From a filamentous cyanobacterium CCP2 (GTDB lineage: Bacteria > Cyanobacteriota > Cyanobacteriia > Elainellales > Elainellaceae): 36,239 nt of DNA. The DNA lies in the NCBI GenBank assembly GCA_003003615.1, contig PVWD01000031.1, positions 1 to 36,239 on the forward strand, written 5' to 3'. The translations under genes were made by a program, and so were the position numbers. Under the pieces are notes generated by a model. The model did no database searches and had not been told where the DNA came from. It worked only from the letters and a program-made list of their open reading frames with translations. Positions 1-36,239 of this stretch are shown piece after piece; position 1 is the first letter of the stretch; each line of letters starts with the position of its first letter.

Positions 1-2
1 GG

Positions 3-107
3 GTTCCGGCAAAAATCATCAAGATGCGGAATGACGAATCCACGCTTTCAACTCATCTCATGCATTCAACTCTTAATGCGATGGCAGTAAATAACGACAG
101 TGAATAA
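3..107 (+). CDS. C-terminal fragment of a gene cut by the left edge, possibly a hexapeptide-repeat acyltransferase
   Basis: Frame 3 is open from the window edge to TAA at 105-107 and encodes about 34 residues beginning VPAKIIKMRN. With the two preceding G bases this reads as (G)VPAKIIKxR, which resembles the usual end of left-handed beta-helix (hexapeptide) acyltransferases of sugars and amino acids. The stop overlaps the GTG start of the next gene by 8 bases (GTGAATAA), which suggests translational coupling and supports both this frame and that start. Only the tail is visible, so the family is a suggestion. The other two forward frames also read some way in (to stops at about 34 and 90), so a non-coding edge remains possible. 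Confidence 0.42.
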   Translation, partial: VPAKIIKMRNDESTLSTHLMHSTLNAMAVNNDSE

Positions 108-1116
108 AAAGAAACTCATTCAAACAAGCATTAAGGTAGTTATCTCTGCTGCTCTCATTTTCTGGATTATCCAGGGCGTTGAGCTATCAGAGATTTTTGC
201 CATCATTGGTTCTGCCAATTTGTTCATTCTCCTGTTCGCCTTCGTATTTAAGCTGATTGGCTATTACATCAGTGCGATCCGGTGGCGCATTTTGCTGCGG
301 GCCCAAGGAGCCGATGCAACCATTCCATTCCTGGTTAGCTCCTATTTTGTGGGGTTCTTTTTGAATAATATTCTTCCTTCCAGCATTGGCGGAGATGTTG
401 TCCGAATTTATGACTCTTGGCGAGCCGGAACAAACCGCCCAACCGCTGTGACAGTGGTCTTTGTCGATCGCTTTCTGGGTTCGATCGCCTTGCTATTTTT
501 CATCCTTGCAACGCTGCTGATCCCCATTCAACTCCCGGCTGAACTGCCCGTCTCTCGCATCGGCATTTTTACCGTAACCGTTGGTATGATTGCCCTTTGT
601 TGGTTCATTTTTGTTGCACCTCGAACGCTGTCGAAATTCATCGCTAAACTGAACCTGCCCTTTCTGGGAAAAATCAACGCTACGCTTAGCAAAATTGCTG
701 ATGCCTTTGAGATTTTTCAGCAGAAGCGGAGGGCATTGCTCAACAGTATGTTGCTGTCGATCGCCTTACAGGTGAATGTGGTGCTTTATCACTACATCGT
801 GGCCCAATCGCTAGATTTATCGGTTCCGTTTTACAGCTACTTTATTACGATCCCGCTTTATACGCTAATCACAACCTTACCCATTTCCATTAATGGGATC
901 GGTGTCCGAGAAAATCTATTTATCTTCTTCTTTTCGCTCTTTGGTGTGCCCAGAACGGAAGCCCTTGCCTATTCCTGGTTGTTGTATGGAATTTTAATTG
1001 TGCAAGGACTGCTGGGTGGGCTGGTTTATGCCCTGCGGCGGGATTTACCTGTGAATCACGATCTCAAGAATAGCAACCTCAAACAGTCGAATAGTGAAGT
1101 CAAACAAGATGTTTAG
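100..1116 (+). CDS. LPTD-family integral membrane protein (lysylphosphatidylglycerol synthase TM region/UPF0104-like)
   Basis: The 338-residue product is almost wholly hydrophobic, with about eight membrane segments. It has the family hallmarks: an N-terminal KLIQTSIKVVISAALIFWI helix, an LLRAQG loop after YYISAIRWR, the motif NNILPSSIGGDVVRIY near residues 89-104, and PISINGIGVREN near 259-270. These match the AglD/MprF-TM (PF03706) family, a group of poorly characterised transporters or flippases often found beside glycosyltransferases. GTG at 100 is preferred because it overlaps the previous frame and no in-frame ATG lies close by. The C-terminal tail after the last helix is polar (DLKNSNLKQSN). 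Its position at the head of a glycan gene region suggests a role in moving or modifying lipid-linked material, but that is inference. Confidence 0.85.
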   Translation: MNKKKLIQTSIKVVISAALIFWIIQGVELSEIFAIIGSANLFILLFAFVFKLIGYYISAIRWRILLRAQGADATIPFLVSSYFVGFFLNNILPSSIGGDVVRIYDSWRAGTNRPTAVTVVFVDRFLGSIALLFFILATLLIPIQLPAELPVSRIGIFTVTVGMIALCWFIFVAPRTLSKFIAKLNLPFLGKINATLSKIADAFEIFQQKRRALLNSMLLSIALQVNVVLYHYIVAQSLDLSVPFYSYFITIPLYTLITTLPISINGIGVRENLFIFFFSLFGVPRTEALAYSWLLYGILIVQGLLGGLVYALRRDLPVNHDLKNSNLKQSNSEVKQDV

Positions 1117-1137
1117 AACCTGTTGAAAGCTGTAATT

Positions 1138-2133
1138 ATGGTAATGACGTTTAACAAGGCAGGGTTATACGAACTTTTTAGTCATCAACACAGCTATTTC
1201 AAATGGCTATATCAAATTGTTAGCCATTTTTACCATCGGTTTACGGCTTTCCAGTGGAATCAACTGAAAGATCTGAGACTTGCCACTTTTCCACCCAGCA
1301 AGACGATCGCGTTTAATTCCGATCATCTGAAGCTGGTTGGCGACTTTTACAGCCCCAAGGGAAAAAGTAAGGCAGAAACGATTTTGCTGCTGCATGGTTC
1401 TTCCATTTTTGGGCGCAAACTATCTTTAATTCAGGCTTTGGCAGGCGAGTTTCAGCGGCAGGGCTATGCTGTGCTTACCTTTGACCTCAGAGGATATGGC
1501 GAATCGGACGATCCCCAGCCCAATACACCGGAAGCCTTTAACTTTGCTCAAGATGTGCGATCGGCGATCGATTGGCTGTCTCGGCATGAACCCGAACACT
1601 CAAAGCAGATTTATGTTTTAGGACATTCCTTTGGCGGTGCGGTTGCTTTTGCAGCCCAAGCGGCCGATTCGCGAGTTGAAAAAATTATCTCGTTTGGACC
1701 ACCTCGCCGTTTGTCTGAACGATTCCTTGACCCAGAGGCAAGAGAGAAGCAAAAGCTACTGGTGCGCTGGCAGGCGGATATGCAGTTAAACGAACCCTTA
1801 TCTTTTGAGGTATGGCATCAAGTCTTGCAACCGCTCAACATTGAAAATTATGCTCAATATTTTGCGACTCCTGGGCATCTTCCCGTTTTTTTGATTGACG
1901 CGGAACAAGAGCCTGAAGCCGATCTGCTGTTTTTAAGAAACTTTTACCAGGGCACAGTGCCACCGTTCGAGTATTGGACAGTTCCCCAAACCGATCACTA
2001 CCTCGGAACGGGTTTCCTGCTAGGCTTGCCCTGCTACAACCAATCCACCGTGCAAATGTTTGTTCGACGGGTGAGCCAATGGCTACAGCAAACCCATGAA
2101 CTGAAAAAGAATGTGTCCAAGCAAATTTCCTGA
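1138..2133 (+). CDS. Alpha/beta hydrolase (serine esterase/lipase-like fold)
   Basis: This alpha/beta hydrolase has an oxyanion HG at LLLHGSS, a DLRGYGESDDP loop, and the nucleophile elbow GHSFGG. The candidate triad is the elbow serine, an acidic residue in the FLIDAEQEPEAD strand, and the His of QTDHYLGTG. The frame extends to a TTG at 1123, only 6 bases after the previous stop. ATG at 1138 or 1144 is the likelier start, giving about 331 or 329 residues. The first ~45 residues (ELFSHQHSYFKWLYQIVSHFYHRF) are aromatic-rich and amphipathic, and there is no clear signal peptide. The gene is packed between two membrane-protein genes in one apparent operon, which suggests an acyl or lipid substrate on the same glycan, but the sequence does not show the substrate. 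Confidence 0.85.
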   Translation: MVMTFNKAGLYELFSHQHSYFKWLYQIVSHFYHRFTAFQWNQLKDLRLATFPPSKTIAFNSDHLKLVGDFYSPKGKSKAETILLLHGSSIFGRKLSLIQALAGEFQRQGYAVLTFDLRGYGESDDPQPNTPEAFNFAQDVRSAIDWLSRHEPEHSKQIYVLGHSFGGAVAFAAQAADSRVEKIISFGPPRRLSERFLDPEAREKQKLLVRWQADMQLNEPLSFEVWHQVLQPLNIENYAQYFATPGHLPVFLIDAEQEPEADLLFLRNFYQGTVPPFEYWTVPQTDHYLGTGFLLGLPCYNQSTVQMFVRRVSQWLQQTHELKKNVSKQIS

Positions 2134-2147
2134 GGAGTTTCCCTATC

Positions 2148-3380
2148 ATGGCAGCCATACCAAGGACTAGAAATCGTTCGGTCGCGAATGTGCTTGATCT
2201 CACCGATTTTTGTAAAGGTTTAGCCATTCTGTGGATTTTTTTGGTTCATTTCCAGGGAGGATGGTTTGGCTGGCAAGGCGTACACATTTTTATCGTGCTG
2301 AGCGGTTTGGGCTTAACCTATTCCTGCTTGACAAAAGCCCAGCCTGGACAACGATCGATCCAGTGGAAAACCTGGTTTCTCAAACGGTTTAGGCGAATTT
2401 TGCCTGCGTATTGGATCGCCATTATTTTGTCCCTGCCGCTGCTGGTGGCGTTTCAAATGGTGCTGGGAGAACCGTTGTGGATTGCACCTGTGCGATCGAT
2501 TCTGGATCTCTTGTTGCTGACGAACGTGTTTGAAGCCTTTCGGGGCGGGGCAACGGGAGCCTTTTGGTATGTTCCGTTTATTATTGGGGCGTATTTAATC
2601 TTTCCTTTGCTGTATGGGTGGCTTAAAAAATTTTCCCACTGGAAAGGCGTTCTCTCGCTTTTGCTAATCACAATGGCGATCGAATTTCTTTATCGAGCGA
2701 TTGCCCTATACTGGCTGGATGGACTGCCCATTAGCTACGACGACCAAAGATTTCTCGATATTTTCCCAAGCTCTGTCGAACCATTAGACCGTCTGCCCGA
2801 CTGGTTTTTTGGCTTTTTTCAAAGACGGGCTCCTTTTGGCTTCATTCCTTCCCGCATTGCTGAGTTTACGCTAGGTATGGTTGCAGCCTTTGCGCTCATG
2901 CAAAATCGCCATCGGGTTAACCGTTTACTGCTCAATCCCCTGGCTGGCATCGTTGGCGTAGGAATTTGGCTGTTGGGTCAAGCCTTGCTCTATGTGGGTT
3001 TATGGGGATGGATTTTTTCAGACTTTGTGATCGCAACAGGATTAATTTTGTGGACACTTAACCTGGCTTATTGGCTTCAGCAGGGCATTCCTCAAGTTTT
3101 CCGAGCCATGACTTACGTGGGCGGATGTTCCTATTACATTTATCTGACTCATCAACCCTTCGCTCGTGGATTGCGAGGCGTTGAAATGATCTTGAATGAG
3201 GGAGGGATTCTCTCATTCACAGATGCGCTAGTGTATGGTTTGTGTTTGGGGTTGGCTGCTGTTTTTTCGGTCATCGCGACGTTAGTTTTAATGAAATTTG
3301 ACCAAACTAAGTTTGCGGATGGTTTGTTTGATCGGGTCTTTGCAGTGATTAAAACAAATACATATGTACCCAAGCTGTGA
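2148..3380 (+). CDS. Acyltransferase 3 family membrane protein (OafA/YrhL-like)
   Basis: This 410-residue polytopic protein has around ten membrane helices. Its N-terminal signature DFCKGLAILWIFLVHF contains the K-x10-H arrangement (K23, H34) typical of acyltransferase-3 (PF01757) enzymes, followed by VHIFIVLSGLGLTYS and KRFRRILPAYW. Such proteins move acyl groups, usually acetyl, across the membrane onto surface polysaccharide or lipid. A clear ribosome site (GAGGAG at 2132-2137) sits 10 bases before the ATG and overlaps the previous stop, so the gene is tightly coupled to the hydrolase upstream. A large loop (about residues 195-225) lies between mid-membrane helices. The acceptor glycan cannot be read from the sequence. 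Confidence 0.88.
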   Translation: MAAIPRTRNRSVANVLDLTDFCKGLAILWIFLVHFQGGWFGWQGVHIFIVLSGLGLTYSCLTKAQPGQRSIQWKTWFLKRFRRILPAYWIAIILSLPLLVAFQMVLGEPLWIAPVRSILDLLLLTNVFEAFRGGATGAFWYVPFIIGAYLIFPLLYGWLKKFSHWKGVLSLLLITMAIEFLYRAIALYWLDGLPISYDDQRFLDIFPSSVEPLDRLPDWFFGFFQRRAPFGFIPSRIAEFTLGMVAAFALMQNRHRVNRLLLNPLAGIVGVGIWLLGQALLYVGLWGWIFSDFVIATGLILWTLNLAYWLQQGIPQVFRAMTYVGGCSYYIYLTHQPFARGLRGVEMILNEGGILSFTDALVYGLCLGLAAVFSVIATLVLMKFDQTKFADGLFDRVFAVIKTNTYVPKL

Positions 3381-3446
3381 CGGTTAACCAGGACAAACGA
3401 TCGCATCCAAAACCGGTGATGTCGATGGTCAATCCAATAAAGGTTT

Positions 3447-5177
3447 ATGAGCCATTTACAACACAATAAAGTTCTTAAATCTGTTCTGTGCAGCATGGTT
3501 AAGCTGGTTCTGTGTGTCACTGTTTTAGGCTGCAATCGTGATGCTGAAAGTTCCCTGCCGTCACCTTCTACACTGGATGGAACACAAGCTACACCTTTAC
3601 AAGATGAAACTTTACCAGGTTTGAAACTTCCCTCTAAAGTGGATGCAGACATAACTAGCGTGCCGCGCTTTGCCGTTTTTGAACAAACTTTTGAACATTC
3701 TGGTAATTATTCCAACCCCTATCAGCAGGTTAATGCGATCGCAACGTTCACTAACCCTCAGGGCAATACCGCTTCCATCCCTCTATTTTGGGATGGCGAT
3801 CGGCAATGGAAAGTGCGCTTTTCTCCAGACTTAGAGGGAAACTGGAGTTGGACGGTTCGCTCAAATGATGCTGGATTGGATGGTCAAACGGGTTCTTTTC
3901 CCACGATCGCCTCTACAGCTAAGGGGGGAATTCAGACATGGCAAGATTTTCCCTATCATCTACAGCACCAGGATGGGACTCCCTTCTGGCTGTTTGGCGA
4001 GACGAGTTGGCGAATTCTAGGTTCTGATCCCAGTGAAGAACTCGATCGCGATAGCTTCGAGGAATATGTCGATCGCCGTGCCAGCCAAGGATTTAATTTC
4101 ATTCACACAAATGTTCTATTACCGGGGGAAAATGAAGGAGGAACAGCATTCCGCAACCTCAGGAATGAACAGCTTGATCCTGGCTATTGGCAGGAAGTTG
4201 ATGCTCGCATTGAGTATATGAACCAGCGGAATATGACGGTAATGTTATTTTTAGCCTGGGCGGATCTAGAAACTGGATGGAGAAGGCAACTTCCCTGGCG
4301 AACCCCTCAGCTTGATTGGCGGAATTTTCCTAACCAGCCAGCAAGGCTGCGCTATGCCCGATACCTAGCGGCTCGCTACAGTGCTTATAATGTTGGGTTT
4401 AGCGTAGCAGGTGAGTGGGATGAATTTGGCGATCGGGTGATGCATGAAGAAATTGCCCTTGCGCTTCAGGAAGCTGATCCTCACGATCGACCGATAACAA
4501 TTCACCCAGGAGCAGTCGCTTCTGTGACTGAGTTTGCGAATGAACCTTGGATGACTTTTGGAGATTATCAACAGGCTTACAATCGGCTTCACGATCGCAT
4601 TCTGGAAGCTAGAGTGCATGAGAAACCCGTCATCAATTCAGAATATGCTTACTATCTGCGTGATCAAAACGAAGATGGAGAAGTAGACAAACCCAACAGC
4701 AGCACCCTGGAAGAAATTCGGTACGCCTCCTGGGATATTGTGATGGCAGGGGGATATTTTATTACCGGTTGGGGTTCCACCTATTTTGGCGGTGGTCGCA
4801 ATCCAGGACCCTTTGCCCCTGACGATCCGCGCAATGTGGGCTGGGAAGAAAACGCTCAGCACATCCGCGATTTTTTTACTGCCTTGGACTGGTGGACGCT
4901 TGAACCCAACAGCCAGCTTTTATCCGGTGCTGGCACACATTACGCCCTCGCAGACGTTGGCAGACAATACGTGATTTACACTCGCGGGGCGGATGCAAGC
5001 ATTGCGCTAAATCTGGAAAATGCGAACCAATCTTACACTGTCAAACAGTTTGATCCCCGCACAGGCACTTACACCACACTTGCAGACCATGAAGATAGCA
5101 CTGTAGTTATGTTACAACCACCCGATCGCCAGGATTGGGTTTTTCTACTAGAACACAAGCTGGGGAGTGGGGAATAG
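3447..5177 (+). CDS. Lipoprotein glycoside hydrolase with DUF5060 and DUF4038 (apiosidase-like) domains
   Basis: The N-terminus has a lipoprotein signal, with a hydrophobic stretch ending in TVLGC and the lipobox Cys at about residue 29. A beta-sandwich DUF5060-like domain follows (about 72-155: FAVFEQTFEHSGNYSNPY, FSPDLEGNWSWTVRS). Next comes a TIM-barrel DUF4038-like domain (about 168-480) with GTPFWLFGETSW, GFNFIHTNVLLPG, GEWDEFGD (E323, candidate acid/base) and VINSEYAYY (E399, candidate nucleophile). The last ~75 residues resemble the C-terminal beta domain often paired with DUF4038. The family includes apiosidases and other exo-acting plant or microbial polysaccharide hydrolases, so extracytoplasmic glycan trimming is likely. 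The final codons lie inside GGGGAGT/GGGGAAT heptamers, so the C-terminal GSGE comes from repeat DNA. Confidence 0.82.
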   Translation: MSHLQHNKVLKSVLCSMVKLVLCVTVLGCNRDAESSLPSPSTLDGTQATPLQDETLPGLKLPSKVDADITSVPRFAVFEQTFEHSGNYSNPYQQVNAIATFTNPQGNTASIPLFWDGDRQWKVRFSPDLEGNWSWTVRSNDAGLDGQTGSFPTIASTAKGGIQTWQDFPYHLQHQDGTPFWLFGETSWRILGSDPSEELDRDSFEEYVDRRASQGFNFIHTNVLLPGENEGGTAFRNLRNEQLDPGYWQEVDARIEYMNQRNMTVMLFLAWADLETGWRRQLPWRTPQLDWRNFPNQPARLRYARYLAARYSAYNVGFSVAGEWDEFGDRVMHEEIALALQEADPHDRPITIHPGAVASVTEFANEPWMTFGDYQQAYNRLHDRILEARVHEKPVINSEYAYYLRDQNEDGEVDKPNSSTLEEIRYASWDIVMAGGYFITGWGSTYFGGGRNPGPFAPDDPRNVGWEENAQHIRDFFTALDWWTLEPNSQLLSGAGTHYALADVGRQYVIYTRGADASIALNLENANQSYTVKQFDPRTGTYTTLADHEDSTVVMLQPPDRQDWVFLLEHKLGSGE

Positions 5178-5241
5178 AAAATGGATAGCATATTGAATAA
5201 TCACCCATTACCCACTCCTGACTCCCCATCACCCACTACAC
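5162..5241. repeat. Heptamer repeats between two convergent genes, able to form a stem
   Basis: GGGGAGT and GGGGAAT (5162-5175) end the plus-strand hydrolase gene. In register from 5200 come ATCACCC, ATTACCC, ACTCCTG, ACTCCCC, ATCACCC and ACTACAC, which on the minus strand read as GGGTGAT/GGGTAAT/GGGGAGT-type heptamers beginning inside the stop of the RTX-SGNH gene. GGAGTGGGGAAT (5164-5175) can pair with ATTACCCACTCC (5207-5218) with one mismatch. The arrangement resembles the short tandemly repeated heptanucleotides described in filamentous cyanobacteria, and the stem could act as a two-way terminator. Confidence 0.75.
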
Positions 5242-8067
5242 AGTAATAAACGCAGAACTCCCTACCGTGTTTGCTGAAACCCCTTGCAGCGTTGCCAACA
5301 ACTCACTGGTACTCGTTAGTTGAATGAGCGTATTGCCTGCATCAGCACCCGCTCCATCTGTAATCGTGAGTTGGCTAAATGCTAAATTATTTGCCAAACC
5401 CAGGCGATCGGAGCCAGATTGAAAGTCGGTAATGAAATTATTACCTTCACCGGAAGCCAGAACGAAGACATCATTGCCCGTCCCCCCGATGAGTGTGTCA
5501 TTCCCTGCACCACCGCGCAGCGTATCATTCCCTGCACCACCATTGAGAACGTTAACACCTGCATTGCCGATAAGAGAGTCATCATAAGCAGAACCCGTAA
5601 GGTTTTCAATGCTGACCAACGTATCTTTTTGAACCAAGGCATCAAACCAGGCATCCCCTAGCTTGTCATAGCCAGCGGCCGTAGGATGCAGCCCATCGGA
5701 GTTCATATCGCTGATGGAAATCTTCCGTCCGATATCTGCAAACGAAACTTTCTTACCCTGAGCCGCTTTGCCCTCAACAAAGCTGGATAGGCGGTAATTA
5801 TAATCCTGGGTTAATTGATTTCTGTAAGTTCCTCTCAGTGCTGGCGTAACCGGAGTAATCGAACCCACAACTAACTGAGTTTGGGGAGCGCGTACGGCGA
5901 TCGTATCAATTAAGTTGCCCAGATCAGCGAGCATTTCGTCTAGCCTCTCAAGCCGTATGGAATCGGTATCATTTGCCCCAATCATGAGCGTGATGACATC
6001 TGGTTGATAGGTTTCAAGGGTATTATTTCTGGTAATAATTCCTCTAATGGCTTCAATCGTTCTTCCCGGATACCCTTCGTGATCTTTGTCGCCCAGTGCA
6101 GCAGGCCCGTTTGACTGACTACCCACAAAATCAATATTCAGCCCTTCGGTTTGAAATCTTTCCCACAAACGAATTCGGTAAGAGCCTGGAACCGGCTCAG
6201 TTTTGTGTTCTCCTGCCGTGATGGAGTCTCCTAAGGGCATGATTTTGGGTTGGGCTAATGTCCCAAAAATGGCGGATGTGGTTTGGCCGGTTGCCAAATT
6301 CGCAATGACCCCTCTCGTTGACTGGCTATAATTAGCTGTATCAATGCCATCTCCTCCGTTAAGCAGATTGTTGCCGCCCCGTCCTTGTAGAGTGTCGTTG
6401 CCGCTCCCACCGTTAAGGGTGTTGTTGAGGGTATTTCCCTCTATCACTTCATCTGCATTTGTGCCACTGAAGGTGGTGGGGAGTACATTCACCTGGAAAC
6501 TGCCGATCGTCTGTCCGGCAACAAAATTTCCGCTTTGGTCAGTAACTTGATTGTTTTCAACGACAACGCTATAGGTTCCGCTGTTGGATAGGTTCCAGCC
6601 TCCGGGAGGGGGAGTGATCGAATACGTAACAGACTTGTAAGGAATCGACCAGTCAAACACATCAACATTTTGATTGCCGCTAACCAGTGTTGCAAGTTGG
6701 TTAAATCCGTTGGGGCCGATCACACGAATGTTGCCACTTCCCAATGAGGAAACATCAATGCTAAATTCATCAACATACCGCACATTGAAGGTATGAACCT
6801 CGTTACTGCCGACTCCTTTAACACTACTTTCGGCGATGAGAGATGCGGTTGGGGCAGTGCGATCAATTCTAAATTCGATGTAATCAACTTGAGCCTCCTC
6901 TCTCCGATTTTGGGTTCCCTGAATTTGAATTAGGTCTTGTGGATTCAGAGTGACCCCGCGAATGGTACGGATTGTAAAGCTTTTTTCACCAGCCGCAACA
7001 ATGCCAAGATCTTGATTCAACAGCCAACTGTCTATTTGAGAACCATTTTGAGAGACAGCTAACTGAGACTCGCCCTTGTTTTGGTCAAAATACGCCACGA
7101 AGATATCGTAAACACCAGCTCCCCCCGTAAACGTTGTGGTTGCAGTACCAATTGAGTTTGTCAGTCGAATCCAACTTCCGTCAGAAGCAAAAGACTTGCC
7201 TGATAAAATTTCGTAGCCGATAAGCGTCATGCTTTCTGCTTCAACACGAATTGCACCCTCGCTGGCAGGAGGCAAATCTTGTACGATGACAGAAAAGTTG
7301 ACTGCTCCGCCCGGAGGCACCAGATTGCCACTGGTATCGCTGACCTGGTTGGGTTCGATCGTTGCGGTATAGGTACCTGCTTCAACTGCATCCCAACTGC
7401 CGCCTGGAGGCAAAATCTGGTAAGTCGCAGTACGAGGAGAACCATTGCCGCTGTTGCTAACACTGACAAGGGTAGCCAGTTGACTGAAGCCGTTGGGCCC
7501 TGTTACCCGAACATCAAAGTTGTCGATCGAGTCAATGTTGATAGCAACGTTGTCGCTGTAGGTGACGGTGAAAGTGTAAGGCTGAGTGCTGTTGGCAGCA
7601 AGGGTTGTGTTGTTGGCTGTAATGGTGGCAGTGGGGGCAGTCGTGTCTGGTTCAACTGCTCCTGCGGGGATGATGTCGATGAAGTCGAGTCTGGCTCGTT
7701 CTCCCTTTTGGACGGTGCCGCGAATTTCGATGACCGAATTGGCGTTGAGGGTAACTCCAGAGATTTGACGAGTGACAAAGGTGCTGGCCGCAGCATTGGA
7801 TGAGCCTAACTTCTGGTCAAGAATCCAGCTTTCGACAGCGACCCCATCAATGAGCAGGGTGAGTTGGCTTTCACCGTCCGATTCATCGTAGTAGCCAACA
7901 ACCAGGTCATAAACCCCTGATGCACCCGCAAAGAGGGTAGAGATACTGCCTGCGGTATCAGTGCTGGAAATGCCAACGATCGCGTTTCCAGAAGCAAAGT
8001 ATTTGTTCCCTTCCACCACGTAACCCGCGAGCGTCATGCTCTCTGCTTCAATCCGAATAGAAGACAT
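5236..8067 (-). CDS. Large RTX protein with duplicated carbohydrate-binding and Ig-like domains and an SGNH/GDSL esterase domain
   Basis: The order in the 943 residues is as follows. A CBM35-like module (1-135, [13 protein letters not shown]) is followed by an Ig-like module (141-262, TAPTATITA). Both are then repeated (271-400 and 402-529). A first RTX block (535-580, [10 protein letters not shown]) precedes the SGNH hydrolase domain (607-812), and a second RTX block with a C-terminal secretion-type region follows (820-943). The SGNH blocks are visible: GDS with nucleophile S615, GAND at 697-700, and DGLH with D791 and H794. RTX nonapeptides bind calcium outside the cell, and the lack of an N-terminal signal fits type I secretion, though no transporter genes are present here. 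The likely role is binding a surface glycan and removing or adding acyl groups. The gene converges on the glycoside hydrolase. Confidence 0.87.
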
Positions 8068-9295
8068 ATGTGGTCATTCTCCTAGTGTTTGTTCAAAAGA
8101 CTTAGAACTTAAAACTGGCTTGGCACCTAACTGGGAGCATTTCTCCGTCGATGTCTACTGGCATTTTCCTAAGCTGTTTCAAAAGTGCTGGGCACTCCAA
8201 TGCCCGGTAGGATGGCCGTGACAAGCTTGCTCAGTCTGAAAATGACTGAACTGGATTCAGACAGAAAAAATGCCCCTGATCCACGGCATTGATTTTGCCC
8301 ATATGTGTGTGTAACTTGTAACTATCTACTTCAGTGGATGATTACAAGAAACAGCTTTCAGGAAAGCCTTGCATGTAGAAAATCAAGGAAATTTTGCCCA
8401 TTACTACCATTGTAGTAAGAGCTTAGATCCTGAAATAGAGGAGCTTATAGCGAAATGTATACTAAGTTTGGGCAGATGCGAGTTGAGGTAAGTAAGCCAA
8501 ACGAATGCCTACAATCAATTAAGTGAAACTACTGAACGTAGATGTTGCTTAAATTCTATCTGCGATCGTTGCAATCTTAGTAAGACTTGGAAGTGTCTTT
8601 ATGAAATTTTGATGCTTGCTATCGCTTCATCAAGGTTGAACAAGCAAGCTTTTGAGGCTGTGAGTCTTAAAAGCGTTTACTCAGATACGAAATTGGGATA
8701 CTGTTACCGATATGCTGTACTTGACCATCAGGCACTTCAGTTACAATGTGCCAATTTCCAACCTGATCTCCAATCACTTATTAATGAGTGATTCCAGTCG
8801 ATATCCACCCCCTTGTCGGACTCGTTCAAGATGGTTTGCTGTTATGCTGATCGCTGGTCGGGGCATTAATGTTGTTTGAGTTCGATGCGATATGTGATAT
8901 TCGATCGGCGTATTGTGCAGTAAGCAACATTGGTGATGGGGATGTCGAGGGTGATCTTGACCTCTGCTAAACTGTTTCTCCGTATACTTTTGCAGAGCGA
9001 CCCAGTATCATCCCGGAGTCCTTGGATAAAAAGTTGATGAAGACGCACGCTGTAGTTATTGTGTTTTGAGCCTATCCTGTAAAATTTCTGGTAAGCGATT
9101 GATGGTGAAAGTCCAAGACAGTGGAAAGCGTTGCTTTTGTCTAAAAACTTATCCTAAATTTGCAGGACTATATTTCCTACTTAAATTAGCTTCGGAAGCG
9201 TATCGATTACCCGTTCGAGCTTGATGTTGGAGCGTTGGCATCTTGTCATGCTCAATATTTTTTCTAACTCTGAATCTCAGACAAGGTAAGCAGAA
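8068..9295. other. 1.2 kb gene-poor interval between divergent genes
   Basis: No convincing gene is visible here. Two short frames (8609-8791 plus and 8866-9048 minus, about 60 codons each) lack a ribosome site and any family I recognise; the minus one (EVKITLDIPITNVAYC) might be a gene remnant. Small hairpins occur at 8190-8205 (GGGCA/TGCCC) and 8234-8262 (GTCTGAA/TTCAGAC). The interval must hold the promoters of the RTX-SGNH gene (leftward) and of the GT2 gene (rightward), but I cannot place them with confidence. Confidence 0.6.
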
Positions 9296-10339
9296 ATGAG
9301 TTTATCAACCTCAGTCCGAAAAGGATTACCTATTGTTAAAACAGATGGTGAAGAATGGTTGCTCTCTTCCCAACCCGGTTTATCAGTTGTGATTCCGATT
9401 TACAACGAAGTAGAGAATCTGCCTCATCTGATTCATGCCATTGCTCTGTCACTTCAAGACAATCAAATTGACAGTTATGAAATCGTCTGTGTTGATGATG
9501 GCTCTAGTGATGGTTCCGCAGAACTGCTAAAACAGCTTGCAAGGGAACGCTCTGATCTGCGCGCCGTTATTTTAAGGCGGAACTATGGACAAACTGCCGC
9601 CATGTCAGCTGGGTTTCATCATGCTCGCGGGAAAGTAATCGTCACATTAGATGGCGATCTTCAAAACGACCCCAAAGATATTCCTTTACTGCTGAGCAAA
9701 CTGGATGATGGATACGATTTGGTAAGTGGTTGGCGCAAAGAACGACAAGATGCTAAAGTCACTCGCCTACTTCCATCTAGAATTGCAAATTGGCTAATTG
9801 GTAAAGTGACAGGAGTCAAGCTTCACGATTATGGTTGCTCTCTGAAGGCATACCGAAGTGAATTGGTCGCTGACTTAAACTTATACGGTGAGTTACATCG
9901 CTTTTTACCTGCCCTTGCCTTTATTGAAGGAGCAAGAATTACCGAAATTCCTGTAAGCCATTATCCACGTCGCTATGGACGCAGTAAATATGGTCTCGAT
10001 CGCACCTTTCGCGTATTGATGGATCTGATCACGATCGCCTTCATTAAGACGTTTCTGACCCGTCCAATGCACGTTTTTGGCTTTTTTGGGCTTTTCTCAA
10101 CCTTAGCTGGAATTGCGATCGGTGCCTATCTTACATTTCTCAAGTACGGTCTACAAGAGGGAATCCGCGATCGTCCTTTATTAATTTTTGCTGTTGTTCT
10201 CATCTTGGCCGGGGTTCAGCTATTTTGCTTTGGACTGCTAGCTGAGATGTTGATGCGAACCTATCATGAAGCGCAAGGCAGACCTATTTATCGTGTGCGA
10301 GAGTTGCTTGGCTCTGATAGCGGTAAGACAGTGAGTTGA
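9296..10339 (+). CDS. GT2 glycosyltransferase with two C-terminal membrane helices (polyprenyl-phosphate sugar synthase type)
   Basis: This 347-residue enzyme has a GT-A fold: LSVVIPIYNEVENL (29-42), VDDGSSDGS (66-74), LRRNYGQTAAMSAGF and the metal-binding LDGDLQNDP (118-126). Membrane helices follow at roughly 258-282 and 293-318. This layout matches the dolichol/undecaprenyl-phosphate mannose or glucose synthase group (DPM1, GtrB, ArnC-like), which loads a sugar from a nucleotide donor onto a polyprenyl phosphate at the inner face of the membrane. ATG at 9296 is preceded by AAGGTAAG as a plausible ribosome site. It is followed 57 bases later by the YdjM-like gene on the same strand. The sugar donor is not evident. 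Confidence 0.88.
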   Translation: MSLSTSVRKGLPIVKTDGEEWLLSSQPGLSVVIPIYNEVENLPHLIHAIALSLQDNQIDSYEIVCVDDGSSDGSAELLKQLARERSDLRAVILRRNYGQTAAMSAGFHHARGKVIVTLDGDLQNDPKDIPLLLSKLDDGYDLVSGWRKERQDAKVTRLLPSRIANWLIGKVTGVKLHDYGCSLKAYRSELVADLNLYGELHRFLPALAFIEGARITEIPVSHYPRRYGRSKYGLDRTFRVLMDLITIAFIKTFLTRPMHVFGFFGLFSTLAGIAIGAYLTFLKYGLQEGIRDRPLLIFAVVLILAGVQLFCFGLLAEMLMRTYHEAQGRPIYRVRELLGSDSGKTVS

Positions 10340-10396
10340 TTCAGACCATCTAGCCGGGCTAACCTGTTCTACAGTGCCGTTTATATTTCTTAAAAT

Positions 10397-10993
10397 ATGC
10401 CATCACCAGTAGGCCATGCCATCGCCGGGTTATGTGGATATACCTTAGTCGCACGGGATGTTGCTCCTCGCTACCGAAAAGCTCTCCTATTAGCATCCGT
10501 TGCAATTGCGAATTTACCCGATATCGATATTCTTCCTGGGATCTTCGCAGGAGATTTGGGAAGGTTTCACCGTCAGGGAACGCACAGCTTAGTGGCGAGT
10601 TTGGCGATCGGTCTGTTTGTAGGGCTTTGGGTGAAACGTTGGAAGTGGTCAAGTTTGCCGTGGGGGGTGTGGGCTTTCACGCTTTATCTCAGCCATATTC
10701 TTTTGGATATGTTAGTGGAATCATCGCGAGGGGTTCAATTCTTTTGGCCATTTTCAGATGACTATTTCATCTTACCTATTACCATTTTCAGGAGCTTTAA
10801 GTACTCTGCTTCAGCAATAGGAACAATCCAGACTATCTTTAGCTTCAACAATACGCTCACTGTGCTCTGGGAAATGGTGCTTTTGCTTCCTATTTTTTTG
10901 CTAGTCCAAAACTTTGCTGGCAGATTTCGCCAATTTCGGCAATCTGTGCAGTTTAAGTTGGCTTACTTGTTTAACGGGAAGCAGAGGCGATAA
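10397..10993 (+). CDS. Metal-dependent membrane hydrolase, YdjM/DUF457 family
   Basis: The 198-residue product starts MPSPVGHAIAG and has the conserved metal-ligand pattern of the YdjM (LexA-regulated inner-membrane hydrolase, PF04307) family: H7, NLPDIDILPG (D42, D44) and RFHRQGTHSL (H58, H63). Several hydrophobic helices follow, with YLSHILLDMLVESSRGVQFFWPF in the middle, so it is an inner-membrane protein. Biochemistry of the family is poorly defined; hydrolysis of a lipid or polyprenyl-linked substrate is only inferred. The final 20 residues are basic. It sits close behind the GT2 gene and may be co-transcribed. Confidence 0.85.
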   Translation: MPSPVGHAIAGLCGYTLVARDVAPRYRKALLLASVAIANLPDIDILPGIFAGDLGRFHRQGTHSLVASLAIGLFVGLWVKRWKWSSLPWGVWAFTLYLSHILLDMLVESSRGVQFFWPFSDDYFILPITIFRSFKYSASAIGTIQTIFSFNNTLTVLWEMVLLLPIFLLVQNFAGRFRQFRQSVQFKLAYLFNGKQRR

Positions 10994-11365
10994 TACAGTT
11001 TTCACACCTAGGTTATGAATGAGGGTGCGAATTTTCCCATCCAGAAGGTTCACTCCTGCACTCGGTTCAAGAATTAAAAAGGATTGCTGTAATGAAGATT
11101 ATGTATAGCGTTCTGCAAATGCATCGATTCACTCAGTTTATACTGATACACTGACAGTAACTTTTAACCTAATAGAATTCTTTCACTTCCTTCCATTCAT
11201 AGGTTGAAGTGCTTTATGTCGTGCAGGTTTCCGCAAAAAACATGAGACGTTTTATTGATATTGCATCTAAGACTAAGCTCATTTCCCAATTCCTTGGCAT
11301 GGACGTATATTTACGCTTTGAATTTGTTCTCTGCACAACTTAGGTAAAAACCACCGGAGAATAAT
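10994..11365. other. Intergenic region upstream of the sugar transferase
   Basis: About 370 bases, AT-rich, with no frame worth calling and no strong hairpin. It ends with CCGGAGAATAAT directly before the ATG of the sugar transferase, where GGAG is the likely ribosome site, so the promoter of that gene is probably here. Confidence 0.5.
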
Positions 11366-12823
11366 ATGAAGGCTCGGCAGTTAGCAGTTTTTGATAGCTA
11401 TTCCACACTCAACCCCCGTAAGCAGGATCTTCGATCGCCTCTGACGACACGGCTCAGCCGAGGTAGCTCCATCCGCTATCTCAGAGTTATTTCCTTATTT
11501 CTTCTAGATGTTTTACTTCTGGTTGCGGCTCGGTGGATTGCAGAAATCTATGGAACACCCTGGAGTCCGTTTTGGAACGTTCAGGATAATGAATCATTAT
11601 TGATTCTGACGGTTGCAATCGAAACAGGTTTTCTTGCATCTAGAGGATTATATAAATCGGGCAAACGCCGACGAGATTATCTTGGTATTATTAAATCCTT
11701 ATCTTTAGCAAATATTTTAATTTTACTGATCGCATTCTTATACTTACCAAAAGGCTTATTCTCTCGATCAACTTTTCTTTTGTCATGGATATTAAGCATT
11801 GGCTTCATATGCTTAGGGCGTGCTGTTGCTGATGCGGCTACAAAAACAATTCGGCATCGCGGAGCGATTCGGCATCCCGTGTTTGCCTTTTGCCATTTGG
11901 ATGATGCTGAACAGGTTGCAGCACTTTTAGAGCAGGAGGATTATTATCGGTTTGCTGGATGGACAGACATTGAACTTTTAGAAGCTGAGGATCTTAATAT
12001 CATTCTTGGGCAACTCACCCAGATGGGAATTTCCGAGGTCTATGTCTGTTCACGAACGGCTGTCCGCAATCCAATGTATTTATACTGGGTACTGCGGAAT
12101 GCTGGAATTACCCTGTATTTTCTGTCGATCGGGTTAGAGCCGCTTTTCCGGGAATCAGAATTTTCGACGGTGGGTGGAGTACCTTGCATTCGGTTTGCTC
12201 CACCTGCTGTGTCTGGCATCGACTTTAAAGTGAAGCGAATGGTTGATTTCTGGTTTGCAGTGTTTCTGATTCTGCTCGCTTCCCCAATTTATTTAACGAT
12301 CGCCCTGTTGATTAAGCTTGACTCCCCAGGCCCGATTTTCTACCGGCAAACGCGCATCGGCTTACATAACAAACCATTTAAAGTGTGGAAGTTTCGCACG
12401 ATGGTGCAAAATGCAGCAGAGTTGCAAAAACAGCTAGAAGCGCAGAACCAAACCAAAGATGGCATTCTGTTCAAAATCAAAGACGATCCCCGTATCACTC
12501 GCGTGGGCCGGTTTTTGCGGCAATATAGCCTGGACGAACTGCCTCAGGTTTTCAATGTGTTAGTCGGAGAAATGAGCTTTGTAGGGCCGCGGCCATTGCC
12601 CAGCCGAGATGTGGAGAAATTTTCTACCCACCACTTCATTCGCCATGAGGTGCTTCCGGGTATTACAGGGTTATGGCAGGTGTCTGGACGATCGGACATT
12701 GACAACTTTGAAGATGTTTTGCGGCTGGATATTCGCTACATCGAAAACTGGTCACTGTGGATGGATTTAAAAATTGTCCTTAAAACAGCGCAAGTGATTC
12801 TGCGAAAAGCAGGAGCCTATTGA
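11366..12823 (+). CDS. Polyprenyl-phosphate sugar-1-phosphate transferase (exopolysaccharide priming enzyme, WcaJ/RfbP-like)
   Basis: The N-terminal half of the 485 residues carries four or five membrane helices (about 38-155) and a cytoplasmic nucleotide-binding-like region (170-280). A further membrane segment (291-315) leads into the bacterial sugar transferase domain (PF02397). Its signatures are clear: GPIFYRQTRIG, FKVWKFRTM, DPRITRVGRFLRQYSLDELPQ with the D390-E391 pair, GEMSFVGPRPL, PGITGLWQVSGR and the LDIRYIENWSLWMDLKI end. Such enzymes start repeat-unit assembly by moving hexose-1-phosphate from a UDP-sugar onto undecaprenyl phosphate. No polymerase (Wzy) or flippase (Wzx) gene of standard type is seen in the window, so the rest of the pathway must lie elsewhere. 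Confidence 0.92.
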   Translation: MKARQLAVFDSYSTLNPRKQDLRSPLTTRLSRGSSIRYLRVISLFLLDVLLLVAARWIAEIYGTPWSPFWNVQDNESLLILTVAIETGFLASRGLYKSGKRRRDYLGIIKSLSLANILILLIAFLYLPKGLFSRSTFLLSWILSIGFICLGRAVADAATKTIRHRGAIRHPVFAFCHLDDAEQVAALLEQEDYYRFAGWTDIELLEAEDLNIILGQLTQMGISEVYVCSRTAVRNPMYLYWVLRNAGITLYFLSIGLEPLFRESEFSTVGGVPCIRFAPPAVSGIDFKVKRMVDFWFAVFLILLASPIYLTIALLIKLDSPGPIFYRQTRIGLHNKPFKVWKFRTMVQNAAELQKQLEAQNQTKDGILFKIKDDPRITRVGRFLRQYSLDELPQVFNVLVGEMSFVGPRPLPSRDVEKFSTHHFIRHEVLPGITGLWQVSGRSDIDNFEDVLRLDIRYIENWSLWMDLKIVLKTAQVILRKAGAY

Positions 12824-12952
12824 CGGGTTAACAGGATCGTTCGGAGCAGTGCTTTTAGATGAAAAGGTTGAAAGTGCAACGTTGTAGCTTCAGCCAAAGC
12901 GATTCGGTTATACCCGATATCACCATGCTACAAGGTATATTGGGGATAAAAG

Positions 12953-13288
12953 TTGTCTGTTCTTATGAAACAACTGCCCCCTGAACTACTGGAAAGAATC
13001 GTGCATCGTTTGGTGGAAAGCCTGCATCCAGAGCAGATTATTCTGTTTGGTTCATATGCATATGGGGAGCCAAACGACGATAGCGATATTGATCTCTTAA
13101 TTGTTGTTTCAGAATCTGATGAACCTTCGTACCGCCGTTCTCGAAAAGCTTATGCTGCTTTACGAGGAATTGGCGTCTCTACTGATCTGATTGTGATGAC
13201 ACGAGAAGAAGTCCAGCGAAAGGCGGATGTTCTGAGTTCGTTAGCAAGTCAAGCTGTGCATCACGGTAAGGTCATATATGCACAGTGA
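12953..13288 (+). CDS. MNT-type nucleotidyltransferase (MntA-like partner of a HEPN protein)
   Basis: This small nucleotidyltransferase of 107-111 residues has the minimal active site GSYAYGEPNDDSDIDLLIVV, i.e. GS-x10-D-x-D, followed by RRSRKAYAALRGIGVSTDLIVMTREEV. TTG at 12953 has GGGGAT six bases upstream, while ATG at 12965 has no clear ribosome site, so either start is possible. The frame overlaps the HEPN gene by 11 bases. In characterised MNT-HEPN modules the nucleotidyltransferase modifies the HEPN partner with AMP and neutralises it, so this would be the antitoxin side. That role is inferred from family and pairing, not shown by the sequence. Confidence 0.85.
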   Translation: MSVLMKQLPPELLERIVHRLVESLHPEQIILFGSYAYGEPNDDSDIDLLIVVSESDEPSYRRSRKAYAALRGIGVSTDLIVMTREEVQRKADVLSSLASQAVHHGKVIYAQ

Positions 13289-13691
13289 GAAGTTAGACGA
13301 AATTCGGCAGTGGCTGATCAAAAGTCAACGCGATTTGGGAGCAGCGTGTTTACTGTTTGACAGCGAAGGCTCTTTTCTGGATGTGGTCGTTTACCATTGT
13401 CAGCAAGCAGCCGAAAAATCGCTCAAGGCTTACCTCGCCTACCGTGATGTTGTTTTTCAGAAAACTCATAACTTGAATCGATTACTGGAGTTTTGTTTAC
13501 CCTTTGAGCCGCGTTTTCAAGAACTTTGGGAAATGGCGGAGACACTCACACCTTATGTGGTTGCGTTTCGATATCCAGGTAGTGCAATTGAACCGGAACG
13601 GCAAGAAGCAGAACAGGCAATTGAGATGGCAAAAGCATTTTTGAATTTTGTTCTATCTGTTTTACCAGATGAGTTAAGTAGCCCAAGCTAA
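13278..13691 (+). CDS. HEPN domain protein (PF05168-like), partner of the MNT gene
   Basis: The 137-residue alpha-helical protein has the HEPN core VVVYHCQQAAEKSLKAYLAY and KTHNLNRLLEFC, then TLTPYVVAFRYPGS, which is typical of the PF05168 branch rather than the HepT/DUF86 branch. I do not see an R-x4-6-H RNase motif: the nearest spacing is R56 to H64, with seven residues between. RNase toxin activity is therefore doubtful. ATG at 13278 lies 11 bases inside the end of the nucleotidyltransferase frame, with AAGG just upstream, so translation is likely coupled. Function could be a toxin-antitoxin or stress-modulated RNA-binding module. Confidence 0.8.
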   Translation: MHSEKLDEIRQWLIKSQRDLGAACLLFDSEGSFLDVVVYHCQQAAEKSLKAYLAYRDVVFQKTHNLNRLLEFCLPFEPRFQELWEMAETLTPYVVAFRYPGSAIEPERQEAEQAIEMAKAFLNFVLSVLPDELSSPS

Positions 13692-13769
13692 TCAAAGGAA
13701 CGACTGTTCTTGTCCACTTAAAAGTTCTATCCTAGAGAAGCTTTGATCAGAGCACTCCAGGATAACACC

Positions 13770-14948
13770 ATGAAGTTTGGGCATTGGCTTGGACTGGTTG
13801 CCTTAGTCCTTTCGTTTTACATCCTCTGGGAAATCCGACAGCTCCTGCTGTTGCTCTTTGTGGCAATTATTTTTGCTACAGCCTTAAATCGCCTTGTGCG
13901 GCAGTGGCAGCGAGTGGGCGTAAATCGAAATGTGGCAGCAGGGATTTCGGTGATTGGTGTGCTGGCGATTTTGACGCTGTTTATGGCGTTGATTGTGCCC
14001 CCTTTTCTGGAACAGTTTCAACAATTGACGTTGCTCGTTCCCTTGGGCTTAAGGCAGCTAGAACAATGGATTGATCAACTGCTGCTGCAATTTCCAGGAG
14101 ATTTTTCCGAATTCATTCCCAGCTTTGGCGATTTGTTCAACCAGGTTCAACCCCTTGCCAGCGGCCTTGCTAACAACGTATTCCGCCTATTTTCCGGGTT
14201 CATCAACCTGACGGGGGGCACGCTGTTTGTGGTCATCTTCACCATTATGCTGCTAATCAATCCGCAGCCATACCGGCATGGTTTTATCCAGCTTATTCCG
14301 TCTTTCTATCGACGACGAACTGACCAAATTTTAACGCTGTGTGAGACGGATCTGGTGAACTGGATTATCGGCACGTTGTTCAATATGGTGGTGATCGGCA
14401 TTGTTAGTGGAACGGTTCTATGGATTTTGGGAGTTCGTTTGGTTCTTGCTAATGCATTGCTGGCTGGGTTAATGGAAGCCATTCCTAACGTGGGGCCGTT
14501 CCTCAGTACGATCGCCCCTACGGCCATTGCTCTGCTTGATTCTCCCTGGAAGGCGATCGCGGTAATGGTGGCGTATTTTCTGATTCAGCAATTAGAGCAG
14601 TTTCTTTTAGTTCCAGTGGTGATGGGGCAGCAGGTGTCGCTTTTACCCGCAGTCACACTCCTTGCACAAATTGTATTCGCTTCTTTCTTTGGGTTTTTGG
14701 GGTTGTTCCTGGCAATTCCCCTTGTCATCATTGTGCGGGTCTTGGTGCGCGAAATTCTTGTCAGAGATGTCTTAGACCAGTGGCAGTTGAGTACGGGAAC
14801 CGTGGGGCTAGACGTAACCGCCTTACCCGCCAACGAATCATCTAACCCAACTGATACCCAATCTCCTCAATTACCCGCTACACTGACAAACATCCCTCCT
14901 CAAGCTGAATTGGGAGACACTATATCCCATTCCCCAAAAGATTCATAA
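13770..14948 (+). CDS. AI-2E/PerM family membrane protein
   Basis: The 392-residue product (frame open to a TTG at 13743) has about eight membrane helices and the AI-2 exporter family (PF01594) layout: an N-terminal LGLVALVLSFYILWEIRQLLLLLFVAIIFATALNRLVRQW, a long periplasmic-type amphipathic section (95-140), and a C-terminal ALLAGLMEAIPNVGPFLSTIAPTAIALL plus LGFLAIPL-like motif. ATG at 13770 is chosen because CCAGGA lies seven bases upstream. Members include autoinducer-2 exporters and Na+/H+ antiporters, so the substrate is open. The polar tail (ESSNPTDTQSPQLPATL) is cytoplasmic. It is followed after 6 bases by the methylglyoxal synthase/lipid kinase gene, so the two are probably one operon. 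Confidence 0.87.
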   Translation: MKFGHWLGLVALVLSFYILWEIRQLLLLLFVAIIFATALNRLVRQWQRVGVNRNVAAGISVIGVLAILTLFMALIVPPFLEQFQQLTLLVPLGLRQLEQWIDQLLLQFPGDFSEFIPSFGDLFNQVQPLASGLANNVFRLFSGFINLTGGTLFVVIFTIMLLINPQPYRHGFIQLIPSFYRRRTDQILTLCETDLVNWIIGTLFNMVVIGIVSGTVLWILGVRLVLANALLAGLMEAIPNVGPFLSTIAPTAIALLDSPWKAIAVMVAYFLIQQLEQFLLVPVVMGQQVSLLPAVTLLAQIVFASFFGFLGLFLAIPLVIIVRVLVREILVRDVLDQWQLSTGTVGLDVTALPANESSNPTDTQSPQLPATLTNIPPQAELGDTISHSPKDS

Positions 14949-14954
14949 ATTGCC

Positions 14955-16235
14955 ATGTCTACTGCAATTCCCGCAACGATCGCCCTTATTGCCCACGACA
15001 CAAAGAAAGATAATATCGTTGACTTTGCCAGGCAGTACACCCCTGTATTAGGACGATATCGGCTAATTGCCACCGGAACCACAGGGCAGCGCATTCAATC
15101 TGCAACCGATCTGCCCGTGCAAACAGTGTTGTCTGGCCCAATGGGGGGAGATGCCCAAATTGCGGCAGAAGTGGCAACGGGGAACGTTTTGGCGGTCATT
15201 TTTTTGGTTGACCCGCTCTATGCCCAACCCCACGAACCCGACATTCAAGCACTTTTAAGAATTTGTAATGTCCATAACGTGCCCCTAGCAACCAACGTGG
15301 CAACGGCAGAGTCTATTATGAATGGCTTTGCCAGGGCCCAGATTGCACACTTGATTTTCAACCCCGTCTCTGGGCAGGGGAACGCCGATGAAGAACTGGT
15401 GCTGATTCGCCAATTGTTGGAACCTCATTTTCACTTGCATATTGCTTTTACAGAACCGGAGGTTAGCCCGCAGCAGTTAGCCAAAGAGGCGATCGATGCT
15501 AAAGCAAATCTGATCATTGCCTCTGGTGGAGATGGAACCGTATCAGCAGTCGCAGGAGCCGTAATTGATACGGGGATTCCGTTAGGGGTGATCCCCAGAG
15601 GAACAGCAAACGCCTTTGCAGTCTCGTTGGGAATTCCTCGGTTGATGCCCATTCGTAATGCTTGCCAGGTGATTTTGGGGGGCTATACTCGCACGGTGGA
15701 TGCGGCTCGCTGCAATGGCTACCCCATGATTCTGCTGGCGGGTATCGGCTTTGAAGCAATGGCAGTCGAGATGGCCGATCGGAATTTTAAAGATCAGTGG
15801 GGTGTGTTGGCATACCTGATGGCAGGCTGGCAAGCTCTTGAAGGGCAACAGCTGTTTGATACAACCATTGAGGCAGAAGACGAAGTTTACCAGTTCCAGG
15901 CTCAGGCGATTACAGTTGCTAATGCAGCTCCTTCCACCTCTGTCTTGGCGCAAGGGGCGGGAGAAGTTGTCTTTGATGATGGTTTGCTGGATGTGACGAT
16001 CGCCTCTGCTCAAAACAAGCTCGAAGGCATCACAACCCTAATGCGAATGCTGGGAGCCGCCATTACCCGCAACACCATTGAACAACAAAACGTTGTCCAT
16101 AGCCGCGCCAGGAAACTTAGAATTATTGCTGAACCGCCCCAAAAGGTGGTGGTCGATGGTGAGTTAATTGGTGAAACTCCTGTGGAAGTGGAATGTTTGC
16201 CCTCTAGCCTAACGGTGTTCGTGCCCAAGCCTTAA
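14955..16235 (+). CDS. Methylglyoxal synthase fused to a diacylglycerol/lipid kinase catalytic domain
   Basis: Residues 1-125 are a complete methylglyoxal synthase: IALIAHDTKKD (H14), LIATGTTG, SGPMGGDAQIA (D66), VIFLVDPLYAQPHEPDIQALLRIC (H93, D96) and VHNVPLATNVATAE. This enzyme turns dihydroxyacetone phosphate into methylglyoxal and phosphate. Residues 130-426 are a YegS/DgkB-type lipid kinase: LIFNPVSGQGN, IIASGGDGTVS, GVIPRGTANAFA, and the C-terminal beta domain with VVDGELIGETPVEVE. The linker is only a few residues, so the two are fused in one polypeptide. The link through triose phosphate and glycerolipid metabolism is suggestive but unproven. The stop codon lies in the first of three CAAGCCTTAATTGCC repeats. 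Confidence 0.93.
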   Translation: MSTAIPATIALIAHDTKKDNIVDFARQYTPVLGRYRLIATGTTGQRIQSATDLPVQTVLSGPMGGDAQIAAEVATGNVLAVIFLVDPLYAQPHEPDIQALLRICNVHNVPLATNVATAESIMNGFARAQIAHLIFNPVSGQGNADEELVLIRQLLEPHFHLHIAFTEPEVSPQQLAKEAIDAKANLIIASGGDGTVSAVAGAVIDTGIPLGVIPRGTANAFAVSLGIPRLMPIRNACQVILGGYTRTVDAARCNGYPMILLAGIGFEAMAVEMADRNFKDQWGVLAYLMAGWQALEGQQLFDTTIEAEDEVYQFQAQAITVANAAPSTSVLAQGAGEVVFDDGLLDVTIASAQNKLEGITTLMRMLGAAITRNTIEQQNVVHSRARKLRIIAEPPQKVVVDGELIGETPVEVECLPSSLTVFVPKP

Positions 16236-16275
16236 TTGCCCAAGCCTTAATTGCCCAAGCAAGCCTTAATTGCCA
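16227..16275 (+). repeat. Three tandem copies of CAAGCCTTAATTGCC across a stop codon
   Basis: Copies start at 16227, 16242 and 16261. The first contains the TAA that ends the methylglyoxal synthase/kinase gene; the third is offset by an extra CAAG. Probably slippage-type duplication of the gene end. Confidence 0.8.
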
Positions 16276-16383
16276 AAGCCAAAATGACTCAACGTTGGAT
16301 TCTGCCTTTAGACAGTTCACATTTCATCTGCGAATTGAGTAGAACAAGCGGAGGGAAACATATTGGTTTAAAATTTCTGCTTT

Positions 16384-16797
16384 ATGTATCGTCTTGCGAT
16401 CGTTGATGATAATCAGTCATGGTGCTTTGTCCTGAAACTGCGGCTACAGCAGGAAGGATACGCTGTGACTGCCTTTAACAACGCACAAGCCTTTCTGCGG
16501 GAAGCTGAGCAATTTGACCTCGCGCTAATTGACTTCTCCATTCCGGCTCCCCTTTATCAACCCAAAATGGATGGCCCCGAACTGATCTGCGAACTCAAGT
16601 ACCATCTAGACAACGCCCCTATCCTTGTGCTGATTTCCAGCTTCTTCACCGAAGACGTAATAAACCATGCCACAAACATTTGCCCAGAAGCCGATGCAAT
16701 CTTGAGCAAGCAAACTGAAACGGGTAAGCTGCTTTCTCAAATTCGGCAGTTGTTGAATAGCAAAAAATCGTCAAACCAAAACAGCAGGATTTCTTAG
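16384..16797 (+). CDS. Single-domain response regulator (CheY-like receiver)
   Basis: The product is a 137-residue receiver domain with no output domain. The acidic pair D8-D9 (IVDDNQS), the phospho-acceptor D50 in LALIDFSIP, the serine of LVLISSFF, and K109 in AILSKQTE are all in the expected places. There is a short insertion after the phospho-acceptor loop (PLYQPKMDGPELICE) before the MDG motif. It would act by protein-protein contact after phosphorylation by a histidine kinase, but no kinase is encoded nearby. It stands alone between the lipid-kinase gene and ssrA on the same strand. Confidence 0.88.
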   Translation: MYRLAIVDDNQSWCFVLKLRLQQEGYAVTAFNNAQAFLREAEQFDLALIDFSIPAPLYQPKMDGPELICELKYHLDNAPILVLISSFFTEDVINHATNICPEADAILSKQTETGKLLSQIRQLLNSKKSSNQNSRIS

Positions 16798-16847
16798 TAT
16801 GGAAGTCAAGGATTGAATCCAGTAAGTTACCCATCCTCTGACAGGGC

Positions 16848-16860
16848 GGGCAAGATGCCC
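16848..16860. repeat. GGGCAAGATGCCC hairpin element
   Basis: GGGCA-AGA-TGCCC inside a GCGGGCAAGATGCCCAC context, 50 bases after the response regulator. It is a variant of the GCAGGCATCTTGCCTGC hairpins at 23147-23243 in the opposite orientation, so probably a member of a dispersed intergenic repeat family. Confidence 0.55.
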
Positions 16861-16987
16861 ACAAGACGAATGGGCCATGTCACCTTACCTAATCCTGATT
16901 GTTCGGTAAATACCCAATTTGCAGCTTTAATAGCTACCCAACACTAGATTGGAGTCGCTATAATGGGCCAAGGTTCAGATTAAACAC

Positions 16988-17377
16988 GGGGCTGTAACGG
17001 TTTCGACGTTTTGGTGAACGCTATTTCGTGATTCAGGCCGAGAGCGGGCTAACTCTCGAAAATCAATGGCTCAAACAAAATGTAAATGCGAACAACATCG
17101 TTCCTTTTGCTCGTAAGCAGTCTGCTGTAGCAGTTGCCTAACAACCTCTAATTGGTTCGAGCGTCTGTGATTTGACTCCGTTAAGGATTGCAGACCAAAC
17201 CCCAACGGATGCACTAGTCTACTGCCTCTGGTCGGTAACTAGTTAAGACTTCACCAGAGCATCCCACTGTCCGGGATAAGGGACAGTTCCCGCTTCGAGG
17301 ATTAGAGAAGCTAAGCCTGTGAATGAGCGGAGTACTAATAACCAGGGCGGACACGGGTTCGACTCCCGTCAGCTCCA
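16988..17377 (+). ncRNA. ssrA: Transfer-messenger RNA (one-piece tmRNA)
   Basis: The 5' end GGGGCTGTAACGGTTTCGAC pairs with 3' CAGCTCC to make the alanine-type acceptor stem, including the G3-U pair, with discriminator A at 17377. CGGGTTCGACTCCCG forms the T arm. The CCA end is not encoded. Between lies a tag reading frame (17088-17141) giving ANNIVPFARKQSAVAVA then TAA, a clear cyanobacterial ANNIV tag. The resume codon is GCG after AAAATGTAAAT. The length of about 390 bases suits a one-piece form, and pseudoknot-like inverted segments follow the tag. It rescues ribosomes stalled on broken messages, with the tag directing proteolysis. Confidence 0.97.
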
Positions 17378-17400
17378 TTTTTTAGAATGTAATGCTTTAT

Positions 17401-17423
17401 GAGCAGTTAGCTGGTAACTGCTC
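17401..17423. terminator. Perfect 9-bp hairpin between tmRNA and the convergent gene
   Basis: GAGCAGTTA-GCTGG-TAACTGCTC forms a perfect stem with a 5-base loop, 24 bases after ssrA and 38 bases from the 3' end of the opposing gene. There is no strong T run on either side, so it may be a structural end rather than a classical intrinsic terminator. Confidence 0.6.
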
Positions 17424-17460
17424 AAAGATTCGCTTGCAGGCTGCACACTGGGGAATTACC

Positions 17461-18726
17461 CTATTTTTTAACCAGAATGTAGGCCTTGGCATATTCTGGC
17501 AAGCTGCTGGTTTGAGCATAAAACTCATTTCGATCGCGGAATACGCCCGCTAAGAAGTCCAGTTGGTGAAGGTTGGGTAAGAAGGCTCCGCCCGTGTCGG
17601 CAATCATTCCCAGTTGTAAGGTTTGCCCATATTCCAACACCACAATCCGCCCTAGCCCAATATTCAGCACATCTCCAGCAAAGGTGACTCCTGGCTTGAT
17701 TGAAATTTTGGCATCCGATTCATGCCCGTAGCCCTTGATGTCGGTTACGGGTCTGAAGTACCAATATCGCCCTTGCTGGTAGGGGGACAAGTTGCGATCG
17801 TAGGCAATGCCATTGTTGCGATCGACGTTGAAGTAACCAGAGGAGCCATCCGTGAAGTTAATCAAAATTGTCCCCTGCATCAAGGCATCTTCAAAGCTAT
17901 CTCGCGTCAGGTAGGCCAGCGGCTCAACTCTGCCCTGTTCTCGTCCGCCTGCTTCGTAAATTCCTGCCAAAACTTCTTGCTTGGTGTAGTTCAGGTAAAA
18001 CCGATCGGTTTCGGCATCTTCCCGGAGGCGGTAGAGCGGAACGTTAAAGGTTTCTGTGCGAGTACGAGAACCTGGATGGGTGAAAACGGCATATTTAGTA
18101 AGGCGGAGGAGCCGTTGCCCAGGATCAGCAGGGTTATAAGCCGTCCATTCCATAACCCGAAAGTGGGTGTTGATGAAGATTGGATCTTTGAGGCGGATGG
18201 GCTGCTGGTTGGCAATGTCTTCCTGGAGGGTTGCAATCATAAATTCCAGGGTGTTCAATACATCGGCAACTGTCACGCCTTGCGCCCCTAAAATGCCTGC
18301 TCGCTGCACATCGGGGTTTTCGCTGGCATAGGTTTGGAAATAGGCTTGCGTGTTTTGCAGCACCGTCAGCATATCGGTTTCATTGAACCGCAGGCTCGTT
18401 CCGGGCAGGGTTCCCGCCTGAAACACCCGATCGCTCTGCACACTAAATTGGTTATTGTAAAACTCATCGATCGCTGGATAGGGCGAATCTGCTGCAAGTT
18501 GGGTTTGCTGAGTCTGGTTCACCTCAATCGGGTTTGGTGAGGTTTGCGCTGTTAAACCCTGCGCTGTTAAAACTGGCTCTGCTGTATCCTGAGCCATTGC
18601 AGCCGAATGGATGGAAGCCAGCGATCGGGAAGGCAGAGAGAATAATTTTTGATGAATGGCTAACCCCAACAGCAGGGCACAGGCAAAGCAAAGCAACAAA
18701 CCGATTTTGCGACTCACGATTCTCAT
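17461..18726 (-). CDS. Secreted or membrane-anchored protein with a probable C-terminal 3D (MltA-like double-psi barrel) domain
   Basis: The 421-residue product begins with a basic N-terminus and a hydrophobic segment (about 8-25), then a low-complexity linker rich in Ala, Thr and Gln (40-80), so it is exported. The central region (90-300) is unfamiliar to me. The C-terminal stretch KPGVTFAGDVLNIGLGRIVVLEYGQTLQLGM followed by ADTGGAF (D377) and LHQLDFLAG (D390) resembles the 3D domain of lytic transglycosylase MltA and YabE/YuiC proteins, where these aspartates mark the active site. Peptidoglycan or glycan cleavage is therefore possible. It begins 14 bases after the DUF1574 gene ends, so the pair is almost certainly co-transcribed. 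Confidence 0.62.
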   Translation of the reverse strand: MRIVSRKIGLLLCFACALLLGLAIHQKLFSLPSRSLASIHSAAMAQDTAEPVLTAQGLTAQTSPNPIEVNQTQQTQLAADSPYPAIDEFYNNQFSVQSDRVFQAGTLPGTSLRFNETDMLTVLQNTQAYFQTYASENPDVQRAGILGAQGVTVADVLNTLEFMIATLQEDIANQQPIRLKDPIFINTHFRVMEWTAYNPADPGQRLLRLTKYAVFTHPGSRTRTETFNVPLYRLREDAETDRFYLNYTKQEVLAGIYEAGGREQGRVEPLAYLTRDSFEDALMQGTILINFTDGSSGYFNVDRNNGIAYDRNLSPYQQGRYWYFRPVTDIKGYGHESDAKISIKPGVTFAGDVLNIGLGRIVVLEYGQTLQLGMIADTGGAFLPNLHQLDFLAGVFRDRNEFYAQTSSLPEYAKAYILVKK

Positions 18727-18740
18727 GACACCTCGTTTCT

Positions 18741-21700
18741 CTAGCGGGACGGATTCCAGGGAATGAGCGGATCTTGCGCCAAATGACGAGAAACGGCATA
18801 AGCTCCGTAGCGGTTTAGGTGGCTGGGATCAGAGAAATACGCATAGTCGGTCATCCAGAGTCTACCTAAATCTCGGAAGGTGAAGCCCGGTTGCTCTAAA
18901 CCCAAGCGCACCATATATTCCCGGAAGTCCTGCTCATATTCTCGGCGCACCGGATCAAGATACTCATCTGTTAAGGGTAGATTGACGAAAACGATCGGGA
19001 TTTGTTGCGCCTGAGTATATCGCAGCACAGACAGCAAAGCCTCCTGCTGGGCACCGGGAATGCGGAAGTTGCTGTAGTCGCGATCGTAGTCTCCTGTCAC
19101 CCTGGCATACTGCTGGTAGTAGGTGGCAGGGTTAAACTGAAGCCCCAAAGACAGAAAACCCTTTGCATCCACCAATTCATAGTCAGACGGGAGGTTGGCT
19201 TGGGTAGGCTGCACGGCACTGGCTGGAGTCGTTTCCGGAGGAGACACCGGGAAGAGAAGGGTTAACCCCTCTTGAAGCTGTTGTTTCAGCCGATCGCGGG
19301 ATTCATACAGTCCAGAGGCTCTGGCAAGTTGCTGGCTCATCGATCGATCGAGGGACTGGTAGCTGTCGGTTAAGGTGACATTAATTCCCTGATCTGCGGA
19401 GGCGATCGGGCTTTCGGCTGGCTGTCCGGGCTGACTCACCGTTGGTAAGACCAATGTCCCTTGCACAAGCTCCTGATAGGCTGGGGATGCCGCAATGCCG
19501 TTATAGGTAACATCTTCACCGTTACTGTTAAAGGCTCTGGCCCCGTCTGCCCACAGAATTAATCGAGGCAGTTGTTCTGGCGTTAAGACCTGCCGCAGTA
19601 ATAATTCAATCACCTGAGCCGTTGCCCCATTTACCCCAAAGTTGAAAACGCTCACGTCTTCATAGCCCAACTCGGCTAAGGCCGCTTCCAGGGCGATCGG
19701 GTCAACCCCACGCAATGCCCTAGAGCTTCCCACCACCAAAATATCTGGCGTTCCTGACTCCTCCAGCACTCGATAGTACAGGCTCAGCTTGTCGTTAAAC
19801 TGGCGGCTGTTGAAGTTGGGGGCATCGGTTTCGGCGGCAAGGCTTTCTGCCAGAGCTAGGTTAACGGCAGGACTATGGGGCGTGTAGGGCAGGGACGTAG
19901 GGGCAGAACGAGCAGCAGGGGCGGAAGGAGTAGGGGAAGCCAGGGGAGAGGGTGCTGGTGATGGAGATGCAGCAGGTGACGGCGTGTTGGGGGTGGGTTC
20001 GGTGAAGCCGCCCGTGTTGAAGGCATCGGCATCTTCATTGGCAGACTGGTTCAACCGTAGCTCAGGAATTTGAAAGTCTGTGGGTTCTTCTTCGGCGATC
20101 GGGCTGGTGGAAGACACCACTGAGGCTGGTGGGCTGGGAGATGGGGCAGGAGACTCTGCGATTGGATCGGTTTGAGGGGCTGCTGTTGTGGATGGTTCTG
20201 GCTGAACCCGCAGGGCCCCTTCCAATAGCCAGTTCACTTGCAGTACCAGCAGCACCCCAACGGCTCCCCATACCATGACAACGGGCATTCCCTGGTGGTT
20301 CTGGTCGGGCAGGGCAAGGCTGGTTTCATTCAAATCATTGCCAACAAAGAGGCGAGAGCGCAACAGCGTTTTTTGTAGCCCGTGCAGGCATCGTTGGGTG
20401 AAGTTTGACCAGAGGGTGTGGAGGTCGGTGGGGGCGGGATCGTGGCGAAGGGTTGGGTCGCCAGGACGGGCAATTAGCTCATTCACATAGGCATCGCTGG
20501 CAGCAAATTCGGGAGTGGCTTCTGGCACAATTCGATTGCGCGGCACAAAGTCAACCCCATAACTCCACATGGGCTGTTTTTGTCCTGCCCGTCGTCCATA
20601 AATCCGCACCCCCGACAGATTGGGCAACTTTAGCGGCTCCAGGAAACGGGCGATCGTCTGGCTAAGCTGACGTTGATCAGGGCAGACGGCTGCTTCACTC
20701 ATAATGTGGAGCAAATCCCGCTTGGGCAATAGCTTTAACCGAATTCCCCCCGTGTTGAGATATTGTTCTAGATTCGGGTTTAGCAAACGGTGCAGCAAAA
20801 ATGCGATCGCCTCCCAGTCTCCTTGCTGGGCCAAATTTAGGGCAGATTCACTTAAGGCAGGATGCATTCCCGCAGGCAGGTTCAGCCATTCCAGCCATTC
20901 TGGCCGATCGCGATCGGTAATTTGCCCGTAGATAGCGGCAGCGTGGACACCCTGTGGGGCAATTTTCTCTAAAATCGGCGTAATTTCTGTTAAAATAGCG
21001 GGTTTTTCTGGAAATTCAGCCGTTTCAGGTAAATCTTTTGCAATTGATTGTCCTGTCTCTAATCCTGGCATTTTGGTGCAGATCAGATGCAGGGTTTGTT
21101 CCTTGAGTGACGCACCCGAAAACTGACAGCCCAAGTGGGCAATCGCCTGATTGAGCAACCGTTGAATTGCCTCAACGTCACCCCACCGACCCCATTCCCG
21201 CAGCATTTCCTCTGGCGGCGTTAAATCTACCCGCAGTAACCAGTCTGGCTGCGCTTCCCCTGCCACCTGAAACACGATAATGGCATCGCGATACCCCTCA
21301 ATCTCTAGCTCCCGGAGTTGCTGAGTAATCGATTCACCCACCAGGGAAGCTTCTGGACTGTAGATCGCGTCACAAGCAATCCACAGCCGCTTGGCCGTTA
21401 GGGATGCAGCAATGTCAGTGGAGTAAACGGCTGAGTTGGCAATAAAGGGAATCGTTTTGACGCTGACACAGACCGCAATTCCCAGGCGGCTCAAGGTTTC
21501 ACTCAGGTAAGAAGCGATCGCCGTTTCATTTCCCTGGCGGGCCAAACTGCGGTTGGATAGGGCAAGGGCCGAACCACCCGATGAGGGGAAGGGCGGTAGG
21601 GTATTTTTTGAGGCTGAAGCATTCCTCTTATCAATGGCTACCGATTTTGAATCGGCTTCTGCTTCAAGTTGAGCCAGATGAGAGTCAAGTTGATTCAGGT

Positions 21701-22004
21701 AAATTGTGGCAGTCCAGATGGGCTGGGGCAGTCCTGTTTGGCAGATGTAAAGCTGAATCTGATAAATTTGGGGGCTGCTGGCGGTGATGAATGTGTTGAT
21801 GTCGGTTTTCTGAAGTGCTGGAATGAACCGATGCAAAAGGGTCAGGCGATCGGGGTAGTTCTCCCCTTCGTAGAGAATGTGTAAATTGTTGCCCCGCCTG
21901 TGAAATTTAATCTGCGACGCATCTGCCCCAACGGCATGATAAATCCATTGGTTTAAACTTGCTTCTGGGCGAGAGGTAGGCTGTTTTTCCACAAGATTTG
22001 ACAT
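18741..22004 (-). CDS. DUF1574-like cyanobacterial membrane protein with a periplasmic SGNH-like domain
   Basis: The first ~560 residues of this 1087-residue protein are soluble and contain repeated units; compare GDVEAIQRLLNQAIAHLG (275-292) with GDWEAIAFLLHRLLNPNL (395-412), each followed by a similar beta-rich segment. A single membrane helix lies at about 573-592. Beyond it is a Pro/Ser/Ala-rich linker (600-715), then an SGNH-like domain (about 735-1087): ILVVGSSRALRG with candidate nucleophile S760, NFGVNGATAQ, and YFSDPSHLNRYG with D1059 and H1062 as a D-x-x-H pair. This matches the DUF1574 family as I know it. SGNH enzymes of this type acylate or deacylate surface polymers, but no substrate is known. 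The cytoplasmic repeats suggest a sensing or scaffold part. Confidence 0.75.
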   Translation of the reverse strand: MSNLVEKQPTSRPEASLNQWIYHAVGADASQIKFHRRGNNLHILYEGENYPDRLTLLHRFIPALQKTDINTFITASSPQIYQIQLYICQTGLPQPIWTATIYLNQLDSHLAQLEAEADSKSVAIDKRNASASKNTLPPFPSSGGSALALSNRSLARQGNETAIASYLSETLSRLGIAVCVSVKTIPFIANSAVYSTDIAASLTAKRLWIACDAIYSPEASLVGESITQQLRELEIEGYRDAIIVFQVAGEAQPDWLLRVDLTPPEEMLREWGRWGDVEAIQRLLNQAIAHLGCQFSGASLKEQTLHLICTKMPGLETGQSIAKDLPETAEFPEKPAILTEITPILEKIAPQGVHAAAIYGQITDRDRPEWLEWLNLPAGMHPALSESALNLAQQGDWEAIAFLLHRLLNPNLEQYLNTGGIRLKLLPKRDLLHIMSEAAVCPDQRQLSQTIARFLEPLKLPNLSGVRIYGRRAGQKQPMWSYGVDFVPRNRIVPEATPEFAASDAYVNELIARPGDPTLRHDPAPTDLHTLWSNFTQRCLHGLQKTLLRSRLFVGNDLNETSLALPDQNHQGMPVVMVWGAVGVLLVLQVNWLLEGALRVQPEPSTTAAPQTDPIAESPAPSPSPPASVVSSTSPIAEEEPTDFQIPELRLNQSANEDADAFNTGGFTEPTPNTPSPAASPSPAPSPLASPTPSAPAARSAPTSLPYTPHSPAVNLALAESLAAETDAPNFNSRQFNDKLSLYYRVLEESGTPDILVVGSSRALRGVDPIALEAALAELGYEDVSVFNFGVNGATAQVIELLLRQVLTPEQLPRLILWADGARAFNSNGEDVTYNGIAASPAYQELVQGTLVLPTVSQPGQPAESPIASADQGINVTLTDSYQSLDRSMSQQLARASGLYESRDRLKQQLQEGLTLLFPVSPPETTPASAVQPTQANLPSDYELVDAKGFLSLGLQFNPATYYQQYARVTGDYDRDYSNFRIPGAQQEALLSVLRYTQAQQIPIVFVNLPLTDEYLDPVRREYEQDFREYMVRLGLEQPGFTFRDLGRLWMTDYAYFSDPSHLNRYGAYAVSRHLAQDPLIPWNPSR

Positions 22005-22141
22005 TTGCTACAACTTCAGGCACTCCGGATTCTAGGCACATAGCATACTCGCACTCCACCAAAATGGCTCTGTGCCATTGTAACGATGTGTAGCTAATTT
22101 ATGTCAGACAATTGGAGGGTGGCTTTCATTGGGGCGATCGG

Positions 22142-22173
22142 TTTTGTGCAAGTTTGTGCAAGTTTTGTGCAAG
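22142..22173 (+). repeat. Three near-identical TTTGTGCAAG tandem units
   Basis: TTTTGTGCAAG, TTTGTGCAAG and TTTTGTGCAAG follow each other directly in the gap between the divergent DUF1574 gene and the small 61-residue gene. Likely slippage; whether it affects either promoter is unknown. Confidence 0.8.
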
Positions 22174-22305
22174 TTCGGCTATTTGAACAGGAACACACAA
22201 CCACGCCGTATTGCTGAGTCTTCTACGTTAGAGTACAAGAAATGGGGACAGGTAAATGTGTCAATTCGTTCATCTCGCTGGGTTGATTCAGCCCATTTCA
22301 AACTC

Positions 22306-22491
22306 ATGAAGCACTCTAACACACCCGCCAAACTTCTCCTGAGCCTGGGGACGGCTCCTCTTTTGGTTGCCCTTGTGGGTAGCAAAGTCCTGGCAACCTT
22401 GATGCAAGAAATCGGTCAAACTACCGAAGAACTGTTTCGGGGCGATCGGCTCCCCGTTCTGAAAATCGCGCCGAAGGATGAAGAAGGATAG
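22306..22491 (+). CDS. Small conserved-looking protein with one hydrophobic segment (61 aa)
   Basis: The frame is open from 22129, but the product only takes on a protein-like character from ATG 22306: MKHSNTPAKLLLSLGTAPL, then VALVGSKVLATLMQEIGQ, then a polar end with GDRLPVLKIAPKDEEG. One membrane-length segment runs from about residue 8 to 30. The upstream part of the frame is rich in Cys, Arg and Ser and overlaps the TTTGTGCAAG repeats, so it is unlikely to be coding. Short proteins of this shape occur in cyanobacteria, but I do not know a function. It points toward the PNPOx-like gene on the opposite strand. Confidence 0.6.
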   Translation: MKHSNTPAKLLLSLGTAPLLVALVGSKVLATLMQEIGQTTEELFRGDRLPVLKIAPKDEEG

Positions 22492-22516
22492 AAGGCAAAA
22501 GCCAGACTGATTTTTC

Positions 22517-23068
22517 CTACCCTTTGCTCAACGGCGTGGGCAGCCCGTCAATGCTGACTTGATTTTTCTGTATCTGATAGTCCTGGATGCCCTGTTTGCC
22601 TTTTTTGGCCGCCCACTGGGTCAAAGTATCTCGCTGCTCCTGATATTCATAGAGCGGAACTCCGAAGCCACAGGACGTTTGGACGCGATCGATATCTGCC
22701 ACAATAATTTGTCGGGTGCCGGGGAAGGGCGGAAATTGGGCTGCCAGAGTATCCCAATCGGGTGAACTGGGCAGAAGGGTAACACCGCGTCCATACAGTC
22801 GCAGAATCAGGGGGTTGCTCTCAAAGGCGCAAAACATTAGCGTGATTCGTCCATTTTCCTGGAGGTGGGCGGAGGTTTCATTGCCGCTCCCGGTGAGGTC
22901 AAGGTAGGCAACCCGATGAGGAGAAATGACTTTGAAGCAGTCCAGCCCTTTGGGAGAAACATTCACACGGCCATCAGGCTGGAGTGGAGCCGTTGCAACA
23001 AAGAAAATGTGCTGCTCTGCAATGAATTCCTGCAATTCGTCTGTGATGGAATCAAACAACTTCGCCAT
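22517..23068 (-). CDS. Pyridoxamine 5'-phosphate oxidase family flavoprotein
   Basis: The 183-residue split-barrel flavin-binding protein has the N-terminal FVATAPLQPDGRVNVSPKGLD and VAYLDLTGSGNETSAHLQENGRITLMFCAFE, typical of the PNPOx-like family with F420/FMN-binding fold. It lacks the features that would mark it as the PdxH enzyme of vitamin B6 synthesis, and it is shorter. The rest (QIIVADIDRVQTSCGFGVPLYEY) matches many uncharacterised cyanobacterial and actinobacterial members. A general FMN- or heme-linked redox or binding role is all that can be claimed. It stands alone; the region upstream of its start contains hairpin repeats. Confidence 0.86.
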   Translation of the reverse strand: MAKLFDSITDELQEFIAEQHIFFVATAPLQPDGRVNVSPKGLDCFKVISPHRVAYLDLTGSGNETSAHLQENGRITLMFCAFESNPLILRLYGRGVTLLPSSPDWDTLAAQFPPFPGTRQIIVADIDRVQTSCGFGVPLYEYQEQRDTLTQWAAKKGKQGIQDYQIQKNQVSIDGLPTPLSKG

Positions 23069-23127
23069 TGGACACTCTACACGGTTGGGCTGGGTCTACC
23101 GACCTTATTGTATAGCAGAGCAAAAAA

Positions 23128-23243
23128 TGATTGGGAAGTTTGTAGCGCAGGCATCTTGCCTGCCAGGTAGGACGATGCCTTTACCTGAATGGAAGGTAAG
23201 AATTTGATTGGGTCATTTGTAGCGCAGGCATCTTGCCTGCCAG
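23128..23243. repeat. Two 39-base direct repeats with a GCAGGC hairpin
   Basis: Copies at 23128-23166 and 23205-23243 begin TGATTGGG and end GTAGCGCAGGCATCTTGCCTGCCAG, starting 77 bases apart. Each contains the perfect stem GCAGGC-ATCTT-GCCTGC. Only the left part differs (AAGTT versus TCATT). Two copies and no spacer series exclude a CRISPR. The element resembles intergenic hairpin repeats common in cyanobacteria. Confidence 0.85.
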
Positions 23244-23340
23244 TATGGCAACGGATAGAAAGGTTAGGACAATCTTAGGTGACTGAAACCCAAAATAGGG
23301 GCATTACGGAACTGTCTTAACGTGCTTGCGTAGGGCTATA
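23244..23340 (+). repeat. Dispersed repeat, copy 1 (97 bases)
   Basis: From TATGGCAACGGATAG to GCGTAGGGCTATA. The reverse complement matches 33513-33612 with about seven substitutions and one 3-base gap. It directly abuts the second 39-base hairpin repeat. It has no coding potential that I can see. Confidence 0.9.
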
Positions 23341-23385
23341 GGACGATGCCCGATCGCAATGACCGCATTTAATTTTAACTTCCAC

Positions 23386-23419
23386 AAAGAAAAACTGGGC
23401 AAACCTGAAGTTTACCCAG
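23386..23419 (-). terminator. Intrinsic terminator of the aldolase gene
   Basis: On the minus strand CTGGGTAAACTTCAGGTTTGCCCAG folds into a stem (CTGGG and AAAC arms, one internal mismatch) and is followed immediately by TTTTTCTTT. It lies about 60 bases after the fba stop. Confidence 0.85.
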
Positions 23420-23478
23420 CGCGTCTAGAAAGAATGGATTGGAGCTACAGTTGAGCAGTTGCTCACAACTCAGGCGAA

Positions 23479-24558
23479 TTAAACAGTTGTCGTTGCTTTG
23501 GTGACAGCCGCTAGTTCACCCTTGGCATACTTCGCAGCAAAGACTTCGAGCGGAACCTGCTTGATCTTGCTGGCGTTGCCTGCGGTGCCAAACTGCTGGT
23601 AGCGATCGGCGCAAACCTTCTGCATGTACTTGATGGAAGGCTTGAGGAAGTGGCGAGGGTCAAACTCCTTCGGAACTGCCGCCAATGCTTCCCGGACAGC
23701 AGCCGTAATCGCCAAGCGGTTGTCGGTGTCAATGTTCACTTTGCGAACACCGCTCTTGATGCCCTTCTGAATTTCCTCAACGGGTACACCGTAGGTTTCA
23801 GGAATCGCACCACCGTACTGGTTGATCAGCGCGATCAAATCTTCAGGGACGGAGGAAGAACCGTGCATTACTAGGTGAGTATTGGGCAAACGACGGTGAA
23901 TTTCTTCAATGCGGCTGATAGCCAGGATTTCGCCAGTGGGCTTGCGGGTAAACTTGTATGCACCATGGCTGGTTCCGATCGCCACTGCCAGTGCATCTAC
24001 CTGGGTTTGCTCTACGAAGTCTACCGCCTGATCAGGATCAGTCAGCAGTTGGGAATGATCCAGCTTTCCTTCAAAGCCGTGTCCATCCTCTGCTTCACCC
24101 ATTCCCGTTTCCAACGAACCCAAGCAGCCCAATTCGCCTTCCACACTCACGCCCAAGGAGTGAGCAACTTTTACCACTTCGCTGGTCACTGCCACGTTAT
24201 ATTCATAGCTGGCAGGAGACTTGGCATCTGCTTCCAGAGAACCATCCATCATGACGCTGGTGAAGCCGTTCTTGATGGCAGAGTAGCAGGTTGCAGGCTC
24301 GTTCCCGTGGTCTTGGTGCATGACGATGGGAATGTGAGGATAGGTTTCCACCGCAGCCAGAATCAGGTGGCGGAGGAAGTTTTCACCAGCGTACTTACGG
24401 GCACCACGAGACGCTTGCAAAATCACGGGGCTGTCAGTTTCATGAGCAGCCTGCATGATTGCCTGAATCTGCTCCATGTTGTTGACGTTAAAAGCAGGGA
24501 TGCCGTAACCATTTTCGGCTGCGTGATCCAGCAGCAGTCGCATCGGCACAAGTGCCAT
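23479..24558 (-). CDS. fba: Class II fructose-1,6-bisphosphate aldolase, Calvin-cycle subtype
   Basis: This 359-residue zinc-dependent aldolase reversibly joins glyceraldehyde-3-phosphate and dihydroxyacetone phosphate, and in cyanobacteria also makes sedoheptulose bisphosphate. Seen motifs: [11 protein letters not shown], the zinc/catalytic HQDHGN (H81-H84), [41 protein letters not shown] and [12 protein letters not shown]. The length and the long insert [23 protein letters not shown] fit the type with the [13 protein letters not shown] loop used for the Calvin cycle. The start is supported by GGAGGAATCC just upstream (complement of 24561-24568). It is followed by a strong intrinsic terminator, so it is monocistronic. 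Confidence 0.97.
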
Positions 24559-24844
24559 AGGGATTCCTCCTAATTGGTGTGATCAGCTAACTTCGGCGTT
24601 ATGACAACAAAAACCTTAGGACAATCTTAAGATACTTTTCCCTCTGCGGTGAATTGTATCTTTCGATTTCGTTCATTCAACGCCCAGAAACGCTCTATTC
24701 CACAGCACTGAAAACACCAGGCAGAGCCGATCTTCATACTGTTACTGGGATTAGAGCAATCTTTCATCGATATTTTTCTATCGTTGAACCTATTAAGATT
24801 TACGTACTATTAAGTATAAATGCTCATGGCGCATTTTGTACAGC

Positions 24845-26713
24845 TTAAACCTTTCGTTTCATGTTCAAAGCTTTGTCCAAATTCCAGGCGGCACTGATGA
24901 GCGCGATGTGGGTAAAGGCTTGGGGGAAGTTGCCCAATGCTTCACCGCTTAGCCCGGTTTCTTCAGCATATAAACCGACGTGGTTCGCATAGCCCAGCAT
25001 TTTTTCAAAGAGGAGGCGGGCTTCCTCCAGGCGGGCAGGGTCATCATATCCGGCGCGGGTCATGGCTTCTACCAGCCAAAAAGTACACATGTTAAACGTG
25101 CCTTCATCGCCCTGTAAGCCATCAGCGGCTTCTTCAACGTTGTAGCGGTAGACCATTCCTCCTGAAACCAGCCCGCCATCCTTGGGCGATCGATACATGG
25201 CATCCAGGGTTTTTAGCATCCGGGGGTCGTTGGGGGAAACGAAGAAGACGAGCGGCATCAGCAGACTGCCAGCATCCAGGGCATCGCTCTTGTAGGATTG
25301 CACAAAGGCTTTCTTTTGGGAATTCCAGCCCTTTTCCATGATTTCTTCGTAAATTTGATCCCTTGCTTTCAGCCAGCGTTCTCGATCGGCAGGGAACGAT
25401 CGCTTGTCTGCGAGGCGAATTCCGCGATCGAACGCTACCCAGCACATGAGCTTGGAATAGACATATTGCTGAGCTTGGCTTCGTACTTCCCAAATGCTTT
25501 GATCGGCTCGCTGCCAGTTATCACACAGCCAGTTGAGAATTTGCCGCAAATGAATCCAAAAGTCGTAGGAAATGGCAACGCCGTACTTGTTGTACAGATA
25601 GACCGAATCCATCAACTCGCCATAGATATCAAGCTGAAGCTGATTGTAAGCCGCATTGCCAATCCGCACGGGAGCAGATTGTTTATAGCCTTCCAGATGT
25701 TCCAGCGTTGTTTCGGTGAGCAAATCTCGACCATCAATACCGTAGGCAATTTGCAAGGGGCCGCTAACGGAACAATCTCCGGTATCGCATTCCCGGCAGC
25801 GAGATTCAATCCAGTGCATGAACCGGGCCGCTTCGCTGGTAAACCCAATTCGCAACAGTGCATACAGCGTGAAGGCAGCATCTCGAACCCAGGTATAGCG
25901 ATAGTCCCAGTTGCGCTCTCCGCCCAAATCTTCAGGAAGGGCACAGGTGGGAGCCGCCACGATCGCCCCGGTGGGTTCGTAGGTTAAAAGCTTGAGCAGC
26001 AGAGCCGATCGTTCGACCATTTCGCGCCAACGGCCTTTGTAGGTGCATTGGGACAGCCAACGATGCCAATATTCGATCGTGTGGCGAAATAAGCCCGTTG
26101 TTTCCAGATGGCTCAAGGGCAATCCGCAGGTTCCAGACTCCAGTTCTCGCAAGACAAAGGTGGCAGTTTGTCCTTCTTCCAGTGTCACCTTGCCAACAAT
26201 GCCGTTGCCCTGCTGGTGGAGCGGGATATTTGTCACCAGACCTAAACTCAGCGTTGGTGAATGGAAGCAGGCTCCAGTTTCCATGACGCTGATGTCATGC
26301 TCATCTCTGGCGTAGTTGAATGCAGGCTGACATTCAATGCTGAAGGTCATACTACCGCGTTCCACCTTTACCTGGCGAATCAGCCCGTGATAGGTTGGAT
26401 GCTCTGTTGAAATGCCAACGGGCATAAAGTCAATAATTTCGCCAATGCCATCGGGCATGAGAAAGCGAGTAATTAAAACATTCGTACCTGGCCAATACAA
26501 CTGCTTGCAGGATAGAAGATCGCGGTCTGCACCGTTAACCACAGGGCTAATTTTGAAGCGGCCCCCTTTTTGCTCATCTAGAATCGCTCCAAACACACTG
26601 GGCGAGTCATGCTTGGGAAAACAAAACCAGTCGATCGAGCCATCCAGACCCACCAACGCAGTCGTGTACATATTCCCAATAATTCCGTAGTTTTCGATCG
26701 GTTGGTAGGGCAT
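24845..26713 (-). CDS. Glycoside hydrolase family 15 protein (glucoamylase/trehalase-like)
   Basis: The 622-residue protein opens with the trehalase-like N-terminal domain ([20 protein letters not shown], then [18 protein letters not shown]) and continues into the (alpha/alpha)6 barrel with [22 protein letters not shown] (266-285), [22 protein letters not shown] and [20 protein letters not shown]. The end, [22 protein letters not shown], is the standard C-terminus. No signal peptide is seen, so it is cytoplasmic. It would hydrolyse alpha-linked glucans or trehalose; trehalose turnover would suit osmotic adaptation given the MscS gene 36 bases upstream on the same strand, but that is inference. 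The promoter may be shared with the channel gene. Confidence 0.92.
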
Positions 26714-26749
26714 AGGTAGAGAAAACAGGAGAGAAAGGAGCTTATTTCT

Positions 26750-28639
26750 TCATTGTGAATCATCATCACGAGATTTTCTAGATCTGCCATCTCTAGACAT
26801 GTTGATGATAGGTAGAGCAGATTGAACCTGGAGCGACTGTTGTGGAACGCCGATGTTAATTCCAGTTTGGTCGAAGGCAATTTTTAAGCGTCTACGATAT
26901 TCACGGGCAACGTCCCACTGTTTCAACGGTAAGGTTTTAATCCAGATTCGCACCGTCGCACCTACATGGTCTAAATTGTCAACCCCTAATAGTAAAGGCG
27001 GTTCTAAAATTAGGTTTTTCCAAATTGGATCATCTCGCATATCGTCGGCAATTCGTTCAACTAATTCCAGTGCTTGGTTGATGTCGGATGTGTGGGAAAC
27101 GGGAATCATAATATCGACTCGCGACCACTCTTTAGACAAGTTTTGCACGATCGCGATTTGGCTATTTGGAATGGTGATTAACCGTCCTTCTTCATTGCGT
27201 AGTTGGGTAATGCGGAGGTTCATCGTTTCTACAAAACCTGCCACCTCTCCCACGACAATCACATCGCCCACGCCATACTGGTCTTCCATCAAAATCAAAA
27301 ACCCGTTGATAATATCTCGCAGCAGGTTTTGTGATGCTAAGGAAACAGCGATACCAATGATTCCGGCACCGGCGAGCAATGGGCCTAAATCTAAGCCTAA
27401 AACCGCCAGAATGGTCAGAATCCCGATCGCAATAATGACGGTGGCAACGATGCTTTTAATTACCTGAGAGAAAGTGGAAAAGCGCAACGCCAAACGTTGA
27501 GACTGTACCGAGACGAGGGCTGTCCGTTCTTGAAGTACCAGTGCCACGCGATCGATCAACACATTGCTTAACCGAATCAGCCCATAGATGGTTAAGATAA
27601 CCACCGCCACTCGGAAGGGAATCTCTAAGGCACTGAGGATGAGGGGCCGAAAGCCGCGAGTATAGGGAAACAAGCCCAAAATTGCAAAAATGCCACCTGC
27701 CCAAAGTAGCCACTGCCCAATGCGGCAAAGCCAGCGTTGAAACTCAATGACGCTGACCTTTTGCTGCTTAGAAACTTTTTGCCGTAATGCACTAACCACC
27801 TGAGACGATGGCGGATCAGACGGATCATTGGGTGGAAGGGCCGCAATTTGCTCAGCAATGCGAGATTTGCGGTGAGCCAGCCAGGATTGAATTCTGGCCA
27901 GGGCCCAACTCAAAAGCACAACGCTCAACAAAATGATCCCAGCAATTTGGGCTTGCTGCCACAAAAATTCAGGTTGACGTTCTGCTCGGTAGTTCAAAAA
28001 GCCGCTACGAATAGTTCGCCTCAGTTCATTGGCTCCGACCGTCGGATCAGAGGAACCTGCTAAGCGGGCATCCAACGCTGTTACTGTCAGCAAAAATAGC
28101 GGATCGCCTGTTCCATTTTCAATGTAAATAACGGGCAAATTATTTTGGCGATCGGGTTCCCAGTAAACCTGGAGCGTTGCCGGATTGGAAACTTCCTGTG
28201 CAACGGTGTTCAACCGCTGCTGAATTTCCGCTGCCCTAAGCTGAGCTGAAATCGTATCGGTTGGTGCGACTCGAAACAGTGTTCGTCCATCCAGGCGGAC
28301 AGGAGCCGAGTTGATATACCGCTCCACAGGAGTTAGCAGCCCGTCAACAACTGGAAATTCAAACCGTTCTGGCGTTGTGGGGGAAGTGGGAAGGGCGGGA
28401 GATTCTAAGGAAGGGATATCGGGAAGAATTTCAGAGTCCTGGCTCCAAGCGGGTGTTGCAGCCCAAAATATCCCTATACAGAAAACGATCGTTCCCAAAA
28501 ATGCTGAAACGCTTCGCAGAAGTCGTTGACCCCGACGCGATCGTTTTTGCCAATCCCCAAACGGGTGGAGCGTGGGCTTGGGGCTTTGTTTATGGGTTTG
28601 TCTGGTGTGAGTTTGTCTGGGATGTCGCGGTTTAACCAT
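26750..28639 (-). CDS. Mechanosensitive ion channel of the MscS family
   Basis: The 629-residue protein has an N-terminal membrane or signal segment (about 44-64, ending ATPAWSQ), then an exported domain (70-225) that I do not recognise beyond general MscS-with-large-N-terminus proteins. Further membrane helices lie around 230-250, 315-340, 345-365 and 385-440. The pore and beta domain are clear: LAGAGIIGIAVSLASQNLLRD (pore helix with Gly/Ala pattern), INGFLILMEDQYGVGDVI, VETMNLRITQLRNEEGRLITIPNSQI, and the C-terminal VREYRRRLKIAF-like region. It lets solutes out of the cell on hypo-osmotic shock. The exact start is uncertain because the first ~40 residues are basic and low in complexity. Confidence 0.93.
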   Translation of the reverse strand: MVKPRHPRQTHTRQTHKQSPKPTLHPFGDWQKRSRRGQRLLRSVSAFLGTIVFCIGIFWAATPAWSQDSEILPDIPSLESPALPTSPTTPERFEFPVVDGLLTPVERYINSAPVRLDGRTLFRVAPTDTISAQLRAAEIQQRLNTVAQEVSNPATLQVYWEPDRQNNLPVIYIENGTGDPLFLLTVTALDARLAGSSDPTVGANELRRTIRSGFLNYRAERQPEFLWQQAQIAGIILLSVVLLSWALARIQSWLAHRKSRIAEQIAALPPNDPSDPPSSQVVSALRQKVSKQQKVSVIEFQRWLCRIGQWLLWAGGIFAILGLFPYTRGFRPLILSALEIPFRVAVVILTIYGLIRLSNVLIDRVALVLQERTALVSVQSQRLALRFSTFSQVIKSIVATVIIAIGILTILAVLGLDLGPLLAGAGIIGIAVSLASQNLLRDIINGFLILMEDQYGVGDVIVVGEVAGFVETMNLRITQLRNEEGRLITIPNSQIAIVQNLSKEWSRVDIMIPVSHTSDINQALELVERIADDMRDDPIWKNLILEPPLLLGVDNLDHVGATVRIWIKTLPLKQWDVAREYRRRLKIAFDQTGINIGVPQQSLQVQSALPIINMSRDGRSRKSRDDDSQ

Positions 28640-28912
28640 TCTGACGTTCAGACTCCTATTCGTTTAGACTCCTATTCCTGCGTTTGGGCAAAACCCCGTT
28701 CAACATAGTCTCTAGCAGTAGCGAAAAGGTTCCCCCATAAGATGGATTCTATAACGTCTGGATTTGGAACGACATGGAGAATAAACCTATCTCAGAAGCA
28801 CTCATTTAACCGATCGTCCAGAGTTTATCCCTTTGGATCGATTCATATTTCTCTGACGGTTGACATAATAAAGACGAAATAAGGACGAAAGCCGCTAACA
28901 GGGAGATGACAG

Positions 28913-29191
28913 ATGAATATGCAAGTTGCACAACCCAAATCTTCATCCAATCAGACGGAATTGAACCGGGCTGATCAAACGGAATTTATTTTAACGATGG
29001 CATTTCTTTTTGATTTGGATCAGCCTAGCCAAGAAGATGCAAAAGCTACAAAAACCGCATCCTCTACGAATCAAGATGCTCCCGTGGCAGATTCAGCCAG
29101 TGCCTTATCAAATGCTTCATTTGATCCATCAACCACTCAAGTAAATTTCTCCAGCGTGAATATGTTATTGTTACGTCCCATTCTGCTGTAG
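28913..29191 (+). CDS. Small polar protein of unknown function (92 aa)
   Basis: I do not recognise this gene. It starts MNMQVAQPKSSSNQTELN with GGGAG 8 bases before the ATG, which is a good ribosome site. The product is Ser/Ala/Thr/Gln-rich with a short hydrophobic stretch (TEFILTMAFLFDLDQ) and a hydrophobic end (VNMLLLRPILL). It may be disordered. It shares orientation and a 100-base gap with the DUF6335-like gene, so the two could be a unit. Codon use looks like its neighbours. A spurious frame is possible. Confidence 0.5.
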   Translation: MNMQVAQPKSSSNQTELNRADQTEFILTMAFLFDLDQPSQEDAKATKTASSTNQDAPVADSASALSNASFDPSTTQVNFSSVNMLLLRPILL

Positions 29192-29291
29192 GAAACCAGA
29201 GTGATTAACGTTTATAATTCCAGTTTTTGTTTGTAAAAACAATTTTGAATTGGAAACGATTTCAACGGAATAAAAATTAGGAGTAAGCGAT

Positions 29292-29618
29292 ATGGCAAGT
29301 AATTCTGCTGAGCCAAATAATGCTGGGGCAAATAATTTTGACCAAAGCCCTGATGCAGCACTGAGTCAAGATCCGATCGTGGAAACCAGCTTATCCCAGG
29401 AGGATGTGTCCCCCACAGGTCAGGCGATTCCTTCCGGTTATGAACCAATCGGAGAAGAAGTCGAAGGCAGCACAACACCGTCAGATAATACGGTAGATGA
29501 CATGGCAGATGCGATCGGAGTGGAACTGCGCGATCGAGAATATGTTGCTGTAAAAGATAAGTTACAACGGCGAGACGATCGACGATATGAACTTGATCCG
29601 GATTCAGCAGAAAGCTAG
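29292..29618 (+). CDS. DUF6335-like small acidic protein (108 aa)
   Basis: This acidic protein has an N-terminal low-complexity half (SNSAEPNNAGANNFDQSPDAA) and a C-terminal conserved-looking core: GEEVEGSTTPSDNTVDDMADAIGVELRDREYVAVKDKLQRRDDRRYELDPDSAE. The pattern TP-x-D-x-VDDMADAIGVE...ERRDDRRYELDPDSAE is what I know from the cyanobacterial DUF6335 family, whose role is unknown. The ATG at 29292 is preceded by TAGGAG (AGGAGTAAGCGAT) at the right distance. It lies upstream of the CPA1 antiporter on the same strand but 180 bases away, so co-transcription is uncertain. Confidence 0.66.
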   Translation: MASNSAEPNNAGANNFDQSPDAALSQDPIVETSLSQEDVSPTGQAIPSGYEPIGEEVEGSTTPSDNTVDDMADAIGVELRDREYVAVKDKLQRRDDRRYELDPDSAES

Positions 29619-29801
29619 TCAAGACATCTTCTCGCGATTCTTCAACCTCAAAAGCAAAGGATCTGATTCAGACCAACGTTAATATGCTCAATCCTGGTGA
29701 GCAACGGTTAAGGTTAAACCAACAGATGTGAAGCGCACCAAACGAAAGGCTGAATTTGGATTATGATCTCTGGCGATAGAGAAGTAATTTGAGGCTTTTG
29801 G

Positions 29802-31370
29802 ATGGCAATTGAAGCATCAATGGCTGAGGCTGCGATCGAGCAAAACCTGGAGCGGTTCCTTCTAGTCCTATCCGTTTCTCTGAGCGTTGCAACGCTGCCG
29901 CAGATTGTAAGCTGGTTTCGACGAATTCCCTACACCTTGCTGCTGGTGATCGTGGGTTTAGGGCTGGCCGTAGCAGATGTTCGGCTAATTAACCTATCCC
30001 CCAACTTGATCCTATTTATTTTTCTGCCTCCCCTGCTATTTGAAGCAGCCTGGAACTTAAAGTGGTCAGAGTTAAAACAAAATTTGATCCCGATTACGCT
30101 GTTTGCGGTTTTGGGCGTTGTGATTTCGACTGCCGGAATTAGCCTGGGGTTAAGCCAAATTTCTGGAGTGCCCATTGCGATCGCCTCGCTGATTGGAGCC
30201 AGTTTAGCCGCCACTGACCCGGTTTCGGTTACAGCATTATTTCGAGAGTTGGGCGTTGCCAAACGGCTTTCTGTCCTAATGGAGGGGGAAAGCTTGTTCA
30301 ACGATGGCATGGCGGTTGTGGCGTTTAGCTTTTTGGTCGCTCTGTCCTTGGGAGATGCCGAGCTAGCTGTGCGGCCAATTCTCGTTGAGTTTTTTGTGGT
30401 CGTGGGGTTGGGTTTAGGCATTGGCATGTTGATTGGATTTGGGATCTCCTACCTCACCCAACGGTTTGACTTACCACTGGTTGAGCAATCCCTCACGCTG
30501 GTTTCTGCATACGGTTGTTACATTGTGACAGAACAACTGGGCGGTTCTGGGGTGATTGGCGTGGTGACAACGGGATTGATTTTAGGCAATTTTGGCTCCC
30601 GGATTGGAATGAACCCGCGCACCCGAATCATCGTTACGGAGTTTTGGGAGTTTATTGCCTTTTTTGTGAACTCCATTATGTTTTTGCTGATTGGCGATCA
30701 AATTTTGTTTCGATCGCTGCGAGAAAATTTACCCACGATCGCCGTCACCGTTGGGCTAATGATCCTCACACGGGCCATTGCAATTTATGGCTTAACGTTT
30801 TTCTCCAATCGCGTGGTAAACTCTGAAATTCCGATCGCCAATCAAACAGTGCTGTGGTGGGGCGGCTTGCGCGGTTCAGTGTCGATTGCTCTGGCTTTAA
30901 GCGTACCGGCAACGCTGGCAGGGAGAGATGAGGTCATTGCCACGGTTTTTGGCGTTGTTTTGTTTACGCTGCTCGTACAGGGGTTGACCATCCAGCCGTT
31001 GTTAAAAGCTCTCAATCTTTTGGGGGATCAGCCGGTACGCCAAGAGTATTCAGAACTGGTAGCCCGACGAGCAGCCCTGGAACGGGTAATGCAACATTTA
31101 ACGCAGATGAAAGAACGACCTGAAGTGGAAGCCGATTTTTACAACTTGCAGAAGGCTCTTGTTAAAGGAGAATTACAAAAACTAGAAAATGAAATTGACA
31201 AATTAATGAATGAAAATCCTAATTTGCGCGAATTTACAACGGAACAATTGCGATCGGAATTAATGGCAATTGAAGCAGATACCTATGCCGAGTTTGTTAG
31301 AGTTGGGCGGCTAAACGAAGAACTTGCTCCTACCTTACAGCTTATGTTTAACCAAAATGGAGAAGGCTAG
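29802..31370 (+). CDS. CPA1-type Na+/H+ antiporter (NhaP-like)
   Basis: The 522-residue protein has about twelve membrane helices in the first ~410 residues and a cytoplasmic tail with helical, charged sequence (EYSELVARRAALERVMQHLTQM). CPA1 signatures are visible: FIFLPPLLFEAAWNL (74-87), IGASLAATDPVSVTALFRELG (131-151) with D139, and EGESLFNDGMAVVAF with the ion-binding N167-D168. Later motifs WWGGLRGSVSIALALSVP and LLVQGLTIQPLL are standard. It exchanges cytoplasmic sodium (or potassium) for protons at the plasma or thylakoid membrane. The nearby osmotic genes suggest ion and osmotic balance. Confidence 0.94.
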   Translation: MAIEASMAEAAIEQNLERFLLVLSVSLSVATLPQIVSWFRRIPYTLLLVIVGLGLAVADVRLINLSPNLILFIFLPPLLFEAAWNLKWSELKQNLIPITLFAVLGVVISTAGISLGLSQISGVPIAIASLIGASLAATDPVSVTALFRELGVAKRLSVLMEGESLFNDGMAVVAFSFLVALSLGDAELAVRPILVEFFVVVGLGLGIGMLIGFGISYLTQRFDLPLVEQSLTLVSAYGCYIVTEQLGGSGVIGVVTTGLILGNFGSRIGMNPRTRIIVTEFWEFIAFFVNSIMFLLIGDQILFRSLRENLPTIAVTVGLMILTRAIAIYGLTFFSNRVVNSEIPIANQTVLWWGGLRGSVSIALALSVPATLAGRDEVIATVFGVVLFTLLVQGLTIQPLLKALNLLGDQPVRQEYSELVARRAALERVMQHLTQMKERPEVEADFYNLQKALVKGELQKLENEIDKLMNENPNLREFTTEQLRSELMAIEADTYAEFVRVGRLNEELAPTLQLMFNQNGEG

Positions 31371-31546
31371 GCCCATTCCAGCAGCATGTGCGTCTTGCGG
31401 AGTGTTAAGATGCAGCCCTAATTTCCGGGGCAAGCGGGAAAATGACTGTGGCTGTTAGTAAATCTGATGAAAAATTCTGCTCTAACCCCCTAGGGCAGTC
31501 CGAAAAATGAGTTGGACAGTTTTAAGTTCTCAATCCGTCCGTTGTT

Positions 31547-31576
31547 AAGTTTCAGCAACCTAAGATTGTCCTAACC
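31547..31576 (-). repeat. Partial copy of the dispersed repeat
   Basis: GTTTCAGCAACCTAAGATTG and the following TCCTAACCC match the middle of the 97-base repeat's reverse complement at about 26 of 29 bases. It sits in the gap between the antiporter and the DUF900 hydrolase; only this core is recognisable. Confidence 0.65.
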
Positions 31577-31611
31577 CATTCATCGCCCTATCGCCTTAAA
31601 CCCCGATCGCC

Positions 31612-32664
31612 ATGACAAAAATTTACTTTGCCACCAACCGCAACCCCTTACCCCCCAACGCGCCAACCGATTTTGGCAGTACCTTCAGCACTGATGGACT
31701 CGCGAATCTCCGTTTTGGCAAAGCGGAAGTGTCTCCAGATCGAAACATTCCCCCACAAATTACTGTTGCCCCTGAGGATTTATTCAGCGATCCCCCGCTG
31801 CTAGGAAGCCAAATGATCTTTGAAGAAGTCCGCCAGGAAATGTGCGAACAGGCCGAAGATACGCTCATTTTCATTCACGGCTTCAATACTTCCTTTCACA
31901 ATGCCCTGCGCCAAGCCGCTGAACTCCATCAAATTTTGACCCGCCCGGATGCCCTCAACCCAAATGATCCGTTGCGGCTGAATATGTGCGTCTTTTCCTG
32001 GCCATCCGATGCTTCCTTGCTCCTAACAAACCCCCGATCGCAGGATGTGGTTGCTTACCGAAACGATCGTCTGGATGCAGCTGCTTCTGGGGCCGCCTTT
32101 GCCAGAGGGTTTTTGAAGGTAGCAGATTTTATTAATAGCAATGTAGAAGAACGGTGTCGCCAACGCTTGCATTTAATCACCCACAGTATGGGGGCATATG
32201 TGCTGCGCCATGCCTTGCAGGAAGTTCGTAAATTTGTGCCGGAGCGACTGCCGCGCATTTTTGATCAAACTTTACTGATTGCGGCCGATGAAGATGATGA
32301 TGCCTTCGAGCATGATCATAAACTGCGATTACTTCCCCGCATCACTCGCCATACCAGCGTTTACTTTAACCGAAATGATTTAGCATTGTGGGCCAGCGAT
32401 CGGCTTAAAGGCAACCCGGCTCGCTTGGGTACAGATGGGCCGCTTCAGCCGCTCCAACTACCGCGTCATGTTTATCCGATCGACTGTACCGATGTTGTCT
32501 CCCGGTTGAGCGATCCGACATCCCATAGTTATCATCTCAACGTGGAACGAGTGGCGATCGACCTGCGGCAAGTATTACGCAATCAAGTGTCCGATGAAAT
32601 TCCGGGACGCAAGTATGTGCAAGATTCTAATACCTATCGCTTATTGATCAATCTTCCATCCTAA
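31612..32664 (+). CDS. DUF900-type alpha/beta hydrolase
   Basis: This 350-residue protein starts MTKIYFATNRNP, the usual opening of the DUF900 (PF05990) hydrolases. The catalytic parts are the HGFNTSF oxyanion loop (89-95) and the elbow ITHSMGAYVLRHAL, with S192 as the likely nucleophile in THSMG rather than the common GHSxG. A second conserved segment, LIAADEDDDAFE, likely supplies the acid, and the HVYPIDCTDV and SHSYH regions follow. No signal peptide or membrane helix is seen, so it is cytoplasmic. Substrate unknown. It precedes the Uma2 gene by 41 bases on the same strand. Confidence 0.86.
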   Translation: MTKIYFATNRNPLPPNAPTDFGSTFSTDGLANLRFGKAEVSPDRNIPPQITVAPEDLFSDPPLLGSQMIFEEVRQEMCEQAEDTLIFIHGFNTSFHNALRQAAELHQILTRPDALNPNDPLRLNMCVFSWPSDASLLLTNPRSQDVVAYRNDRLDAAASGAAFARGFLKVADFINSNVEERCRQRLHLITHSMGAYVLRHALQEVRKFVPERLPRIFDQTLLIAADEDDDAFEHDHKLRLLPRITRHTSVYFNRNDLALWASDRLKGNPARLGTDGPLQPLQLPRHVYPIDCTDVVSRLSDPTSHSYHLNVERVAIDLRQVLRNQVSDEIPGRKYVQDSNTYRLLINLPS

Positions 32665-32705
32665 AAAAATCTTTAGAATCTCAGACATCCCCAGTTCGCT
32701 ACACT

Positions 32706-33461
32706 ATGAACAGCATCCTGGGAATGGCCATGACCTTTGCAGATTTTCCCCTCGAAGAGATTCGGTTGCCGCCCTGTGACCTATGGAGCGACGAACCGCC
32801 GTTGGAAAGTGATTTACATCGCGATCAGATCGACCTGCTGTTAGCCTGTTTGAGAACATGGTGGCGCGATCGAAACGATTTTTACGCCACTGGCAACCTC
32901 ACCATTTACTACAGTGAAGATAACATTACGACCCGCGACTTTCGTGGCCCCGATTTCTTTGTTGTTTTAGGGACGGAAAATCGTCCTCGTCGGAGTTGGA
33001 TGGTGTGGGCAGAAGGGGGAAATTACCCAAATGTGATTGTTGAGCTTTTGTCCAACAGCACGGCAAGGGTCGATCGCAATGAGAAAAAGCAGCTTTACCA
33101 GAATACCTTTCGCACGCCAGAGTACTTCTGGTTTCACCCTGAGACCCTAGAATTTGAAGGATTCCGGCTCATGGCTGGCCAATATCGCCCCATTAAGCCC
33201 AACGCCATCGGCCATCGCTGGAGCCAACAGTTAGAACTATTCCTGGGAATCCACGATCGCCAACTGCGGTTCTTCGATGCCTCTGGAAACCTGCTTCCTT
33301 CCCCAGAAGAGCGAGCTGAACAAGAACACCAAAGAGCAGAGCAGGAACGCCAAAGGGCAGAACAAGAGCACCAAAGGGCAGAGCAAGAACGCCAAAGGGT
33401 AGAGGAACTTCAACGAGAGTTAGAAGCACTTCGATCGCGTTTGCAAGAGGGTAATGGGTAA
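32706..33461 (+). CDS. Uma2 family (DUF820) putative restriction-endonuclease-fold protein with a heptad-repeat tail
   Basis: The ~195-residue core is the Uma2/DUF820 PD-(D/E)xK fold common in cyanobacteria: FRGPDFFVVLG (Asp), NVIVELLSNSTARVDRNEKKQLYQN (Glu and Lys of the active site), then EYFWFHPETLEFEGFRL. After LLPSPEER the tail is four seven-residue repeats RAEQEHQ/RAEQERQ, then RVEELQRELEALRSRLQ, so a coiled coil is expected, as in many Uma2 proteins. The underlying DNA is four 21-base units (33312-33395). Start may be ATG 32706, 32724 or 32730. The stop falls in GGGTAAT heptamers, giving the GNG end. Nuclease activity is unproven for most of this family. Confidence 0.88.
   Translation: MNSILGMAMTFADFPLEEIRLPPCDLWSDEPPLESDLHRDQIDLLLACLRTWWRDRNDFYATGNLTIYYSEDNITTRDFRGPDFFVVLGTENRPRRSWMVWAEGGNYPNVIVELLSNSTARVDRNEKKQLYQNTFRTPEYFWFHPETLEFEGFRLMAGQYRPIKPNAIGHRWSQQLELFLGIHDRQLRFFDASGNLLPSPEERAEQEHQRAEQERQRAEQEHQRAEQERQRVEELQRELEALRSRLQEGNG
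33312..33395 (+). repeat. Four 21-base in-frame coding repeats of the Uma2 tail
   Basis: Alternating units encode RAEQEHQ and RAEQERQ, with third-position drift between units. The even/odd pattern suggests duplication of a 42-base pair of heptads. Confidence 0.88.
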
Positions 33462-33483
33462 TGGGTAATGGGTGATGGGTGAT
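33449..33483 (+). repeat. Five GGGTAAT/GGGTGAT heptamers across the Uma2 stop codon
   Basis: GGGTAAT x3 then GGGTGAT x2 in perfect register. The stop TAA (33459-33461) lies in the second unit. The same heptamer family as in 5162-5241. Confidence 0.9.
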
Positions 33484-33512
33484 AAGTTGATTGGTGCTTA
33501 CTAACATCAGAA

Positions 33513-33612
33513 TATAGCCCTACGCAAGCACGTTAAGACAGTTCCGTAATGCCAAACCTATTTTAGGGTTCCGTTACCTGAGATTGTCCTAACCTTTCCA
33601 TCCGTTGCTATA
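33513..33612 (-). repeat. Dispersed repeat, copy 2 (100 bases, inverted)
   Basis: The reverse complement matches copy 1 (23244-23340) with about seven substitutions and a 3-base gap. Both copies end in TATAGC or its near complement. Located in the ~435-base gap between the Uma2 and RTX genes. Confidence 0.9.
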
Positions 33613-33657
33613 GGTAATAGAATCAGCAAAATTTTCCTGATCTTGTACTTTTGAGAT

Positions 33658-33727
33658 CGATCGCCTCATTCCAAAAAAAATCCTAGAACCTTCTAGGAAT
33701 ATTCTCAAAGCGTTCTTGAGATGTTCT
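33658..33727 (+). repeat. Left-hand direct repeat beside the second RTX gene
   Basis: CGATCGCCTCATTCC (33658-33672) and AAAGCGTTCTTGAGATGTTCT (33707-33727). The same two blocks, joined almost directly, occur on the other side of the RTX gene at 35345-35381. Here a terminator hairpin lies between them. Confidence 0.6.
33671..33698 (-). terminator. Intrinsic terminator for the second RTX gene
   Basis: On the minus strand TCCTAGAA-GG-TTCTAGGA is a perfect 8-bp stem followed directly by eight T residues. It is about 200 bases after the RTX stop codon, with no gene between. Confidence 0.8.
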
Positions 33728-33896
33728 GGTTCCAGGGATAAATGGCGATCGTTTCTTAACTTGGGGTTCTTCTTTTGAAGAAATCTACTTGCGGAATGAA
33801 CAGGGATCGCTTCATTGTTTGATTGGTGAATTGAAGCGATCGACCTGTTTATAGAACCTGTTTAAACCGGGTTACATCACTCTAATTGCAGTTGGG

Positions 33897-35198
33897 TCAT
33901 GCCCCAGGAACATATTGGAAGTCTTGCGCGAGGCTGACATTGATATTGTCCGCTACGACTCCAACCAGTTGATTGGTTGGCTTGTAGTATATAGCCATAT
34001 CATTATACGAGCCTCTCACTCCTGCCAGATCATCTAACCTCAATACATAATCACTCGCCTGACCCTGAACGGAAATCTTGTCTCCTTGAGCGCGGTTAAA
34101 GTCTGCAATGATGGCATAGCCACTAGTCCGGTAGAAATCCTTGAGGTAGAAGAAATCTGCCCCTGCTCCGCCAAACATCGTATCGACTCCACCACCCAAA
34201 CCGATGAGATGATCATTACCATCACCACCCACCATCTGGTCTGACCCGGCTCCGCCAATCAGTGTGTCGTTGAATCTGCTGCCCAGCAAGGTGTCATTAC
34301 CAGCCCCTCCATCCAGGTGGCTGCCTTCGTATACCTGCATATTTGCCACAAGCGTATTACCGAAGCGGTTGCCTACAGCCTGGGTGGTGTACCAACCAGC
34401 AAGTTCTACTCTTTCAACAAATTGTAGATCGTCAGACATTCGGTAGACTTGTTTTGCCGTAGGATGATTACTGTCGTAGATATTAGCAACGATCGTATCG
34501 GTTCCTTCATTGGCGTATTCAACGATTACTGGTGTGTTGTTGCTATAGATGTGATACGTGTCATTTCCTGTACCACCGTACAACGTATCTCCGACACCAC
34601 CAATTAGGGTGTCATTGCCGATGCCACCGTAAAGTTCAGAGCCACCTCCGGAACTAGTCAGCCAATCATTACCACTACCGCCATGAATGGTATCTTTACC
34701 ACCCATTCCAACGATTGTGTCGTTTCCACCTTCGCCACGGAGTTCATTATCCCATTTGTTTCCCCAGATCATGTTGTTTTGATTGTTCCCAGTCCCATTA
34801 CGACCAATTCCCTTTGCATCATCCATCAGGGTCAATTCTTCAACAAAATCAGGTAAAACGTATCGCTGTGCATAGGAGTTTACCCGATCGTACCCCTCAC
34901 CGTCTCGCTCAATGATTTGATCTCGTTCGCTATCGACAACATAAGTATCATTTCCTTTGCCGCCAATCATGCGATCGTCACCAGTTCCCCCATCCAGGGA
35001 ATCATCTCCATCTAGACCTGCCAATGTGTCATTGCCAGAGCCGCCGAGCAAAGTGTCGTTTTTTCCTCCCCCCGTTAGGCTGTCATGTCCAGCACCGCCA
35101 TCAATGTGCCAGCTATCCCACCATTTGATGGGCCAAATTCCTGATTGTTCTGCTGTGATCGTGTCGTTGCCAGAGCCGCCAGTTCTTCTTGTAACCAT
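33897..35198 (-). CDS. RTX-type calcium-binding secreted protein (433 aa)
   Basis: The protein is nearly all glycine/aspartate nonapeptide repeats of the hemolysin-type calcium-binding family: [84 protein letters not shown] and [26 protein letters not shown]. The repeats are broken up by short non-repeat stretches. The last ~80 residues (ADFNRAQGDKISVQGQASDYVLRLDDLAG) are the usual C-terminal beta-rich end before a type I secretion signal. No enzymatic domain is seen. AAGGAG lies 9 bases before the ATG on the minus strand. It may be an S-layer-like or surface calcium-binding protein; no type I transporter is present here. Confidence 0.88.
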   Translation of the reverse strand: MVTRRTGGSGNDTITAEQSGIWPIKWWDSWHIDGGAGHDSLTGGGKNDTLLGGSGNDTLAGLDGDDSLDGGTGDDRMIGGKGNDTYVVDSERDQIIERDGEGYDRVNSYAQRYVLPDFVEELTLMDDAKGIGRNGTGNNQNNMIWGNKWDNELRGEGGNDTIVGMGGKDTIHGGSGNDWLTSSGGGSELYGGIGNDTLIGGVGDTLYGGTGNDTYHIYSNNTPVIVEYANEGTDTIVANIYDSNHPTAKQVYRMSDDLQFVERVELAGWYTTQAVGNRFGNTLVANMQVYEGSHLDGGAGNDTLLGSRFNDTLIGGAGSDQMVGGDGNDHLIGLGGGVDTMFGGAGADFFYLKDFYRTSGYAIIADFNRAQGDKISVQGQASDYVLRLDDLAGVRGSYNDMAIYYKPTNQLVGVVADNINVSLAQDFQYVPGA

Positions 35199-35887
35199 TG
35201 GAGTTTCTCCTTGAATTTATTGTTTGAGTTGTGTGCAGTCTGTTTGGTTTGTGGAACGATTCCCTCAGTTCATTTCGTGTCTTTGGCTGAGGGCGAATTT
35301 TGTATCAGCAAAGGGGTTTCCTTTGTTTCCGAACCTTACGTTAGCGATCGCCTCGTTCCCAAAGCGTTCTTAAAGCGTTCTGTGTGAACTGTTATCGTAT
35401 GCTTGAGCGCAAGGCAAAGCTGGGCTACCTCACAGCCCAAGAGATTTGAGCTACATAAAAGACTCCTAAACGATGTTGAGAATAATGAAACTTGTGGTTT
35501 GAAGTGTTGAAGGGGTATTTCAGCCGCTTCAGTTTTAGTAGAGGAACTTGCCGATCGCCAAACCATCAACCGTAAAAGCAAGAAGCTGACTGGTTTCTGG
35601 CGGTTTTGGGTGGCTGGTTAACCTCCACACTTCATACGATACAGAAGTCGCCTCAGGTTGTCTTTACAGGAAAGTATGGAGTGCCAGTATGCAGTGCATT
35701 TTCAGGAAAGTATGGTGCGATCGACCTTAAAGTATGGAACTCGATCAAAAAAGCCAGTACATTAGGAATCCGCCTTTTTGTTTTGTAGTGCTTTAGAAAA
35801 AGTGTGAAATTCGGCTAAATCCCCCTAAATCCCCCCGTTATGGGGTGTAAACTTTTGGCAATTCTATATTTCCTCTTATATCCTCCT
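35199..35887. other. Intergenic region of about 690 bases before the right-edge gene
   Basis: No gene is supported. It holds the second copy of the flanking direct repeat (35345-35381), two CAGGAAAGTATGG repeats (35667-35679 and 35703-35715), a third shorter AAAGTATGG, and a CCCCCTAAATCCCCCC stretch with a CCCC-GTTAT-GGGG hairpin near 35822-35850. Promoters of the leftward RTX and rightward gene should lie here. Confidence 0.55.
35345..35381 (+). repeat. Right-hand direct repeat beside the second RTX gene
   Basis: CGATCGCCTCGTTCC (35345-35359) and AAAGCGTTCTTAAAGCGTTCT (35361-35381) match the left-hand blocks at 14 of 15 and 17 of 21 positions, in the same orientation. The first block contains a HIP1 octamer, so part of the match could be chance. 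Confidence 0.6.
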
Positions 35888-36239
35888 ATGCATCCTGTTT
35901 CGTCGATCGAAGTTGAGTTTGACCAAATTATTCAAATTGCAAATAACATGCTGCAAGCGGAGTTCGATCGCCCGCTCAGTGATTTAGAAATTGAATTATT
36001 AAGGGGAGCTTGGGATAACCTGACCTACGATGAAATTGCGACGCGATCGGGCTATTCATTGAACTATCTTCAGCGCGATATTGGCCCTAAATTCTGGAAG
36101 TTGCTCAGTATAAGCCTTGGGCGCAAAATCAACAAAACCAATGCGAGAGGCATTTTCACCCACCTCTTTCAAACCCAACCTCAAACCCAATCTCAACCTC
36201 CTGAAAATCCCCCAATTCCAACCCTGTCTCCCCTCCCAC
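35888..36239 (+). CDS. N-terminal part of a protein with the helix-turn-helix domain of vWA-MoxR-associated/NTPase proteins (cut by right edge)
   Basis: The frame is open from ATG 35888 to the end, about 117 codons, so the gene is incomplete. It reads MHPVSSIEVEFDQIIQIANN, then LSDLEIELLRGAWDNLTYDEIATRSGYSLNYLQRDIGPKFWKLLSISLGRKINKTNARG. The pattern L-x-VLRGAW-x4-TYDEIA-x3-GYS-x2-YL-x-DIGPK-x-W-x-L-LS-x-LG-x-KI-x-K-x-N is the N-terminal winged-helix-like domain seen in cyanobacterial vWA-MoxR-associated (conflict/signalling) and NB-ARC/AAA-like WD40 or TPR proteins. After it comes a Gln/Pro-rich linker. What output domain follows is not visible. There is no clear AGGAG before the ATG. Confidence 0.7.
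   Translation, partial: MHPVSSIEVEFDQIIQIANNMLQAEFDRPLSDLEIELLRGAWDNLTYDEIATRSGYSLNYLQRDIGPKFWKLLSISLGRKINKTNARGIFTHLFQTQPQTQSQPPENPPIPTLSPLP

Follow-up and report, generated by a model that had tools for sequence, protein, structure and literature searches.

In the PatA/PatB system, the MBOAT protein acetylates the tyrosine of a C-terminal FXYXXF hexapeptide, and the acetyl group passes from there to the serine of the SGNH protein (Anderson et al. 2025, PMC12148441). The same route has been proposed for other MBOAT-SGNH pairs, and systems whose MBOAT carries the hexapeptide itself are linked to acyl-CoA as the donor (PMC12148441). In alginate O-acetylation, AlgX and AlgJ are circularly permuted with the motif order H-S-G-N, and DUF1574 (PF07611) is a family with no assigned function and no member of known function (PMC9487903). 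Our literature search found neither a paper on MBOAT-SGNH pairs in cyanobacteria nor one on their DUF1574 proteins.

The window analysed here is a stretch of 36,239 nucleotides from the filamentous cyanobacterium CCP2 (contig PVWD01000031.1). We propose that one of its genes, at positions 18741-22004, encodes one half of a two-protein MBOAT-SGNH O-acyltransferase that acts in the cyanobacterial envelope, namely its SGNH transfer subunit. We give this reading a probability of about 0.8. The mechanism is a known one, and its cyanobacterial version is unreported in the papers searched. The new part is the cytoplasmic repeat of the protein, which is an undescribed module.

Gene layout and domain architecture

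The reading frame is open from ATG to stop exactly over these positions and comprises 1087 codons. The coordinates given in the preliminary description are therefore exact, whereas the strand is corrected here to minus. The architecture described there, in which a single frame joins N-terminal repeats, one helix, a Pro/Ser linker and a C-terminal domain with S760, D1059 and H1062, is confirmed (Table 1). Full-length relatives, which share 46-60% identity with the window protein, have the same layout; most members of the window's family encode one, as do many other families of cyanobacteria. Both halves of the protein are conserved, with a mean column identity of 60% in the C-terminal alignment and 47% in the N-terminal one. 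Alignment-based queries were needed for scanning the genome contigs, as a scan with the single protein as the query gave 0 matches.

Table 1. Positions of the gene and of its observed and predicted features in the window
Feature	Residues	Positions	Strand	Basis
Whole gene, putative MBOAT-partner SGNH acyltransferase subunit with N-terminal cytoplasmic repeats	1-1087	18741..22004	-	ORF, relatives, alignment
Repeat unit A, without first helix pair	14-110	21675..21965	-	hhalign E 1.9e-17 (A-D), 8.9e-10 (A-C), 2.8e-9 (A-B); AF2; module profile match
Repeat unit B	148-266	21207..21563	-	hhalign E 1e-12 (B-D), 1.4e-11 (B-C); AF2; module profile match
Repeat unit C	266-380	20865..21209	-	hhalign E 7e-13 (C-D); AF2; module profile match
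Repeat unit D, nearest to stand-alone module copies	381-492	20529..20864	-	31-32% identity to the module in L004, L006 and L007; hhalign; module profile match
Predicted single transmembrane helix, probably N-terminus in and C-terminus out	572-594	20223..20291	-	Hydropathy; K/R charge bias
Pro/Ser/Ala/Thr-rich linker	595-711	19872..20222	-	Composition; low alignment occupancy
Predicted periplasmic SGNH domain	712-1087	18744..19871	-	AF2 pLDDT 87.5; Foldseek DltD E 1.6e-6, probability 1.00; DUF1574 match in 83/83 relatives
GSSR, block I, predicted nucleophile Ser760	759-762	19719..19730	-	Invariant in 83 relatives
DPSH, block V, predicted Asp1059 and His1062	1059-1062	18819..18830	-	Invariant in 83 relatives

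One hydrophobic segment stands out in the whole protein (residues 572-590, KD19 2.06), and a segment with a hydropathy of at least 1.4 is found at the same position in 96 of 104 long relatives. The residues around it are biased in charge: K and R are more frequent on the N-terminal side in 71 of the long relatives, equally frequent on both sides in 14 and less frequent in 19. Hydropathy and charge bias together agree with the single membrane helix claimed earlier, and the bias suggests an N-in/C-out topology. The linker that follows, described earlier as 115 residues long, measures 117 residues and contains 26 prolines and 18 serines.

Profile-profile comparison (hhalign) resolves the N-terminal part into four mutually homologous units of ~100 residues, the E values of the unit pairs ranging from 2.8e-9 (A-B) to 1.9e-17 (A-D). 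The repetition noticed in the preliminary description is thus more than chance, and the number of units is now set at four, with GDxEAI-like text present in three of them. The repeat part is predicted to be folded (AlphaFold pLDDT 86.3), each unit consisting of helix-helix-two strands-helix-two strands except that unit A does not have the full helix pair. A Foldseek search of the PDB with the repeat part returned no credible fold match (best E 1.4e-3, probability 0.28, TM 0.13), and no Pfam or NCBIfam model covers these repeats. A likeness to FliF and GerM domains was discarded as a passing similarity below any usable score.

The module is also found outside this gene. A profile search of the same genome gives a total of 11 copies in 8 proteins, the seven other proteins (on contigs C86, C360, C161, C209, C250, C114 and C220) having a single N-terminal copy each. 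These proteins differ widely in their C-terminal parts, which include a PrsW-type protease, a TrkA-N channel-like protein and a CapA-like (PGA_cap) protein among others, and in every copy read the module is followed by hydrophobic membrane segments. Among 116 sampled genomes of the phylum, the module matches listed are all within the window's class. Being followed by membrane segments in the copies read and, in the matches listed, confined to this class, the unit is a cyanobacterial N-terminal module of membrane proteins. It merits a family entry of its own.

The C-terminal SGNH domain

The AlphaFold model of the C-terminal domain (pTM 0.79) places the serine at the turn between a strand and a helix, and DPSH ahead of the final helix. 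In a Foldseek comparison with the PDB, DltD structures come first (6pfx, TM about 0.46), followed by esterases of the same fold (EstL5, TesA and PAF-AH); the probability is 1.00 for DltD and for the GDSL/TesA/PAF-AH structures alike. The SGNH-like domain proposed in the preliminary description is therefore recovered in the model, and the two motifs were correctly positioned there: S760, D1059 and H1062 are invariant in 83 of 83 non-redundant relatives, short paralogues included. With this fold and the membrane helix both predicted, neither of the outcomes named beforehand as contradicting that description was observed. The alpha/beta fold, the block I serine and the block V Asp-x-x-His are those of the SGNH superfamily. 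For the oxyanion hole, the block II glycine could come from a conserved NFGxNGAT stretch (residues 788-795); WADGAR stands at the block III position, where a GxND with its Asn is usual.

In Pfam, DUF1574 is matched at E 0.1 or better by each of the 83 non-redundant members (best E 4.2e-14); DltD is matched by 26 of them and ALGX, weakly, by 15, while PatB/DUF459 is absent among the Pfam families matched by these members. The window protein taken alone scores 13.1-17.2 bits against DUF1574, below the cut-off of 29.1, so that the DUF1574 label given earlier holds for the family and not, by the Pfam cut-off, for this single sequence. L197, a 704-residue relative with the same layout, is above the cut-offs of both DUF1574 (50.3 vs 29.1 bits) and DltD (PF04914, 29 vs 22.7 bits). 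The window protein matched DltD neither in Pfam nor in NCBIfam at E 1; the short SGNH paralogue of the same genome scores 13.5 bits against TIGR04092, where 150 are needed. We regard the protein, as judged by these curated scores, as DltD-like and do not file it as DltD. The order of its motifs, with the Ser block (759-762) first and the Asp-His block (1059-1062) last, is not the permuted order of AlgX/AlgJ (PF16822). Designed PPR proteins appeared as PDB sequence matches of the C-terminal profile, covering ~20 residues, and were dismissed as artefacts. Because of the fold matches, the Pfam matches and the position of L197 above both cut-offs, the C-terminal domain is predicted to be of SGNH type and DltD-like, and DUF1574 is a fair label for the family.

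The MBOAT partner and other neighbours

The gene-neighbour survey across cyanobacteria, which the preliminary description had suggested, revealed a partner for this protein, an MBOAT of DltB/AlgI type. By neighbour clustering, the MBOAT gene directly follows the SGNH gene on the same strand in 54 of 106 long loci, and the two adjoin in at least 58 sampled genomes. The gap between the two genes is 21-221 bp where the whole pair or the C-terminal piece of the SGNH gene is listed; gaps of about 1.2-1.6 kb are cases in which the distance was taken from an N-terminal SGNH piece only. Within the window's own family the genes are not linked to each other, and the pairing there rests on orthology and co-occurrence. 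The MBOAT of the window's own genome (G000:C385:29702-31195) matches DltB structures with an E value of 2e-28.

Co-occurrence was evaluated in 291 genomes of the class (completeness filter 95), with strong matches defined by E<1e-80 for the MBOAT and E<1e-20 for the SGNH protein. A strong MBOAT was found in 173 genomes and a strong SGNH match in 177; both are present in 173, neither in 114, SGNH only in 4 and MBOAT only in 0, counts in which presence follows whole families, so that independent gains and losses are far below 291 and a Fisher test on them ignores phylogeny. A different MBOAT only is found in 18 genomes, all of them without the long SGNH gene. It could be argued that the SGNH protein acts independently of the MBOAT and that their neighbourhood reflects shared control only, since the genes are unlinked in the window's own family and four genomes (G252, G272, G283 and G295) have the SGNH gene without the MBOAT. 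However, these four assemblies are all fragmented (550-1060 contigs), and the cognate MBOAT without the long SGNH gene is seen in 0 of 291 genomes, so we consider such independence very improbable.

The partner carries the marks of a shuttle. All 95 full-length MBOATs of the cluster have a C-terminal [FYHW]-[ILV]-Y-F-x-[FY], mostly YIYFDF and in most members starting with Tyr, not Phe, and 93 of the 95 have a WHG His motif. These match the shuttle hexapeptide FXYXXF and the catalytic histidine described in PMC12148441. Of the features of MBOAT-SGNH systems, a dedicated MBOAT partner and a Tyr hexapeptide at its C-terminus are found; acyl transfer to an extracytoplasmic polymer would be the third.

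A short SGNH paralogue of about 413 residues, with an N-terminal anchor and the same triad, is encoded in the window's own genome (G000:C360:2097-3146; L002, L057) and is present in most genomes of the window's family. It could be the real MBOAT partner or a second one. Its presence here and in most relatives, with the same triad, also means that one of the two proteins could be an esterase. As SGNH folds are mostly hydrolases, and EstL5, TesA and PAF-AH come after DltD in the fold search, the window's SGNH domain might remove acyl groups from an envelope polymer and so trim the additions of the MBOAT and the short paralogue. Yet the best fold matches are to DltD, a transferase, and the long gene directly adjoins the MBOAT in many genomes. 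Moreover, one cyanobacterial family (f24) keeps the MBOAT, and most of its genomes show a single match to the SGNH query; the one f24 SGNH protein whose full sequence was read (L197) belongs to the long type with repeats and must be the transferase there. We therefore consider the esterase reading improbable, and keep the transfer subunit as the preferred assignment. A second MBOAT of the same genome (G000:C495:22163-24543, L224) has its own adjacent DUF1574-like gene and forms a separate MBOAT-SGNH pair.

Several other neighbours were considered as components and rejected. The divergent microprotein gene at 22306-22491 (+), of 61 residues, was suspected as a DltX-type third subunit since 85 of 97 loci have it upstream of the long gene. 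It is present in genomes without the pair, absent from f24 genomes with the pair, and without the FXYXXF motif. It is often linked to ppc, lying on the same strand and immediately upstream of it in five flanks from genomes without the pair (L214, L215, L217, L218 and L221). The microprotein is a conserved membrane protein with the motif SEExFRGDRLPxL, found in 193 of 291 cyanobacterial genomes and with no Pfam or NCBIfam match. The ppc gene itself is a common but divergent neighbour that is absent in the window, and is read as ancestral synteny. The gene 14 bp downstream, at 17461-18726 (-), is found there in 6 of 60 relatives and is elsewhere unlinked. It encodes an exported-looking protein of 421 residues, in which a DTGGAF stretch and a weak match to the MltA insert (E 0.023) are seen. 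Farther along the window, the gene at 14955-16235 (+) fuses a methylglyoxal synthase domain to a YegS-type lipid kinase (MGS + DAGK_cat + YegS_C), and a lone response-regulator receiver follows at 16384-16797.

Proposed acyl transfer, its polymer and known systems

By analogy with PatA/PatB and DltB/DltX/DltD, from which chemistry and topology are taken, the following route may be proposed. The cognate MBOAT would take an acyl group on the cytoplasmic side, most likely acetyl from acetyl-CoA, and load it onto the tyrosine of its C-terminal YIYFDF at the periplasmic face. Acetyl-CoA is the likely donor because fusion of the hexapeptide to the MBOAT has been linked to the use of acyl-CoA (PMC12148441). 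The window protein, held beside the MBOAT by its single helix, would accept the acyl group on Ser760 of a predicted Ser760/Asp1059/His1062 triad, and the long flexible linker would let the SGNH domain hand it to a periplasmic or exported sugar polymer. The helix and the long linker fit a partner that is docked on the MBOAT and whose catalytic domain reaches the polymer, so that action on an outside polymer, as supposed earlier, is the natural inference. By this pair, small acyl groups seem to be attached to an envelope sugar polymer in most filamentous cyanobacteria.

In the same scheme, the cytoplasmic four-unit repeat would dock or regulate the complex, though its role there is conjecture. 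It might regulate the acylation reaction, and sensing by it is possible. The stronger proposal, that the repeat is a ligand- or partner-binding control module gating periplasmic polymer acylation from inside the cell, and that the same module, which in every copy read is N-terminal and followed by membrane segments, serves cyanobacteria generally as a means to control or place membrane proteins, is tentative and on balance doubtful.

For the polymer, an exopolysaccharide or capsule that is exported, as in cellulose acetylation and the AlgIJX system, has a little less than an even chance. Group 1 and family 2 glycosyltransferase genes lie beside the long gene in G025, G013 and G018 and beside the short paralogue in G017, and the pair is found mostly in large-genome families and is absent from small-genome ones; against this, no Wzx/Wzy/Wzc or synthase gene was identified in the glycosyltransferase clusters, and a neighbour of 774 residues has no Pfam match. 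That the polymer is instead peptidoglycan or a peptidoglycan-linked polysaccharide, making the pair a cyanobacterial counterpart of PatAB or of secondary-wall-polymer acetylation, is rather unlikely. It would agree with mraY adjoining the short paralogue in three genomes of the window's family (G025, G006 and G013) and the long gene in a fourth (G017), and with the weak MltA-like match of the gene downstream in the window. However, mraY is about 300 bp off where measured and the genomes are few, the MltA-like gene is downstream in only 6 of 60 genomes, and glycosyltransferase genes are instead the neighbours of the long gene in three other genomes of the family. In addition, whole cyanobacterial families lack the pair although they still need peptidoglycan. 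As pointers to the substrate, the mraY and glycosyltransferase neighbours were set aside as only suggestive, since they occur in few genomes and in G017 have changed places between the long and the short paralogue. We lean, weakly, toward an exported polysaccharide over peptidoglycan.

Two observations concern these loci in their own right. The long and short SGNH genes are apparently swapped between the glycosyltransferase and mraY loci in G017 relative to its relatives; the loci compared are L038, L040, L044, L039 and L060, from G025, G013, G018 and G017. A family of proteins of 670-776 residues is encoded beside glycosyltransferase and SGNH genes (L038:11221-13545 (-), L044:5033-7045 (+) and L060:4635-6965 (+)); it has one apparent membrane helix by eye, and the member scanned (L038) gave no Pfam match at E 0.01.

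The preliminary description had presented the protein as a candidate for an undescribed system. This claim is narrowed because the MBOAT partner was found: the core would work like known MBOAT-SGNH acyltransferases, while the repeat module and the cyanobacterial version of the pair are undescribed. The link between DUF1574 and a dedicated MBOAT that bears an acyl-shuttle peptide provides the family with a function that can be tested in a large proportion of cyanobacteria. It also predicts that their envelope polymer undergoes O-acylation by a system that, as far as our searches show, the cyanobacterial literature does not mention. We know of no other MBOAT-partner SGNH protein with a large cytoplasmic domain; the window protein would be the first, and this domain would be a place where the cell could control the modification of its wall or sheath.

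We have compared the pair with three known systems. It resembles AlgI/AlgJ/AlgX of alginate O-acetylation in combining one MBOAT with two SGNH proteins, long and short, in many genomes and in the weak ALGX matches of 15 of the 83 SGNH members, but the window protein has its Ser first and Asp-His last, in contrast to AlgX and AlgJ. With PatA/PatB, the Gram-negative peptidoglycan O-acetyltransferase, it shares an MBOAT with a C-terminal Tyr hexapeptide and a separate SGNH protein whose anchor is a single helix at the N-terminus (PMC12148441). With DltB/DltX/DltD of teichoic acid D-alanylation it shares its structural matches, DltD being the best solved-structure match of the SGNH domain and the MBOAT matching DltB structures; the Tyr hexapeptide, however, is fused to the cyanobacterial MBOAT, whereas in the Dlt system it is on the DltX microprotein. 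To our knowledge cyanobacteria make no teichoic acid, and PatB, unlike the window protein, does not have a cytoplasmic repeat part of ~560 residues.
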